A DNA stretch of 64,000 bases, taken from contig NZ_CP071409.1 of assembly GCF_022647505.1 (NCBI RefSeq), forward strand, positions 3,286,001 to 3,350,000, in the 5' to 3' direction. Numbering within the stretch: the stretch's first letter is position 1; each line of letters opens with the position of its first letter. Source of the DNA: [Pantoea] beijingensis (GTDB lineage: Bacteria; Pseudomonadota; Gammaproteobacteria; Enterobacterales; Enterobacteriaceae). Shown piece after piece: positions 1-64,000 of this stretch. The notes beneath the pieces are model-generated. The model was not told the DNA's origin, searched no databases, and saw only the letters and a list, made by a program, of their open reading frames with translations. The position numbers and the translations under genes are program-made.

Positions 1-1
1 G

Positions 2-1264
2 TTACCCAGCGGCCTCCGCACCACCGCCTCTATGACCATGAAGGGTATGGCACAGGCCGGCAACGCAACGCTCAGCGGGGCGAAAACGGCAGGAAATTCA
101 CTGGGGAAATTTGTTGGTGCACCGTTACAAAACCGCGCGTGGGGCGCAATAGCCGGCCACGCTCTACAGCAGATGATAACTTGCGGCGGCCCAACGCTAC
201 TACGTGAGGAAGCATTTATCGAGGCTTACAACCTCATGTTGCCACACCTGACACAAAAAAGTCCGGCGGCAGCGGTCACCCTCCAGATGTGCATTTCTGC
301 CGCCAGCATCGCCGCGCATTATGCCGTGCGCGAACCGCGAATAGAGAGAGACCCGCAAGGCAATCAGGTAGCCGTGAGAGGACATTTTGGTCTGAGTCCG
401 GAACACGCGGATGTACTACGACGTGATAAACCGCAAGAGTGGGACGCCAATGTCGAGACGCAACGCACTAACTCACAGCGGGTTACCGGCCAGCAAATTA
501 CGGCAGAGTTAATCAATACTGGATTATCGCTGGCGGGAGCAATCAGCGGCAATCATGGTTTGACCACACGCATTCTCAGCTCACAAATACGTAATACGCT
601 GTATGCCGCCTCACGTGAGTCATTGCAGGCAAGCCTCAGCCTGACCGGCTCTTCGCAGGGTAAAGCCACATTTGGCGTTAATGATGCGCATATGTCGATC
701 AATGCCGCCTGGTATACCGCCATGACCTTGACGATGGGGCTGATGCAGGATGCGCTTATCCATTCAGCATTGCCGAAAGGCTATTCCGTGTCCGGCCCCG
801 AGTTACGTGACGCCGACGGGCAATTATTAAAAGGAAAAGAGTTGCATCAGTTAGGCCTGGTGGTATCCGGAGTCCGCCTGACATGTAACACGATGATTGA
901 AACCGTCGATGCATTTCTCGGCAAGCACTACGACACTAAACAGTCAGGTGACACCCAAAAATTCTCCGCCTCACTGCCGTTAAAGGATTACGGCCGCCTG
1001 CTGGATCACTCTGTCGCACGCCTTAGCTGGAATAATTTCGCTAACGGCACCACGCTGGCCGCGCAGCAAATTGCAAGTCGTATAACAGACGGACATGTTC
1101 CCTCCGCCCTGCAAAGCTTATTGGGCAATGCCGGCAGCGCCGCCGCATTCGGTTTGACATATAAGATGGTCAACCAAACTTATCAGTCCCATGCAAAAGT
1201 ACGTGCTGCCGTTGAGCAAGATGCGAAACAACAATCATTTATTGATATGGAATCCCGAGCATGA
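2..1264 (+). CDS. Unrecognised protein, 3' part of an ORF open at the window edge
   Basis: The reading frame is open from base 2, with no in-frame stop before the first ATG codons (32 and 38), so the gene very probably starts outside the window and only the last 420 or so codons are seen. The visible part is rich in Ala, Ser, Thr and Gln. It has several moderately hydrophobic, helix-like segments (around residues 150-170, 225-245 and 370-385 counted from the ATG at 32) but no clear signal peptide and no catalytic motif I recognise. The composition (many small polar residues, amphipathic hydrophobic patches, cysteine-poor) resembles secreted effectors or translocators of plant-associated Enterobacterales, but that is only an impression. 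It converges on thrC, and its position next to the thr operon is not occupied by such a gene in E. coli. Function unknown. Confidence 0.6.
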   Translation, partial: LPSGLRTTASMTMKGMAQAGNATLSGAKTAGNSLGKFVGAPLQNRAWGAIAGHALQQMITCGGPTLLREEAFIEAYNLMLPHLTQKSPAAAVTLQMCISAASIAAHYAVREPRIERDPQGNQVAVRGHFGLSPEHADVLRRDKPQEWDANVETQRTNSQRVTGQQITAELINTGLSLAGAISGNHGLTTRILSSQIRNTLYAASRESLQASLSLTGSSQGKATFGVNDAHMSINAAWYTAMTLTMGLMQDALIHSALPKGYSVSGPELRDADGQLLKGKELHQLGLVVSGVRLTCNTMIETVDAFLGKHYDTKQSGDTQKFSASLPLKDYGRLLDHSVARLSWNNFANGTTLAAQQIASRITDGHVPSALQSLLGNAGSAAAFGLTYKMVNQTYQSHAKVRAAVEQDAKQQSFIDMESRA

Positions 1265-1330
1265 GCTGAACCCGCGTATAAATGAGTCATCTGCCTCCTC
1301 GCACCATTGACGGCGCCTGGGAGGAGAGAA

Positions 1331-1354
1331 ATCCCCGCCGAAGCTGGCGGGGAT
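1331..1354 (-). terminator. Rho-independent terminator of thrABC
   Basis: A 9-bp perfect stem (ATCCCCGCC with GGCGGGGAT) and a 6-nt loop lie 8 bases past the thrC stop codon on the minus strand, followed by TTCTC, a short U-rich tail. It sits between the convergent thrC and the left-edge ORF and may serve both. Confidence 0.7.
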
Positions 1355-1361
1355 GAGAGGC

Positions 1362-2648
1362 TTACTGATTCAGTAAAAACGCGCGCAGACTGGCAAATTC
1401 AGGCTGCATATAATGCGACAGCAGCGGCAACTCAGCGCGTTCCGCCAACGCATCAGGCAACGGCAGTGTCTGTTCCAGAATCTCTTCCACGCTCTCTTTG
1501 AACTTCGCCGGATGCGCCGTTCCCAGGAATAAACCAAACTCACCATCCTGTAGTTGATCGCGTAACAGACGATACGCAATCGCGGCATGCGGCTCAGAGA
1601 TATACCCCAGTTCGGCCAATTCACGCATTGAAGCCCGAGTGGTTTCATCATCTACGGCACCATATCCTAACTCATTGAGACGCCAGGTTTTGCGACGAAA
1701 CAGTTCTTCCACACGCGGCCAGTTGTTCGGCTGGCTGACATCCATCGCATTTGACAATGTTGATACCGTCGCATGCGGCTGCCATTCACCGTTAACCAGA
1801 AAGCGTGGAACCGTATCGTTAGCATTGGTCGCTGCGATGAAACGCTTCACGGGTAAGCCAAGGGACTTCGCCAGCAGCCCAGCCGTTAAGTCACCGAAGT
1901 TTCCGCTGGGCACGGAAACCACGAGTTGGTTACGCTTCTCCTGCGGCAATTGTGCAACAGCTTCAAAGTAGTAGCAGATTTGTGCCAGCAGACGGCTGAT
2001 ATTGATTGAGTTAGCGGAGTTAAGGCCAATCGCCTGTTTTAATACTTCATCGTCAAACGCTTGTTTTACCAACGCCTGACAGGCATCGAAATCCCCTTCG
2101 ACCGCGATCGTTTCAATATTGCCGCCCAGCGTACAGAATAATTTCTCCTGCAGCGGGCTGATTTTCCCCTGAGGGTAGAGGATAACCACCCGCACATTTT
2201 CCATGCCATAAAATGCGTGAGCAACCGCAGCACCGGTATCGCCGGAGGTGGCCGTCAATATAGTGACCTTCTCGTCCGCACCGCTGATATAAGAGAGCAT
2301 TTGCGCCATAAAACGGCCGCCAAAGTCCTTAAACGCCAGCGTAGGACCATGAAACAGCTCCAGCGCCGCGATATCTTCCGCCACGTTAACTACCGGTGCT
2401 GGAAAAGCAAAAGCCTGCTTCACACGCGCCTGCAACTGATGCGGTTCAATTTCGTCACCGATAAACGCAGAGAGGATTTTGCTGCTGCGCGTCACGAAAT
2501 CCATCTCCAGCATTTCGTCAATATCAGTCAGTTCGAACTCTGGCAGCTCAAGTGGAAAAAACAGCCCCTGTTGCTTGCCCAGTCCCTGCTTTACCGCTTG
2601 GGCAAAGCTGACCTGCTCGTTGTGATCTTTCAGGTTATACAGTTTCAT
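1362..2648 (-). CDS. thrC: Threonine synthase
   Basis: Converts O-phospho-L-homoserine and water to L-threonine and phosphate with pyridoxal phosphate, the last step of threonine synthesis in the cytoplasm. The 428-residue length is that of E. coli ThrC. The start MKLYNLKDHNEQV and the lysine-containing LAFKDFGGRF segment (about residue 107, the PLP Schiff-base site) are clear, as are the PLP phosphate-binding region SGDTGAA near 140 and SVPSGNFGD near 245. It is the last gene of thrABC, three bases after thrB, and is followed by a terminator hairpin. Expression should follow threonine/isoleucine attenuation upstream of thrA. Confidence 0.97.
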   Translation of the reverse strand: MKLYNLKDHNEQVSFAQAVKQGLGKQQGLFFPLELPEFELTDIDEMLEMDFVTRSSKILSAFIGDEIEPHQLQARVKQAFAFPAPVVNVAEDIAALELFHGPTLAFKDFGGRFMAQMLSYISGADEKVTILTATSGDTGAAVAHAFYGMENVRVVILYPQGKISPLQEKLFCTLGGNIETIAVEGDFDACQALVKQAFDDEVLKQAIGLNSANSINISRLLAQICYYFEAVAQLPQEKRNQLVVSVPSGNFGDLTAGLLAKSLGLPVKRFIAATNANDTVPRFLVNGEWQPHATVSTLSNAMDVSQPNNWPRVEELFRRKTWRLNELGYGAVDDETTRASMRELAELGYISEPHAAIAYRLLRDQLQDGEFGLFLGTAHPAKFKESVEEILEQTLPLPDALAERAELPLLSHYMQPEFASLRAFLLNQ

Positions 2649-2651
2649 GCG

Positions 2652-3581
2652 TTATCCCAATTTACGTGCGCCTGCCGTGTCTAAACGGCAAATATGTACA
2701 AAGCCTTCATCGTTCTGCAAATAATGCTGGCTGAGCCAGTCAGCCATGCGCTGCGCCGTTTCACCCTTATCGCATACGGCAAACAGCGTTGGACCCGAGC
2801 CTGAAATGCCACAGGCCAACGCTCCAATATCCTGTGCGGCTTTACGCGCATCGGCAAAGCCTGGCAGCAGTTTGGTGCGGTACGGTTCCGCAATCACATC
2901 GCGCATCAGTTTGGCCGCCAGCAACGGCTGTTGCGTATGGCAAGCGTGAATAAAGCCTGCCAGGTTACGTCCATGAGCAATACACTCTTCTTTACGGTAC
3001 TGCGCGGGCAAAATCGCACGCGCTTCTGCCGTCGATACTTTGATACCAGGATAAGCCATCACCCACAGCCAGTCATCAAATCCTGGCACGCCCTGGCTAA
3101 TAATACCGTTCTCTTCCAGCATCAGTTGCAGGCCCCCGAGGAAACAAGGTGCAACGTTATCGTAATGCACGCTACCGGAGATACGGCCTTCCATCTCGCC
3201 CATGAGTGTTAACAGTTCAGTCTCGCTCAATGGCTTGTTGCAAAATTCATTCATGGCCACCAATGCGGCTACCACAGAGCACGCGCTGGAGCCCAGCCCG
3301 GAGCCGATGGGCATGTTTTTTTCCAGTTTCATCGCTACCGGCACGTTTTTACCGATCGCTTCGCAGAAGCGTTCCCAGCACTGGTAAACAATATTCTCTT
3401 TTGGATCGTGTGGGAGTTTACTGACAAAACGCCCTTCGTTGACCAGGCTAAATTGGCTGGCCGCCTCGACGCTCACGCAGTCTCCGAGTAATGAACCGTC
3501 AACCGGAGAAACGGCGGCGCCTAATACATCAAACCCCACGCTGACGTTGCCAATTGAGGCCGGTGCATAAATTTTTACCAT
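2652..3581 (-). CDS. thrB: Homoserine kinase
   Basis: Phosphorylates L-homoserine with ATP to O-phospho-L-homoserine, feeding ThrC. It is a GHMP-family kinase: the ATP-binding glycine/serine motif [10 protein letters not shown] lies near residues 90-100 and the C-terminal [12 protein letters not shown] motif near 260. I place the start at the ATG at 3581 (MVKIYAPAS), which gives 309 residues, the E. coli length; an upstream in-frame codon at 3602 lies inside thrA and is unlikely. Only two bases separate it from the thrA stop, so translational coupling is expected. Confidence 0.97.
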
Positions 3582-3583
3582 GA

Positions 3584-6046
3584 TTAAACTCCCAGCTTCC
3601 ATGACAACGTACGCAATAAATCAGCAAATACGCCGGCAGCAGTTACATCATTACCGGCACCATAGCCGCGCAATACCAGCGGTATTGGCTGATAATAGCG
3701 GCTGTAAAAGGCCAGCGCATTCTCACCATTTTTTACTTTATATAGCGGATCGTTGCCATCAACGGCGTCAATTTTTACCTTGCAAACCCCGCCCTCTTCA
3801 ATCACGCCGACAAACCGTAGCACTTTCCCTTCATCCCGCGCTTTTGCTACCCGGGCAGCAAACTCGTCATCCAGTTCCGGCAGCTGTTGCATAAAAGTGT
3901 CAACGTCTTCAATGGCACTGAGATGTTTCGGCAGTACAGGTTCAATATCGATGTCACTCAGTTCCCATTGATAACCCGCCTCACGAGCAAGAATCAGGAG
4001 TTTGCGTGCGACGTCAGTACCGGACAAATCTTCCCGCGGGTCGGGCTCGGTGAACCCCATATCTCGCGCCAGCCGGGTTGCCTCTGAAAGCGAGACACCC
4101 TCATCCAGTTTGCCGAAAATAAATGACAATGAGCCGGAAAGAATGCCGCTAAAGCGAATCAATTCATCCCCGGCATTCAGCAGGTTTTGCAGGTTTTCAA
4201 TGACAGGCAGTCCCGCGCCAACGTTAGTATCATACAAAAACTTGCGGCGCGATTTTGCCGCCGCAGCACGCATCTGTTGGTAATAGTTCCAGGACGCAGT
4301 GTTGGCTTTTTTGTTTGGCGTAACGACGTGGAAACCATCCGCGAGGAAATCAGCATATTGATCGGCGACCGCCTGGCTTGAAGTACAATCGACAATAACC
4401 GGGTTCAGCAGATGATACTCTTTCACCAAACGATTCAGCCGTTCAAGATTAAAAGGCTCAGTTGCGCCATCGAGCGCAGCTTTCCAGTTAGTCAGCTCAA
4501 TCCCATGTACACTGGTCAGTAGCGCGCGCGAATTCGCGATCCCGCACACACGCAAATCAATATGCTTTTTCTTCAGCCAGCTCTGCTGCCGATGTAACTG
4601 GTCAATCAACGCGCCGCCAACGCCACCGACGCCTACCACAAAGACTTCAATGACCTGGTCGGTATTGAACAGCATCTGATGTACTACACGCACACCCGTG
4701 GTGACATCGTCATTACTCACCACAACCGAAATAGAGCGCTCAGAAGAACCCTGCGCGATCGCAACAATATTGATATTGGCTCGTGCAAGGGCCGAGAAAA
4801 ACTTGGCAGAAATACCACGCTGCGTGCGCATGCCATCACCTACAACGGATATAATCGCCAGCCGCTCAGTCACATCGAGTGGTTCCAGCAAACCGTCTTT
4901 TAATTCAAGATAGAATTCTTCTTCCAGCACGCGTCGTGCGCGTACCAGCTCAGCCTGCGATACGCAGAAACTGATGCTGTACTCAGAAGAGGACTGAGTG
5001 ATCAGCACCACTGAGATACCCGCCCGCGACATCGCAGCAAAGACTCGGGCTGCCATGCCGACCATCCCTTTCATCCCCGGCCCTGAAACATTCACCATCG
5101 CCATATTATTCAGGTTAGTAATGCCTTTGACCGGATTCTCATCATCCACCTCATCGCCGCCAATCAACGTTCCCGGGGCCTGGGGATTCGCAGTATTCTT
5201 AATCAGACAAGGGATCTGGAACTGGGCTATCGGAGTGATAGTACGGGGATGTAATACTTTAGCGCCAAAATACGAAAGCTCCATGGCTTCCTGGTACGAC
5301 ATTGATTTCAGCAAACGAGCATCAGGGACCTGACGTGGATCACAGGTATAAACCCCATCAACATCGGTCCAGATCTCACAGCAATCGGCACGTAAACAAG
5401 CGGCAAGGACCGCGGCTGAATAATCCGAGCCATTACGGCCCAGCACCACCAACTCACCACGCTCATTACCGGCAGTAAACCCGGCCATCAGGATCATATT
5501 TTCGGTCGGAATCAGGCTGGCGGCAATCCGCCGTGTGGATTCGGCGATATCCACCGTCGAATCAAGGTAATGACCAATAGCCAACAGCTTTTCAACGGGA
5601 TCAATAACGCTGACGTTGTAGCCGCGCGCCTGCAGTAACGCTTCCATAATGGCTATCGAGAGCTTTTCTCCTCGGCAGATCACTGAAGCATTGACGCTAT
5701 CCGGACATTGTCCCAGCAGACGGATGCCCAGCAGCACCTGCTTCAGTTGAGCAAACTCCTGTTCAACGTGGCTTTTTTGCCCTGCGTAATCAAACCCCGG
5801 CTGCGCATCAGCCAAACCTTGCAATAACTCACCAAAAATGCGTTCGGCATCGCTGATATTCGGTGACGCATCCTGGCCGCTGATGGTTTTTTCAATCATC
5901 GCCACCAGATGATTAGTAATCTTTGCCGGTGCAGAGAGCACGGTCGCGACCTGTCCCTGCTGTGCATTACTTTCCAGAATGTCGGCAACGCGCATAAATC
6001 TTTCCGCATTTGCCACTGAGGTCCCGCCGAATTTCAGCACTCGCAT
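3584..6046 (-). CDS. thrA: Bifunctional aspartokinase I / homoserine dehydrogenase I
   Basis: Catalyses the first and third steps of the aspartate-to-threonine pathway: ATP-dependent phosphorylation of aspartate, and NAD(P)H reduction of aspartate semialdehyde to homoserine. At 820 residues it has the usual length. The aspartokinase N-terminus carries KFGGTSVA (residues 5-12), two ACT-type regulatory segments follow (around 310-460, the site of threonine feedback inhibition in this family), and the dehydrogenase begins with the nucleotide-binding [10 protein letters not shown] near 470. It is the first structural gene of the operon and lies directly behind the thrL attenuator. Confidence 0.98.
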
Positions 6047-6073
6047 ATTTAAAACTCTCCTGAATTTATGCCG

Positions 6074-6105
6074 AAAAAAAAGCCCGCACTGTTTAGGTGC
6101 GGGCT
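6074..6105 (-). terminator. thr operon attenuator terminator
   Basis: On the minus strand AGCCCGCAC and GTGCGGGCT form a 9-bp GC-rich stem with a 7-nt loop, followed at once by seven to eight U residues. It lies between the leader peptide stop codon and thrA. This is the classic attenuator: fast leader translation lets it form, while ribosome stalling at threonine or isoleucine codons favours the alternative fold. Confidence 0.93.
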
Positions 6106-6130
6106 TCTTTTTTTCTTTTTCCTGTATGCG

Positions 6131-6199
6131 TCAGCCCGCACCGTTACCTGTAGTAATGGTGATGGTAATAATTGTGTTGTTCAGGCTGATAGTACGCAT
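6131..6199 (-). CDS. thrL: thr operon leader peptide
   Basis: A 22-residue peptide beginning MRTISLNNTIITIT and ending GNGAG, the same ending as E. coli ThrL. Six of its residues are threonine and five isoleucine, clustered in the middle, which is the sensor for charged tRNA-Thr and tRNA-Ile in attenuation. The ATG (revcomp at 6197-6199) and TGA (6131-6133) frame it exactly between the promoter and the attenuator hairpin. The N-terminal half (RTISLNN) differs from E. coli but the Thr/Ile run is conserved. Confidence 0.95.
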   Translation of the reverse strand: MRTISLNNTIITITITTGNGAG

Positions 6200-6243
6200 C
6201 TGGTTTTTCTTCTGTCTGTCTATTTATGTCCGTCTGTTTTCCA

Positions 6244-6272
6244 GAATTAAAGCAAACTGTCGGTTAAGTCAA
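6244..6272 (-). promoter_or_regulatory. thr operon promoter (sigma-70)
   Basis: On the minus strand TTGACT (6267-6272) and TAATTC (6244-6249) are separated by exactly 17 bases, 45 bases ahead of the thrL start codon. The -35 element and the bases after it (TTGACTTA) match the known E. coli thr promoter. Confidence 0.75.
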
Positions 6273-6392
6273 TTTTTTTATCGGCCACACATTTTTCAAC
6301 TTACCCACGACTCCGTTAGTAAAAAGCCGTCCGCCAACTCAAATCTTTTACCCCGGTCATATTTACTGGTCAGTCACGCTGGTAATTCACAA

Positions 6393-7094
6393 TCATACCG
6401 AGTTTTTATCTATCAATTTTTTTTCCACATCATGCAGCAGCCGATGCAGCATCGCACTGTCACGCTGTTCGAGTAAGCCAATACGCTGCTGTAACCAGTC
6501 AACCAGCTTTTCGTCTTCGCTGACGGCAAGCGTAACCAGCAGATTTTCAATGCGCTGACGTAGCGCGTCTAACTGTTGCCCATCGGCTGGTTGCTGTCTG
6601 GGCAACATCATCGCCTGCCGTAGCGAAGAAAGCTGGTAGCAATACACCATGACCGCCTGGCCGAGATTCAGTGAAGGATAATCATTCGCCATCGGGATAC
6701 CCGTGAGTAGATCAACCTGGGCCAGTTCTTCATTGGTCAGCCCGCTGTCTTCACGCCCGAACACCAGCGCCATGCTATTTACCCACTGCGCTTTCTCTTC
6801 AAGAATGCTCTGCACCTGCTGGGGGGTGGCGTAGTAGCGGAATTTAGCCCGGCTGCGCGCGGTCGTTGCTACCGAAAAATCAATATCGGCCAGCGCATCA
6901 GAAAGCGTCTCAAAATGAGCCACGTTATCGAGGATCTCTCCCGCACCATGCGCAACCCAGCGCGCGGCTGGTTCCTGCCATGCCTGGCTGTTCACGATAC
7001 GCAAGTCAGTAAATCCCATGGTTTTCATTGCACGCGCCGCGGCGCCAATGTTCTCGGGACGGGCAGGAGAGACCAATATTAATGGAAACAGCAT
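6393..7094 (-). CDS. lasT: SpoU/TrmH-family RNA methyltransferase (YjtD/LasT)
   Basis: Predicted S-adenosylmethionine-dependent RNA 2'-O-methyltransferase of the TrmJ/SpoU class; the E. coli relative is YjtD (LasT). The 233 residues show the SPOUT-fold signatures: an N-terminal segment with PARPENIGAAARAMKTMG (residues 10-27), the central LVFGREDSGLTNEEL, and the C-terminal knot motif PSLNLGQAV followed by YQL. It lies directly upstream of the thr operon in the same direction, the same order as in E. coli. The RNA target of this particular paralogue is not certain. Confidence 0.9.
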   Translation of the reverse strand: MLFPLILVSPARPENIGAAARAMKTMGFTDLRIVNSQAWQEPAARWVAHGAGEILDNVAHFETLSDALADIDFSVATTARSRAKFRYYATPQQVQSILEEKAQWVNSMALVFGREDSGLTNEELAQVDLLTGIPMANDYPSLNLGQAVMVYCYQLSSLRQAMMLPRQQPADGQQLDALRQRIENLLVTLAVSEDEKLVDWLQQRIGLLEQRDSAMLHRLLHDVEKKLIDKNSV

Positions 7095-7431
7095 GACAGC
7101 CTTAAATATGACAAAACTATATGCGTATACTCTGACACGACAGCATGTTAAATGACAGATTCATTTATTTAACATTAACGCAACACAACCACTTCAATGC
7201 TGATTAATGATAAAAACAATCCTCTAAATAGCCTTTCTATTTATAAAGGCTTTAAACAAAAACTCTGTCGATATAATTAATACTATTCAATGCACTAAAA
7301 ATAGATACATCACAATTTCTTATTAATATCGTCTCCTGTGCTGAATCGTGACGACTAATACGGTCTTTGTGAGCTAAGCTGGCATTATGGTAAGCATTTT
7401 TCACAAAAGTGTTAACGTGCTACACTTGGTT

Positions 7432-7445
7432 TTGATATAAGTCAA
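7432..7445 (+). promoter_or_regulatory. Probable FNR site upstream of arcA
   Basis: TTGATATAAGTCAA matches the FNR consensus TTGAT-N4-ATCAA at nine of ten defined positions. FNR activation of arcA under anaerobiosis is established in E. coli. If the site acts as a class II site at -41.5, transcription would begin near 7480, giving a leader of about 360 nt. Confidence 0.6.
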
Positions 7446-7507
7446 CGAAGCGTTGTTTTAATGCTTATCGGATGTAGTCCATGCTGTTATGTTGCTGTTA
7501 ATACAGT

Positions 7508-7612
7508 TAGGATATACCTCGTTTTAGCGATGCCGGGATAGGTTGTTCCATCCCGATGGCTACGCTAACAATGTTGTTGACGTTGATGGAAAGTACATCA
7601 AGAACATATTCT
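7508..7612 (-). pseudogene. yjjY: YjjY-like coding remnant or conserved arcA-leader element
   Basis: Minus-strand translation of this segment contains YVLDVLSINVNNIVSVAIG, which parallels the segment CVLDALSINVNNIISLVVG of the 46-residue E. coli YjjY, located at the same place between lasT and arcA. No ATG, GTG or TTG in the right frame lies close upstream; the only upstream ATG in frame is at 7782, far outside the YjjY length. Either the start has been lost, or the conservation reflects the arcA leader DNA or RNA rather than a protein. Confidence 0.45.
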
Positions 7613-7837
7613 GTACTTCGGTTGATTTCTTTGTGCAAAGACCTGTACCTGAGCGATTGACGTTGCGGTATGCCAGTTGATAAAGCGGTCCGGATGAGTC
7701 CCCTCATAACAGCGACCAGGTAAGAGATTACCACTGGCCAGTATGGCAACGTGATGCAGAAAAGGATCTTTAAGGAAATCATTTAACGGTCGTACATCCT
7801 GTTTTCGATTTTGTTGGCAATTTTAGGTAGCGAACAC

Positions 7838-8554
7838 ATGCAGACCCCGCACATACTTATCGTTGAAGACGAATTAGTGACTCGCAATACTCTCAAAAGT
7901 ATTTTTGAGGCCGAAGGCTACATGGTTTATGAAGCTACGGATGGTGCCGAGATGCATCAGGTTTTGACGGAAAACGACGTGAACCTGGTGATCATGGATA
8001 TCAACCTTCCAGGTAAAAATGGCCTGCTGTTAGCCCGCGAGCTCCGTGAGCAGAAAGACGTCGCGCTGATGTTCCTTACCGGTCGCGACAATGAAGTCGA
8101 TAAAATTCTCGGTCTGGAAATCGGCGCCGATGATTATATCACCAAACCTTTTAACCCACGTGAACTGACGATCCGCGCTCGTAACCTGCTCTCCCGAACC
8201 ATGAATCTGGCCGTGAGTAGTGATGAGCGTAAGTTGGTAGACAGTTACAGGTTTAACGGCTGGGAGCTGGATATCAATAGCCGTTCATTGATCAGCCCTG
8301 ACGGCGAACAGTATAAACTTCCACGCAGCGAGTTTCGCGCGATGCTGCACTTCTGTGAGAACCCCGGTAAAATCCAAACCCGTGGCGACCTGCTGAAGAA
8401 AATGACCGGGCGCGAGCTTAAGCCACACGATCGTACTGTTGACGTAACGATTCGTCGTATTCGTAAGCATTTTGAATCGACGCCGGATACACCGGAAATC
8501 ATCGCGACAATTCACGGTGAAGGCTATCGTTTCTGCGGCGACCTGCAAGACTAA
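7838..8554 (+). CDS. arcA: Aerobic respiration control response regulator ArcA
   Basis: Response regulator of the ArcAB two-component system, which represses respiratory genes under low oxygen. The start [12 protein letters not shown] at 7838 gives 238 residues, identical to E. coli ArcA. The receiver domain has the acidic pocket (VEDE, residues 9-12), the phosphoacceptor aspartate in IMDINLPG (about D54) and the conserved lysine in TKPF (about 103); the C-terminal winged-helix OmpR-type domain ends in the usual GEGYRF. An upstream in-frame codon at 7811 is discounted because it has no ribosome site. An FNR-like site lies about 400 bases upstream. It converges with creA 51 bases away; in E. 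coli creBCD lie between these two genes. Confidence 0.98.
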
Positions 8555-8605
8555 ACTTACCGGGGCGAAGATTATGTACGTTGCCCCGATAAGCCTCCAC
8601 AGCGG

Positions 8606-9079
8606 TTACTGTTTCCAGGGCATAATTGGTACAGCACTTAACGCGTTTTTCGGTGAACCGTCGACAACTTTATCTGAATAGCTCAGGTAAACCAGCGCAT
8701 TACGTTTTTGATCGTAAAAACGTACCACCTGCAGTTTCTTGAAGATTAACGACGTCCGTTTGCGAAAGACCACTTCACCCTGCGTTTTATTGCTGGTAAT
8801 TTTTTCGCTCAATTCAACAGGACCGACTTGTTGACATGAGATCGCGGCATCCGAGGTATCCTCAGCTAAACCAAGTCCTCCCTTAATTCCGCCCGTTTTT
8901 GCCCGACTGATATAACAAGTTACATTTTTTACGTCAGGATCATCAAAGGCCTCAACGAGAATTTTATGATCGGGTCCAAACACCTTAAATACCGTATCTA
9001 CTGAGCCCACGACCTCAGCATGAGTGGTAAAAGGCGTTAAAATAACGGACGTTACTAATAACCATGCTTTTATTGTCAT
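8606..9079 (-). CDS. creA: CreA family periplasmic protein
   Basis: A 157-residue protein, the same length as E. coli CreA, with an N-terminal signal peptide ([21 protein letters not shown], cleaved near residue 21) and the family body [25 protein letters not shown]. Its biochemical role is unknown. In E. coli it is followed by creBCD (response regulator, sensor kinase and inner-membrane protein); here the next gene downstream is arcA, so the Cre signalling genes are absent from this locus. Confidence 0.9.
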
Positions 9080-9290
9080 TACGTTACCATTGCAAAAGAA
9101 ATAGATGAGATTGTAAGGTAAACCGAGTAAATGATTTCCGTATCAACGCGATATCCTTTTAAATAACTCATTCGCACTGATATAGCACATTCGAATAAAT
9201 AAAACCGACGCTATTCCCAGGATTTTTTAGTGCTATTATTCATCGACTTTGCTTTCACTGCACCAACACCGCGTACGAAGAGGACGATTT

Positions 9291-10160
9291 ATGGACCAAG
9301 CTGGTATCATTCGCGATTTGCTTGTTTGGCTGGAGAGCCACCTGGACCAACCTTTGTCACTCGATAATGTGGCGGCAAAAGCGGGCTATTCAAAATGGCA
9401 TCTGCAAAGAATGTTCAAGGAAGTGACGACCCACGCGATTGGCGCTTATATTCGTGCCCGCCGTTTGTCAAAAGCAGCGGTGGCGTTACGTCTGACCAGT
9501 CGCCCCATCCTTGATATTGCACTGCAGTACCGTTTTGATTCACAGCAAACTTTTACGCGTGCCTTTAAGAAACAATTCGCGCAAACGCCCGCATATTATC
9601 GCCGTGCATCAGACTGGAACTCGTTCGGGCTACGCCCGCCGATTCGATTAGGCGACTTCCAACTGCCAGAGGCCAGCTACGTCACGTTACCAGAAACGGT
9701 ACTGGTGGGACAAACGCAGAGCTACACCTGTACGCTGGAGCAAATCTCACGTTTTCGTGATGAAATGCGTATACACTTCTGGCGCCAGTTCCTGATTGAA
9801 ACAGATACCGTGCCACCCGTGTTATACGGCCTGCATCAATCACGTCCCAGCCATGAAAAAGATGACGAACAGGAAATTCTGTACACCACGGCGGTACCGT
9901 CGGACCAGCTCACGCAAACGATGCAGTCAACACAGACTGTCTTGCTGGAAGCCGGGGATTATGTACAGTTCAGCTATAACGGGCCGAGAAGCGATCTGCA
10001 GGACTTTATCCTGCTCATTTATGGCACCTGTATGCCGACGCTTGGGTTGACGAGACGCCAGGGACAAGATATTGAGCGCTTTCATACTCACGGAGGTAAA
10101 AAGCGCCAGGATCCACCGCCAGAAATCCGCTGCGATTACCTCATCCCAATCCGCCGATAA
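9291..10160 (+). CDS. rob: Right origin-binding protein, AraC/XylS-type regulator
   Basis: DNA-binding transcriptional activator related to MarA and SoxS that in E. coli activates efflux and stress genes after binding bile salts or fatty acids through its C-terminal domain. The start MDQAGIIRDLLVWLE at 9291 gives 289 residues, the E. coli length. The two helix-turn-helix motifs (SLDNVAAKAGYSKWHLQRMFK around 25-48 and ILDIALQYRFDSQQTFTRAFK around 78-98) are nearly identical to E. coli. The C-terminal GyrI-like ligand domain is more diverged but keeps EQISRFRDEMR and the final CDYLIPIRR. It is divergent from creA. Confidence 0.95.
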   Translation: MDQAGIIRDLLVWLESHLDQPLSLDNVAAKAGYSKWHLQRMFKEVTTHAIGAYIRARRLSKAAVALRLTSRPILDIALQYRFDSQQTFTRAFKKQFAQTPAYYRRASDWNSFGLRPPIRLGDFQLPEASYVTLPETVLVGQTQSYTCTLEQISRFRDEMRIHFWRQFLIETDTVPPVLYGLHQSRPSHEKDDEQEILYTTAVPSDQLTQTMQSTQTVLLEAGDYVQFSYNGPRSDLQDFILLIYGTCMPTLGLTRRQGQDIERFHTHGGKKRQDPPPEIRCDYLIPIRR

Positions 10161-10346
10161 GGTACTACCGCAACTCAGCATTCTGCGTGCTGCCCTATTC
10201 CGGCCAGCATGCAGGATGTTGAACAACCTAACCCCCCGGACAAAAAAGCCGTTTTTGTCTATCCGGGAGCTCAAGTTACAGCCCGGTTATCATGCTGCAA
10301 CGTGCTCGCCATTACAGCATCTTCCTCAGCAGCCAAAACTTGCGGA

Positions 10347-10994
10347 TTAGCGCTGCAGTTCATCCAGTGCAGGTGCATCAAGATGGGAAACGTCACCGGC
10401 GGTTTCCACGATCCACCCGGCAGCCAACCAGGCGCTCTGCTGATAATCAACACGGGAAAGAGAGCAGTTACGCAAGCGTAGACGGCGTTCCGCACTGGCA
10501 GACAGTCCTAATAGCGTACTGACCAATGCCCCTAGTGCCATACCATGGCTGACTAACAGGGGACGGCTACCCACCGGTAGATCCAGACAGGCATTCAGCG
10601 CCTGGTGCATACGTTCAGCCAACTCAGACATAGATTCACCCTGTGGAATACGGCCATTCTCAGTACCATTAACCAGCGTCTGACGCCAGCCTTCTTCCTC
10701 TTCGGTAAGTGAATCAATAGGACGTTGCTCCAACACGCCCATATTCAACTCCCGCAGGCGTGGATCCAACGTGACGCCACAACCACAGGCATCCGCGATA
10801 ATTTCGGCCGTGCGACGTGTGCGACCTAAGTCACTGGTAATCACATGGGTAATGCCCAGCGATTTCACTCGCTCACCAACCTGGCGAGCCTGCTGCTCGC
10901 CTTTTTCCGTTAGCGCGCTGTCGGATTGTCCCTGAATACGTCGTGCCGCATTCCAAACCGTTTCTCCGTGGCGAACAAGATAGACCTGTAACAT
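10347..10994 (-). CDS. gpmB: Phosphoglycerate-mutase-like phosphatase GpmB
   Basis: Histidine phosphatase superfamily protein (E. coli GpmB/YtjC, 215 residues, same length here). The phosphohistidine motif VRHGETVWN lies at residues 7-15 and the second histidine in LVSHGMALG near residue 150. Although named a phosphoglycerate mutase homologue, members of this subfamily may act mainly as broad phosphatases. It is divergent from yjjX and converges with rob; the 186-base gap to rob holds a hairpin with A/T-rich arms (10235-10267) that may act as a terminator. Confidence 0.92.
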
Positions 10995-11045
10995 GCTTTT
11001 TTTCCGTTATACTGCAACAAATTTGTGTTGAGGGTTCAAACAATT

Positions 11046-11570
11046 ATGTACCATGTTGTCGCTGCCACCACCAATCCGGCGAAGATTAGCGCGATCTCTC
11101 AAGCGTTCAGCGATGTTTTCGGTGACGGATCCTGCCATATTGAAGGCGTCGCGGTCGACAGCGGCGTTGCTGCGCAACCCATGACAAATGTAGAAACGAG
11201 AACTGGCGCACGTCACCGAGTGATGAATGCACGTCAGGTCCGCCCCGAAGCCCATTTTTGGGTGGCGATTGAAGCAGGTATTGAAGAGGATTCGGCTTTC
11301 GCGTGGATGGTTATCGAGGATCATAAACAGCGGGGTGAATCGCGTTCGGCCAGCTTTACGCTGCCGCACATCGTTATGAAAGCCATTCACGAAGGTCATG
11401 AATTGGGTGATGAAATGGCTCGCCTGACCGGTATCGACAATATCAAGCATCAGGGTGGCGCGATTGGCACATTCACTCATGGTTTGTTAACCCGTACCAG
11501 CGTCTATCATCAGGCATTGATTCTGGCCCTTTGCCCCTTTCGAAACGATATCTACACTCTTCACCTTTAG
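11046..11570 (+). CDS. yjjX: Inosine/xanthosine triphosphatase YjjX
   Basis: House-cleaning NTPase that hydrolyses ITP and XTP to keep damaged purines out of nucleic acids. The start at 11046 ([13 protein letters not shown]) follows a TTGAGGG ribosome site and gives 174 residues, close to E. coli YjjX. Conserved features are the substrate-binding ATTNPAK near the N-terminus, [10 protein letters not shown] around residue 75, and [14 protein letters not shown] near 145. It is divergent from gpmB and followed by the tandem ERIC element. Confidence 0.93.
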
Positions 11571-11571
11571 C

Positions 11572-11846
11572 CGTAGCCAACAATGAGGCAGCGTGAAGGA
11601 TATCCTCTATACACTAAATCATTCGCGTTGCATCGCGGCGGCAAGCTCCTGAATCCCCGGGAGCTTACTCAGGTAAGTGACCGGGGTGCATGAGCGTAGC
11701 CAACAATGAGGCAGCGTGAAGACTATCCTCTATACACTAAATCATTCGCGTTGCATCGCGGCGGCAAGCTCCTGAATCCCCGGGAGCTTACTCAGGTAAG
11801 TGACCGGGGTGCATGAGCGTAGCCAACAATGAGGCAGCGTGAAGGA
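11572..11846. repeat. Tandemly duplicated ERIC element
   Basis: Two copies of a 123-bp unit (11572-11694 and 11695-11817) differ at only two adjacent bases, and a third partial copy of about 29 bases follows (from 11818). Each unit contains GAATCCCCGGGAGCTTAC and GTAAGTGACCGGGGTG, which match the inverted core of the Enterobacterial Repetitive Intergenic Consensus (about 127 bp). The core is palindromic and would fold into a hairpin in RNA. It fills the gap between yjjX and trpR. Confidence 0.88.
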
Positions 11847-11857
11847 TGACGTGTATA

Positions 11858-12190
11858 TCAGCGCTTATCAGAATGCGGTAACAACTGCCCCTCAAGCCAC
11901 GCCTTCAACGCTGGCGGCGCCGCTTTCAAGCTATTAGATCCACGTGTAATCGTGGCAATACCGGCTCCCAGCTCATTCTTCAGCTCTCGCTGGCTCATCT
12001 CGCCACGTATTAACTCTTCAATAATACGCAGCCGCGTTCCGTAAGCCTCACGTTCATCAGGCGTCATCATCAGTTGCAGCAACGGCAGATGTAGGTTCTC
12101 AGCAAATGCGCTTTGCATCAGGTCAACAAAGCGCAGCCATGCTTCGCGCTGCTGTTCTTCTGTTACGGTAATTGAAGTCGGTTGCGTCAT
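11858..12190 (-). CDS. trpR: Trp operon repressor
   Basis: Tryptophan-binding repressor of trp, aroH, mtr and its own gene. At 110 residues it has the usual length; the helix-turn-helix reads [23 protein letters not shown] (about residues 67-90) and the corepressor-binding region [12 protein letters not shown] equivalent is present at about 44-54. A 16-bp trp operator palindrome lies 11 bases upstream of the start codon, consistent with autoregulation. It is downstream of, and separated by the ERIC array from, yjjX; slt is upstream in the same direction. Confidence 0.96.
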
Positions 12191-12200
12191 GTTAAGCCCA

Positions 12201-12216
12201 TACTCGTTAACGAGTA
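12201..12216. promoter_or_regulatory. TrpR operator of trpR
   Basis: TACTCGTTAACGAGTA is a perfect 16-bp palindrome with the central GTTAAC of the trp operator consensus (CTAGTTAACTAG). It sits between slt and trpR, where autoregulation of trpR is known in E. coli. Confidence 0.85.
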
Positions 12217-12230
12217 CAAGCTTAACATAC

Positions 12231-14153
12231 TTAATAACGCCGCTGCCACTCGCTGTCCGAGAGGATCTTATCAGGTTGTTTCATAAAATGGCGGTAGTAG
12301 GCGGCATACGCCAGCACGTTCTTCACATATCCCCGCGTTTCAGAAAAGGGGATGGTTTCGATAAAGGCCACCGCATCCAGTCGCCCTGCGCTATTGCCCA
12401 GCCAGGTTCTCACCCGGGATGGGCCTGCATTATAGGCGGCCGATGAGAAAATACGGTTCTGCCCGAACTGCTGATAAACCGACTCCAGATATTGCGTGCC
12501 GATTTGAATGTTGGTTTGCGGATCCAATAACTGACTGCTGTTCACATAACCCGGAATATTATAGGACTGCACGGTATGTGTCGCCGTGGCAGGCATAACT
12601 TGCATCAAACCAGAAGCCCCAACCGGCGAACGCGCTTTGGGATTCCACGCACTTTCCTGCCGAGCTATCGCCATTGCGTAGCTCTGAGGAATGTTCTTAT
12701 CACGTGTAAAGCGCTCAAACTGATCTTTGTACGCCAGTGGGAAACGCTCTTCCAGATGATCCCACAATTTACCGCTGATGGTGGCCTGCACGCTAAGATC
12801 CCACCAGTCCTGCTCAAAGGCATAACGCGCTAACATCTGCTGCCCGGACGGCGTTTTACTCGTCACCAGATACGCCCATTCACTGCGCGCGAGGTTATCC
12901 ATATTCCAGTACATTAACTCGCGAACACGAGCAATCTCTTCGCCCTGCCCAACAGTGCTATCGGGATGCACGGCTGCATCAATACGCAGAGGGTAATCGA
13001 CACCTAACCGCTGCGCCGCCACCATTGGATAAAAACCGCGCTGCTGCATCAGCGCCTTTAAAATTTCCTCACCTTCATCTTTACGACCACGTTCAAGCAG
13101 CAGATCGGCCTGCCAGTACTGCCACTCATCCTTCTGCTTAGCTTCAACCGGCAGCCGGGAAAGCCAGGTATTTAAACCACGGCGGTCGTTATTACCCAAC
13201 GACATACGTACACGCCGTTCAATCAGTGCAGTGGATTCGCTGCGCATAATCACATCGTCGCGCCAGCGTGCCTGCTCACTGGTGACATCATTCCCCATCA
13301 AACGCCAGGCGACCGCATCATCAAGTTGTTGGCGATCCTCATCACCCATTTGCTGCAGGCGAACCAGCGTCGGGATCATTGCACGCGCAGTTTCCGCATC
13401 CTGCCCAACCATGCGAGTAAACGCGATGACGGTTGCTTGTCGGGTAAAATCCGTTGCGCCAACATTACGGGCGAATGCCTCTACGGTCGTTGGATCGTTT
13501 TGCAGATCCATTACCGCATTCGCTATGGTTTGATAATCTGAAGGCAGTTGCTTCGCAAGAAAATTAACGAGGCTGGTGTTTCCGGCCTTCATGGCCAGGC
13601 GGATGCGTTCCAGCGTCGTAATCGCCGTTTGCTGGCCCGCTCCCTGCCACACAGAAAACAACTTATCGCAGGCGGTCGGTAGCGACGAGCCCGTGAGCCA
13701 AATCTCTTTTGCTCCCGAATAAGCAACCTGCTGTTGGCCCAGTGACCATTGCGCATAATACCAATTGCAACGCGCCGAGACGGGTGCCGGTACCTGCGGA
13801 CTGAATGCCATCAAACCTCGCCAGTCCTGACGTCGGGCCAGTTCATTAACAAATCGGGAAGCGAGAGAATGCACCGGCGGTAACGTCGGATGCGCTTTAA
13901 TAAAGTTGCTGACCGCCATGCTGGTTTCTTGATCGAGATTTTGCGACAGCAAACGGTACTCAAGGTAGGGATAGAGCGGATAGTCTCGCAACGTTGGCAT
14001 CAGCTGATATACCGTATCCATTTGCTTATTATCCCACGCCAGCTTAATTTGCTGGTAACGCTCGCGCTGCGCGTCTAACGCGTCGGCATGGGCACTTCCG
14101 GCCATTACGGCCAGCAAGGTTCCAACCATCCAATACTGCCATTTGTCTGCCAT
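12231..14153 (-). CDS. slt: Soluble lytic murein transglycosylase
   Basis: Periplasmic enzyme that cleaves peptidoglycan between MurNAc and GlcNAc with 1,6-anhydro ring formation. I place the start at the ATG at 14153 (MADKWQYW), with a signal peptide ending near AHA; the alternative ATG four codons upstream is possible. About 640 residues match E. coli Slt70 (645). The long helical U and L domains occupy most of the protein, and the C-terminal catalytic domain has the catalytic glutamate in [21 protein letters not shown] and AAYNAGPSR. The gene ends 14 bases before the trp operator. Its upstream region is shared with the urea island. Confidence 0.95.
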
Positions 14154-14277
14154 GACTTTTCCCACGTTAGCGCCTCTCTTATCCCAGTGTTACAAAAAAT
14201 AGCTCTTTCATGCTAACCGCGCCGCGCGTATCACGCCATGTTTCCAACAAAATTTTACGTTACGGCTGCAACATACG

Positions 14278-14344
14278 TTCTCACGGCACCGCCTGCCCCA
14301 TCATCGCACATCCTTGAGCCATAAATGTGCAAGCGCCGTGAGAA
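14278..14344. promoter_or_regulatory. Nested inverted repeats upstream of the sigma-54 promoter
   Basis: TTCTCACGGC (14278-14287) and GCCGTGAGAA (14335-14344) are a perfect 10-bp inverted repeat; inside it GCACAT (14306-14311) and ATGTGC (14325-14330) form a second one. The block lies 40-106 bases upstream of the -24 element, the right distance for an enhancer-binding activator. It does not match the 17-bp NtrC consensus well, so the bound protein is unknown. Confidence 0.4.
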
Positions 14345-14383
14345 AATTACATTTACTCATTAATAATCAATATATTATAAACA

Positions 14384-14399
14384 TGGCACGCTGTTTGCT
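14384..14399 (+). promoter_or_regulatory. Sigma-54 (RpoN) promoter of the urea island
   Basis: TGGCACGCTGTTTGCT matches the sigma-54 consensus TGGCACG-N4-TTGCW at every defined position, with GG (14385-14386) and GC (14397-14398) exactly ten bases apart. Transcription should start near 14410, about 30 bases before the first gene. This implies an enhancer-binding activator such as NtrC under nitrogen limitation. Confidence 0.85.
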
Positions 14400-14411
14400 G
14401 TAGTGAATCCA

Positions 14412-14427
14412 ATCTTGTATACCAGAT
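14412..14427. promoter_or_regulatory. Probable GntR-family operator at the urea promoter
   Basis: ATCTTGTATACCAGAT is a 16-bp palindrome with one mismatched pair and a GTATAC centre, typical of FCD-type GntR operators (for example ATCTGGTATACAAGAT in reverse complement). It covers the predicted transcription start of the sigma-54 promoter, a position for repression. The candidate repressor is the GntR/FCD gene at 19862. Confidence 0.55.
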
Positions 14428-14439
14428 GGAATTCACACT

Positions 14440-16242
14440 ATGGAATCAATAACAGGGCTAACGCTGCAACAATGGCAACAACATTTTCTGCAGCACGCGG
14501 AGACGATCGGCGAAACGCTGAGTGCATTGTTGGATACGCTATCGACCGACGATAATGCCTGGATCTGTCTGGCAAGCCCGGCTCAACTGCAGGCTCAAAT
14601 TGAGCCACTGCTGACCGCCTGGCATAAAGATCCGAGCGCACTGCCACTCTTCGGCGTGCCCTTTGCAGTAAAAGATAATATTGATGTTGCCGGCTGGCCA
14701 ACTACTGCCGCCTGCCCTGCTTTGACCTACGTCGCGGCACAAGACGCGACCGCCGTGGCTAACTTAAAGGCCGCAGGAGCGGTGGTCATCGGTAAAACCA
14801 ATCTCGATCAGTATGCCACTGGCCTGGTTGGAACGCGCTCACCCTTTGGTGCCGTGGTGAATACATTTAATGCTGACTATGTTAGCGGCGGTTCCAGTTC
14901 AGGTTCCGCATCAGTCCTGGCCCGTGGACTGGTTGCTTTTGCGTTGGGCACCGACACCGCGGGTTCAGGACGCGTTCCGGCTGGTTTTAACAATATCGTC
15001 GGACTCAAACCGACCAAGGGCTGGATTTCAGCAAGCGGCGTGGTCCCCGCCTGTCGCCTTAATGACACCATTTCCATCTTTGCGCTGACCGTTGAAGATG
15101 CTTTTATCGTTGCCGGTCACGCAGCGGGTTACGATGCAACAGATGCCTATTCTCGCCACAATCCGGCTTCAGCACCAGCCGCATTGCCAGCAGCCCCCCG
15201 CTTCGCCATCCCGGCTAATGTGGTGTTTTTCGATGATGCTCAGGCTGAAGCGGCATGGGAACAGGCGCTCAACGCGCTTAGCGCGAGCGGTGCGACGTTC
15301 CAACCCATCGATTTCACCGTTTTCCAGCAGCTTGCTGAACAACTCTATTACGGTCCATGGGTGGCAGAACGCACCGTTGCGGTCGGCGAGATGCTTCAAC
15401 ATCCGGATAAAATGGATCCTGTCGTACACGGTATCATTGCCAGCGGTAAAAATTACAGCGCGACCGACGCCTTTAAAGCGGAATATCTACGTGCCGAACT
15501 GACGCGAAAAATACAGCAAACGCTGAGCCAGTTTGATGCATTAGTTGTCCCCACATCGCCAACTATTCATACGCTTGAAGAGATGAAGCAGGAGCCGGTG
15601 CGCTATAACTCACAGTTTGGCACCTACACCAACTTCACCAATCTGGCCGACCTGTCGGCACTGGCGCTGCCCGCGCCTTTTCGCACCGATGGGCTACCGG
15701 CCGGTATCACGCTGATTGCTCCCGCATGGCACGACCGCGCACTCGCAAGCTTTGGCATGCGTTGGCAGCAACAACTGTCACTGCCGCTTGGCGCTACCGG
15801 CAAGCCACAGCCTACCGATCATTTGCCTTTACCCGCATCACCGTTACACGTTCGCCTCGCCGTGGTGGGGGCACACCTCAGTGGCATGCCGCTTAATCAT
15901 CAGCTCATCAGTCGTAATGCCGTACGGGTTGAAGAAACCAAAACCGCAGATAACTACCGCTTGTATGCACTGGCTAACACCCAACCAGCAAAACCGGGGC
16001 TGGTAAAAGCCGAAACCGGTGCCGCGATTATCGTTGAGCTTTGGGATGTCCCTCTGGCGCGCTTTGGTGAGTTTGTCGCGGAGATCCCCGCGCCGTTAGG
16101 GATCGGCAATATAACACTGGCAGATGGTCGTCAGGTTAAAGGCTTTATTTGTGAACCTTCAGCACTGAGCGATGCTCGCGATATCACCACTTTTGGCGGC
16201 TGGCGTCACTGGCTGACCAGCAAGGAGAACTCTCATGTTTAA
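14440..16242 (+). CDS. atzF: Allophanate hydrolase
   Basis: Hydrolyses allophanate (urea-1-carboxylate) to two ammonia and two CO2 equivalents, the second half of the urea amidolyase route. The 600-residue protein has an N-terminal amidase-signature domain (about 1-440) with the catalytic lysine in FAVKDNID (about 78), the cis-serine in SGGSSSGSA (about 150) and the nucleophile serine in GTDTAGSGRVP (about 175). The C-terminal allophanate-hydrolase domain (about 470-597) carries LANTQPAKPGL and VELWDVPLARFGEF. It is the first gene of the island behind the sigma-54 promoter, and its end overlaps the next gene by eight bases, so the two enzymes are coupled. No urease gene is present here. Confidence 0.93.
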   Translation: MESITGLTLQQWQQHFLQHAETIGETLSALLDTLSTDDNAWICLASPAQLQAQIEPLLTAWHKDPSALPLFGVPFAVKDNIDVAGWPTTAACPALTYVAAQDATAVANLKAAGAVVIGKTNLDQYATGLVGTRSPFGAVVNTFNADYVSGGSSSGSASVLARGLVAFALGTDTAGSGRVPAGFNNIVGLKPTKGWISASGVVPACRLNDTISIFALTVEDAFIVAGHAAGYDATDAYSRHNPASAPAALPAAPRFAIPANVVFFDDAQAEAAWEQALNALSASGATFQPIDFTVFQQLAEQLYYGPWVAERTVAVGEMLQHPDKMDPVVHGIIASGKNYSATDAFKAEYLRAELTRKIQQTLSQFDALVVPTSPTIHTLEEMKQEPVRYNSQFGTYTNFTNLADLSALALPAPFRTDGLPAGITLIAPAWHDRALASFGMRWQQQLSLPLGATGKPQPTDHLPLPASPLHVRLAVVGAHLSGMPLNHQLISRNAVRVEETKTADNYRLYALANTQPAKPGLVKAETGAAIIVELWDVPLARFGEFVAEIPAPLGIGNITLADGRQVKGFICEPSALSDARDITTFGGWRHWLTSKENSHV

Positions 16243-19200
16243 TACCGTACTGATTGCGAACCGTGGTGAAATCGCCTGCCGGGCGATACGGACATTAAAG
16301 CGTTTAGGCATTACCAGCGTCGCGGTCTATTCCGATGCGGATAAAAATGCGCAGCATGTGAAAGATGCTGACATCGCTATTGCCCTCGGGGGCGAAAAAG
16401 CCGGTGACAGCTATCTGCGCATCGACAAAATTCTCGCCGCTGCGCAGGAAAGCGGCGCTCAGGCGATTTGGCCCGGCTACGGCTTTCTGTCCGAAAGCCT
16501 GCCGTTTGCTGACGCATGTGAACAGGCTGGCATCATCTTTATCGGCCCCACCGCGCAGCAAATCGGCGAGTTCGGACTGAAACACCGGGCGCGTGAATTA
16601 GCGGCAGAGGCAGGTGTACCAATGACGCCGGGCACTGCCCTGCTGGCTTCGCTTGAAGAGGCGCAGGAAGCAGCAGAAAAGATCGGTTATCCGGTCATGC
16701 TTAAAAGTACTGCGGGCGGCGGCGGCATTGGCTTAACCCGTTGCGCAGATGCCGATGCACTGCGCAATGCCTGGGAAAGCGTTCGTCGCCTGGGTGAACA
16801 TTTTTTCAGTGATGCCGGCGTATTCCTTGAACGCTGTATCGACCGGGCTCGCCATGTTGAAGTACAAATATTTGGCGACGGTAAAGGTAAAGTGATTGCC
16901 CTCGGTGAACGCGATTGCTCGCTGCAGCGTCGCAACCAGAAAGTGGTAGAAGAAACACCCGCGCCGGGTTTACCTGCCGCAACCCGTACCGCACTGCTAG
17001 ACTCCGCCGTTAAACTGGGCGAACTGGTCAATTACCGCAGCGCAGGAACCGTAGAATATATTTATGATGCCGAACGTGATGCTTTTTACTTCCTGGAAGT
17101 GAACACGCGCTTGCAAGTAGAGCATCCGGTTACCGAAAGTGTGACCGGGCTCGATCTGGTGGAGTGCATGCTACAGGTCGCCGCCGGAATTCCCCTCGAC
17201 TGGGAACGGATGGCACAGCCTCCCGTCGGCGCATCTATTGAAGTCAGGCTCTATGCCGAAGACCCACTGAAAAACTTTCAGCCCAGCCCGGGTGTACTCA
17301 CTGAAGTCTGTTTCCCCGAAGGCGTACGTGTTGACGGCTGGGTGAATACCGGCACCCATGTTTCTGCGTTCTACGATCCGATGATTGCCAAGCTGATCGT
17401 ACATGCAGAAAACCGAGAGGCTGCACTGAAAAAAATGCAGGAGGCTCTGAGCCAAACCCGCCTGCACGGTATTGCCACTAACCTCGACTATCTGCGTCAG
17501 ATTATTGCCACCGATGCTTTTCACAGCGGCAATGTCTGGACCCGCATGCTCGATAGTTTTACCCCGTCAGCACAGGTAATTGAAGTGGTACAGCCCGGAA
17601 CCTGGAGCAGCATACAGGATTATCCGGGACGTCTTGGCTACTGGGATATTGGTGTGCCTCCTTCTGGCCCGATGGACGATTTCGCCTTCCGCCTGGCGAA
17701 CCGCATCGTGGGTAATGCCGAAGAGGCTGCGGGACTTGAGTTTACTCTGCAAGGCCCAACACTGCGCTTTCATAGCGATGCCACTATTGCTCTGACCGGT
17801 GCAGACTGCCCGGCAATGCTCGATGGTGAGGCGATCGGTTATTGGCAGCCGGTGGACGTGAAAGCCGGTCAAACCCTGGCATTGGGACGTGCGCAGCATG
17901 GCTGCCGTACTTACCTGGCGGTACGCAACGGCTTTGATGTGCCGGTGTATCTTGGCAGCCGTTCGACATTTGTGCTGGGCCAGTTTGGTGGCCATGCTGG
18001 CCGCACGTTGCGCGTCGCCGATATGCTGGCGATCTCCCAGCCACAGCTGGCTGCCTGCACGACGCCAGCCCCCACCAGCGCACCGCAGGCTATCCATTCA
18101 TCACTGATACCAGAGTATGGTGACGAATGGCGTATCGGCGTGCTGTATGGTCCACATGGCGCACCGGATTTTTTCACTCAGGAATCTATTGATGCGTTCT
18201 TTGCCAGCGAATGGCAGGTTCACTACAACTCTAACCGTCTTGGCGTCAGGCTGGAAGGCCCTAAACCAAGCTGGACACGCGCTGACGGTGGCGAAGCAGG
18301 CCTGCATCCTTCAAACGTCCACGATTGTGAATACGCGATTGGCGCGGTGAACTTTACCGGTGACTTTCCGGTAATTCTGACGCGTGACGGTCCCAGCCTT
18401 GGTGGTTTTGTTTGCCCGGTGACGATTGCGAAGGCGGAACTATGGAAAGTGGGTCAGGTTAAACCTGGCGATCGTATTCGTTTCCATCCTATCGATTTTC
18501 ACCATGCGCAGGCACTCGAACAAGCGCAGACAGCAAGTATTGAAAACCTGACCGCCGCGTATGTCCCTAACGCTGAGGCACCCTCTCTTGCCGAAACGGA
18601 GCTGGGTTCAGCAACACTACTGGCAGCAGTCAAAGCAACATCGACAACCCCAACGGCAGTTTATCGTCAGGCGGGGGATAATTACGTACTGATTGAATAC
18701 GGCGACAACGTGCTGGATCTGGCGCTGCGTTTGCGCGTGCACCTGCTAATGAATGCGATCCGAGAGGCCGCGCAGCCGGGAATAGAAGAACTCTCACCGG
18801 GCGTACGCTCATTGCAGATCCGCTATGACAGCCGCCAGATCAGCCAGAAGGATCTGCTCGCACTGCTACTCTCGCTGGAAAAAAACCTGGGTGAAGTAAA
18901 TAACATGCGGGTTCCGTCGCGCATTATTCACCTACCGATGGCCTTTGAAGACAGCGCCACGCTGGGAGCGGTGTCACGCTATCAGGAAACGGTTCGTGCC
19001 AATGCGCCATGGTTGCCCAATAACGTTGACTTTATTCAACGTATCAATGGGTTACCAAATAGAGAGGCGGTTAAAGAGACCATTTTTGACGCCAGCTATC
19101 TGATTCTCGGCCTCGGCGATGTTTATCTCGGCGCGCCCTGCGCGGTACCGGTTGACCCCCGTCATCGCTTACTCAGCTCCAAATATAACCCGGCGCGCAC

Positions 19201-19852
19201 CTTTACGGCAGAAGGCACCGTCGGTATCGGCGGAATGTACATGTGCATTTATGGCATGGACTCACCCGGGGGATATCAACTGGTGGGCCGCACGCTGCCG
19301 ATCTGGAACACCTTCCTTAAGAACTCACAGTTTTCCGCCAGCGAACCCTGGCTACTACGTTTCTTCGATCAGGTACGTTTCTATCCGGTCAGCGAAGCCG
19401 AGCTGGATACACTGCGTGACGATTTCCGCGAAGGCCGCGCGGCTATCACGATTGAAGAAAGCATTTTCGATTTTGCTGAGCACCGCCAGTTTCTTGAAAC
19501 ACATGCCGAGTCAATCGCCGAGTTCCGTCAACACCAGTCACGCGCTTTCGCAACCGAAGTGGCTCTGTGGCAGGAGGAAGAAGAAGGTGCGCCGCTCACC
19601 AGTGAAGAGAATCTTCAACTCCCTGACACCGACGAACACGCCCTGCAGGTTAGCGCAGATATGAACGGTAACATCTGGAAAGTCCTGGTGAAACCAGGTG
19701 ATGAAGTGGTCGCGGGCCAGCCGTTGATCATCGTAGAGGCAATGAAAATGGAGCTAACCATCCATGCACCTCAGGGCGGCCGCGTCAAACAGATTGGCTG
19801 CCAGCCAGGCCGTCCCGTTAGCCCCGGCGATGCTTTGCTGTGGCTGGAATAA
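16235..19852 (+). CDS. uca: Urea carboxylase (biotin-dependent)
   Basis: Carboxylates urea to allophanate with ATP and bicarbonate. The 1205 residues show, in order: a biotin carboxylase module (1-450; ANRGEIACRAIRT at the start, ATP-grasp loop KSTAGGGGIG, EVNTRLQVEH); an AHS2/KipA-like domain (about 450-760; GTWSSIQDYPGR, GVPPSGPMDD); an AHS1/KipI-like domain (about 795-1015; VLIEYGDNVLDL, with GVGGMYM-like region further on); and a biotinyl domain whose lysine lies in VEAMKME near residue 1170. This is the usual order in urea carboxylase. It starts at the ATG overlapping the atzF stop. The enzyme needs biotinylation by BirA. Confidence 0.95.
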   Translation: MFNTVLIANRGEIACRAIRTLKRLGITSVAVYSDADKNAQHVKDADIAIALGGEKAGDSYLRIDKILAAAQESGAQAIWPGYGFLSESLPFADACEQAGIIFIGPTAQQIGEFGLKHRARELAAEAGVPMTPGTALLASLEEAQEAAEKIGYPVMLKSTAGGGGIGLTRCADADALRNAWESVRRLGEHFFSDAGVFLERCIDRARHVEVQIFGDGKGKVIALGERDCSLQRRNQKVVEETPAPGLPAATRTALLDSAVKLGELVNYRSAGTVEYIYDAERDAFYFLEVNTRLQVEHPVTESVTGLDLVECMLQVAAGIPLDWERMAQPPVGASIEVRLYAEDPLKNFQPSPGVLTEVCFPEGVRVDGWVNTGTHVSAFYDPMIAKLIVHAENREAALKKMQEALSQTRLHGIATNLDYLRQIIATDAFHSGNVWTRMLDSFTPSAQVIEVVQPGTWSSIQDYPGRLGYWDIGVPPSGPMDDFAFRLANRIVGNAEEAAGLEFTLQGPTLRFHSDATIALTGADCPAMLDGEAIGYWQPVDVKAGQTLALGRAQHGCRTYLAVRNGFDVPVYLGSRSTFVLGQFGGHAGRTLRVADMLAISQPQLAACTTPAPTSAPQAIHSSLIPEYGDEWRIGVLYGPHGAPDFFTQESIDAFFASEWQVHYNSNRLGVRLEGPKPSWTRADGGEAGLHPSNVHDCEYAIGAVNFTGDFPVILTRDGPSLGGFVCPVTIAKAELWKVGQVKPGDRIRFHPIDFHHAQALEQAQTASIENLTAAYVPNAEAPSLAETELGSATLLAAVKATSTTPTAVYRQAGDNYVLIEYGDNVLDLALRLRVHLLMNAIREAAQPGIEELSPGVRSLQIRYDSRQISQKDLLALLLSLEKNLGEVNNMRVPSRIIHLPMAFEDSATLGAVSRYQETVRANAPWLPNNVDFIQRINGLPNREAVKETIFDASYLILGLGDVYLGAPCAVPVDPRHRLLSSKYNPARTFTAEGTVGIGGMYMCIYGMDSPGGYQLVGRTLPIWNTFLKNSQFSASEPWLLRFFDQVRFYPVSEAELDTLRDDFREGRAAITIEESIFDFAEHRQFLETHAESIAEFRQHQSRAFATEVALWQEEEEGAPLTSEENLQLPDTDEHALQVSADMNGNIWKVLVKPGDEVVAGQPLIIVEAMKMELTIHAPQGGRVKQIGCQPGRPVSPGDALLWLE

Positions 19853-19861
19853 GGAGCCGCT

Positions 19862-20578
19862 ATGCAGCAGGCCAGCTTTCATCAGAAACGCAATAAGGGG
19901 CGTCCAGAGGTCCTCGCGGAACGTGTTTATCAGGCGATTAAAAACGACATTTTTGATTTCCGTCTGATGCCGGGAGATCGCTTCAGTGAGAGTGAAATGG
20001 CTGAACGCATGGACGTCAGCCGCACACCGGTCCGTCAGGCGTTGTTCTGGCTTGAGCGGGAAGGCTATGTCGAAGTGTGGTTTCGCAGCGGCTGGCAAGT
20101 AAGGCCCTTCGATTTTGAGTACTTCGAAGAACTGTATGACTTTCGCATAGTGCTGGAGCGCGAAGCCATCCGCCGCCTGTGCGGTATGCCTCCGGGACGC
20201 TGCGCCGAGCTGCTAAGCGAGCTTATCGCATTCTGGATTGACGATCCGCGCCTCGAAGAGGGGAAAACCGTGTCGTTACATGACGAAGGTTTCCATATGG
20301 CGCTGGTTGCTGCAGCAGGAAACGGAGAAATGGCACGGATCCATGCCGAGCTGACCGAAAAAATTCGCATCATTCGTCGCCTGGACTTTACCCGGGAAGA
20401 CCGCATGGGTGCCACCTATAACGAACACGCCCGCATTTTGCGGGCGATATTAAAACAACAAACCGAGGAGGCACAGCGCATCCTGACCGATCATATTTCC
20501 ATCAGTAAAGCGGAGGTCAGGAAAATCACTCTACACATGCTACAGCAGGCCAGATCACAAACCGATGCATCCGAATAA
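19862..20578 (+). CDS. GntR-family regulator with FCD ligand domain
   Basis: A 238-residue transcription factor: the winged helix at about residues 20-85 (LAERVYQAIKNDIFDFRL, FSESEMAERMDVSRTPVRQAL) is GntR type, and the all-helical C-terminal FCD domain (about 95-230) has the metal/ligand-binding residues in FHMALVAAAGN and the late histidines NEHARIL and DHISISK. It starts ten bases after urea carboxylase behind an AAGGAG site. Position and the palindrome at 14412-14427 suggest it represses the urea genes and responds to urea, allophanate or a related acid; the ligand is unknown. Confidence 0.85.
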   Translation: MQQASFHQKRNKGRPEVLAERVYQAIKNDIFDFRLMPGDRFSESEMAERMDVSRTPVRQALFWLEREGYVEVWFRSGWQVRPFDFEYFEELYDFRIVLEREAIRRLCGMPPGRCAELLSELIAFWIDDPRLEEGKTVSLHDEGFHMALVAAAGNGEMARIHAELTEKIRIIRRLDFTREDRMGATYNEHARILRAILKQQTEEAQRILTDHISISKAEVRKITLHMLQQARSQTDASE

Positions 20579-20729
20579 TTTGAACAGGCGTTATTGTCGC
20601 AGCCCGTTTAGCAACGGTCGCGGCGCGGCAACCAGCGTATAGAACGCTGCATAGTAGGATGCCAGCACGCCCATTTGCGTGTGCTGGTCACAAAAATAGT
20701 CAGATCAATACTTTTGAGGGTTTCCGGAG
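20579..20729. promoter_or_regulatory. Gap ahead of urtA with an inverted repeat
   Basis: CCAGCAC (20662-20668) and GTGCTGG (20681-20687) form a 7-bp perfect inverted repeat about 45 bases before urtA, and CAGCG/CGCTG (20633-20649) a shorter one. No good sigma-70 or sigma-54 promoter was seen, so the transporter genes may be read from the promoter upstream of atzF. Confidence 0.3.
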
Positions 20730-21998
20730 ATGAAAAGACGTTCACTTTTGCAAGCATTTGCACTCACGGCAACGGTCATCAGCATGGGCGTCGCCTGGAG
20801 CGTACAGGCCGCTGATACCATCAAGGTCGGTATCATGAGTTCGCTCTCAGGCACGATGGCGATCTCTGAAACTCCCCTGAAAGACGTGGCATTAATGACC
20901 ATTGATGAAATCAATGCGAAGGGTGGCGTTCTGGGGAAAAAACTGGAGCCGGTGGTGGTTGATCCTGCCTCTAACTGGCCATTATTTGCCGAAAAGGCAC
21001 GTCAGCTGCTATCGCAAGATAAAGTCGCAGCGGTATTTGGCTGCTGGACCTCGGTTTCGCGTAAATCCGTGCTGCCTGTATTTGAAGAGTTAAACGGACT
21101 GTTGTTCTACCCGGTGCAATATGAAGGCGAAGAGATGTCGCCCAACGTGTTCTATACCGGTGCTGCGCCAAATCAGCAGGCCATCCCGGCGGTGGAATAT
21201 CTGATGAGTGAAGACGGCGGCGCGGCAAAACGCTTCTTCCTGCTGGGTACCGATTACGTCTATCCCCGTACCACCAACAAAATCCTGCGTGCATTCCTGC
21301 ACAGCAAAGGTGTACAGGACGCCGATATCAAAGAGGTCTACACCCCATTTGGTTACAGCGATTACCAAACCATCGTCTCTGATATTAAGAAGTTTTCCGA
21401 CGGCGGAAAAACGGCGGTTGTCTCAACGATCAACGGCGACTCCAACGTGCCTTTCTATAAAGAACTGGCAAACCAGGGCATCAAAGCAACGGATGTGCCT
21501 GTTGTGGCCTTCTCCGTGGGTGAAGAAGAGCTGCGCGGGATTGATACCAAGCCCCTGGTCGGTAACTTAGCCGCTTGGAACTACTTCGAATCCGTTGATA
21601 ATCCCAGCAACGCTAAATTTGTTGCCGACTACAAAGCCTATGCCAAAGCCCATAACCTGCCCAATGCCGACACGGTTGTAACTAACGATCCAATGGAGGC
21701 CACCTGGGTTGGTATTCATATGTGGGCACAGGCGGTAGAAAAAGCAGGCACCACTGATGTCGATAAAGTACGTGACGCCATGGCCGGACAAACCTTTGCC
21801 GCGCCAGATGGCTTCACACTGACCATGGACAACACTAACCACCACCTGCATAAACCGGTGATGATCGGTGAAATTGAAGATAACGGCCAGTTCAACGTGG
21901 TGTGGCAGACCGAGCAGCCGATCCGGGCGCAACCATGGAGCCCGTACATTGCCGGTAACGATAAGAAGCCGGACCACCCGGTGAAATCAGCGCAGTAG
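20730..21998 (+). CDS. urtA: Urea ABC transporter, substrate-binding protein
   Basis: Periplasmic receptor of a branched-chain-amino-acid-type transporter specialised for urea. The 422 residues begin with a signal peptide (MKRRSLLQAFALTATV, cleaved near VQAAD); the twin arginines followed by SLL are Tat-like. The mature protein starts DTIKVGIMSSLSGTMAISE, the UrtA hallmark, and continues through GCWTSVSRKSVLPVFEE, FYPVQYEGEE and NDPMEATWVGIHMWAQAVE, all characteristic of UrtA as opposed to LivJ. It follows the catabolic genes in the same direction and begins the urtABCDE set. Confidence 0.95.
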   Translation: MKRRSLLQAFALTATVISMGVAWSVQAADTIKVGIMSSLSGTMAISETPLKDVALMTIDEINAKGGVLGKKLEPVVVDPASNWPLFAEKARQLLSQDKVAAVFGCWTSVSRKSVLPVFEELNGLLFYPVQYEGEEMSPNVFYTGAAPNQQAIPAVEYLMSEDGGAAKRFFLLGTDYVYPRTTNKILRAFLHSKGVQDADIKEVYTPFGYSDYQTIVSDIKKFSDGGKTAVVSTINGDSNVPFYKELANQGIKATDVPVVAFSVGEEELRGIDTKPLVGNLAAWNYFESVDNPSNAKFVADYKAYAKAHNLPNADTVVTNDPMEATWVGIHMWAQAVEKAGTTDVDKVRDAMAGQTFAAPDGFTLTMDNTNHHLHKPVMIGEIEDNGQFNVVWQTEQPIRAQPWSPYIAGNDKKPDHPVKSAQ

Positions 21999-22084
21999 CA
22001 ATATCGACAGCGGCAGGGATGACACTTCCATCCCTGCTCTTCGACGAAATTGAGAAACCATCCTCTTTCAACATAGGCATCGCG

Positions 22085-23659
22085 ATGAATATGGGCAAAA
22101 TAGTTGGGTTATTACTGTCGCTGTGCCTGTTAGCGCCGGGGTTCAGCCGGGCTGGACCGGCCGTAGAGTATGCGGCGGCGAACCGCACACAGCAGGCCAC
22201 ACTCCTTCAGCAGTGGGCCAGTTCACCCGACGCGACACGTTTACCGTTACTTCAGGCACTGCACGATGAGGCGGTGGTCATTGATAGTAACAAACAGCCT
22301 TTCAGGCTCGCAGGGGACAGGCTCACCGCCCTGGAAGGCAACGCGCAGCCGGTCGGAAATACCAAAAAATTGTTTACCAATAACCGGTTAAGAATACTGA
22401 CTCGCAATGCGCTGGCGTCGGTACAGCTTATCAGCGTGGATGCGGCAACTCGACTGCACGCAGCACGCACCTTACAAAATGATGCGGTTGCCGAGCAGCT
22501 ACCGCTATTAAGCCGGCAATTGGCATCTGAGTCAGATAGCGCGGTACATGCCGCACTGACGATCGCACTCGCCAACCTACAATTGAGCGATAGCCGCCCT
22601 GAGGTCAGACTGCACGCCATTACCTTATTGGGTGAAACCAGCGATCCACAGCTACAGGGAAGTCTGCAACGCCTGACCCTGGCGGCAAATGAACCTGATG
22701 CCAGCGTGCGGGCGGCAGCGGAAAAAAGTCTGAAAAATATTCAGCAGCGCCTGATGTGGGGCGATCTGCTGGGACAAGCGTTTACCGGACTGTCATTAGG
22801 CTCGATTCTGCTGTTGGCTGCGCTGGGCCTGGCAATCACCTATGGCCTACTGGGCGTTATCAATATGGCACACGGCGAAATGCTGATGCTCGGTGCCTAT
22901 GCAACCTGGATGGTGCAAACCCTGTTTCAACGGGTTGCTCCCGAGTGGCTGGCCTGGTATCCACTGCTGGCACTGCCGGTCGCTTTTTTCATTACCGCCA
23001 GCATTGGTATGGTGCTGGAGCGCACCATCATTCGCCACCTTTATGGTCGTCCTCTGGAAACGTTGCTCGCAACATGGGGCATTAGCTTGATGTTGATCCA
23101 GCTGGTACGCATGCTGTTTGGCGCACAAAATCTGGAAGTTGCTAACCCGCAGTGGCTGTCCGGGGGCATGCAGATCCTGCCCAATCTGGTCCTGCCCTGG
23201 AATCGGATCGCCGTGATTTTGTTTGTCATCGCGGTGCTCACACTGACCTGGCTACTGCTCAATAAAACGCGTCTTGGAATGAACGTGCGGGCAGTCACAC
23301 AAAATCGGGCAATGGCCGACTGCTGCGGCGTACCAACCGGTCGCGTGGATATGCTGGCCTTTGGATTGGGTTCAGGTATCGCAGGTTTAGGCGGCGTGGC
23401 GCTGTCCCAATTGGGTAACGTGGGACCAGAGCTGGGCCAGGGCTATATTATCGATTCCTTTCTGGTGGTCGTCACCGGCGGCGTTGGTCAACTGGCTGGC
23501 ACCGTTGTGGCCGCATTTGGTCTGGGTATCCTCAATAAAATACTGGAGCCACAAATCGGCGCCGTACTGGGTAAGATCCTGATTCTGGTACTGATCGTAC
23601 TGTTCATTCAAAAAAGGCCACAGGGGCTGTTTGCCTTTAAAGGACGGGTGATTGACTGA
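22085..23659 (+). CDS. urtB: Urea ABC transporter, permease UrtB
   Basis: Inner-membrane permease of the LivH family. I place the start at 22085 (MNMGKIVGLLL), which opens a signal peptide; the upstream in-frame ATG at 22019 gives a charged extension and is less likely. The protein of about 524 residues has a periplasmic N-terminal region (about 30-235) with HEAT-like repeats (VRLHAITLLGE, VRAAAEKSL) that is typical of UrtB, then a LivH-type membrane domain with SLGSILLLAALGLAITYGLLGVINMAHGE and ALSQLGNVGPELGQGYIIDSF. Its TGA overlaps the ATG of urtC. Confidence 0.93.
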   Translation: MNMGKIVGLLLSLCLLAPGFSRAGPAVEYAAANRTQQATLLQQWASSPDATRLPLLQALHDEAVVIDSNKQPFRLAGDRLTALEGNAQPVGNTKKLFTNNRLRILTRNALASVQLISVDAATRLHAARTLQNDAVAEQLPLLSRQLASESDSAVHAALTIALANLQLSDSRPEVRLHAITLLGETSDPQLQGSLQRLTLAANEPDASVRAAAEKSLKNIQQRLMWGDLLGQAFTGLSLGSILLLAALGLAITYGLLGVINMAHGEMLMLGAYATWMVQTLFQRVAPEWLAWYPLLALPVAFFITASIGMVLERTIIRHLYGRPLETLLATWGISLMLIQLVRMLFGAQNLEVANPQWLSGGMQILPNLVLPWNRIAVILFVIAVLTLTWLLLNKTRLGMNVRAVTQNRAMADCCGVPTGRVDMLAFGLGSGIAGLGGVALSQLGNVGPELGQGYIIDSFLVVVTGGVGQLAGTVVAAFGLGILNKILEPQIGAVLGKILILVLIVLFIQKRPQGLFAFKGRVID

Positions 23660-24735
23660 TGACGCAACCAATGACGCTCACTCTGCTGCAAAAAGCGCCA
23701 CGCCTGACGTTCAGTATTGGGACGCTGGTGCTACTGATGTTGCTCGCGTTGCCTTTTTTGGCGCTGCTGCCGGCCAATAATCCGCTGGCGATCTCAACCT
23801 ATACCCTGACGCTGGTAGGCAAAATCCTTTGTTACGCCATCGTAGCGGTTGCACTGGATCTGGTTTGGGGTTACGCCGGCTTACTGTCACTGGGACACGG
23901 TCTGTTTTTCGCACTCGGCGGCTATGCCATGGGCATGTATCTGATGCGCCAGGCCGCTGGTGATGGGCTCCCGGCCTTTATGTCTTTTCTCTCCTGGAGC
24001 GAACTGCCGTGGTTTTGGGCGGGAACACAATACTTTGCCTGGACTCTGTGCCTTATCGTGCTGGTACCTGGGCTGCTGGCGCTGCTTTTCGGCTGGTTCG
24101 CCTTCCGTTCCAAAATTAAAGGCGTCTATTTTTCTATTATGACCCAGGCACTGACCTACGCCGGAATGCTGCTGTTTTTCCGCAATGAAACCGGCTTTGG
24201 CGGTAACAATGGCTTTACCGGATTTACCACACTGCTTGGCTTACCAGTGACGGCGACCGGCACGCGGATCGGGCTTTTTATCGCTACCGTGTTGCTACTG
24301 CTCTTTAGTCTGGCACTGGGATTGTGGCTGGCGCGCAGTAAATTTGGCCGGGTGCTGACGGCTGTACGCGATGCTGAAAACCGGCTGATGTTCTGCGGTT
24401 ATGATCCGAAAGGCTTTAAGCTGTTTGTCTGGACACTGTCTGCCGTATTGTGTGGGCTAGCCGGCGCACTCTACGTCCCCCAGGTCGGCATCATCAATCC
24501 CGGTGAAATGTCCCCCACTAACTCAATTGAAGCCGCAATTTGGGTTGCGCTCGGCGGCCGCGGTACGCTTATCGGTCCTATGCTGGGCGCGGTCATCGTC
24601 AACGGTGCCAAAAGCTGGTTTACCGTGGCATTCCCCGAATACTGGCTATTTTTCCTTGGGTTGATGTTTATTCTCGTGACCCTATTTTTGCCGCGTGGCG
24701 TAATTGGCCTGCTTCGTCGGAGGAAACATGACTGA
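23659..24735 (+). CDS. urtC: Urea ABC transporter, permease UrtC
   Basis: Second inner-membrane permease, LivM family, 358 residues with about eight to nine membrane segments. The motif LVWGYAGLLSLGHGLFFALGGYAMG (near residue 80) and the cytoplasmic coupling loop AVRDAENRLMFCGYDP followed by KLFVWTLSA are the usual LivM/UrtC marks. It overlaps urtB by one base (TGATG type) and urtD by eight bases, so all four genes are translationally coupled. Confidence 0.94.
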   Translation: MTQPMTLTLLQKAPRLTFSIGTLVLLMLLALPFLALLPANNPLAISTYTLTLVGKILCYAIVAVALDLVWGYAGLLSLGHGLFFALGGYAMGMYLMRQAAGDGLPAFMSFLSWSELPWFWAGTQYFAWTLCLIVLVPGLLALLFGWFAFRSKIKGVYFSIMTQALTYAGMLLFFRNETGFGGNNGFTGFTTLLGLPVTATGTRIGLFIATVLLLLFSLALGLWLARSKFGRVLTAVRDAENRLMFCGYDPKGFKLFVWTLSAVLCGLAGALYVPQVGIINPGEMSPTNSIEAAIWVALGGRGTLIGPMLGAVIVNGAKSWFTVAFPEYWLFFLGLMFILVTLFLPRGVIGLLRRRKHD

Positions 24736-25519
24736 GCCTCTGTTTACTCAACCGCATCCGTCAGATCGCTATCGTCATCAGACCGATCCAGTGTTGCAGC
24801 TGGAAAAAATCAACGTCTCTTTTGATGGTTTTCACGCGTTAACTAATCTTTCGCTACAGATCGGCGTCGGAGAGTTGCGCTGTATTATTGGCCCGAACGG
24901 TGCGGGTAAAACTACGCTGATGGATGTTATTACCGGAAAAACGCGTCCGGATAGCGGCAGCGTATTTTACGATCAGAATACCGACCTCACCACACTGTCA
25001 TCCGTTGAGATCGCTCGTAGCGGGATCGGTCGAAAATTTCAAAAACCAACGGTATTTGAAGCACTTTCGGTCTTTGAAAATCTGGAAATTGCCCTGAAAA
25101 CCGATAAATCCGTCTGGACCTGCCTGCGTGCGCGTCTAAACGGTGAACAGCAGGATCGCATTGATGAGGTGCTGAAATTACTGCGGCTTAGCAAGGAGCG
25201 TCATCGACCAGCCGGGTTACTCTCACATGGCCAGAAACAGTTTCTGGAAATCGGTATGCTACTCGTACAGGAACCCCATTTGTTACTCCTTGACGAGCCA
25301 GCCGCAGGCATGACAGATGCCGAAACAGACTATACCGCTGAGCTGTTTCGCGGCCTCGCCGGCAAGCACTCACTGATGGTCGTTGAACACGATATGGGAT
25401 TTGTGGAAACCATCGCCGATCGCGTTACCGTACTTCATCAGGGGCAGGTGCTGGCAGAAGGATCGCTGCGCGAGGTCCAGGCCAACGATCGCGTGATCGA
25501 TGTTTATTTAGGACGCTAA
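24728..25519 (+). CDS. urtD: Urea ABC transporter, ATPase UrtD
   Basis: Cytoplasmic ATP-binding subunit of the LivG type. The start at 24728 (MTEPLF) follows a GGAGGAAAC ribosome site and gives 263 residues; the in-frame start at 24704 lies upstream of that site. Walker A is GPNGAGKTT (about residues 56-64), the signature is the weak LLSHGQKQ (a common UrtD form of LSGGQ), Walker B is LLLLDEPAAGM, and the H-loop is VVEHDM. It works as a pair with UrtE. Confidence 0.94.
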   Translation: MTEPLFTQPHPSDRYRHQTDPVLQLEKINVSFDGFHALTNLSLQIGVGELRCIIGPNGAGKTTLMDVITGKTRPDSGSVFYDQNTDLTTLSSVEIARSGIGRKFQKPTVFEALSVFENLEIALKTDKSVWTCLRARLNGEQQDRIDEVLKLLRLSKERHRPAGLLSHGQKQFLEIGMLLVQEPHLLLLDEPAAGMTDAETDYTAELFRGLAGKHSLMVVEHDMGFVETIADRVTVLHQGQVLAEGSLREVQANDRVIDVYLGR

Positions 25520-25520
25520 T

Positions 25521-26219
25521 ATGTTACAGGTCTCAGAACTGAATCAATATTATGGCGGTAGCCATATTTTGCGTGGGCTCTCTTTCGAGCTACAAATGGG
25601 TGAAGTGACCTGCCTGCTTGGGCGCAACGGCGTAGGAAAAACCACCTTGCTAAAATGCCTGATGGGGTTGCTACCGGTGAAATCCGGCACGATTCGCTGG
25701 CAGCAAAATACCATCAATCAGCGTAAACCACACCAGCGCGTGCAGGCGGGGATCGCGTATGTGCCGCAGGGGCGAGAAATTTTTCCTCGTCTCACGGTGG
25801 AGGAGAACTTGCTGATGGGATTAGCCCGTTTCTCCGGCGCGCAGGCAAGGCAGGTCCCTGATGAAATTTATCAGCTTTTCCCGATACTGAAAGAGATGAA
25901 GCAGCGCCGCGGCGGCGATCTTTCCGGTGGGCAACAGCAGCAGTTGGCCATTGGTCGCGCGCTCGCCTGTAAACCGCAGCTACTGATTTTGGATGAGCCC
26001 ACCGAGGGCATTCAACCTTCGGTGATTAAAGAGATCGGCGCCGTCATTCGCCAACTTGCACAGCGTGGTGATATGTCGATTCTGCTGGTAGAACAGTTTT
26101 ATGATTTCGCTGCAGAGCTCGCGGACAGCTATCTGGTCATGGCCCGCGGGGAAATCGTACAACGTGGGCGGGGGGATACCATGGAAGCTGACGGCGTGCG
26201 CGGGCTAGTGGCAATTTAA
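25521..26219 (+). CDS. urtE: Urea ABC transporter, ATPase UrtE
   Basis: Second ATP-binding subunit, LivF type, 232 residues. Walker A GRNGVGKTT (about 37-45), signature LSGGQQQQLAIGRAL, Walker B LLILDEPTEGIQP and H-loop LLVEQFYDFA are intact. The start codon follows the urtD stop by one base. It is the last gene of the island; the next gene, deoR, lies 220 bases further on and belongs to a different regulon. Confidence 0.94.
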   Translation: MLQVSELNQYYGGSHILRGLSFELQMGEVTCLLGRNGVGKTTLLKCLMGLLPVKSGTIRWQQNTINQRKPHQRVQAGIAYVPQGREIFPRLTVEENLLMGLARFSGAQARQVPDEIYQLFPILKEMKQRRGGDLSGGQQQQLAIGRALACKPQLLILDEPTEGIQPSVIKEIGAVIRQLAQRGDMSILLVEQFYDFAAELADSYLVMARGEIVQRGRGDTMEADGVRGLVAI

Positions 26220-26321
26220 CGGCTCGTATTCAGCACTGCGCGAGGTTCTCCGCCGCAGCGTTGAGGTTTGCGAGGCGATCTCATTACGAGTAATATTGCC
26301 ATTAACCTGCCGGGTAATGCG

Positions 26322-26343
26322 TACCCTCTTATACCAGAGGGTA
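26322..26343. promoter_or_regulatory. Inverted repeat between urtE and deoR
   Basis: TACCCTC and GAGGGTA form a 7-bp perfect inverted repeat around TTATACCA. Read on the minus strand it contains CTGGTATA, the half-site also present in the operator at 14412-14427. It may be a second binding site of the GntR regulator or a hairpin; there is no U-run, so it is a poor terminator. Confidence 0.3.
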
Positions 26344-26439
26344 TTTGCCACAACGCCGTTGGCCAGGCGCGTTATTCGAAATACCGCACTTTTCCCGTAC
26401 TGCCCAGCCCGGCAGCCTACTCACTCAGGAAAGCACATC

Positions 26440-27207
26440 ATGGAAACCCGGCGCGAGGAGCGTGTCAATAAACTGGCACTGGCGTTAAAACGCATTGATA
26501 AACTCCATCTTAAGGATGCGGCGCAGCTGCTTGGCGTATCCGAGATGACCGTTCGCCGCGACCTTAATGAACAACCTTCCGCCGTAGTGCTGCTTGGTGG
26601 CTATATTGTCAGCGATCCAAAAAATAACCAGGGGCACTACTTCGTTTCCGACCAGCAATCGCATAATGTCAGTAAAAAAAGGCAGTTAGGAAAACTGGCC
26701 GCTTCCCTCGTGGACGCTGACTCGACGGTCTTTTTCGACTGTGGTACCACCATACCCTACGTAATCGATGCTATCGACGACGATCTCCCCTTCACCGCCG
26801 TTTGCTGCGCGTTGAATACTTTTCTGGCGCTGAAAGAGAAAAACGCCTGCAACGTAATCCTGAGCGGTGGTGAATTCCATGCAGATAACGCGATCTTCAC
26901 GCCATTAGGACAGCACCATGTGCTGGAGACGCTCTGCCCATCTATCGCCTTTATTTCTGCAGCGGGCATTGACAGCAACCAGGGCGTTACCTGCTTTAAT
27001 GTTAATGAGCTACAGATGAAACATTACGCGCTACAGCGTAGCCAGCATAAAATTTTGGTGGCGGACAGCAGCAAGTTTGGCAAAGTGCTACCTGCCCGAA
27101 TCGGTGAACTATCGCTTTTCCAACATCTGATCAGCGATGCATCGCCTCATGGAGAATTAGCGCTCAAACTGCAGCAAATGGGCGTAGAGATAATCGATTC
27201 GAAATGA
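26440..27207 (+). CDS. deoR: Deoxyribonucleoside operon repressor DeoR
   Basis: DeoR-family repressor that in E. coli shuts off deoCABD and nupG and is released by deoxyribose-5-phosphate. The start at 26440 (METRREERVNKLAL) follows a CAGGAAAG site and gives 255 residues; the first residues METRREER and the helix-turn-helix DKLHLKDAAQLLGVSEMTVRRDLN (about 18-41) match E. coli DeoR almost exactly. The sugar-phosphate-binding domain shows FFDCGTTIPYVIDAID, FTAVCCALNTFLALKEK and LSGGEFHADNAIF. In E. coli deoR is far from this chromosomal region; here it lies about 9 kb from the deo operon it should control. Confidence 0.93.
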   Translation: METRREERVNKLALALKRIDKLHLKDAAQLLGVSEMTVRRDLNEQPSAVVLLGGYIVSDPKNNQGHYFVSDQQSHNVSKKRQLGKLAASLVDADSTVFFDCGTTIPYVIDAIDDDLPFTAVCCALNTFLALKEKNACNVILSGGEFHADNAIFTPLGQHHVLETLCPSIAFISAAGIDSNQGVTCFNVNELQMKHYALQRSQHKILVADSSKFGKVLPARIGELSLFQHLISDASPHGELALKLQQMGVEIIDSK

Positions 27208-27254
27208 TGGTTTTTTCACAATAATATAAATACTACAGGGTAAATACACTGCTC

Positions 27255-27914
27255 ATGGGCCACAAAAATAATGCGGGCGCGAACGCCTATACGCCATTCT
27301 CATTAAAACTGTATGACTGGTGGGTGCTGACCATTTCTAACCGTTATGCCTGGCGCTGCCCAACCGAAACGTTATTGCTGACGCATTTTCAACAGCATAT
27401 GGGAGCAAAGCATCTTGATATTGGCGTTGGTACTGGCTATTACCCTGCAAAAACGCCACAGGGATCGCAGGATATTACTTTACTGGATCTGAATCAGGAC
27501 AGCCTTGCTGCAGCACAGAGACGCATTGGCGGACAGCGCGTTACCGCATCCGTGCGGCACGATATTTTTCAGCCCTTCCCATCCGAACTGCGGGAGAAAT
27601 TCGACTCTGTTTCACTGTTTTACCTGCTGCACTGTCTGTCAGGCTCCATGGTGGAGAAATCGCTGGCTATCCGCCATACCGCTGAAGCGCTGAAATCGGA
27701 TGGCGTTCTTTATGGTGCAACGATCCTCGGCACAGGCGTTGAGCACAATAGTTTTGGGCATAAGCTAATGACAATCTATAACAAAAAAGGGATTTTCAGT
27801 AACCGGCAGGATTCCAGCCAGACGCTCAAGCAGGTACTTGCGGAACATTTTCATCAGGTAAAAATCACCGTGCATGGCACCGTCGCCCTGTTCTGCGCGC
27901 GTCAGAAGAAATAA
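27255..27914 (+). CDS. Class I SAM-dependent methyltransferase, substrate unknown
   Basis: A 219-residue Rossmann-fold methyltransferase. Motif I is HLDIGVGTGYYP (about residues 52-63), followed by LLDLNQDSL (acidic loop binding the ribose of S-adenosylmethionine) and FDSVSLFYLLHCL as motif IV. It starts 47 bases after deoR in the same direction without a strong ribosome site, so it may be read with deoR. Similar small methyltransferases act on small molecules; nothing here defines the substrate. It is absent from this place in E. coli. Confidence 0.75.
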   Translation: MGHKNNAGANAYTPFSLKLYDWWVLTISNRYAWRCPTETLLLTHFQQHMGAKHLDIGVGTGYYPAKTPQGSQDITLLDLNQDSLAAAQRRIGGQRVTASVRHDIFQPFPSELREKFDSVSLFYLLHCLSGSMVEKSLAIRHTAEALKSDGVLYGATILGTGVEHNSFGHKLMTIYNKKGIFSNRQDSSQTLKQVLAEHFHQVKITVHGTVALFCARQKK

Positions 27915-27965
27915 GAAAGCTGATATTCAGGCACCGACGAGGGGCAATGTGGAACATCGTCTCAG

Positions 27966-28031
27966 TAAGGGTTGGGATAATAAGATGGAACAGGCTAGAA
28001 TTGGCCTTATGGTATTGCAAGCCAACCCTTA
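27966..28031 (+). promoter_or_regulatory. Long stem-loop in the ettA leader
   Basis: TAAGGGTTGG (27966-27975) and CCAACCCTTA (28022-28031) are a perfect 10-bp inverted repeat separated by 46 bases; the second arm ends 28 bases before the ettA start codon. It could be a structured 5' untranslated region or an operator. The function is not known to me. Confidence 0.4.
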
Positions 28032-28059
28032 AACCCGTAAATAAGAGGCTCATTTTAAC

Positions 28060-29727
28060 GTGGCTCAATTCGTTTATAGCATGCATCGCGTCGGCAAGGT
28101 GGTCCCGCCGAAGCGCCATATTCTCAAGAACATCTCACTGAGTTTTTTCCCCGGAGCCAAAATTGGCGTACTGGGCCTGAACGGCGCGGGTAAATCGACC
28201 CTGCTGCGTATTATGGCCGGTATCGATAAAGATATCGAAGGCGAAGCTCGCCCGCAGCCCGGGATAAAAATTGGTTATTTACCGCAGGAACCGCAGCTCA
28301 ACCTGGAGCATACGGTACGTGAATCCGTTGAGGAAGCGGTATCTGAAGTCGTTGGGGCGCTGAAGCGTCTTGACGAAGTATACGCACTCTATGCCGAGGA
28401 CGGCGCGGATTTCGATAAACTAGCCGCAGAACAGGGCAAGCTGGAAGAGATTATTCAGGCTCACGATGGCCATAACCTGAATACCCAGCTTGAGCGTGCA
28501 GCAGATGCGCTGCGCCTGCCGGACTGGGAGGCGAAAATTGCCAATCTGTCCGGTGGTGAACGCCGCCGCGTGGCGCTGTGCCGTCTGCTGCTGGAAAAAC
28601 CCGATATGCTGCTGCTCGACGAGCCAACTAACCACCTGGATGCCGAATCCGTGGCGTGGCTGGAGCGCTTCCTGCACGACTTCGAAGGGACCGTTGTGGC
28701 GATTACCCATGACCGTTACTTCCTTGATAACGTTGCCGGTTGGATCCTCGAACTTGACCGCGGTGAAGGCATTCCATGGGAAGGTAACTACTCCTCCTGG
28801 CTGGAACAGAAAGATGCGCGTCTGGCGCAGGAAGCCTCTTCGGAAGCGGCTCGTCGTAAATCGATTGAGAAAGAGCTGGAATGGGTGCGTCAGGGTGCCA
28901 AAGGCCGTCAGTCAAAAGGCAAAGCCCGTCTGGCCCGCTTTGAAGAGCTTAACAATACTGAGTATCAGAAACGCAACGAAACCAACGAACTGTTTATTCC
29001 ACCGGGTGCTCGCCTGGGCGATAAAGTGGTTGAGGTCAGTAATCTGCGTAAATCTTATGGCGATCGTCTGCTGATCGACGATCTCTCCTTCTCCGTACCG
29101 AAAGGCGCGATTGTGGGAATCATTGGTCCGAACGGCGCCGGTAAATCCACACTGTTCCGTATGATGTCGGGCCAGGAACAGCCTGATTCCGGTAGCATCG
29201 TACTGGGTGATACTGTAAAGCTGGCTTCCGTCGATCAGTTCCGCGACAGCATGGATAATTCCAAAACCGTGTGGGAAGAAGTGTCCGGGGGCCAGGATAT
29301 CATGCGTATTGGCAACACCGAAATGCCGAGCCGCGCCTATGTTGGACGTTTTAACTTTAAGGGCGTCGATCAGGGTAAGCGCGTGGGCGAACTTTCCGGT
29401 GGTGAGCGCGGACGCCTGCATCTGGCAAAACTGCTGCAGGTCGGCGGCAACATGTTGCTGCTTGATGAACCGACTAACGATCTCGATATTGAAACCCTGC
29501 GCGCGCTGGAAAATGCCTTGCTGGAATTCCCAGGATGCGCAATGGTTATTTCGCATGACCGCTGGTTCCTTGACCGCATCGCAACCCACATTCTGGACTA
29601 TCAGGATGAAGGTAAAATTGAGTTCTTCGAAGGCAACTTTACCGAATACGAAGAGTATAAGAAACGCACATTGGGCGCCGACGCGCTGGAGCCTAAGCGC
29701 ATCAAATACAAACGTATGAGTAAGTAA
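28060..29727 (+). CDS. ettA: Energy-dependent translational throttle protein EttA
   Basis: ABC-F ATPase that binds the ribosomal E site and gates the first steps of elongation according to the ATP/ADP ratio. The GTG start at 28060 gives 555 residues, exactly the E. coli length, and the sequence is nearly identical to it. Two ABC modules are present: Walker A GLNGAGKST (about 39) and GPNGAGKST (about 358), signatures NLSGGERRR and ELSGGERGR, Walker B LLLLDEPTNHLD and LLLDEPTNDLD; the P-site tRNA interaction linker lies between about 240 and 320. In E. coli it is next to slt; here about 14 kb of inserted genes separate them. Confidence 0.97.
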   Translation: MAQFVYSMHRVGKVVPPKRHILKNISLSFFPGAKIGVLGLNGAGKSTLLRIMAGIDKDIEGEARPQPGIKIGYLPQEPQLNLEHTVRESVEEAVSEVVGALKRLDEVYALYAEDGADFDKLAAEQGKLEEIIQAHDGHNLNTQLERAADALRLPDWEAKIANLSGGERRRVALCRLLLEKPDMLLLDEPTNHLDAESVAWLERFLHDFEGTVVAITHDRYFLDNVAGWILELDRGEGIPWEGNYSSWLEQKDARLAQEASSEAARRKSIEKELEWVRQGAKGRQSKGKARLARFEELNNTEYQKRNETNELFIPPGARLGDKVVEVSNLRKSYGDRLLIDDLSFSVPKGAIVGIIGPNGAGKSTLFRMMSGQEQPDSGSIVLGDTVKLASVDQFRDSMDNSKTVWEEVSGGQDIMRIGNTEMPSRAYVGRFNFKGVDQGKRVGELSGGERGRLHLAKLLQVGGNMLLLDEPTNDLDIETLRALENALLEFPGCAMVISHDRWFLDRIATHILDYQDEGKIEFFEGNFTEYEEYKKRTLGADALEPKRIKYKRMSK

Positions 29728-29733
29728 TACCTG

Positions 29734-29756
29734 AGGCGGCCCATAGGGCCGCTTTA
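29734..29756 (+). terminator. Terminator of ettA
   Basis: GCGGCCC (29736-29742) and GGGCCGC (29746-29752) form a 7-bp GC stem with a 3-nt loop followed by TTTA, six bases after the ettA stop codon. Confidence 0.65.
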
Positions 29757-29964
29757 TCCTCCCGGCAGACCGCATTTTTACCCCTCAAGCACACTTTGGT
29801 GCATGTAAACCCCCTCTTCCCCCGTGATGGCTTACATCATTGTTCACCTGAGACGCACACTCTGTGAGTCATTGTCCATCTGAACACGCTACTATGCAGG
29901 TTCTATAATGAACGCATCCCCTGAATCATTCAGGTTGACCAATACACACGTGTGAGGAAGATAA

Positions 29965-30966
29965 ATGCGTAATACCGCGATCGCCATCAATCCCGAGAAA
30001 CCCGCTGAATTTATTGAAATTGAACCGGAAAAACCCACGCCCGGTGAATACGATCTGCTGGTGCAGGTTAAAGCGGCTTCGGTAAATCCTGTTGATACCA
30101 AAGTCCATAAAGGCGCGCAGGAAAGCGGCCTGCAACTTCCGCGCATCCTTGGCTGGGATGCCAGCGGCATTGTGCTGGAAACCGGCAGTAAAGTTAGCGG
30201 CTTCAAGGCCGGTGACGAGGTCTATTACGCAGGCGATATCACTCGTCCGGGCAGCAATAGTACGCTACAACTGATCGATGCGCGTATTACAGGGCATAAA
30301 CCGAAAACCCTCGACTGGTCAGCCGCTGCGGCCATCCCGTTGACTGCCCTGACAGCGTGGGAAGGCTTGTTTGAACGCCTGAATATCCAGGATGCCGGAG
30401 CAGATAAAACGCTGCTAATCGTTGGCGGTGCGGGCGGTGTGGGCTCACTGGCGATTCCTTTTGCCAAACTGCACAGCGACGTCAAGGTTATCGCCACGGC
30501 TTCTCGGCCGGACTCCGTACAGTGGTGCCTGGAACGGGGTGCCGATCTTACGATCAACTATAACGATATGGCGCGGGAACTCGCGCTGCACAATATTCGG
30601 CAAGTCGACTATATTTTCTGCCTGAACGATACTGATGGGCACTGGGAAGCGATGAGCGAATTGATTGCGCCACAGGGCCACATTTGTACCATCGTGGAAA
30701 ACGAACATCCGCTGAATATGGATCGTTTAAAGCTGAAAAGCGCCGCATTGCACTTCGAATTCATGTACACCCGTAGCATGTTTACTACGCCGGACATCGC
30801 ACGTCAGGGTGAAATTCTGGATGAAGTAGCCGCATTGCTTGATGCTGGCAAGATAAAAACTACGCTGAATGAAACGCTGCCGGGACTGAGTGTTGAAACA
30901 CTTACGGCTGCACATGAAAAAGTACTGGAAGGCCATATGCGCGGCAAAGTGGTCATTGCTTATTGA
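29965..30966 (+). CDS. Zinc-type alcohol dehydrogenase-like (quinone-oxidoreductase-like) protein
   Basis: A 333-residue member of the medium-chain dehydrogenase family, close to the ZADH1/quinone oxidoreductase branch that normally lacks catalytic zinc. It has the N-terminal GroES-like fold (VKAASVNPVDTKVHKG, LGWDASGIV) and a Rossmann domain with the NADPH-binding GGAGGVGSLA (about residues 152-161) and TASRPDSVQW. The start at 29965 follows a GAGGAAG site. It lies between ettA and nadR, which are adjacent in E. coli, and is followed by its own terminator, so it is an independently expressed insertion. The substrate is unknown. Confidence 0.85.
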   Translation: MRNTAIAINPEKPAEFIEIEPEKPTPGEYDLLVQVKAASVNPVDTKVHKGAQESGLQLPRILGWDASGIVLETGSKVSGFKAGDEVYYAGDITRPGSNSTLQLIDARITGHKPKTLDWSAAAAIPLTALTAWEGLFERLNIQDAGADKTLLIVGGAGGVGSLAIPFAKLHSDVKVIATASRPDSVQWCLERGADLTINYNDMARELALHNIRQVDYIFCLNDTDGHWEAMSELIAPQGHICTIVENEHPLNMDRLKLKSAALHFEFMYTRSMFTTPDIARQGEILDEVAALLDAGKIKTTLNETLPGLSVETLTAAHEKVLEGHMRGKVVIAY

Positions 30967-30983
30967 TCGCAGGTTAACCACCA

Positions 30984-31010
30984 CGGGCGGAAAACACCTC
31001 CGCCCGCATT
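30984..31010 (+). terminator. Terminator after the alcohol dehydrogenase gene
   Basis: CGGGCGGA (30984-30991) and TCCGCCCG (30999-31006) form an 8-bp perfect stem with a 7-nt loop followed by CATTATTT, 18 bases past the stop codon. Confidence 0.65.
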
Positions 31011-31164
31011 ATTTACTTGTCAGGAGTGGGTGGGGAATCGCACGCTCCTGATTATCCGTCCAGATAATCGGATACCCCATATCATCCAACGGCTTTTGGG
31101 CTAAAAAGCACTCACGCTGACTTCTCGCTGGTACCAAAACGGGCTCACGATCGCCGCCTAGGCG
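31009..31164 (-). pseudogene. Coding-like remnant downstream of nadR
   Basis: The minus strand has an open frame of about 51 codons that ends in TAA at 31009-31011. Its translation reads like real protein (segments REPVLVPARSQRECF and LDDMGYPIIWTDNQERA) but has no ATG at its head and overlaps the end of nadR in another frame. I do not recognise it; a truncated gene is more likely than a functional small protein. Confidence 0.3.
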
Positions 31165-32390
31165 TTATCACCCATAATATGCTTCACTAACTCTACACAG
31201 CGCAGGAAGCGAGAATCGTAATCCGACTCCTCTACGTGAATAAAGTCGATATTATTCTCTTTCAACATCGTCATTAGCAGGTTCTGAAATGCTTTCCGAT
31301 CCACATCGCTGCCCAGGCTACGTAAACCGTCGGCTACCCAGGGAGTATTATTCTCCAGCAAAATAACGAGGTCGAAACGGTATTCGTCAATCAGCGCCTG
31401 TACAAAAGGGTGCTCTCTCCCCTCGTATTTCTTGCAGAACGCCTGAGTGGTAACAAAATCCGTATCGATAAACGCCACTTTGTTCGCATATTTGACCGCG
31501 AAATCAATGTATTGTGCCTGACCCAGCGCGATTTTATCGTAATCCGAATATTGTAATGCCATCTCATCCCCCCCGAGGTGGGAGAAAACATAATCGCGAC
31601 CATACTCCCATGCACTGGTGGTATTAAAGATATTTGCCAGCTTATTCACCAGGGTAGACTTCCCGCTGGACTCCCCGCCGAGTATCGCGACGGTACGCAC
31701 AAAAAACGGCTTAACTTCAGTAGGAATATAGTCCCAATAACGAAACGGGTCCTGACGGATTTGCGCCCCACTGATATTCATAAAAGATCGTTTGGGATCG
31801 ATCACAACGGCCTCAATACCAAGATGACGGGAATGTTGGGGTGCATCCTGCTCTTCACTGGTGTAAACGCGATTGGGCACAATGCCCTGGCTCACCATAA
31901 AATCACCGATGCCTGCACTCCAAACGTCCCAGCCGTGCGGATAAGGCTCCATGCCTTCTTCATTAAATGAGTGAATATGAATATTTTTCTGGTACTTGAA
32001 GGTTTGCAGTAGCCATCGCAAACGATCGCTCACCGTCGGCTGCTGCGACATCGCGCTATTTTCAAATAGCATACGGTCACGAGGCTCATCGTAGCCCATG
32101 ATGATATGCAACTCATCGACCTGGCTACAGGCACGCTGGATAAGGTAAATATGGCCGGTGTGCAGGGGATAAAACTTACCAAAGACGACGCCAATGGTTT
32201 TCTCCCTGCGGGGAAACTCCAGTCCTAAATAACGATGCAGCGCTTCCAGCTTCTGCGCGCCAGGACTTTTGATTTTGGCATTCAGTAACTGGCTAAGGTA
32301 GCCTTTTGTCATGCCGCTGGCATCAGCGACCTGCTGTAAGGTATATCCCTGCTGCCGAATTGCTGATTTCAAATAATCAAACGTCGACAT
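31158..32390 (-). CDS. nadR: Trifunctional NAD biosynthesis/regulator protein NadR
   Basis: Combines repressor of NAD synthesis genes, NMN adenylyltransferase and ribosylnicotinamide kinase. At 410 residues it matches E. coli. In order: an N-terminal helix-turn-helix (about 8-45; TLQQVADASGMTKGYLSQLL); a nucleotidyltransferase domain beginning GVVFGKFYPLHTGH (about 62-76); and a kinase domain with P-loop GGESSGKSTLVNKLA (about 236-250). It is the last gene of serB-radA-nadR, 27 bases after radA. It ends in TAG. Confidence 0.96.
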   Translation of the reverse strand: MSTFDYLKSAIRQQGYTLQQVADASGMTKGYLSQLLNAKIKSPGAQKLEALHRYLGLEFPRREKTIGVVFGKFYPLHTGHIYLIQRACSQVDELHIIMGYDEPRDRMLFENSAMSQQPTVSDRLRWLLQTFKYQKNIHIHSFNEEGMEPYPHGWDVWSAGIGDFMVSQGIVPNRVYTSEEQDAPQHSRHLGIEAVVIDPKRSFMNISGAQIRQDPFRYWDYIPTEVKPFFVRTVAILGGESSGKSTLVNKLANIFNTTSAWEYGRDYVFSHLGGDEMALQYSDYDKIALGQAQYIDFAVKYANKVAFIDTDFVTTQAFCKKYEGREHPFVQALIDEYRFDLVILLENNTPWVADGLRSLGSDVDRKAFQNLLMTMLKENNIDFIHVEESDYDSRFLRCVELVKHIMGDNA

Positions 32391-32417
32391 GATCTGCCTC
32401 CTGGCGACAACACGATT

Positions 32418-33800
32418 TTATAGCTCATCCAAAATAGTCAGGGCATCCGCCAGCTTCTTCACGCCGAAGACCTGCATATTTTCCGGTGGTTTTTTGGGGA
32501 CATTTGCTGCAGGAACAATCGCGCGGCGAAAACCATGCTTCGCGGCTTCCGAGATACGCTCTTGTCCACTGGGCACCGGACGAATCTCTCCGGCCAGCCC
32601 GACTTCGCCAAAAACCACCAAATCCTGCGGCAGCGGACGATCGCGCAGGCTGGATACCATAGAGAGCATCAGAGCCAAATCGGCACTGGTTTCCGTGACT
32701 TTAACGCCGCCAACCACATTGACGAAAACGTCCTGATCGGCCATTTGTAATCCACCATGTCGGTGCAACACCGCCAGCAGAATCGCCAGACGGTTTTGCT
32801 CCAGGCCTACGGCGACGCGGCGCGGGTTACCCATCATGGAATGATCAACCAGCGCCTGGATCTCGACCAACAGCGGGCGCGTGCCTTCCCACAGCACCAT
32901 GACCGAACTACCGGACGTCACTTCATCACCGCGAGACAGGAAGATCGCCGAAGGGTTGCTGACTTCACGCAGACCTTGTTCGGTCATGGCAAATACGCCC
33001 AGTTCATTAACCGCGCCAAAGCGATTTTTATGGCTACGCAGCGTACGATAACGTGAGTCAGCATCACCATCCAGTAACACTGAACAGTCGATGCAGTGCT
33101 CCAGAACTTTTGGTCCAGCCAGCGAACCGTCTTTAGTGACGTGCCCCACCATCACGATCGCTACATCACGGGTTTTAGCAAAACGCGTCAAATACGCCGC
33201 TGTTTCACGCACCTGGGCGACGCTGCCAGGCGATGACTGGATATCGGCCATATGCATCACCTGGATAGAATCAATGACCATCAGCCGGGGCTGTTCCTGT
33301 TCGGCGATCAGGCAGATCTGCTCAATGCTGGTTTCTGACAGCATATTGAGATTTTCCGTCGGCAATCCCAAACGATGTGCACGCATCGCCACCTGCTGCA
33401 AAGACTCTTCGCCAGTGACATAGAGTGTTTTCATGCTCTGCGACAATTTGCACAGCGTTTGCAATAGCAGCGTACTTTTGCCTGCGCCAGGGTTGCCGCC
33501 AATCAGGATGGCACTGCCAGGCACAACTCCTCCGCCCAATACCCGATCGAACTCTTTAAAGCCGGTGGAAAAACGCGGCAGCGCTTCGAGACTGATCTCA
33601 GAGAGTTTTTGCACACGACTGGTGCCCGCGCTACCGGCATAGCCCGAAAGTCTTTCATTGCGCGCCGCCGCGGGTGATGCGGCAAGTCGCACTTCTGTAA
33701 TGGTATTCCAGGCGTGGCAGGCGCTACATTGCCCCTGCCAGCGCGGATAATCTGCGCCACATTCGTTACACACAAACGCGCGTTTTACCGCCTTTGCCAA
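32418..33800 (-). CDS. radA: DNA repair protein RadA
   Basis: RecA-like DNA helicase that promotes branch migration during recombination repair. The 460-residue length is that of E. coli. An N-terminal four-cysteine zinc motif (CNECGADYPRWQGQCSAC, residues 11-28), Walker A GGNPGAGKST (about 96-105), the RadA-specific KNRFG motif (about 258) and a C-terminal Lon-protease-like domain without catalytic residues are visible. It starts 14 bases after serB and precedes nadR. Confidence 0.97.
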   Translation of the reverse strand: MAKAVKRAFVCNECGADYPRWQGQCSACHAWNTITEVRLAASPAAARNERLSGYAGSAGTSRVQKLSEISLEALPRFSTGFKEFDRVLGGGVVPGSAILIGGNPGAGKSTLLLQTLCKLSQSMKTLYVTGEESLQQVAMRAHRLGLPTENLNMLSETSIEQICLIAEQEQPRLMVIDSIQVMHMADIQSSPGSVAQVRETAAYLTRFAKTRDVAIVMVGHVTKDGSLAGPKVLEHCIDCSVLLDGDADSRYRTLRSHKNRFGAVNELGVFAMTEQGLREVSNPSAIFLSRGDEVTSGSSVMVLWEGTRPLLVEIQALVDHSMMGNPRRVAVGLEQNRLAILLAVLHRHGGLQMADQDVFVNVVGGVKVTETSADLALMLSMVSSLRDRPLPQDLVVFGEVGLAGEIRPVPSGQERISEAAKHGFRRAIVPAANVPKKPPENMQVFGVKKLADALTILDEL

Positions 33801-33814
33801 ATTTTATCCTTAGT

Positions 33815-34792
33815 TCAACGCTCTTCGTGAATCAGACTGCCACTGAGAATACAGAACACGCCCATCAAATCCGCATGGCGAATGGTCACTTCCGTTTTTT
33901 CATTGACTTTAGGCTTGGCGTGATAGGCGATACCCAGCGCCGCAGCGTGGATCATCGGCAAATCATTAGCACCATCGCCAATCGCTACAGTTTGCTCCGC
34001 AGCAATTTCATATTTTTTCGCCAGAGCCAGCAGCGTCTGCGCTTTGAACTGTGCATCAACAATCTGCCCTACGACTTCTCCCGTCAGTTTACCGTCACAG
34101 ATCGCTAATTCGTTCGCCACGGCTGCCGAAAGATGAAGCTTGTCGCGCAGATGCTCAGCAAACCAGGTAAAACCGCCTGAAGCAATCGCCACATGCCAGC
34201 CCAGCGCCTGCAATTTTTGCACCAGCGTGGTTAAGCCCGGCATTAGCGGCAATCCATCGCGCACCTGCTGGAGTATATTGGCATCGGCACCTTTAAGCGT
34301 TGCCACTCGCTGACGCAGGCTGGCCGCAAAATCCAGTTCGCCCCGCATGGCACGCTCAGTCACTTCGGCAACCTGCTCGCCGCACCCTGCCAGCCTGGCG
34401 ATTTCATCAATACATTCTATCTGAATAGCGGTGGAATCCATGTCCATGACCAGCAAACCGGGTGTTTTCAGATGCGGTATCTTACCCAGCGGTGCAACAT
34501 CCAGCTCATTATCATGTGCCAGCTTAGTCGCACGTGCGGTTAACGAGCCCGCCAGGCGAATCACCTGGTAGTCATCCACGCACCAGGCGCTGACGATGAC
34601 CATTGCCGCGCCTAACTGATGCTGATAGTGCGTCAGGCGATCTTTATCGAGCTGTCGCCCGTAGAGCAGCCAGCCGGTTCGACCGGCACGATAGTCCAGC
34701 GGCATAACTTCGTCGCCACTGAGAGAAAGAGGTAAACCCGGCCAGAGAGAGACATCGGAAGGCAGGTCGCACCAGGTCAAACGATTTGGCAT
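33815..34792 (-). CDS. serB: Phosphoserine phosphatase
   Basis: Hydrolyses O-phospho-L-serine to serine, the last step of serine synthesis. It belongs to the HAD superfamily: nucleophile aspartate in MDMDSTAIQIE (about residue 117), the lysine/threonine motif IASGGFTWFAEHL, and GDGANDLPMIHAA for metal binding. The 325 residues include the N-terminal ACT-like region seen in E. coli SerB (322). First gene of the operon with radA and nadR; divergent from smp. Confidence 0.96.
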   Translation of the reverse strand: MPNRLTWCDLPSDVSLWPGLPLSLSGDEVMPLDYRAGRTGWLLYGRQLDKDRLTHYQHQLGAAMVIVSAWCVDDYQVIRLAGSLTARATKLAHDNELDVAPLGKIPHLKTPGLLVMDMDSTAIQIECIDEIARLAGCGEQVAEVTERAMRGELDFAASLRQRVATLKGADANILQQVRDGLPLMPGLTTLVQKLQALGWHVAIASGGFTWFAEHLRDKLHLSAAVANELAICDGKLTGEVVGQIVDAQFKAQTLLALAKKYEIAAEQTVAIGDGANDLPMIHAAALGIAYHAKPKVNEKTEVTIRHADLMGVFCILSGSLIHEER

Positions 34793-34923
34793 TACGGCTC
34801 CTGATAAAAGGATATTTAAACCACGACAAAACCACGCAAGAGGCTACCCTGTCTGGCGCGCTTCTGGCAACATAAAGTGTCGAAAACAGGCGCGGGCCTG
34901 TTCACAAAATTCAAAGGTTAGAG

Positions 34924-35592
34924 ATGGCCAAAGCCAAACTAAAGTTTCATTTGCACCGTACGGTGATCGTGCTGATCTGCCTGACACTGCTGGTCGTCCT
35001 GATGCAGGGTGCATCCTGGTTCAGCCTGGGCCATCAGATAGCACGATCGGAGCAGGTCGATGAACTGGCACGAACGCTAACCCGCCAGGTGGCTTTTTCC
35101 CTGACGCCGCTAATGGAAAACGGCGACGATAACCGCCAAAAAATCACCACGATCCTACAACAGCTTACCGATCATAGCCGCATTCTGGACGCAGCAGTGT
35201 ATAACGAGGACGGTACGCTACTGGCGCACAGCGGTGAAGGGATTAGCGTGCGCGATCGCCTGGCGCTGGACGGTAAACGCGCCGGCAGCTATTTCAATCA
35301 CCAAATTGTGCAATCGCTTGACAGCATCGACGGGCCGTTGGGATTCGTTCGCATCACCCTGGATACTCACGTATTGGTAACAGAGGCCCGACAGGTAGAC
35401 AATACTACCAATATTCTGCGGCTAATGATGCTGTTGTCGCTGGCCATTGGCATTATCCTGACGCGAACGCTGCTACGTAATCGTCGTACCCGATGGCAAC
35501 AGTCCCCTTTTCTGCTTACCGCCAGCAAACAGCTTAAAGAGGATGACGAGATCGCAGCAGATAACCCCGCGCCTGCGGACGACAAATCGTAA
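34924..35592 (+). CDS. smp: Membrane protein Smp (YtjB)
   Basis: A 222-residue inner-membrane protein matching E. coli Smp/YtjB. One membrane segment lies near the N-terminus (VIVLICLTLLVVLMQGASWF, about 14-33) and a second at about 160-180 (LMMLLSLAIGIILTRTLL); between them lies a periplasmic domain with LTDHSRILDAAVYNEDG and VRDRLALDGKRAGSYFNHQIV. Function unknown; the arrangement resembles the sensor part of signalling proteins. Divergent from serB, as in E. coli. Confidence 0.92.
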   Translation: MAKAKLKFHLHRTVIVLICLTLLVVLMQGASWFSLGHQIARSEQVDELARTLTRQVAFSLTPLMENGDDNRQKITTILQQLTDHSRILDAAVYNEDGTLLAHSGEGISVRDRLALDGKRAGSYFNHQIVQSLDSIDGPLGFVRITLDTHVLVTEARQVDNTTNILRLMMLLSLAIGIILTRTLLRNRRTRWQQSPFLLTASKQLKEDDEIAADNPAPADDKS

Positions 35593-35723
35593 TCAGCCCA
35601 TCCGCTGAATCAGCGACGCCAGCCAGACAAGTTGTGCAGCGCGCGTGTTCATCGTTCCATCAGTGAACAGCTTACGTGGTGCGCGCATTCACGTCTCTAT
35701 CTCCGCCCGAGGAAACCCGGTAG

Positions 35724-35951
35724 ACACATATCATTGAGGAACCGGGCCCTCCCGATAGGCTTACCCTCCTCTGTCTGTACTCAGCATCACACAGTGGCCC
35801 GGTGACCAGACAGCAGATATTTTTCCCGCCTTATGAGCACGCACTTCAGCATCAATCTGCCAACGTGGAAATTCGCTTTTACCGTAAAGCGGCCTTCGTT
35901 GCGCGCGCAAATTTCCGCATACTGGCCGCACAGGCAGAAAGCATTGTCTGA
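35724..35951 (+). pseudogene. Coding-like remnant without start codon
   Basis: An open frame of 75 codons runs from just after a TAG at 35721 to a TGA at 35949. Its translation has natural-looking segments (SGPVTRQQIFFPPYE, VEIRFYRKAAFVARANF, ILAAQAESIV) and is preceded by no ATG; the only candidate start inside is a GTG. I do not recognise the family. It is probably the C-terminal end of a decayed gene. Confidence 0.35.
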
Positions 35952-35973
35952 CCGGCATTTAGCTGTGCTTTCA

Positions 35974-36023
35974 GGCGTGGCAGGCGTGGCAGGCGTGGCA
36001 GGCGTGGCAGGCGTGGCAGGCGT
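35974..36023 (+). repeat. 9-bp minisatellite (GGCGTGGCA), five perfect copies
   Basis: GGCGTGGCA occurs five times in a row (35974-36018) with partial copies on each side. In one plus-strand frame it would encode Ala-Gly-Val repeats, but the surrounding ORF has no support as a gene. Such an array can change copy number by slippage. Confidence 0.9.
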
Positions 36024-36110
36024 CCAATGGGCCTTGCAGCAACAATGGCGTCAACTCGCTCATATGAATAGATTCTTGAATAGCTAAAAAGGAGGGATTA
36101 TCCGACGGAA

Positions 36111-36139
36111 CAAAAAGAAACGGGCGGCTTAACCGCCCG
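36111..36139 (-). terminator. Terminator of the deo operon
   Basis: CGGGCGG (36121-36127) and CCGCCCG (36133-36139) form a 7-bp stem with a 5-nt loop; on the minus strand it is followed by TTTCTTTTTG. It lies 35 bases after the deoD stop codon. Confidence 0.8.
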
Positions 36140-36174
36140 GAAACATTAAGACTGAAACGGTACGAAAGGATAAT

Positions 36175-36894
36175 TTACGCGTTATCGCCTAATAACACCG
36201 ACTCCAGTGCAATCTTAATCATATCGTTGAACGTTGTCTGGCGTTCAGCGGCAGTCGTCTGCTCATGGGTACGGATATGGTCAGAAACGGTACAGATAGT
36301 CAGCGCTTTAGCACCAAATTCTGCTGCTACCCCGTAGATCCCCGCGGCTTCCATCTCAACACCCAGAATACCGTACTTCTCCATCACGTCGAACATCTGC
36401 GGGTCTGGCGTGTAGAAAAGGTCAGCGGAGAAAATATTGCCCACTCGAGCGTCAACACCTAACGCTTTCGCTGCATCGACAGCGTGACGCACCATCTCAA
36501 AATCCGCGATCGCCGCAAAATCGTTATCTTTAAAACGCAGGCGATTCACTTTGGAATCGGTGCAGGCACCCATGCCAATTACCACATCACGCAGCTTCAC
36601 ATCCTCACGCACCGCACCGCAGGAGCCCACGCGGATAATTTTTTTCACGCCAAACTCAGTGATCAGCTCTTTTGCGTAGATGGAACAGGACGGGATACCC
36701 ATACCGTGGCCCATGACGGAGATCTTACGGCCCTTATAAGTACCGGTATAGCCCAACATGCCGCGCACATTATTCACTTCAACTGCGTCTTCCAGGAAGG
36801 TTTCCGCAATGTGCTTTGCGCGCAGCGGATCGCCCGGCATCAGTACAACATCAGCGAAATCACCCATTTCAGCGTTAATATGAGGCGTTGCCAT
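36175..36894 (-). CDS. deoD: Purine-nucleoside phosphorylase
   Basis: Phosphorolytic cleavage of purine (deoxy)ribonucleosides to base and (deoxy)ribose-1-phosphate. The start [16 protein letters not shown] at 36894 gives 239 residues, the E. coli length; an in-frame ATG 21 bases upstream overlaps no ribosome site of note. The hexameric bacterial class is marked by [29 protein letters not shown] and the catalytic region [10 protein letters not shown] with its Asp. Last gene of deoCABD, followed by a terminator. Confidence 0.97.
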
Positions 36895-36968
36895 CTTGTT
36901 TCCTTTATTCATCAAGTGCTAAAGCCGACGCACTGCGCCGGCTATAAGAAAGTGGTCATTCGCTGTCA

Positions 36969-38192
36969 TCACAGCATGTTTTTGCCATAATCCATATCGG
37001 AAAGGCCAAAATATTTCGCAACAGTTTGGCCGATATCGGCAAATGTATCGCGATATCCCAGGGAGCCGGGTTTTACGCCAGGGCCATAGATCAGGACCGG
37101 GATATGTTCACGCGTATGGTCGGTTCCCTGCCAGGTTGGATCACAGCCGTGATCTGCGGTGAGGATCAGAATATCGCCCTCTTTGACCTGCGCCATGAGT
37201 TCAGGCAGGCGACGGTCAAACAGTTCCAGCCCACCGGCATAGCCCGCCACATCACGACGATGGCCCCATGCGGAGTCAAAATCGACGAAGTTAGTAAACA
37301 CAATCGAATTATCCGGCGCTGATGCCATCTCTTTAATTGAGGCATCAAACAGTGCGTCCAGACCCGTCGCCTTCACTTTTTTCGTGATGCCAACCTGTGC
37401 ATAGATATCAGCGATTTTCCCAACGGAAATCACGTCGCCATTCTGCTCGTCCACCAGCTTTTTCAGAACCGTCGGTGAAGGTGGTTCTACGGCCAGGTCA
37501 TGGCGGTTACCGGTACGTTCAAAGCTACCCGCTTTATCGCCGACAAATGGGCGAGCGATCACGCGGCCAATGTTGTAGCCCCCTTCGGTCAGCTCTTCAC
37601 GCGCGATTTCACACAGCTCATAGAGGCGATCGAGGCCATAGGTTTCCTCGTGGCAGGCAATCTGGAATACAGAATCTGCTGAGGTATAGAAAATCGGCTT
37701 GCCGGTTTTCATATGCTCTTCGCCCAGCGCATCCAGAATCACGGTGCCAGATGAGTGACAGTTACCGAGGTAACCCGGCAGGCCAGCGCGTTCAACCAGT
37801 TTGTCGAGCAGTTCCTGTGGGAAGCTGTTCTCTTTGTCACTAAAATAGCCCCAGTCGAACAGCACCGGCACCCCGGCAATTTCCCAGTGTCCTGACGGCG
37901 TATCTTTACCGGATGACAATTCGCTGGCATAAGCGTAGGCACCAATAATCTCGGCGTTTTTATCCAATCCCGGAGGAAATGTTCCGGTAGACTCTTCCGC
38001 AGCCTTACCCAGTCCAAGCGCGCTCAAATTTGGTAAATGCAGTGGCCCTTTACGCCCTTTATCTGCCTCCCCCTTAAAGCACGCTTCAGCGATATGACCG
38101 AGCGTATCCGACCCTTTATCACCGAATTTATCGGCGTCTTTGCTGGCTCCAATTCCGAAGGAATCGAGCACCATGATAAATGCACGTTTCAT
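36969..38192 (-). CDS. deoB: Phosphopentomutase
   Basis: Interconverts (deoxy)ribose-1-phosphate and -5-phosphate, linking nucleoside phosphorylases to DeoC and the pentose phosphate pathway. The start at 38192 ([17 protein letters not shown]) gives 407 residues as in E. coli. It is a two-manganese alkaline-phosphatase-fold enzyme: metal ligands are in VLDSFGIG (about D10), TADHGCDPT near the C-terminus, and [10 protein letters not shown]. Third gene of the operon, 113 bases after deoA and 74 before deoD. Confidence 0.97.
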
Positions 38193-38306
38193 CCTGCTCT
38201 CCTGCGTAGTCACGCGGTTAGGATTTCCCTGTGTTCCTGAAGCTTACGCATTGGCTGAAACTTCAATTACGTCGGGTAAAAAATAGCGATCTGAGTAGTA
38301 TGACGC

Positions 38307-39629
38307 TTATTGGGTAATTCTGCGATAGATAACTGGTGTTGTTTGTGCGGCAATGTCGCTAACAGTGATCGCCGATTTCACAGCATTCGCCGCTTCCTGC
38401 CAACCCGTCTCACTGGCCGCATGGATCACAGCCAGCGGGCGTTCGCTATCCAGATACTCGCCCAGCGGGGCAACTTCACTGAGGCCCACGCTGTAATCAA
38501 TGTTATCCATTGCACGGCGGCGTCCACCGCCCATAGAAACCACAGCCATGCCCAACGCCCGCGTATCCATCGCGCTAACGATACCCGGCTTATCGGCGTA
38601 TATCGCCTTGCTTAGCATTGGCGCGGGAAGATAGCGGTCGACCTTTTCGATAAAATCAACGGGCCCTTTCTGCGCCGCAACCATACGGCCAAAAATTTCG
38701 GCGGCTTTACCGTTATCCAATACGGCCTGTAGCTTTTCACGTGCTTCCACATCGTTTTGCGCCAGGCCACCTGAAATCAGCATTTCAGCAGAGAGCGCTA
38801 AAGTGACCTCCAGCAGGCGTGGGTTACGGTATTCCCCGGTCAGAAAGCGGACAGCCTCGCGCACTTCAAGCGCATTGCCAGCGCTGGAAGCCAGCACCTG
38901 GTTCATATCCGTAAGTAATGCCGTGGTTTTACAACCCGCCCCGTTTGCTACTCCCACAATCGACTGCGCCAGCAGTTCGGACTGTTCAAAGGTTGGCATA
39001 AAGGCTCCGGAGCCGACTTTGACATCCATCACCAATGCATCCAGCCCTTCAGCCAGTTTTTTAGCGAGGATCGAAGCGGTAATCAGCGGGATCGAATCAA
39101 CGGTGGCGGTAATATCGCGCGTGGCATAAAAACGCTTATCGGCCGGTGCCAGAGAGTTCGTTTGCCCAATAATGGCGACACCGATCTCTTTGATCATACG
39201 ACGGAACGCATCGTTATCGGGAAAAATATCGAAGCCGGGAATGGATTCTAATTTATCGAGGGTCCCTCCCGTATGCCCCAAGCCACGGCCCGAAATCATC
39301 GGCACATAACCGCCGCAGGCCGCTACCATCGGCCCCAGCATTAACGATGTCACATCGCCTACGCCACCGGTGGAATGTTTATCAACAACGGGCCCGTTAA
39401 GATTGAGCGTTTGCCAGCTCAGCACTGAACCTGAATCGCGCATCGCCATGGTCAATGCCACACGTTCTGGTAGCGACATGTCGTGAAAATAGATGGTCAT
39501 TGCCAACGCGGCAATTTGGCCTTCTGAAACACTATTGTCGCGTACGCCATTAATAAAGAAGCGGATTTCATCTTCATTCAGCGTCAGACCATCACGTTTC
39601 TTACGAATAATTTCTTGTGGCAAAAACAA
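38307..39629 (-). CDS. deoA: Thymidine phosphorylase
   Basis: Phosphorolysis of thymidine and deoxyuridine to base and deoxyribose-1-phosphate. I choose the TTG at 39629 as start: it is preceded by GGGGG as ribosome site, aligns with the E. coli start ([14 protein letters not shown]) and gives exactly 440 residues; the ATG at 39677 would overlap the deoC end and add 16 unmatched residues. Family motifs: [11 protein letters not shown] (about 84), [21 protein letters not shown] [17 protein letters not shown], and [11 protein letters not shown]. Second gene of the operon. Confidence 0.94.
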
Positions 39630-39698
39630 GGTAACCCCCTGTTTACAGTGGAAATACGACTGTGCAATCGCTGGCAAGTTCGATCAGGTTGCAGCTTA

Positions 39699-40478
39699 TC
39701 AGTACTGGCTGTCGCTGGTCGCACCATGATAACCCGCTGCGCTCAGCAGACTGGCGAGCAGGCTTGATGCGCCAAAGCGAAAATGACGAGCATCCGCCCA
39801 GTCGCTACCAAGTATATCGTCTGCCAATTTCAGGTAGATCGCCGCATCTTCAGCAGTGCGTACGCCGCCTGCAGGTTTAAAGCCAACATTGGCCTTCACG
39901 CCCTTGTCACGAATAACGCGCATCATGATCTCAGCAACTTCCGGCGTAGCGTTTACCGACACTTTACCCGTGGAGGTTTTGATAAAATCAGCGCCCGCAT
40001 CAATAGCGATCTCAGAAGCCTGACGAATCAACTCAGCCTTTTGCAGCTCGCCAGTTTCAATAATCACTTTTAGCAGGACATTGGCTTCGGCACAGGCCGC
40101 TTTACACGCCTTAACCAGCACAAAGCCAGTCTGCGTATCGCCAGCAATAAGGGTGCGGTAAGGAAACACGACATCGACCTCATCCGCGCCATAGGCGATC
40201 GCCGCACGGGTTTCGGCCACGGCAATATCAATATCATCGTTGCCGTGAGGAAAATTGGTCACTGTCGCAATACGGATGTCCGGCGTGCCCTGCTCTGCTA
40301 ACGTCTTACGAGCAATGGGGATGAAACGCGGGTAAATACAGATAGCGGCCGTACTCCCGGCGGGCGATTTGGCCTGATGACAGAGCGCAATCACTTTCTC
40401 CGCAGTGTCATCATCATTAAGCGTGGTCAGGTCCATCAGTTTTAGCGCACGCAGCGCCGCAGCGGTTACATCAGTCAT
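39699..40478 (-). CDS. deoC: Deoxyribose-phosphate aldolase
   Basis: Splits 2-deoxyribose-5-phosphate to acetaldehyde and glyceraldehyde-3-phosphate, the last step of deoxynucleoside use. The 259 residues are full length. The Schiff-base lysine lies in DFIKTSTGK (about 167), with the second lysine in FKPAGGVR (about 201). First gene of deoCABD behind the DeoR/CRP-controlled promoter. In E. coli yjjW and yjjI lie upstream of deoC; here yjjV follows directly. Confidence 0.97.
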
Positions 40479-40599
40479 AATGCTCTCCAGTAAACAGATT
40501 CAGCAAGTCCCGACACTCGGATACTTGCCATGAGGTCTTGGTTCCATGAAGAGGGTTAAAATCCATTTCACTGCGATAAGCGGCAGAGGCCCGCATTGA

Positions 40600-40615
40600 T
40601 GTTAAGATTCTAACA
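40600..40615 (-). promoter_or_regulatory. DeoR operator overlapping the deoP2 -10 region
   Basis: TGTTAAGATTCTAACA matches the E. coli deo operator palindrome TGTTAGAATTCTAACA at 14 of 16 positions. Read on the minus strand it contains TAGAAT (40607-40612), a good -10 element, so repressor binding would block the promoter about 120 bases upstream of deoC. Confidence 0.85.
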
Positions 40616-40634
40616 GGCGGCATGCGATTATTAA

Positions 40635-40650
40635 TGTGCTTAGAATCACA
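40635..40650 (-). promoter_or_regulatory. CRP site 1 of the deo promoter
   Basis: TGTGCTTAGAATCACA fits the CRP consensus TGTGA-N6-TCACA with one mismatch. Its centre lies about 42 bases upstream of the predicted start of transcription, a class II position as at E. coli deoP2. Confidence 0.8.
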
Positions 40651-40687
40651 TTTAAATAAGATAGCGCCACCTTCATATCAATATATA

Positions 40688-40703
40688 TGTGACACATGTC
40701 ACG
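40688..40703 (-). promoter_or_regulatory. CRP site 2 of the deo promoter
   Basis: TGTGACACATGTCACG fits TGTGA-N6-TCACA with one mismatch. Its centre is 53 bases from that of CRP site 1, the same spacing as the two CRP sites of E. coli deoP2, between which CytR binds there. Confidence 0.8.
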
Positions 40704-40871
40704 TATATAAGCCATATCCTCTTCAGGTTATCGCGCGGACGTCAATTTCTCGCACAACCCTTGAATGTTATTATTTTAACACTTATGAGTAAAAATGACA
40801 GCAATAAAGGGTAGTACAGAAGGGAACACGTGGAATTCCGCAGGCTGATGGAGAAAAATACATTCCAAATG

Positions 40872-41642
40872 TTATAAATCAAACATTGCTTGTGAGTTTT
40901 TTCGCAAGGCTTCGGCAATGATTTCCGGTGCTTCCTGGCGTAATTCACACAGAGCTTGCCAGATTTGCTTAACACGTTCAGGACGATTGGGCTGTCCCTG
41001 AAATCCGTTTAATGGCATATCGGGCGCATCGGTTTCCAGCAGCAATGATGCCAGGGGTAAACGCGCAATCGTTTCGCGTGTTTTGCTGGCCCGGGGGTAA
41101 GTAATCGTACCGCCAACACCAATTGCATAGCCGGCTTTAACAAAAGCCTGCGCTTGCTGGAGGCTTCCGGCAAAGCCATGAACAACACCACCACGTGGCA
41201 CGCGGATACGGCGAAGATGCATCACTAATTTGTCATGGGTACGACGTGAATGAAGGATCACCGGCAGTTGATAATCACGCGCCAGCATTAACTGAGCGTC
41301 CAGTAATGTCTGTTGTTTTGTGAAAAGCGGGTTTTCCATATAAAGATCAAGCCCGATTTCGCCAATTGCGACCAGCTTTCCCGTCCTCTGTTTCAGATGT
41401 TGCTCTAGCGTGGCCAGATCGGATTCCTGGTGAGTAGCAATCATGATCGGATGCAAGCCCAGCGCGGCATAAAGCGGTGGATAGTTATCCGCCAGCGACA
41501 GTACCGTATGGAAACGCGCAGCTTCCGTGGCCGGAACAATAATTTTCTCCACGCCAGCGTCGGCGGCCTGTTGAAGGCTTTCGCATTCTTGCCCCCGAAA
41601 AGGGGGAAAATCAAAGTGACAGTGCGTATCAATAAAATTCAT
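40872..41642 (-). CDS. yjjV: TatD-family metal-dependent hydrolase YjjV
   Basis: Predicted metal-dependent DNase/hydrolase of the TatD family, 256 residues. Metal ligands are visible in IDTHCHFDF (residues 4-12), AIGEIGLDLY (about 92-101), VILHSRRTHD (about 128) and LLETDAPDMP near the C-terminus. Its ATG overlaps the yjjU stop codon by four bases, so the pair is coupled. Upstream neighbour in E. coli order, yjjW, is missing. Confidence 0.92.
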   Translation of the reverse strand: MNFIDTHCHFDFPPFRGQECESLQQAADAGVEKIIVPATEAARFHTVLSLADNYPPLYAALGLHPIMIATHQESDLATLEQHLKQRTGKLVAIGEIGLDLYMENPLFTKQQTLLDAQLMLARDYQLPVILHSRRTHDKLVMHLRRIRVPRGGVVHGFAGSLQQAQAFVKAGYAIGVGGTITYPRASKTRETIARLPLASLLLETDAPDMPLNGFQGQPNRPERVKQIWQALCELRQEAPEIIAEALRKNSQAMFDL

Positions 41643-42682
41643 GCCAAAGAATCCGTATCATAATCTGCATCATTTCCCGCGACGGGTTCATCCGGCTGAA
41701 GGGGGTCATTTGCGGCCCTATCGGGGGGCGTCATCACGGGATGGCGCTCGACCGCCGCACCATCATCCAGCCATTGACCGAGCGTCGCCAGAAAGTAGCG
41801 CCCACAACGGCGTCCCAAATGGTAATCATGATTTAGTGAAACCACGCGACTACCAAGGGCGCTGCTGGCCAACGGCTTCGGTGGGAAAATCTCAAGAATA
41901 CGTAACTTGCCTGGCGGCTGTTCAATAAATTGCTGGATCTGGTGGTAACTTTTTTCATGCAACTGCAGCACGTTAACCATCGGCTGTAGTGAACTGTCAC
42001 TCAGCCAGCGCTCCATACGTTTCAGCCATTGAGGCGTGTAATACATCTGTGAAGGCACTGTGCGAATGACCACAATAGTGTCCGCACCGCGCCGCGCCGC
42101 TTCACGTACCGGTATCGCATCTGTAATGCCGCCATCAAGATAGCTAATGCCGTTAAGTTCTACACCGGGTCGATAAAAACCGGGGATCGCGCTGGAGGCT
42201 TTAATAATATTCAGCCAGTTCTCTGCCGTGGGAGCGAAATAACCCGGTGAATAATCATCGCTACGGCAGGCGCACATATAGAACTCTTTACCGGCAAGAA
42301 AGTGTTTTTCTGCCATCGTCATCGCCAGTGGAAGCTCTTTTGATGTGATATCGACCAACCAGTCGAGATCGATCAAATGACCTCCACGAACAAAACGCAG
42401 GGGATCAAAGAAGAGTTTGTTGGTGGTGTAGCGAGTAATAACCCGTCGCGCATAGCCTGCCTGCCCACAAATAAAAGCCGAAAGATTTTGCGCCCCGGCA
42501 GAAGTGCCGAGCAAAAGCTGAAAAGGATTAAAATTGGCACGTTGAAATTCGTCCAGCACCCCTGCGGTAAAAATCCCACGCTGGCCGCCACCTTCGCAGA
42601 CCAATGCAATTTTACCCGGTTTAAAAGGGGTTAACGCTAAAGGCTCAATATTGCCCAACGTGACAGGAATACGTGTGCCCAA
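41639..42682 (-). CDS. yjjU: Patatin-like phospholipase YjjU
   Basis: Predicted serine lipid acyl hydrolase of the patatin family. Nucleophile motif GTSAG (about residue 57 of this start), oxyanion loop CEGGGQRG, and catalytic aspartate in DGGITDAIP are present. I favour the TTG at 42682, which aligns with E. coli YjjU (MGxRIPVTLGN) and is preceded by GAGGATC; the ATG at 42721 adds 13 residues and its GGAGGAG site lies inside a hairpin stem. It is followed by yjjV with a four-base overlap. The natural substrate is unknown. Confidence 0.88.
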   Translation of the reverse strand: MGTRIPVTLGNIEPLALTPFKPGKIALVCEGGGQRGIFTAGVLDEFQRANFNPFQLLLGTSAGAQNLSAFICGQAGYARRVITRYTTNKLFFDPLRFVRGGHLIDLDWLVDITSKELPLAMTMAEKHFLAGKEFYMCACRSDDYSPGYFAPTAENWLNIIKASSAIPGFYRPGVELNGISYLDGGITDAIPVREAARRGADTIVVIRTVPSQMYYTPQWLKRMERWLSDSSLQPMVNVLQLHEKSYHQIQQFIEQPPGKLRILEIFPPKPLASSALGSRVVSLNHDYHLGRRCGRYFLATLGQWLDDGAAVERHPVMTPPDRAANDPLQPDEPVAGNDADYDTDSLA

Positions 42683-42724
42683 CGGCAAGATCCTCAGTAT
42701 GATTATTTTCTGAGGATACATGCT

Positions 42725-42771
42725 CGGGCTCTCCTCCGTAAGCCTTAATCAGGCTACGGGAAGAGAGCCCG
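42725..42771. other. Imperfect inverted repeat between ytjA and yjjU
   Basis: GGGCTCTC at 42726-42733 pairs with GAGAGCCC at 42763-42770, and CCGTA/AGCC with GGC/TACGG inside, around a loop TTAATCA: nearly 20 bp of stem. It lies 14 bases past the ytjA stop and could end ytjA transcripts, although no U-run follows, or mask the ribosome site of the upstream yjjU start. Confidence 0.5.
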
Positions 42772-42784
42772 CACGAATAACTTA

Positions 42785-42946
42785 CTAGGGTCGTTTACGA
42801 CCGGTAAACAAGCTCACCAGGAACAAGATGATACCGACTACGAAAACGATTTTTGCAGCCCATGCTGCTGTACCGGCAAGACCACCAAACCCTAACGCAG
42901 CTGCAATCAACGCGACAATCAGAAAGATAATACCCCAACGAAACAT
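42785..42946 (-). CDS. ytjA: Small membrane protein YtjA (DUF1328)
   Basis: A 53-residue protein with two membrane segments ([19 protein letters not shown] and [15 protein letters not shown]) ending GRKRP, almost identical to E. coli YtjA. The start at 42946 (MFRWGIIF) follows an AGGAGAGG ribosome site; the longer in-frame start at 43012 has no counterpart. The role is unknown; it sits next to osmY as in E. coli. Confidence 0.93.
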
Positions 42947-43084
42947 AAGCCTCTCCTTACCCATAGTAAAAATCGAACTGCTTGTGTCATCCAATTCGGG
43001 GTAAATCCCCACGAATTTTCTCTTTATTTTCGAACGTGTACTCCGCAGGCAGGTTCGCTATCACTACTGCCTGCGACGTTGTTG

Positions 43085-43696
43085 TTAAGGTTTAACCATC
43101 AGGTCATTCTTAACACTTTTTACTCCGTCAATCGCTTTCGCGATACTTTCCGCGCGGGCAGACTGTGCATCCGTTTTGACTTCGCCGGAAAGTTGAACAA
43201 CGCCATCCGTGGTTTCTACTTTCACATTACGTGACGGAACAATGTCATCAGCTAATAGTTTAGCTTTAATTTCGCTGGTCGTTGCAGTATCGCCGGCATA
43301 ACCAGCCATGGATTGTTTTTTGCTGTCTTTAACATGTAGTTTGTCACTGACGGATTTAACGCCTTCTATTTTTTCCGCAAGCGCAACGGCTTTTTCCGCC
43401 TGGTCCTGTGACGTCACAAAACCGCTCAGCGTTACCACACTTTCGTGGGTTTCTACTGATATATCGGTACTGGTAATCGCATCATCGTCAACTAGCGCGG
43501 CTTTCACCTTCGCCGTAACAGAACTGTCGCCCATATACCCGTCGACTTTTTTCATAGAACTATCGATTTTAGAACCCGTACTGCTGGCGGTGGCTTCTGC
43601 TTTTTGCGTCATGCTTTCTGCCAACACGGAACCGCTCATCAAAGCACTCCCCACCATTACAGCCATCAGTGTTTTTGAAATCTTAGTGTTATTCAT
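43085..43696 (-). CDS. osmY: Osmotically inducible periplasmic protein OsmY
   Basis: Periplasmic protein of 203 residues with a signal peptide ([22 protein letters not shown], cleaved near VLA-E) and two BON domains (about 57-120 and 135-200; [26 protein letters not shown]). In E. coli it is induced by osmotic stress and stationary phase through RpoS and has chaperone-like activity. The start at 43696 matches E. coli; the frame extends upstream to 43888 but that part has no signal peptide and no similarity. Confidence 0.95.
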
Positions 43697-44111
43697 CGAT
43701 ATATTCCTTCTATCTATTGATGCGCCCACAACGGTGAGCTTTGTCTTACAGCCAGCCCGGGGCGTTTTATTCGCCTGGCAGGAACGGTAAACGAAGCATT
43801 CCAGCAACAACATAGCCAGAAGAGGTTCATGAAACCGACGCCTTGCGGCAAATATCGCGGTATATCCCCTTAATAATTGAAGTCGCACCAGGCGCTAGCG
43901 CGTCAATCCTGATACCACGTCAAATACACCGAATAAGGCAGCTGTTTAATCGGATGATGGGTGAAATCACCACATGAATGAGCACCCGACACGATCAAGC
44001 ATAGTCAGGAATTATGTTTTTGCTGATATTTCTGGTTTAAAAACAGGCAAAAGCGCTAAGAAAGCGTTTTTTTAAGAGGAGTCTGTATCAGAATGGGTAA
44101 AAGAAAGACAA
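43697..44111. other. prfC-osmY intergenic region
   Basis: About 415 bases with no gene. On the plus strand CGCTAAGAAAGCG followed by seven T residues (about 44054-44073) is a weak terminator-like hairpin, so a short plus-strand RNA ending there is conceivable. The rest should contain the osmY promoter; I could not place it with confidence. Confidence 0.35.
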
Positions 44112-44134
44112 AAGGGGCGTCTGCCGCCCCTTTG
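44112..44134 (-). terminator. Terminator of prfC
   Basis: AAAGGGGCG (44112-44120) and CGCCCCTTT (44126-44134) form a 9-bp stem with a 5-nt loop; on the minus strand it continues TTGTCTTTCTTT. It lies about 50 bases after the prfC stop. Confidence 0.8.
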
Positions 44135-44183
44135 CTATCTCATCACACTTTAAACTGCTTGTTTTTGCGGCGAGCGACGATGA

Positions 44184-45773
44184 TTAATGCTCACGCGTTT
44201 TGCGGAATACCACATCAGGATAGCGTTCCTGAGTAATATTGAGGTTCACCATGGTTGGCGCGATGTATGTCAGATTATCACCGCCATCCAGGGCAAGATT
44301 CACCTCATTTTTTCGTTGAAATTCATCGAATTTCTTCGCATCAGCACACTCGACCCAGCGGGCGGTAGAAACGTTGATAGCTTCGTAGATTGCCTCAACG
44401 TTGTATTCGCTCTTCAGACGCGCTACCACTACATCAAACTGCAGCACCCCCACCGCACCCACGATCAAATCGTTATTATGTACCGGACGGAATACCTGCA
44501 CGGCCCCCTCTTCCGACAACTGCACCAGCCCCTTCAGCAGCTGTTTCTGTTTCAGCGGATCGCGCAGGCGAATGCGGCGAAACAGTTCCGGCGCGAAGTT
44601 CGGAATACCCGTGAACTTCATATTTTCGCCCTGCGTAAAAGTGTCACCGATCTGAATTGTGCCGTGGTTATGCAAACCGATGATATCACCCGGGAAAGCT
44701 TCTTCAACGTGCGAACGGTCACCCGCCATAAAGGTTAGCGCATCTGAAATCACCACATCTTTGCCGATACGGACCTGGCGCAGCTTCATGCCTTTTTCAT
44801 ATTTTCCTGACACGACGCGCATAAATGCTACGCGGTCACGGTGTTTCGGATCCATATTGGCCTGAATTTTAAATACGAAACCGCTAAATTTCTCGTCTGC
44901 GGCAATCACGGTTCGGGCATCGGTCTGGCGCGGCATCGGCGATGGTGCCCATTCCACCAGTCCATCAAGCATATGGTCTACGCCGAAGTTACCCAACGCG
45001 GTACCAAAGAAAACCGGCGTCAACCGCCCCGCGAGAAAGGCCTCTTTTTCAAACTCATGTGATGCACCTTGCACCAGCTCTAGCTCTTCACGCAGTTGCA
45101 CTGCCAGATCATCGCCAATGGCCTGGTCGAGATCCGGGTTATTAAGCCCTTTAACAATGCGAACTTCCTGGATGGTATGTCCTTTCCCCGTCTGGTAAAG
45201 ATAGGTTTCATCTTTATACAGATGGTAGACCCCCTTAAACAGCTTGCCGCAGCCAATCGGCCAGGTGATTGGTGCGCAGGCGATTTTCAGCTCGCTCTCC
45301 ACCTCATCCAGCACTTCCATTGGATCACGAATATCACGGTCAAGTTTATTCATAAACGTCAGGATCGGCGTATCGCGCAGGCGAGTGACCTCCATCAGTT
45401 TACGGGTACGATCCTCAACGCCCTTCGCGGCGTCGATCACCATCAAGCAACAGTCAACTGCGGTCAGCGTACGATAGGTATCTTCCGAGAAGTCTTCATG
45501 TCCCGGTGTATCCAGCAGGTTGACCAGGCATTCCCGATAAGGGAACTGCATAACCGAGGTGGTAATCGAGATACCACGTTGTTTTTCCATCTCCATCCAG
45601 TCGGATTTTGCATGCTGACTGGAGCCACGGCCTTTCACCGTACCGGCGGTCTGAATCGCCTGTCCGAACAGCAGAACTTTTTCGGTGATGGTCGTTTTAC
45701 CGGCATCCGGGTGAGAAATAATGGCAAAAGTGCGGCGACGCGCCACTTCTTGCATAAAAGGTGCATTAGACAT
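44184..45773 (-). CDS. prfC: Peptide chain release factor 3
   Basis: GTPase that removes RF1/RF2 from the ribosome after peptide release. The start at 45773 ([16 protein letters not shown]) gives 529 residues, as in E. coli; the extension to 45833 is unmatched. G motifs: SHPDAGKTT (G1, about 20-28), GISITTS (G2), DTPGHEDF (G3), NKLDRD (G4). Domain 2 and the RF3-specific C-terminal domain are complete. Single gene with its own terminator. Confidence 0.97.
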
Positions 45774-46395
45774 TGGGAATCTTCTGGTTTGGTGCTGCGA
45801 TGCCGGGCCGTAAACGGTGCAAATCACAGGCAATTAGTCTTAATGGGCGGCATTTTCGCCGATCTGCGACGGTTTAACAATGTTAAATCCCCCCTTATTG
45901 TAACCATCAGACATTGAGGAAGCCGTATCCGCCATTACCAGTCGAACGGGTGATGGCGCTAGCTCACGGGATGTTGTACCTGACAAGGCTTGATGCAGCG
46001 CCCATATCGCCGCCCAGATAAAATGTCTGTGTCATATCTTTAGTGATTTACCCATCATGCCGGCGGAAAGTCTGCGTACTATTAACAATCCCAATATTTA
46101 CAGCGCGATAAAAAATCGTTTATTCCCTGCCATTATTAAGAAGCAATGACAGAATCAGTAACAACGCTTCGAAAAGTGTGTGGTAAGCCCGGGTAGAACG
46201 AGAGAAAGATAATACAAACCTCAGATTTACCGGGCCGGTTAACCCCGCCATCCCCCCTGTCTGCTCATCAGGAGCGGCTGTAGTACTCTGAAACGCTTTA
46301 ATATTTGGCAGTTATAGAAAATAAATATAAAAAAATAGCGGCTCACTCTATTCTTGGCGTAATTTATTATTTTTGAATCCACGAGAGGAAGCACA
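45774..46395. other. Intergenic region between prfC and the molbindin gene
   Basis: About 620 bases between divergent genes. It becomes AT-rich in the last 100 bases, where the promoter of the molbindin gene probably lies, but I could not identify a clear promoter, operator, RNA or gene remnant. Confidence 0.4.
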
Positions 46396-46824
46396 ATGAC
46401 CATTTCAGCTCGTAATCAGTTAACCGGTATCATCAACAACGTTACGGACGGCGCGGTTAATGACGAAATAGAATTAACGCTAAGTGGTGGAGGCAAGTTG
46501 GTTGCTGTCGTCACGCGCACCAGTAAAGAAGCTCTTGGACTGGTCCATGGCAAAGAGGCTATTGCCCTCATTAAGGCTCCGTGGGTCATACTGGCAAGCG
46601 AAGACTGTGGTTATAAGTTCTCCGCCCGCAATCAGTTTCCAGGCACGGTTAAAACGATTCTGGAAGGCGCAGTTAATACCACCGTACATGTTCAAACCGA
46701 TGCGGGTTTTTCGCTAACCGCAGTGGTAACAAATGAAGCCGCTGAGGAGATGGCCCTTAAAGCAGGGAGTCGTCTGCTGGCGCTGGTGAAAGCCTCTTCC
46801 GTAATGATCGCGGTTAAAGGTTAA
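46396..46824 (+). CDS. Di-Mop molybdate-binding protein (molbindin)
   Basis: A 142-residue cytoplasmic protein made of two Mop/TOBE domains (about residues 3-68 and 73-139). Each begins with the hallmark SARNQLTG / SARNQFPG, and both contain the VNDEIEL/VNTTVHV strand and a KA-PW/SS-V end. Molbindins store or buffer molybdate/tungstate. The start follows GAGAGGAAG. It is absent from this place in E. coli and lies 96 bases before a secreted hydrolase gene; no ModE site was recognised. Confidence 0.88.
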   Translation: MTISARNQLTGIINNVTDGAVNDEIELTLSGGGKLVAVVTRTSKEALGLVHGKEAIALIKAPWVILASEDCGYKFSARNQFPGTVKTILEGAVNTTVHVQTDAGFSLTAVVTNEAAEEMALKAGSRLLALVKASSVMIAVKG

Positions 46825-46920
46825 AAAGTAATACCGGTTTTTACTTGTTCGGCAAACGACGTTTTCATTGCCAATGAGATGCTAAAACACCCATTGTCGG
46901 GTTAATCCAAGAGAGTATTG

Positions 46921-47802
46921 ATGATGAAAAAACTGATTATGTCGGGTCTTCTTGCGGCCTGCTACTCCTCCTTCGCCCTGGCAGATACTACAGCGGCCGA
47001 TATCCCGGCATTCAAAACCTTTCAACTGGATAAGCTTCAGATTACGGCACTCCATGATAAGGAAAACTATATTCCTAATGATGCCAAAGTGTTTGGCGTG
47101 GACGTGGGAGAAAAGGCGGTAGCAGATGTCTTATCGCGTGCTGGCGCACCGACAGATCGCATTAGGCTCAGCATTGATGGTTTGCTGATAAAAGACGGTC
47201 AGAAAAACGTTCTGATCGATACCGGGCTGGGTCCTGCCGCTCAAGGCCAACTGGTTCCAAACCTGGAAAAAGCGGGCTACCGACCTGAGCAGATAACGGA
47301 TGTACTGATCACCCACGTTCACATCGACCATATTAGCGGGCTGGTGACGGCAGATGGCAAGCAAGCCTTTACCAAAGCCACGGTGCGAATCTCCGCTCCG
47401 GATTGGGCGTGGCTTCAGACACAGCCCGAAATGGCTACGTTGGTGAAAATTATTCAGCCACAGGTTAAAACCTTCACACCAGGCGACCAAATGCTGCCAG
47501 GCATCAAATCGGTTCCCCTGCAGGGCCACACTCCAGGCCATGTTGGCTACCAGATTACTTCTGGCAAAGCGCGCCTGTTAGATATTGGTGATTCAGCGCA
47601 TAGCTCCATCATTTCCCTTGTGAAACCAGAATGGGCGATTGATTATGATACCGATCGCGCTAAGGGAATGGCTAGCCGTAAAGCGCTGCTGGCAAAACTG
47701 GCAGCGGACCATGAGCTAATTTTTTCCCCTCATTTCCCTTTCCCGGGTGTGGGCTATATTGTGGCTAAAGGCGACCATTACGCTTTCCAGGCTGCAGAGT
47801 AA
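46921..47802 (+). CDS. Exported metallo-beta-lactamase-fold hydrolase
   Basis: About 293 residues with a signal peptide (KKLIMSGLLAACYSSFALA) and a metallo-beta-lactamase fold: HVHIDH (about 137-142) is the zinc motif HxHxDH, preceded by IDTGLG, followed by GHTPGHVG (third histidine), a metal-ligand aspartate in IGDSAH and HFPFPG at the end. The class includes lactonases, phosphodiesterases and beta-lactamases; the substrate cannot be told. The start is one of two adjacent ATGs (46921 or 46924). It is followed by a 10-bp hairpin (47812-47835) without U-run. Confidence 0.82.
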   Translation: MMKKLIMSGLLAACYSSFALADTTAADIPAFKTFQLDKLQITALHDKENYIPNDAKVFGVDVGEKAVADVLSRAGAPTDRIRLSIDGLLIKDGQKNVLIDTGLGPAAQGQLVPNLEKAGYRPEQITDVLITHVHIDHISGLVTADGKQAFTKATVRISAPDWAWLQTQPEMATLVKIIQPQVKTFTPGDQMLPGIKSVPLQGHTPGHVGYQITSGKARLLDIGDSAHSSIISLVKPEWAIDYDTDRAKGMASRKALLAKLAADHELIFSPHFPFPGVGYIVAKGDHYAFQAAE

Positions 47803-47811
47803 TCGTACCTC

Positions 47812-47835
47812 CCGCCTTCCTTCCCAGGAAGGCGG
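47812..47835. terminator. Hairpin after the metallo-hydrolase gene
   Basis: CCGCCTTCCT and AGGAAGGCGG form a perfect 10-bp stem with a 4-nt loop ten bases past the stop codon. There is no U-run after it, so it may stabilise the transcript end rather than terminate alone. Confidence 0.5.
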
Positions 47836-48038
47836 CATGTCCTGGTCGTGCTGTAGAGCAAATGGACAGCATCTTCCCCATACATCGTTGACACAGCACG
47901 AAACGGGGTTTGGCTTTCAAACGTGTGCCTTCGTGTGCCTTTTCAGGACTAAAACGCCTCAGGCGCGCTGACGACACCAGCGATTGTTGCTGCATTCAAT
48001 TATGCCTTTCGCATTATTTCCCGGCGGGTAACGAAAAG

Positions 48039-48719
48039 CTAAGCAGAAATAAGAGCCCGCAGTTGGTGCAAGCTTTTTACCTGCCAGGTGGGTGTAATAC
48101 CTTCTGGCGCAGGACGCTCATCGACGTTGAGCCAGCAGGTAGCGATCCCCGCATTTATCCCACCAAGGATATCCGAATCAGGGTTATCCCCGATCATCAT
48201 CACGCGATCACGCGAGGGGTGTCCCATACGTTCCAGCGCATAATCAAAAATAGCGGGATGAGGTTTTGCATACCCCACCTGCTCTGAGATCACCAGTAAA
48301 TCAAAATAGCCAAGAAACCCGGTACGCTCCAGTCGGGCGTGCTGTAATGCGGTAAAACCATTGGTGATGATCCCTATTTTGACCTGGCCTTTAAGCATTT
48401 CAAGCAGCTCAAGCGCGCCATCCAGTGGCTGGCAGACGTGTGCCATCGCCTCCAAAAAACCACGGTTTAACGTCGCGGGCTCCACGTTTAATTTTTCGCC
48501 CCAACGCGCAAAACGTTGAAGCTGCAGCTGTAGTGCCGTGATGGCGCCATTCTGGTAATCTACCCATAATGGTTTATTCAGCGCCTGATAATCATCGAAA
48601 TCTTCAGCCGTAAACTGCACGTCATAACTCAGAAAAAGGCGCTGCAAGCCGGCAAAAGCATCAAAATGAAAGAGCGTGTCGTCAGCGTCAAATAAGATCC
48701 AGTCCCAATTTTTCAACAT
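48039..48719 (-). CDS. yjjG: Pyrimidine 5'-nucleotidase YjjG
   Basis: HAD-superfamily phosphatase of 226 residues that in E. coli hydrolyses dUMP, dTMP and non-canonical pyrimidine monophosphates. The nucleophile motif is [12 protein letters not shown] (about residues 8-19), motif [12 protein letters not shown] (about 107), and motif [16 protein letters not shown] with MIGDNPDSD. It is the third gene of holD-rimI-yjjG in the same direction, 31 bases after rimI, as in E. coli. Confidence 0.95.
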
Positions 48720-48750
48720 TTACTCAAATCCTTAGATACCCAAAACGACT

Positions 48751-49191
48751 TTATAGTGTTAGCGCCATAATAATCGCATCCTCACGCCCGGAAACGGTCG
48801 GATAATAATTACGTCGTAGCGAGACTTCATTGAAATCCAGCGCCTCATAAAGCGCAATCGCCCCGGTATTGGAGGCGCGGACCTCCAGCCATAAGGTGAC
48901 AATACCGCGTTGCAATAAGACATCAATAAGATGCTGCAGAAGTTCACGTCCTAAGCCACGACGTTGAAAAACAGGATCGACCGCAATATTAAACAGGGTG
49001 GCTTCATCAAGCACTATCTGCGTAATAGCAAACGCCGCCATGACACCATCAACATCAAGTCGGAAGTTGAGATAACGTTCCCCCTGATTGCTGGCAAACG
49101 TTTTTTCCGTCCAGGGAAAAGCATGGCTGCGCTGCTCAATCGCAAATGCACAATTAAGATCGTTCGATGTGAGTAAAGAAATCTGATTCAT
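48751..49191 (-). CDS. rimI: Ribosomal protein bS18 alanine N-acetyltransferase
   Basis: GNAT-family enzyme that acetylates the N-terminal alanine of ribosomal protein S18. The start at 49191 (MNQISLLTSNDL) gives 146 residues, close to E. coli (148). The acetyl-CoA binding motif is VDPVFQRRGLGRELL (about 73-87), and the substrate-side ASNQGERYLNF and C-terminal GREDAIIMAL are conserved. The start codon lies inside the 3' end of holD (38-base overlap), the same arrangement as in E. coli. Confidence 0.95.
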   Translation of the reverse strand: MNQISLLTSNDLNCAFAIEQRSHAFPWTEKTFASNQGERYLNFRLDVDGVMAAFAITQIVLDEATLFNIAVDPVFQRRGLGRELLQHLIDVLLQRGIVTLWLEVRASNTGAIALYEALDFNEVSLRRNYYPTVSGREDAIIMALTL

Positions 49192-49573
49192 ATTCACAAA
49201 TCTGCTGCCAGAGTGCACGTTTGGCATCGGCATTATGGTAAAGCTCATCAAGAGCAGGGGACGACAATTGAACGCCTTTTATGGCAATCGTCTCATCAAC
49301 GCCAAGCAGCCAGCTGGCGCATTGACGCTCTTCCGGCAGCATCGCAAGCCTGTCCGGCGTCAGGATCACCACCTCATGTGGCGCAAGCGTCAGCGAACGC
49401 AATACATCGCTCACCAGCGGGTCTTCGGTAGAAGGGGGAACTGACGCCACAATCAGCAGTCGCGTGTCAGTAGGCAAAGCGAGCGCAATTTCTCCCTGCA
49501 GAGCACGCGGGCGCCGCAGCGTATACTGCGTAATCCCCATTTGCTGTAGTAACCAGTCGCGTCTGGAAGACAT
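49154..49573 (-). CDS. holD: DNA polymerase III psi subunit
   Basis: Psi subunit of the clamp loader; it connects chi, and through it SSB, to the gamma/tau complex. The start at 49573 (MSSRRDWLLQQMGITQYTLRRP) gives 139 residues, near E. coli HolD (137); the frame extends upstream but without similarity. Conserved blocks ALQGEIAL, DPLVSDVLRSLTL and ALWQQICEYESDFF identify it. First gene of holD-rimI-yjjG; divergent from rsmC. Confidence 0.94.
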   Translation of the reverse strand: MSSRRDWLLQQMGITQYTLRRPRALQGEIALALPTDTRLLIVASVPPSTEDPLVSDVLRSLTLAPHEVVILTPDRLAMLPEERQCASWLLGVDETIAIKGVQLSSPALDELYHNADAKRALWQQICEYESDFFTHIERS

Positions 49574-49821
49574 TCTTTTCCCTTGTTGCGGATGCGGATG
49601 GAGCCGTGAGAACAGCGATTGAGCATGTGCAGATGCGCTAGCCTCTGACGCTGCAGACGAAAGGAGTTCCACCGTGTGCGCCGCCATGCTAGCAAAAACC
49701 ACCAAAATCCGCCAATAACCCCTTCACCACTCAAGCGAATATCTCAACGAAATGCACTCCTGCTGCATCTCTAATTGCTTTGGGTATATACTCCTCGCTC
49801 TGATTTGTAAGGAGCCATCCG

Positions 49822-50856
49822 ATGTCCGCTTTTACCCCGGCCAGTGAAGTGATTCTGCGCCACAGTGATGAATTTATTGAACGCCGCGTGTTATTCGCTG
49901 GTGACCTGCAGGACGACCTGCCCGCTCAACTGGAGACCGCGCTCAGTAAGGCTCATACCCAGCAATATCATCACTGGCAGATCCTCAGCCGGACGATGGG
50001 TGAACATGCATATTATGGATTGGTCACGACCGCAGCAATGGCTGCAGAATGTGACACCTTAATTTACTACTGGCCAAAAAATAAACCAGAAGCCCTGTTC
50101 CAGTTACAAAACCTGCTTTCATTATTACCGATTGGCAGCGATGTTTTTGTCGTGGGCGAAAACCGCAGTGGTGTGCGTAGCGCTGAACAGATGATTGATG
50201 AATGGGCTACCCTCACTAAAATCGATAGTGCGCGTCGCTGCGGTTTCTATCATGGCCGTCTGGATAAACAGCCTGAGTTTAACGCCGAAGATTTCTGGGA
50301 TGAATATGCCGTAGATGGACTTACCATCAAAACATTACCGGGCGTGTTTAGCCGCGACGGCCTGGATGTTGGTACCGGGCTGCTGCTCTCTACCCTGAAT
50401 CCACATATGAAAGGGAAAGTACTGGATGTTGGCTGTGGTGCAGGCGTACTTTCCGCGCTGCTCGCTACGCGATCCCCCAAGGTGCGCCTGTGGCTCACTG
50501 ATGTGAATGCGGCGGCGATTGAAGCCAGTAAAGCGACGCTGGCGGCAAACCAACTGGAAGGCGAGGTCTTTGCCAGTAACGTCTATTCCGACGTGACTAA
50601 CCGCTTCGATATGATTATCTCTAATCCACCGTTCCATGACGGAGTACAAACCAGTCTTGATGCCGCGCAAACACTGATCCGTGGCGCAGCGAAGCATCTG
50701 AATATCGGGGGAGAACTGCGCATCGTCGCAAACGCGTTCCTGCCCTATCCTAACGTGCTGGATGAAACCTTTGGCAGCCATGAAGTGCTGCTACAAAACG
50801 GTCGTTTTAAAGTGTACCGCGCAATAATGGGACGCGGCGCCAAAGCCAAACGTTAA
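49822..50856 (+). CDS. rsmC: 16S rRNA m2G1207 methyltransferase
   Basis: Methylates G1207 of 16S rRNA in the 30S subunit. The 344 residues (E. coli 343) consist of a degenerate N-terminal methyltransferase-like domain and an active C-terminal one with motif [13 protein letters not shown] (about 199-210) and the catalytic ISNPPFHDG (about 270). The start follows GTAAGGAGCC. It is divergent from holD, as in E. coli. Confidence 0.96.
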
Positions 50857-50961
50857 CCGCACGCGCGGTGCCCGATCGGTGCCGCGCAACATGCTGATTC
50901 TGTGTATCAACTACCGGACCGCGCTTTTTCGTGCAATCATCCGGCGACAGCGAAATTTCTA

Positions 50962-50989
50962 TTGACGTCCCGAGGAAAACCTCTAGAAT
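50962..50989 (+). promoter_or_regulatory. Promoter of the leucine tRNA operon
   Basis: TTGACG (50962-50967) and TAGAAT (50984-50989) are 16 bases apart, followed by the GC-rich stretch GCGCCTCCG typical of stringently controlled stable-RNA promoters. The first tRNA begins about 40 bases downstream. Confidence 0.75.
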
Positions 50990-51029
50990 GCGCCTCCGTG
51001 GTTGCAATACTGTAAAGTATTGCCGGTAC

Positions 51030-51116
51030 GCGAAGGTGGCGGAATTGGTAGACGCGCTAGCTTCAGGTGTTAGTGTCTTAACGGACGTGAGGGTTCAAGT
51101 CCCTCTCTTCGCACCA
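51030..51116 (+). tRNA. leuQ: tRNA-Leu (CAG)
   Basis: An 87-nt class II tRNA beginning GCGAAGGTGGCGGAATTGG and ending with encoded CCA; the acceptor stem GCGAAG pairs with CTTCGC. The anticodon loop CTTCAGGT has anticodon CAG (reads CUG), and a long variable arm (TGTCTTAACGGACG) and T-arm GGTTCAAGTCC follow. First of three identical copies. Confidence 0.97.
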
Positions 51117-51149
51117 ACAACCACGATATTCATATTGCCTTACATCTGA

Positions 51150-51236
51150 GCGAAGGTGGCGGAATTGGTAGACGCGCTAGCTTCAGGTGTTAGTGTCTTA
51201 ACGGACGTGAGGGTTCAAGTCCCTCTCTTCGCACCA
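51150..51236 (+). tRNA. leuP: tRNA-Leu (CAG)
   Basis: Second of three identical 87-nt copies, 33 bases after the first. Same anticodon CAG, long variable arm and encoded CCA end. Co-transcribed from the promoter at 50962-50989. Confidence 0.97.
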
Positions 51237-51267
51237 AATGGGGTGATATGAATTTTACAACGACGAT

Positions 51268-51354
51268 GCGAAGGTGGCGGAATTGGTAGACGCGCTAGCT
51301 TCAGGTGTTAGTGTCTTAACGGACGTGAGGGTTCAAGTCCCTCTCTTCGCACCA
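51268..51354 (+). tRNA. leuV: tRNA-Leu (CAG)
   Basis: Third identical 87-nt copy, 31 bases after the second. Matches the leuQPV arrangement between rsmC and yjjZ in E. coli. No strong terminator follows; a weak GGTT/AACC hairpin and a TTCTTTTT tract lie at 51355-51377. Confidence 0.97.
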
Positions 51355-51395
51355 GGTTGTAAACCCACTTCTTTTTCCTGATCTCTCACCGCCAG

Positions 51396-51632
51396 CTAAT
51401 GCGCGGTAAAATGTAATGAAGCCGCCACTAATCCTCCTGCGACTGCAATGCATGATGGCAGTAATAAGTAATGGCGTAATCGCTTGTGGTACAACATACC
51501 AATGGTTGCCAGCAGCGCGACCGCTATTAATACTCGCCACTGTAAAAAAGTTAACTCCAGCGACACTATCAGCGGTATCAAAGCACAGGGCAGCAACACG
51601 CCCCAGGCACTATCCAGCTGTTTGATCGTCAT
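51396..51632 (-). CDS. yjjZ: DUF1435 membrane protein YjjZ
   Basis: A 78-residue protein with hydrophobic segments (WGVLLPCALIPLIVSLELTF, VLIAVALLATIGML, LLLPSCIAVAGGLVAA) and the central LYHKRLRHYLLLPSC found in E. coli YjjZ. It lies between the leucine tRNAs and the Fur boxes, with fhuF further downstream on the other strand as the iron-linked neighbour. The role is unknown; the Fur boxes 65-106 bases upstream suggest iron control. Confidence 0.8.
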   Translation of the reverse strand: MTIKQLDSAWGVLLPCALIPLIVSLELTFLQWRVLIAVALLATIGMLYHKRLRHYLLLPSCIAVAGGLVAASLHFTAH

Positions 51633-51696
51633 ACTGCTTCTCCATTTTCATACGCCGTAATCCCCCCTGATACCTGCAAGATCACGACCATTGAAT

Positions 51697-51738
51697 GATA
51701 ATGATTACCAATATCATATGATAATTTTTATCATTTTG
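51697..51738. promoter_or_regulatory. Two adjacent Fur boxes
   Basis: GATAATGATTACCAATATC (51697-51715) matches the 19-bp Fur consensus GATAATGATAATCATTATC at 16 positions, and GATAATTTTTATCATTTTG (51720-51738) at 13. They lie just upstream of yjjZ (minus) and about 350 bases upstream of the diguanylate cyclase (plus). Confidence 0.75.
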
Positions 51739-52089
51739 CAGCTGAATTGTTGAAACTCTGTGCAGAGAGATGACAGACCAGTACGAAAGTGATAGATTGC
51801 AAACGATCGTTATTTAAACTAAAAAAATATGTCCCCTTCAATTCGGGCGGATTCGAGCAGCCTCAATATGGCCGAGTAAGAGATAAACCTGCTTACTCGT
51901 CTGAACCACACTCGCGCTGGCCATGGCATCAACTTACAGCGCCAGATGATTGAGGCTATTGAACACGGGCAGCACCGGTGCTGCCTGAAATAGGGTGAGT
52001 ATAATAAGCTGAGTTATTCCTGGATGAATAATAAATAGAACATCTTTGAATAGTGCCTTGATATTTCAGGGTAGCCAAGAGTATAAAAA
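51739..52089. other. Leader region of the diguanylate cyclase gene
   Basis: About 350 bases without a gene. An 8-bp inverted repeat (CGAGTAAG 51873-51880 with CTTACTCG 51892-51899) lies in the middle. The last 100 bases are AT-rich. No recognised RNA or operator. Confidence 0.35.
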
Positions 52090-53187
52090 ATGAAAGTACA
52101 ATCTTACGATGAATTGCTTCATAGCAAATATCGGCTATCTCTAATGCTTTTTCTTTTTTTAAACACGGCAATTTCACTTTTTTTCCTGTTTGGCCCGTCG
52201 CACAATGCCGTCATGAAGATCACGCCGCCCGGATTGTTAATCCCCGGTCTAAGCCTGGCATTATTACTTTGGGCCTTTTTAAAGTCGCGCAGCAAATTGC
52301 CACTATTAAATGCCGCAGCCTTTATTATTGGCATATTGTGGGCCTGGCATATTTCACTCAAGTATTCATTAATGTTTTATTTCGACGGCAGCTATCTGCT
52401 GGTAAGCTTGATCAGTATCTTTTTTGTCAGCTCCATCGCATTGGGCGATCATCTGCTGGCATTCTGTCTGCATAGCGTTCCCCCTGCCATCACCATCCTG
52501 GTGCTGGATCAGGGCCACAACCTGCTGATGCTGCTGTTTACCATCGCACTCCCGCTACTGGGGTTCACACTGCATCATCTGATGCAACGCCGTAGCGATG
52601 GTTTTATCCGCCGTCTGATGAGCCAGTTGAATGAAGAGAAAGAAACCTTCAGCGATCTCAGTATGCTTGATCCTCTTACCGGATTATATAATCGCCGCGG
52701 CTTGAAAAATCGATTAGCAAACGTGCTAAAAAATCATTCAGGAAGCCACTTTGTTCTGTTGTTGGATATCGATCACTTTAAGGCATATAACGATAATTAC
52801 GGCCATGCAATGGGCGATCGCGCGCTAGCCCGGGTGTCGGTAGCCATTCGCAACGCCGTACGCTCACGCGATATCGTAACCCGTTATGGTGGCGAGGAAT
52901 TTTTAGTGCTATTGACGAATGTGAACGCTCCAATGGCGATGAAACTGGCTGAGCGAATCCGTCAGTATGTAATCGGTCTGGCCATCCCCCACCGCTTTAA
53001 TGAACAGGTTTCGCCCCATGTAACGATCAGTGCCGGTATTGCGCCTTTATTTGAAAATGATTTTGACCAGGCCTTAGCCAAGGCCGATCGCGCGCTTTAT
53101 CTGGCCAAAAGTCAGGGTAGAAACGCGATTATTTGCTATGAGGCTATCGCCGAACCCAACAGTCCACAATCTGTCGATATGATTTGA
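52090..53187 (+). CDS. Membrane-bound diguanylate cyclase (GGDEF)
   Basis: A 365-residue protein with five to six membrane segments in the first 165 residues and a GGDEF domain from about 188. The active site is GGEEF (267-271), an allowed variant of GGDEF. The product-inhibition I-site RSRD (258-261) lies exactly five residues before it, and the GTP/metal residues DIDHFKAYND (226-235) and LDPLTGLYNRR (193-203) are intact, so it should make cyclic di-GMP and be feedback inhibited. The membrane part matches no sensor domain I can name. It separates yjjZ from fhuF, which are adjacent in E. coli, and lies downstream of two Fur boxes. Confidence 0.9.
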   Translation: MKVQSYDELLHSKYRLSLMLFLFLNTAISLFFLFGPSHNAVMKITPPGLLIPGLSLALLLWAFLKSRSKLPLLNAAAFIIGILWAWHISLKYSLMFYFDGSYLLVSLISIFFVSSIALGDHLLAFCLHSVPPAITILVLDQGHNLLMLLFTIALPLLGFTLHHLMQRRSDGFIRRLMSQLNEEKETFSDLSMLDPLTGLYNRRGLKNRLANVLKNHSGSHFVLLLDIDHFKAYNDNYGHAMGDRALARVSVAIRNAVRSRDIVTRYGGEEFLVLLTNVNAPMAMKLAERIRQYVIGLAIPHRFNEQVSPHVTISAGIAPLFENDFDQALAKADRALYLAKSQGRNAIICYEAIAEPNSPQSVDMI

Positions 53188-53652
53188 CATAAATTAAACC
53201 GTTAACCAGGCTTATCGACTATTATTACTTAAAGTAGATTAGTCTGTTAATAGTTTCATCCGGCTAAATAAAACGAGGATTTTTTCCTGAAAATGCAGAC
53301 GCGCTATTGGCTTCAGCATCCCATATTTATTCTAAACCGGAATTTATTTTCGCATATTAAGGTGATAAATAATGATGAGCAATGCTGATTGAGGGTCCCT
53401 CCACTACTTTTTTCTGCCATTTCCTGCTCGTCATTTTCAGAAAATACTCAGCATAATGTTTATTGAGGATTAATAGCACACCGTTAAATCATTTTGAGCA
53501 GAATAGTTTTTATTCTTCAGCCTGCTTAATCTCTTCTCCTGAAAATGAGTCGCGTCACGTTGCCTCCTCGTCTGGCCTTGCCTGTCACGCCTGACTTCGA
53601 TACTATCAAGAATGATTATCATTTAACTTTTAAACGTCACACAGGATGCTCG
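53188..53652. other. Intergenic region before fhuF
   Basis: About 465 AT-rich bases. GATAAATAATGATGAGCAA near 53373 resembles a Fur site only loosely (fewer than two thirds of positions), so iron control of fhuF from here is uncertain. No gene or RNA was recognised. Confidence 0.35.
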
Positions 53653-54447
53653 ATGGCAATCATTACGCGTCAGGTTCATGAGTACGGCGCATATCCGCTA
53701 ATCTTTCTGCATAGCGATCGCTCACTTGGCGCCGCATTGCATACGCTGTTTAGACAACACCGTGCTTATTTTCTTGATGCCATCAAACTGGGTGAAGAGG
53801 CGCCTGCCCGGTGTATGACTCTTGATTACTGGTCCAGGCGCAAAACATTCCTGCAGCTCAGCACGCGCTATGCCGATGATATTTATCGCCAGCATCAGAA
53901 CCTCCCCCGTGAAGCGAAACCGCTACACTCGCTATGGGCTCAGTGGTATTTCGGTTTGGTTGTGCCGCCAATGATGATGGCCCTGCTGTTTGAAACGCGG
54001 TCGATTGACTGTTCCCCACAGCATTTTCACGTTGAATTTCACGACAGCGGGCGTCCGGCGATTTTCTGGCTTAACGTGCGAGAGGATAAAGGTGCCCGTT
54101 ATCTCAATGCACACCAGCGTATTGACCGCATGATTCAACGTCATCTGATTCCAGTGACGCAGGCCATTGAGCAACAAGGTGAGATCAACGCCCGACTCAT
54201 TTGGAACAATATCGGTTATCTGATGCACTGGTTCCTGGGAGAATTGGAACCTCTGTTGGCTGAAGATACGCGTATAATGCTGGAACACGCACTTTTTTTT
54301 AGCCGGGAACGCCCTGATGGCTGCGATAACCCTCTTTATCGCAGCGTCATACCGCGCGGGGGTGATATGCAACGTCGCTGCTGCTGCCAGCGTTATCGTC
54401 TGCCGGGTATACAGCGCTGCGGTGATTGCACGCTGAAGCCAGTGTAG
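53653..54447 (+). CDS. fhuF: Siderophore-iron reductase FhuF
   Basis: Cytoplasmic [2Fe-2S] protein that reduces hydroxamate-siderophore iron to release it. I choose the ATG at 53653 (MAIITRQVHEYG), giving 264 residues like E. coli FhuF (262); the frame extends to 53545. The unusual cluster motif CC-x10-C-x2-C is at the C-terminus (CCQRYRLPGIQRCGDC). The blocks SLWAQWYFGLVVPPMM, FHVEFHDSGRP and GEINARLIWNNIGYL are conserved. In E. coli the gene is repressed by Fur. Confidence 0.94.
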   Translation: MAIITRQVHEYGAYPLIFLHSDRSLGAALHTLFRQHRAYFLDAIKLGEEAPARCMTLDYWSRRKTFLQLSTRYADDIYRQHQNLPREAKPLHSLWAQWYFGLVVPPMMMALLFETRSIDCSPQHFHVEFHDSGRPAIFWLNVREDKGARYLNAHQRIDRMIQRHLIPVTQAIEQQGEINARLIWNNIGYLMHWFLGELEPLLAEDTRIMLEHALFFSRERPDGCDNPLYRSVIPRGGDMQRRCCCQRYRLPGIQRCGDCTLKPV

Positions 54448-54545
54448 CGCGACAGCCCTTCCCTTCGACTTTTCTGCGGTTTCTCCGTTTACAGATTACG
54501 GACATTATGGCAGTTTTATCAGCCTCAAATGGTCTGGAGAAAAGC

Positions 54546-55010
54546 ATGAGCCTGGAGTCTGTACGGCAATTTTTTGCCGATCGCGCCCCTGAGATTGAAA
54601 TTATTGAGCTGGCGGAAAGTACAGCAACGGTTGTTCTGGCTGCACGTGCACATCACGTTGAACCAGGACAAATCGCCAAAACACTCTCCCTGAAAGTCAA
54701 AGAACAGGTAGTTTTAGTTGTCACGCGTGGCGATGCACGGCTTGATAATCGAAAGCTAAAAGAGACGTTGGGCGCAAAAGCCAGAATGCTCACTACCGAC
54801 GAAGTCGTAAACTGGACAGGTCACCCCGTGGGAGGCGTCTGCCCATTTGGGCTTGAAAATCCGTTACAGGTATTTTGTGATATCTCGCTGAAAAGCTTCG
54901 ATGAGGTACTGCCTGCCGCTGGAGCAATCCACAGCGCGGTCCGTATTTCACCGCAATACATGGCAGAATTAACCAACGCGCAGTGGGTTGATGTCTGTCT
55001 GCCCGCCTGA
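54546..55010 (+). CDS. YbaK/EbsC-family aminoacyl-tRNA deacylase
   Basis: A 154-residue INS/YbaK-fold protein that probably removes mischarged amino acids from tRNA-Pro or similar. The start at 54546 (MSLESVRQFFADRAPEI) follows TGGAG. The family lysine lies in IAKTLSLKVKEQ (about residue 46), and the GHPVGGVCPFGLENP loop is diagnostic. It differs from E. coli YbaK in being nearer the YeaK/EbsC group by its N-terminus; the exact substrate is unknown. Between fhuF and the peroxidase operon. Confidence 0.87.
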   Translation: MSLESVRQFFADRAPEIEIIELAESTATVVLAARAHHVEPGQIAKTLSLKVKEQVVLVVTRGDARLDNRKLKETLGAKARMLTTDEVVNWTGHPVGGVCPFGLENPLQVFCDISLKSFDEVLPAAGAIHSAVRISPQYMAELTNAQWVDVCLPA

Positions 55011-55102
55011 TCTCACATCATTACACTAAGCAAGAGGAAAGGCGGGCTGACAGCGCGCCAGATAAGAGGTCCGGCGAAGCCAGGTAGTAGAATATCAATC
55101 GC

Positions 55103-55852
55103 TTAGCTATTGGACAGCGCAACGGCTTTGCGCAAATCGCCAATCTGCGAATGCGTAGACATCGGGCTAACCAGCGCATAATTATAGTGATTATCACTCC
55201 AGTATTGCGCGATCAACTCATCGGCCTGACGTTGACCATGTGGCAGTTTGAGCGGGCGTATTGGACGTATATACCAGGCTACCCGTAGCCCCTGCGGATT
55301 CTGATACATCACTAATGCGGATGGCCCCTGTTCAGTTGCCATGAGGCGGGCTCCCAACTGTTTGAAACCAAACTGTTCAAGATTTGGCGGGACATTACCG
55401 TTGATAAAATAGCGGCTCATCCACTGGCCTACCACCTGTTGTTGGCTGGCAGAGATATCTAAGCTGGCCAGCGCCGTTCCCCCAAAAAGCTTATAGGCCT
55501 GTACCGCATCTTCCATCGGCAAACGTTGTGCGGAAAGCTGGGAATCTTTCAGTTGCCAACCTGAATATCCGCCGACTCCCAGCGTCATTATCAGCGCGAA
55601 AGCGCCAGCCAATTTCCATTGCCGCTGCTGCCGTACGCGTCGGCGCAACTGCTGCGGCACCGATTGCGCCATGCTAAATCGCTGAAGGGGCATGGCCTGA
55701 CGCAGTAACTGCGCGTCGCGCCGCCATCCCTCCACCTCTTCGGCTCGTTGCGGATGGGCTACGAGATAATCTTCAATGCGCCGGGATAACGTCGCATCCG
55801 CTTCACCATCCAGCCATGCATGTAGATCCTGCTCATTAGGCGGTAGGCTCAT
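55103..55852 (-). CDS. Anti-sigma factor (membrane)
   Basis: A 249-residue protein with a cytoplasmic N-terminal anti-sigma-like part (NEQDLHAWLDGEADATLSRRIEDYLVAHPQ, about 6-35), one membrane segment (WKLAGAFALIMTLGVGGYSGW, about 78-98) and a periplasmic C-terminal domain. It overlaps the sigma gene by four bases (ATGA), the classic sigma/anti-sigma arrangement. It would hold the sigma factor inactive until an envelope signal arrives; no zinc (ZAS, HxxxCxxC) motif is seen. Fourth gene of the peroxidase operon. Confidence 0.85.
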   Translation of the reverse strand: MSLPPNEQDLHAWLDGEADATLSRRIEDYLVAHPQRAEEVEGWRRDAQLLRQAMPLQRFSMAQSVPQQLRRRVRQQRQWKLAGAFALIMTLGVGGYSGWQLKDSQLSAQRLPMEDAVQAYKLFGGTALASLDISASQQQVVGQWMSRYFINGNVPPNLEQFGFKQLGARLMATEQGPSALVMYQNPQGLRVAWYIRPIRPLKLPHGQRQADELIAQYWSDNHYNYALVSPMSTHSQIGDLRKAVALSNS

Positions 55853-56349
55853 TTCAATCTCCTCAGAGGCTTGGGTGGCGCATTCCCTTCCATCTTTTCA
55901 TGCAGTTGCTTACGCGCGCGGGACAGGCGGGACATCACCGTGCCAACAGGAATATCCAGCGCTTCTGCTGCCTCCTGATAACTGAGTCCCTCAACGCTAA
56001 TCAGCAATAACAAGGCACGATAATCGGTAGGTAACGTGGCGAATTGCGCCAACGTATCATCAACAATGGCGAGCGTTTCGGCTGACGCGCTGACGCCCTC
56101 CTCGCCGGTGAAAAAGGTCAACAGCTTTTGATAACGCTTGCGCCGCCGCTCACCATCAATAAACAGCCGGTACAGGATCGCAAATAGCCACGCACGCAGA
56201 CTCTGCTGCTCATTACGCTGATGCTGACGCATCAGCGCTTTTGTCAGACAAGACTGAACCAGATCCTCTGCACTGTGCGGGTTACGCGTCAGCCACAGTG
56301 CAAAACGCTGCAGATGTGGTGTTACTTCACGGATCTCACTATCGGTCAT
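55849..56349 (-). CDS. ECF-family RNA polymerase sigma factor
   Basis: A 166-residue sigma factor with region 2 (HSAEDLVQSCLTKAL, LRAWLFAILYRLFID; about 25-65) and region 4 (YRALLLLISVEGLSYQEAAEALDIPVGTVMSRLSRARKQL; about 108-147). I choose the ATG at 56349 (MTDSEIREVT), 13 bases after the cytochrome stop; the frame extends to 56421 but that part overlaps the cytochrome gene. It probably directs transcription of its own operon from the GGGAATAA/CGTC promoter ahead of the peroxidase gene. Confidence 0.9.
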   Translation of the reverse strand: MTDSEIREVTPHLQRFALWLTRNPHSAEDLVQSCLTKALMRQHQRNEQQSLRAWLFAILYRLFIDGERRRKRYQKLLTFFTGEEGVSASAETLAIVDDTLAQFATLPTDYRALLLLISVEGLSYQEAAEALDIPVGTVMSRLSRARKQLHEKMEGNAPPKPLRRLK

Positions 56350-56362
56350 CACGTTGTGGTAC

Positions 56363-56902
56363 CTAACGTTTACGCGTGCCGGCCATGCTGCTGAACACAC
56401 CGTCCCGCAGTAGCAGCGCATGGAAAAGCGCAGCGGCTAAGTGGAGTAACACGGCAATAAATAGCGCCAACGCAACAACACTGTGAAGCGAACGCAGTAC
56501 GGCGTACCAATCATTATTCACCGGGACGATTGGCGGTAACAGCAGGGTAGAGCCCAGCGTAATCGGATAGCCTGCCGCAGAAAGCATTGCCCAGCCGATC
56601 AACGGCTGAGCAATCATCAGTCCATATAGCACCCCGTGTGAAAGATGCGCCAGCGCCTGCTGCCAGCCAGATAACGAAGCGGGTAAGGCGGGGGTAACAT
56701 AGCGAAAGCGTAGCCACAAACGAATCATAACCAGCAGCAAAATCATGATTCCCAGAGGCTTATGGATCATTACCAGCATGCTATGCAGTGATGACACCGT
56801 TGAAACCATCGCCACACCAATAAACAACATTGCCAGAATCGCGACGGCCATCAGCCAGTGAATAACGCGCAGCGCCGGATGGAAATGCGTAACCTTTTTC
56901 AT
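56363..56902 (-). CDS. Cytochrome b561-family membrane protein
   Basis: A 179-residue di-haem b cytochrome with four membrane segments. Candidate haem histidines are in LRVIHWLMAV (about 15), MIHKPLGIM (about 47), LHSVVALALF (about 140) and LLHLAAALFHALLLRDG (about 155-164). This class transfers electrons between the quinone pool and periplasmic acceptors. Its ATG overlaps the stop of the catalase-like gene (ATGA), which suggests that the acceptor is that protein. Confidence 0.9.
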   Translation of the reverse strand: MKKVTHFHPALRVIHWLMAVAILAMLFIGVAMVSTVSSLHSMLVMIHKPLGIMILLLVMIRLWLRFRYVTPALPASLSGWQQALAHLSHGVLYGLMIAQPLIGWAMLSAAGYPITLGSTLLLPPIVPVNNDWYAVLRSLHSVVALALFIAVLLHLAAALFHALLLRDGVFSSMAGTRKR

Positions 56903-57957
56903 GAACGATTTCCCTGATGAGCCGCTTCTTCATGCGTGCGGAGATTATAGGATTTAGCATACGCGGCTGAACGTGCATTCAGTAATGGATCGTCTGATGC
57001 CGCAATACCATTCGGCAAAATCAGCGGATCATAATTGATGTTATTGCAAGGGCCATCCATTTGATCAACAGCAGAGTTGATCACCAGCGTACCGGCATTC
57101 AGCGTCTGACGATCGACTGGCCACGCCTTAGATGCATCGTTACTCACATCACCAGGCTGTGCCAGCGTGACGATCAGATCCCATTTCAAAGGACCTTGCG
57201 TCAAACGCTGTTTCAGATCCTGCTGCAGAAAGTTTTTATTTTCCTTATCTGCCGCCCCGATTGGCTGCCAGGATGTTTGCGGTACCATGCTCCAGCGCAC
57301 CAAATGGCTATTTCCGGATTTATCGATAAAACGAAATGCATTCAGGCTGTTAAATCGATCGCTGGCCCAGCTTGATGATGGCGTGCGTTGTTTTACCCAT
57401 GCCATAAACGCTTTCACTTCGGGATGGGCGGCAATAAATGCCTGCATCTTCGCTGGATTCGGTTTTCCGGTTGCAGGATCAGGCAAAGAAGCGCTCTGCT
57501 GATCGTAAAAACCGGCTACCGTCGCCACCGGGAAAAAAGGAAGCGCATTCATCCCCGTGCGCCATTCTTCACCTCCCGCCATATGGAAAGATAGCGCCAT
57601 ACTGCGCACTGGCACCGCGAAATCTGCCGCATTCGGATTGCCACCAGCGATAGCAAGACGACCAATAACCGGCGTACTACCTGCCGCAAACAGTGTTGCC
57701 TGCGACAGATCACTGGCGCGACCGTTAGATTCAAAACTGCCAATCACACACAGGCCTTTAGCATGATTTCGCCGGTAGCCAGGATGATCGCCTCCTGCCT
57801 GCTGCAGCACATTGACCAACTTGTCAGCAGAGAGTTGCTGTGGCGTCAGCCAACCTCCAGCCCAAAGTAAAAGCAGTACCAGCAGCAGCGGGATAGCACC
57901 GATCACCGTTAGCCGTAGCAAACGTTGTCCGGCAGATAAAGCGTTGGATTGACTCAT
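56899..57957 (-). CDS. Catalase-like haem peroxidase, membrane-anchored (SrpA type)
   Basis: About 352 residues with an N-terminal membrane anchor (LLRLTVIGAIPLLLVLLLLWAGGWL, about 12-37) and a short catalase fold. The distal histidine lies in YRRNHAKGLCVIGSFE (about 67) and the proximal haem tyrosine in RSAAYAKSYNLR near 337; FAVPVRSMALSF follows the usual catalase core. The length is that of the small catalase-related peroxidases (SrpA), not of full catalases (about 480-500), so peroxidase activity with an external electron donor is more likely than plain catalase. The start at 57957 (MSQSNALSAG) is preferred over a TTG at 57981. First gene of the operon. Confidence 0.9.
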   Translation of the reverse strand: MSQSNALSAGQRLLRLTVIGAIPLLLVLLLLWAGGWLTPQQLSADKLVNVLQQAGGDHPGYRRNHAKGLCVIGSFESNGRASDLSQATLFAAGSTPVIGRLAIAGGNPNAADFAVPVRSMALSFHMAGGEEWRTGMNALPFFPVATVAGFYDQQSASLPDPATGKPNPAKMQAFIAAHPEVKAFMAWVKQRTPSSSWASDRFNSLNAFRFIDKSGNSHLVRWSMVPQTSWQPIGAADKENKNFLQQDLKQRLTQGPLKWDLIVTLAQPGDVSNDASKAWPVDRQTLNAGTLVINSAVDQMDGPCNNINYDPLILPNGIAASDDPLLNARSAAYAKSYNLRTHEEAAHQGNRS

Positions 57958-57992
57958 GGTTATTGCTCGTCTCACACTCAATGAGCCTATAA

Positions 57993-58018
57993 GACGTACG
58001 CGCTTTCACTTTATTCCC
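57993..58018 (-). promoter_or_regulatory. Possible ECF-sigma promoter of the peroxidase operon
   Basis: On the minus strand GGGAATAA (58011-58018) and CGTCTTAT with CGTC at 57993-57996 are separated by 14 bases (GGAAT to CGTC 17), the layout of ECF promoters with a GGAAT-type -35 and CGTC -10. It ends 36 bases before the peroxidase start codon. Confidence 0.45.
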
Positions 58019-58072
58019 GTGACGCAATATTATTTTTTCATCCTTGTTTTTATCGGCACACCAGCCCGACAA

Positions 58073-59059
58073 TCAGCAGGGTGAATGCGCAAGGATGTTT
58101 TCCAGCATCGTCAGTAGCTGCACGTTATTCACCGATTGCAAAATATGCACCATACCGCCGACTGGCTGCTCAATACCCACATCGACCCGCAGTGGCTGAC
58201 GATAACGCCAGGATTTGCCGCGCGTTGCACCCGCGCGTAACTCAATATCGGCGTAATAATCCGCCGCCGTTGCAACATGCTGGTTTAGCAACCAGGCAAC
58301 CACCAGCGCATCATGGATCCAGCAACCGGATAAATGCCGACTTCTCATGGAGTAATCGATCCATGGACGGAAGGTTTCGGTCACAAAACGCGCCAGAGGC
58401 TTATTAATTCGCGCAATACGATCGAGATCCTGATGCGTCATAAGCGTCTGCGTCGTGACATCCATCGGCACCAGCGTAATATTGGCACCGCTATTCAATA
58501 CCTGATGCGCCGCCTCAGGATCAAGACCGAAGTTAGTATCTTTGATGTAATCATCCAGCGCGAATACGCCTCCCATAATGGCAATTTCCGCTACCGATTC
58601 CGCCATCTGCGGGTAGCGCTGCATCGCCAGCGCTACATTGGTCAGCGGCCCGATCGCCACCAGCGTCATTTCGCCGGGGTTGTCACAAATCAACTGCCCC
58701 ATCGCATCCACCGCACCCTGTTCAGGCGGCTCCGTTGACTGCGGTTGACGCACTCCCTGCCATAAATGCGACAGCGCCAGATCGTCCACACGTTTATCAA
58801 GCGCCTGCCGCCATGGGCCCGCGGGCTCACAAAGCGCCTGAGTTTCTCCCTGCCGGACCGGAATAGTTAATCCCAACCGCGCCAGCAGATCTTTCACTAC
58901 ACGGTATCCCACCTCACTCGGCGTGTTTCCTGCCACGGTGGTGATCAGTTCAAGAGCGATGTCAGGAGAGGCAATCGCCAACGCGAGTGCCAGACCATCA
59001 TCGACGTTCGCCCCAGCAATACCATTCCCCGGATCACAATCAATAATTAATCGTTTCAT
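58073..59059 (-). CDS. Nucleoside hydrolase (IunH/Rih family)
   Basis: Hydrolyses the N-glycosidic bond of ribonucleosides. The 328 residues begin KRLIIDCDPGNG with NVDDGLALALA soon after, a version of the metal-binding DxDxxxDD motif with a few extra residues inserted between the DPG and the DD. ELITTVAGNT, AIGPLTNVALAM, IMGGVF and a late HDALVVAWLL with the catalytic-histidine region are family marks. It begins 13 bases after the LacI-type regulator, so they form one operon. The substrate (purine or pyrimidine) cannot be told. Confidence 0.9.
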   Translation of the reverse strand: MKRLIIDCDPGNGIAGANVDDGLALALAIASPDIALELITTVAGNTPSEVGYRVVKDLLARLGLTIPVRQGETQALCEPAGPWRQALDKRVDDLALSHLWQGVRQPQSTEPPEQGAVDAMGQLICDNPGEMTLVAIGPLTNVALAMQRYPQMAESVAEIAIMGGVFALDDYIKDTNFGLDPEAAHQVLNSGANITLVPMDVTTQTLMTHQDLDRIARINKPLARFVTETFRPWIDYSMRSRHLSGCWIHDALVVAWLLNQHVATAADYYADIELRAGATRGKSWRYRQPLRVDVGIEQPVGGMVHILQSVNNVQLLTMLENILAHSPC

Positions 59060-59072
59060 TTTTTTCTTAGCT

Positions 59073-60107
59073 TTATTTTATCGTGTTTTGCTGCTTAACC
59101 TGTTTGCAGCCGCAGGATTCGCCTATCTCGAGCCGATGGGCAAATTCACGCACCATCGCCTCGCCATTCCACTCCTTAAGCATCGCCATCGCAGTTTTTG
59201 CCATCTCTCCGAGAGGCTGACGCACCGTCGTCAGCGACGGGACATGAAATGCTGACAGATCCGTACCGTTAAAACAGACCAGTGCGATCTGCTGCGGCAC
59301 CTCTATTCGATGCTCGGACAACGCGCGGATACAGCCTATTGCCTGCGCTTCATTGCTGGTGAAAAGCGCACGCGGTAGGCTGTTGCTCTGCAACATGCGC
59401 TGTACAGCGTCATAACCGCCCTCGCGCGTATAACTGGCGGGGAAAATCCAGTCAGGATTAATGGTCAAGTGGTGGCTTTCCATCGCATCCCGCCAGCCAT
59501 TGATACGATCCTGCGCGTTCAGCATATCGGGAGGACCGCAAATAATGCCTACATCCTGATAGCCATGACTTAACAGATGTTCCGTGACCTGCCGAGAAGC
59601 TGCGCGCTCATCGACGCGTAACATACTGACGTTTAATTCCGGATCAACGCGATCCAGCATCACAAAAGGGGTTCCACTGGCCTTGAGCACATCAATGTAA
59701 GGATGACGATCCACGCTGTTATAAAAAAGGCCGTCAACCTGGCGTCCCAGCAGGCTATGGATAAGTTCAAGTTCACGTTGCCGATCATCACCGGCATCGC
59801 CCAGCAGCATCACCTGTCCGTCATTCAATGACTCCTGCAGCAGAGCATGTGCCAGCGAGGCGACAAAAGGGTTGGATATATTGGGCACCACCAACCCGTA
59901 GGTTTTGGTCGTGCCGGAAGCCAGGGCTCGCGCCACCCCGTTGGGCCGATATCCAGTCTGCTTGATAGCATCGAGCACGCGTTGCCGCGTTGCCTCCGCT
60001 ACCGGGCGAGGCCCATTATTCACTACATAGCTCACCACAGCGACAGAGGTTCCGGCCAGTTTAGCGACATCAGAACGTGTCACGCGATGAGGGGGTTGTT
60101 TAGTCAA
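59073..60107 (-). CDS. LacI-family transcriptional regulator
   Basis: About 344 residues: a LacI-type helix-turn-helix (RVTRSDVAKLAGTSVAVVSYVVNNGPRPV, about 8-36) with hinge region (GYRPNGVARALASG) and a periplasmic-binding-protein-like ligand domain. The start is uncertain; I prefer the TTG at 60107 (followed by TKQPPHRVTRSD), which has AGGT at a good distance, over a TTG at 60134 without a ribosome site. Directly upstream is the terminator of the MHS transporter. It probably regulates the linked nucleoside hydrolase and transporter. Confidence 0.85.
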   Translation of the reverse strand: MTKQPPHRVTRSDVAKLAGTSVAVVSYVVNNGPRPVAEATRQRVLDAIKQTGYRPNGVARALASGTTKTYGLVVPNISNPFVASLAHALLQESLNDGQVMLLGDAGDDRQRELELIHSLLGRQVDGLFYNSVDRHPYIDVLKASGTPFVMLDRVDPELNVSMLRVDERAASRQVTEHLLSHGYQDVGIICGPPDMLNAQDRINGWRDAMESHHLTINPDWIFPASYTREGGYDAVQRMLQSNSLPRALFTSNEAQAIGCIRALSEHRIEVPQQIALVCFNGTDLSAFHVPSLTTVRQPLGEMAKTAMAMLKEWNGEAMVREFAHRLEIGESCGCKQVKQQNTIK

Positions 60108-60112
60108 ACGTT
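60105..60112. promoter_or_regulatory. AAACGTTT half-palindrome at the LacI-type gene start
   Basis: CAAACGTTTACC overlaps the proposed start codon of the regulator gene. AAACGTTT is the usual core of LacI/PurR-type operators, so this is a candidate autoregulatory site; the flanking bases are not symmetrical, which weakens it. Confidence 0.3.
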
Positions 60113-60130
60113 TACCTGTGCATAATGACG

Positions 60131-60163
60131 TCAAACAAAAAAGCCAGTCGGGCTAAACCCGAC
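60131..60163 (-). terminator. Terminator of the MHS transporter gene
   Basis: GTCGGG and CCCGAC pair around TTTAG on the minus strand, followed by TGGC and a TTTTTTGTTT run. It lies about 45 bases after the transporter stop and immediately before the LacI-type gene. Confidence 0.75.
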
Positions 60164-60206
60164 CAGCGTGATCTATAATTCTGGCTTACTCTGCATTATC
60201 GTGCGG

Positions 60207-61601
60207 TTAAATCGCATCCTCAGGAAGATTAAGGTCACGTCCCCGCGTTTCCGGCGCCACAAAAGTGGTAAAGAACCCAATCGCTGCCATAGCAGAGAAG
60301 TAAATGGCAATTGGCCACCAGTGGCCGGTCCAGGTGAGCATTGCCGCCGCAATCAGCGGTGCGGTACCACCTGACAAAATTGACCCTAACTCTTTCGCGA
60401 AAGCCATTTTAGTATAGCGATGATGCACGCCGAACATTTCAACGCCCCATGCCGCCTGTACGCCAAAAATCCCTAACGACGCTAACGCCATTCCCACCAC
60501 AATTGTCGGGATGACAATCGCGGGTTCACGCGTATCAAGTAACATAAAGGCGGGCCAGGCATAAATAATCAGCAGCAGACAAAAGCTGCGATAGGTCACA
60601 CGGCGTCCAAAACGGTCAGACAAAAAACCAGCCAGAGGAATAATTAAGAAGCCCAGTACGGAAGCAATTAATACCGCCGTCGTGGGAACTGATTTATCGA
60701 CCATCAGCACTTTCGCCACGTAGCCAACAATAAAGCCCTGGGACAAATATGAAGGGCCGTTTTCACCAATACGTAGCCCAACCATAATCCAGAACGCTTT
60801 ACTGCGCTGCCAGACGCTACGCGTATCGTTCTGATGGCGGGTGGTCTTCATTACGTCGGCACGCTGTGCCTGGAGCTGTGCTTTTTTACGTTCAAATACC
60901 GGAGTTTCACGCAGGTTACGGCGGATCCACAGTGCGGTCAGAGCAATCAACGAACTGCACAGGAAAGGAATACGCCATCCCCAATCCTGTAATTGTTGCT
61001 GATCTAACTGTACAACCAGCAACCACACCAGCGCAGCCAATAATGTGCCGCTGTTAGAACCCAGAGCAATAACGGACGACACCAGGCCACGACGCTCAAC
61101 AGGTGCATATTCGCCAAGCATCACGGTACCGCCAGATAGCTCAGCGCCAGCACCAAATCCCTGGGAAAAACGCAGGATGACCAGGCAGGCAGGCGCCCAC
61201 AGACCAATTGATGCATAGCTGGGGATTAAACCAATCAACGTGGTAGAGAGCCCCATAAGGATAATGGTGGCAATCATTACGACTTTACGACCTTTGCGAT
61301 CGCCCAACCAGCCAAAGAACAGCGCACCAATGGGACGTGCAATAAAACCGACTGACCAGGTAGCAAAACTGGAGAGTAACGCCATTGCGGGGGTAGATTC
61401 GGGGAAAAAAACATCGCCAAAGATGATCCCGGCCGCCAGGCCATACAGGGCAAAATCAGCGTATTCCATTGCGGTTCCGAGCCAGCAGGAGAAGGTCGCG
61501 CGCCAAAAATCTTTACGCCCTTCGTCCGTACTCAGACGCTCATCGGCAGCCGAACGCGATGCCAAAGAGGCATGTTGCTCAGCAGAGTGGTGTGCAGTCA
61601 T
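60207..61601 (-). CDS. MFS transporter, metabolite:H+ symporter (MHS) family
   Basis: A 464-residue inner-membrane carrier with about 12 membrane segments. MHS marks are the early FSCWLGTAMEYADFALYG (about 38-55) and GWLGDRKGRK in the first cytoplasmic loop (about 98-107), with a second copy FLSDRFGRR at about 315. It resembles E. coli YhjE and ProP-type carriers. It is followed by a terminator and then by the LacI/nucleoside hydrolase operon; import of a nucleoside or related compound is a guess from context. Confidence 0.88.
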   Translation of the reverse strand: MTAHHSAEQHASLASRSAADERLSTDEGRKDFWRATFSCWLGTAMEYADFALYGLAAGIIFGDVFFPESTPAMALLSSFATWSVGFIARPIGALFFGWLGDRKGRKVVMIATIILMGLSTTLIGLIPSYASIGLWAPACLVILRFSQGFGAGAELSGGTVMLGEYAPVERRGLVSSVIALGSNSGTLLAALVWLLVVQLDQQQLQDWGWRIPFLCSSLIALTALWIRRNLRETPVFERKKAQLQAQRADVMKTTRHQNDTRSVWQRSKAFWIMVGLRIGENGPSYLSQGFIVGYVAKVLMVDKSVPTTAVLIASVLGFLIIPLAGFLSDRFGRRVTYRSFCLLLIIYAWPAFMLLDTREPAIVIPTIVVGMALASLGIFGVQAAWGVEMFGVHHRYTKMAFAKELGSILSGGTAPLIAAAMLTWTGHWWPIAIYFSAMAAIGFFTTFVAPETRGRDLNLPEDAI

Positions 61602-61876
61602 GTAAAAATTCCCTGATTTGAGGAGATCTTATGAGCACCGTTCCGTGAATCAACCCCCGTATAAGCCTGCAGAGGGGTAACGTCACGGTGGAGACGCTCT
61701 GTTGCTGAGCCATGTTGAAAGGTCAGTAAAGGGTTCCCTGGTGTTAGGATCTTATTTTTAGTCTGCGCTCGTTGGTTTTAACGTAACCAATCGCATAAAT
61801 AACACAAACCTAAAGTAGACCAACACTGAACAGCCAGAACATCAAACACCGTGCGTTATCACTACTCTTCGATTGT

Positions 61877-61892
61877 ATCTACGCGCGTAGAT
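61877..61892. promoter_or_regulatory. Perfect 16-bp palindrome ATCTACGCGCGTAGAT
   Basis: A perfect palindrome about 275 bases upstream of the MHS transporter start. It is the size and shape of a dimeric repressor operator; the regulator is unknown. Confidence 0.5.
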
Positions 61893-62589
61893 AAATCAAT
61901 AGAGAAAATCAGTAATAGTTAAATAATCTTCACATTCCTGAGGGTGGCTTTTTCAGTTTTCTGAGAAAATCAGTAAGTTAAATCACGATGCCGCATAAAA
62001 AAAACGCGAAAAATTTACAAAAATGATGGTTTTCTGTCCATTTGCAGGGAACACATCCTGTGCTGTACTTTCGACTCGGTCACTTTTTAGCATATAAAAA
62101 TGTCAATAAAATGAATGATTGCCAAAAACAGACCATTCTTCAGCACTGCCTGAAACGTTTGCATAGCGACAGTAAAAAGCAAAACGGCGACCTGCGATGG
62201 CAACGTAATTTACGGGCCCTTACTGCCTTGCTCATCACTTCAAAGTGTCCAACCTTACGGATCTCTCGCCAGGGGCGTCAGTCAGTGAAAATGTACGGCA
62301 TAAACCCGTTTTTGCTTCTTTCATTCTTGATCCTTCTCACACTTATGTAACGGACTATTTACCGTTTATCGCTCGTGCCCTCCCCCCAAAAAACAAACCT
62401 AAGAAACTGATTAATAAAAATTAAAAGCAACATCCTGATGAAGGGCGCCTTCTTTTTTTGCCTCGTACAGCGAGATAAATTTTTCGGGTACGAATGCCAT
62501 AGAACGCTATCTTAAAAAAGGGTTTACCGCCCTATCGACCATCATACGCATCCAGATCGGCCGCAAGCGGTGCACCTTCACGCCTCGCA

Positions 62590-62603
62590 AACCTGCGCAG
62601 GTT
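62590..62603. promoter_or_regulatory. Perfect 14-bp palindrome AACCTGCGCAGGTT before the aldolase
   Basis: It lies 32 bases upstream of the aldolase start codon, between it and the expected promoter. The CTGCGCAG core with a central CG resembles LacI-family operators. Confidence 0.5.
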
Positions 62604-62635
62604 CAACGTCATCCACTATGATAAGGAATAACGCC

Positions 62636-63484
62636 ATGCCAGGACCTCATAAAGTACGACTCAACCGCCTGTTCAACCTGGGTAAATGTCTGGATGTTGC
62701 CATCGATCACGGCATCGCCAATGAACCCGATTTTCTGATAGGGCTGGAAGACATTAGCAAAGTAATGGGAAGTTTGATCGACGCGTGTCCTGATGCTATC
62801 CAGGTCAATGTTGGCCAGGCTGATCTCCTGCAACAGGTTGCCCGACAGCCCAAGCCCGCCCTGGTCATGCGCACTGACGTCGGTAATGCTTATAACACTA
62901 CGCGACACCGTGAAATGTGGGCAGTGTTGCACAACCCCGAAGAGCCGATCCTGGCCGCGTTGCAGCTGGATGCCGCCGCGGTGGTCGTCAACCTGTATAT
63001 GATCCCCGATGAACCCGGTATTTTCCGTCAGTGCGTAGAAAATATTAGCCGGTTGCGTCACGCCTGTGACAAATATGCGATGCCGTTGATGATTGAGCCA
63101 TTGGTCATGGCACCTGCCGGGCAAGGAGCAGCTTACGGTTCACTCGGCGATGTAGAGAAGATTGTCCCTCTGGTGCGGCTGGCACGCGAACTTGGTGCCG
63201 ATATTATTAAAGCCGATCCCACTGAAAACGTATCCGATTTTCATCGGGTCGTTGAAGCTGCCCGCTGTCCTACGCTGGTTCGCGGCGGCGGTAAAGGCGA
63301 TATCGCTGGCGTGCTGGAAAAAAGTGCGGCGCTAATGGCACAGGGCGCTTCAGGTATGGTGTATGGCCGTAATGTGTATCAGCACGACAACCCATCCCGT
63401 ATGGTAAAAGCACTTATGGCCATCATTCACCAGGGTGCCAGCGGTGGGGAAGCACTGGCAATTTATACCGCAACGGGGCGGTGA
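62636..63484 (+). CDS. Class I aldolase, DhnA/LsrF-type
   Basis: About 282 residues of the DeoC/LacD/DhnA aldolase superfamily. The start at 62636 (MPGPHKVRLNRLFN) follows an AAGGAA site. The Schiff-base lysine is in ADIIKADPTEN (about residue 180), with the phosphate-binding GGGKGD and GMVYGRNVYQHDNP near the C-terminus, and CLDVAIDHGI at the N-terminus. The fold is that of fructose-bisphosphate or 3-hydroxy-2,4-pentadione phosphate aldolases. Divergent from the MHS transporter; it might act on a sugar phosphate from the nucleoside pathway, but that is only context. Confidence 0.85.
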   Translation: MPGPHKVRLNRLFNLGKCLDVAIDHGIANEPDFLIGLEDISKVMGSLIDACPDAIQVNVGQADLLQQVARQPKPALVMRTDVGNAYNTTRHREMWAVLHNPEEPILAALQLDAAAVVVNLYMIPDEPGIFRQCVENISRLRHACDKYAMPLMIEPLVMAPAGQGAAYGSLGDVEKIVPLVRLARELGADIIKADPTENVSDFHRVVEAARCPTLVRGGGKGDIAGVLEKSAALMAQGASGMVYGRNVYQHDNPSRMVKALMAIIHQGASGGEALAIYTATGR

Positions 63485-63847
63485 ATCCTCATACCCTATC
63501 CTCTCGCTGACACCAGACTGCGCCTGCGGCGGCGGTTAATCCTAAACGTCGAAAGTAACCAGCATCGAGCTATTCACACTGACGCAGTCAACAAACCTGT
63601 AGCTCTAAGTATGACGGGCATAACACACAATTCTGATACGACAAGTTGCCTGTCCTTCACTGCCGCGTTAGATTGTTGGGCTTTATTGTTGCCGGTAGCG
63701 AGAACTTCAGCGACGAAAAATGCATCAACCTGTGACGCTGGCAATACTGCCCGGACAAGATCGAGAACACTGATAATAATCAGCGATCTGCCATTGTAGT
63801 CGTTGATGTGCACGGGACAGTCGATGTGAGCAAAAGAGGAGTGAACG
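63485..63847. other. Gap between the aldolase gene and opgB
   Basis: About 360 bases without a supported gene. Minus-strand frame 63574-63870 runs antisense across the start of opgB and is probably a chance ORF. In E. coli opgB is near dnaTC and yjjA; those genes are not here. Confidence 0.4.
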
Positions 63848-64000
63848 GTGTCTGAACTACTTTCAGTCATTCTATTTTTAGCATCAATTTCAATTTATTC
63901 AGCAAAAGCCGGGCGGAACAAAATTTGGTTTATGACCCTTCTGGCGATCCTGGGTCTGTTTATTATTCTTAATGCGACTTTATTGGCCAGCAACTATTTT
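63848..64000 (+). CDS. opgB: Phosphoglycerol transferase I, N-terminus (partial)
   Basis: A GTG start at 63848 after an AGAGGAG ribosome site opens a frame to the window end. Its 51 residues ([20 protein letters not shown], then [27 protein letters not shown]) match the first two membrane segments of E. coli OpgB/MdoB, which transfers phosphoglycerol to osmoregulated periplasmic glucans. The rest of about 760 residues lies outside the window. Confidence 0.87.

Follow-up and report, generated by a model that had tools for sequence, protein, structure and literature searches.

A predicted composite sigma-54/GntR promoter upstream of the urea amidolyase genes of [Pantoea] beijingensis

Comparison with related sequences makes it very likely that the urea amidolyase island of [Pantoea] beijingensis is preceded by a composite sigma-54/GntR promoter, which lies in the window (the whole stretch of DNA analysed, 64,000 nucleotides). 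As an overall explanation, a composite promoter at 14294-14434 that would be repressed by a GntR/FCD regulator and opened by NtrC fits the data best and is considered likely. Across related promoters, both elements recur at a near-fixed spacing and are linked to a gntR gene, and the arrangement recurs in a second module before a biuret operon. Binding of the regulator, its action as a repressor rather than an activator and its ligand are what we infer, the choice of repression coming from the position of the operator over +1.

Profile searches identified an island made up of atzF, uca, a GntR/FCD gene and urtABCDE (Table 1), flanked by a gene that we take to be slt on one side and by a deoR gene on the other. 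Urea carboxylase and allophanate hydrolase both scored above their cut-offs, which agrees with the earlier naming of this region as a urea amidolyase island. At the cut-offs used, atzF was found as one copy in the genome, within the island, and no urease alpha subunit was found in the genome. Between gntR and urtA (20560-20760), no sigma-54 match with up to 4 mismatches was detected on the + strand, and the operator core matched with no fewer than 2 mismatches. A separate urtA module in the window was rejected because this gap has no sigma-54/operator pair. In UrtB (22085-23659), about 230 residues precede the part matched by the UrtB model. A search of 14200-14440 against E. coli genomes gave no match.

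Table 1. Predicted features of the atzF promoter, the island genes and related modules (window positions unless a locus or contig is named)
Feature	Position	Strand	Basis
Weak NtrC-like site, distal, TGCCCCATCATCGCACA	14294..14310	+	4 mismatches to TGCACY-N5-RGTGCA
Weak NtrC-like site, proximal, TGAGCCATAAATGTGCA	14315..14331	+	3 mismatches
IHF-like match AATCAATATATTA, uncertain, AT-rich stretch	14365..14377	+	promoter-set count
Sigma-54 -24/-12 element TGGCACGCTGTTTGCT; predicted +1 near 14410	14384..14399	+	consensus match and conservation
Predicted GntR/FCD operator, 30 bp, GAATCCAATCTTGTATACCAGATGGAATTC	14405..14434	.	symmetry and conservation
atzF, allophanate hydrolase	14440..16242	+	TIGR02713, 817.9 bits, cut-off 511
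uca, urea carboxylase	16235..19852	+	TIGR02712, 1980 bits, cut-off 1304
GntR/FCD regulator, predicted repressor of 14405-14434	19862..20578	+	Pfam GntR and FCD above cut-off
urtA, urea-binding protein	20730..21998	+	TIGR03407, 589 bits, cut-off 493
urtBCDE, urea ABC transporter	22085..26219	+	TIGR03409, TIGR03408, TIGR03411, TIGR03410 above cut-off
Biuret-type operon behind module	G000:C1 about 169793-177003 (L213 6294-13504)	-	operator and sigma-54 scan
Relocated gntR and ABC operon modules, Brenneria	L229 7173-8003 and 8540-11282; L230, L231		
Divergent urtA loci	L025-L028, L031, L064, L065, L068, L071, L072, L078, L079		

The sigma-54 element carries GG at 14385-14386 and GC at 14397-14398 with ten bases between them, and all 12 specified positions of the consensus agree, so that the perfect element called by the initial annotation was recovered exactly where it had been placed. 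The strict consensus occurred once in the 4.1 Mb genome and its reversed control also once, indicating that the motif alone is at chance level. Its significance comes from its conservation and from its position, with 40 bp between its end and the atzF start codon. Following the established geometry, +1 was predicted 12 bases past the C of GC, at 14410. An rpoN gene is present in the genome (TIGR02395, 528.6 bits, cut-off 277.35).

A 16-bp palindrome had been described over the predicted start. This sequence, ATCTTGTATACCAGAT, does lie where it had been placed, at 14412-14427, but its symmetry is imperfect (7 of 8 pairs), and the true symmetric element is 30 bp long, with 12 of 15 pairs symmetric. 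Since the longer element spans -5 to +25 relative to the predicted +1, it covers the start; its centre is at about +10 and its core, TTGTATACCA, at 14415-14424. When the genome was searched with the extended operator, allowing no more than 3 mismatches, two sites were found and none with the reversed control. One was the window copy (0 mismatches), and the other stood before the biuret operon (3 mismatches).

Conservation of the pair was assessed in 207 loci, comprising a first set of 80, the atzF loci of 126 among 392 family genomes, and the window. Four of them (L076, L077, L080 and L198) were excluded because the 5′ end was missing or the atzF match was too weak. The 203 loci kept gave 190 distinct promoters, that is, promoters differing in the last 120 bp before the start codon as estimated from tblastn, so one species may recur. 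The initial annotation had proposed seeking the same motif pair upstream of atzF in relatives and had held that a palindrome not conserved there would speak against it. In a joint scan allowing 24-36 bp between the elements, start to start, the pair was found in 152 of the 190 promoters versus 2 of 3800 shuffles, and the palindrome is thus conserved, although these promoters are not independent events because the species are related. Carriers include Pectobacterium, Erwinia, Pantoea, Citrobacter, Achromobacter, Bordetella, Alloalcanivorax and Marinimicrobium. With separate cut-offs, 145 promoters had both elements, 16 the operator only, 6 the sigma-54 element only and 23 neither; five of the six sigma-54-only promoters carry a TTGTGTAC variant at the place of the operator, and L064 does not. 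The offset from the start of the sigma-54 element to the operator core (n = 145) was mostly 30 bp (63 promoters) or 31 bp (61), followed by 29 (10), 33 (5), 26 (3), 32 (2) and 35 (1). Its standard deviation was 1.1 bp, versus 9.6 bp for the distance from the operator to the estimated start codon. At one locus (L105, from the 1.4 Mb genome G037), atzF and uca are retained with neither promoter element found at the atzF start.

The operator was also counted from the motif side, in a scan of the 392 genomes that listed 103 sites after merging strands. Among the listed sites, all 30 with 0-1 mismatch and 25 of the 29 with 2 mismatches were at atzF starts (55 of 59 together), and the other 4 were in two Brenneria genomes, where they stand before a relocated gntR and an ABC operon. 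At 3 mismatches the listed sites at atzF starts numbered 19 of 44, while 21 of the remaining 25 were in genomes without atzF at the search cut-off. The reversed control gave about six single matches over the 392 genomes.

The regulator gene encodes a GntR domain (PF00392, 63.8 bits, cut-off 27) and an FCD domain (PF07729, 68.4 bits, cut-off 24.3), and no other close copy was found in the genome. Domains of the FCD type usually have a metal site at which they bind carboxylates. Four residues, D141, H145, H189 and H211, were at least 97% invariant in 129 homologues and correspond to the Asp-His-His-His metal residues of this domain. Against named FCD equivalogs (phnR_burk, NanR, CsiR, LldR and others), the best score was 100.8 bits where 271.5 was needed. 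The relationship between operator and gntR was then examined in 157 distinct promoters whose locus reached at least 5.9 kb. Both were present in 127, gntR only in 8, the operator only in 4 and neither in 18 (Fisher p 4.8e-14, with related species that are not independent). Five of the 8 gntR-only promoters carry the TTGTGTAC variant at the operator place; L054, L061 and L064 have gntR without a recognisable operator. Where uca lies upstream of atzF and gntR is absent, the pair was found in 0 of 17 loci. The four operator-only loci were L006, L008, L078 and L135, and a relocated gntR accounts for L006 and L008 only. These two are from Brenneria (G350 and G218), in which a 78-79% identical gntR lies elsewhere, directly behind a module with an offset of 31. 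An ABC operon of Brenneria has a looser module with an offset of 35, on the same stretch as gntR in G218 and on another contig in G350. Co-variation between GntR residues and operator variants was dominated by ancestry and uninformative.

The two layers come apart in relatives. In Achromobacter and Bordetella, urtA is divergent in 12 loci, and all 12 urtA promoters carry the sigma-54 element without the operator. At these loci, nitrogen alone seems to control transport, whereas the enzymes would respond to both signals. On the other hand, in 15 of the 16 operator-only promoters either the -12 GC is non-standard or there is no sigma-54 element at all, indicating that the layers are separable; the remaining one, L055, is picked up by the joint scan. 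The operator is kept with a changed -12 GC in Dickeya, Prodigiosinella and several Burkholderiales, and in Saccharophagus and a Cellvibrionaceae genome it is present with no sigma-54 element found at the atzF promoter. The uca gene is absent from the locus in 9 of these 15 cases. In Dickeya-like and several Burkholderiales promoters with the operator kept (L021, L022, L135, L145, L040-L044 and L050), the -12 GC reads GA. At L041, L042 and L050, the -12 position is also overlapped by a further GntR-like palindrome, full or partial.

The second module of the genome precedes a biuret-type operon. Its promoter, at G000:C1:176953-177003, has a sigma-54 element with 1 mismatch, TGGCACGAAACCTGCT, and the operator follows 31 bp after the start of this element. 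The genes behind it encode a BMP-type transporter (a label taken from plasmid relatives), a formamidase, BiuH (408 bits, cut-off 370) and a BiuH-like hydrolase below the cut-off; neither atzF nor gntR was found in this operon. At E 1e-60, none of the other 391 family genomes matched the transporter gene, and plasmids of Enterobacter, Klebsiella and Citrobacter carry relatives of it, the protein of the Enterobacter plasmid being 85% identical. This Enterobacter plasmid and two Pseudomonas plasmids hold the full set; in each, atzF leads the genes behind a module with an offset of 31-32, and gntR follows the hydrolases. Their GntR is 49% (Enterobacter) or 54% (P. luteola) identical to that of the island. 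In Zoogloea (L058), atzF, transporter genes (identified by eye), an above-cut-off biuH and gntR lie behind the motif pair. L226 has an operator core without a sigma-54 partner, and no module was found at L227 (start uncertain) or L228 (whose GntR is 27% identical). Among eight class-level biuret-type relatives, the module was present in one (L215) and absent in seven, in a scan before the transporter gene with estimated starts, this gene not necessarily being the first. Because the promoter arrangement is repeated before the biuret operon of the same genome, one switch probably governs both routes to allophanate, from urea and from biuret. The island regulator had been proposed as a local repressor. 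Its tie to the operator is supported, since the operator tracks gntR, but it is probably not merely local, because the unlinked biuret operon has the same kind of module.

These data are consistent with the following mechanism. Sigma-54 RNA polymerase would sit at its element as a closed complex. Under nitrogen starvation, phosphorylated NtrC would open the complex from upstream sites, as suggested by the enrichment of such sites and by known NtrC biology. A GntR/FCD dimer on the 30-bp operator would block opening or escape until a ligand releases it. Judging from their close packing, atzF, uca and gntR would be on one transcript, and the repressor would then be under its own control. For the ligand, allophanate is the likeliest candidate because it is the compound common to the urea carboxylase and biuret routes, and we put the chance that it or a close derivative serves at about even. 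More tentatively, and a little short of even, a single FCD-type GntR may sense allophanate and repress a regulon of unlinked operons (urea carboxylase, biuret hydrolase and, at times, its own gene and a transporter) that share a portable 60-bp module, in which the operator is locked about 30-31 bp downstream of the sigma-54 element. With such a shared module, a newly acquired biuret operon could use the host regulator and AtzF in trans. The same architecture might instead respond to urea or another effector, or the GntR protein might be an activator, and there would be no allophanate-sensing regulon. Most module members adjoin uca, and the relocated gntR and module of Brenneria occur with an ABC operon, as would fit such a reading. 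It is rather unlikely, as the regulator and operator are also found at biuret operons without uca and at atzF without uca, and an operator over +1 suits a repressor.

NtrC sites follow the consensus TGCACY-N5-RGTGCA. Sites with up to 2 mismatches were found in 73 of the 145 promoters with both elements and were absent at that cut-off in 72, versus 3.1 promoters on average and 12 at most in permuted half-site controls (n = 60). The N5 spacer was the best of eight (N3 gave 27, N8 gave 21 and none of the others more than 5). Of 81 sites, 71 had their centre roughly 60-120 bp upstream of the sigma-54 element. When the two best sites of each of the 37 closest promoters, including that of the window, were compared, 22 promoters had a site at -68/-69 from the sigma-54 motif, usually with 3 mismatches, and in many relatives a second NtrC-like site lies about 21 bp further upstream. 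One ntrC gene scored above the cut-off in the genome (TIGR01818, 811.3 bits, cut-off 558.6). IHF-like matches (0-1 mismatch) occurred in 83 of the 145 promoters versus about 21 expected, in an AT-rich stretch and with a simple base shuffle as control. NtrC as the activator is therefore well supported for the family by the enriched sites and less so for the window copy, whose pair is degenerate; taken together, it is likely to activate the atzF promoter. That another enhancer-binding protein drives the sigma-54 element is improbable. Four further long activator-like regions of the genome match the NtrC model below its cut-off, and the window sites are weak, but all four regions lie outside the window, the enriched sites have the right spacer for NtrC, and the island genes are nitrogen genes. 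With the sigma-54 element, the enriched sites and both rpoN and ntrC in the genome, sigma-54/NtrC control as first proposed gains support. Combined with the motif pair and the gntR link, so does the reading of a two-layer switch, with predicted nitrogen activation and GntR repression.

It is still less probable that the palindrome is bound by another protein (Nac, a HutC-type or some other GntR-like regulator) and that the island GntR acts elsewhere. Nac recognises ATA-N6-TNGTAT, and the operator half-sites resemble its TNGTAT, but the consensus of 88 distinct operator 30-mers reads AAT at the ATA position, for which a Nac site was rejected. For the island protein, the NCBIfam HutC model scored 22.7 bits against a cut-off of 220, and Pfam found FCD and no UTRA, the HutC-type effector domain. 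The HutC operator is TGTA-N2-TACA in the available part of PMC12977541, but in the 88-sequence consensus the half-sites abut (TGTATACA). Seven other GntR-like matches exist in the genome, but they are distant (no more than 26% identity in long matches, or 48% in a stretch of 48 residues), whereas the operator accompanies the island-type GntR in 127 of 157 promoters and to its new place in Brenneria. A leader RNA hairpin acting on stability or translation would fit a palindrome lying mostly downstream of the predicted +1, but was rejected as most improbable, since the leader (14410-14460) folded no better than shuffles (z +0.62), the best conserved bases of the 30-mers include the centre, which would be the loop, just 24% of them have complementary bases at pair 12/19, the left arm begins before +1, the operator-to-start-codon distance varies from -54 to -13, and the sole Rfam match (E ≤1, 14000-27000) is below its cut-off and far from the palindrome.

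Combining nitrogen and pathway signals at one site had been put forward as a compact example of signal integration. The conserved pair agrees with this, but the logic is not new in kind, being preceded by HutC at hutU and RutR at rut. At the hutU promoter of Pseudomonas, the HutC footprint overlaps the sigma-54 site and NtrBC activates, according to the available part of PMC12977541. That promoter, too, serves a nitrogen catabolic operon with a GntR-family repressor, a TGTA...TACA operator and sigma-54. The two differ in that HutC belongs to the GntR/HutC group while the island regulator has an FCD effector domain, the hutU half-sites are 2 bp apart and those of atzF abut, and the pathways concern histidine and urocanate in one case and allophanate in the other. 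The rut operon of E. coli is nitrogen-regulated and catabolic with NtrC sites and a palindromic repressor site of about 16 bp (PMC10891134, available part), but its repressor RutR is TetR-related, unlike the GntR/FCD protein, and its pathway concerns pyrimidines.

Similar gene clusters have been reported. In Ectopseudomonas guguanensis G3, atzF-uca, a GntR gene and urtABCDE lie side by side, and the available part of that report describes no operator, sigma-54 element or GntR role (PMC13296017). Biuret clusters with biuH, atzF, gntR and a bmpA-nupABC transporter resemble the present genomic and plasmid operons, with no operator or sigma-54 site described in the available text (PMC12625717). 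On the nitrogen side, NtrC control was predicted for atzF in Rhizobiales and for urea transporters in several orders (PMC5343134), and sigma-54 control for COG3665 genes, 59% of 102 labelled urea carboxylase (PMC12316311). NtrC and sigma-54 were suspected at the induced ureABC-urtABCDE genes of K. oxytoca (PMC8381380), and a urea carboxylase of B. cenocepacia was down in an ntrC mutant (PMC5491218), in a cluster with 'urea carboxylase-related' transporter and aminomethyltransferase genes that is probably of the other uca type. In the available parts of these four studies, no GntR layer is described at these genes. In searches of an open-access library, no paper was found that gives the function or operator of an island-type GntR/FCD regulator.

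The atzF promoter thus appears to be a clean and widely conserved example of a short DNA module on which general nitrogen control would meet control specific to the pathway. Natural variants separate the layers, with the sigma-54 element and no operator at divergent urtA promoters, the operator without a standard sigma-54 element in Dickeya and some Burkholderiales, and both elements at some biuret operons. For the bacterial use of urea and biuret, which bears on fertiliser nitrogen, the analysis names a regulator family and a candidate ligand that can be tested. Induction by allophanate is known in yeast, and the allophanate regulon, if true, would be its bacterial counterpart.
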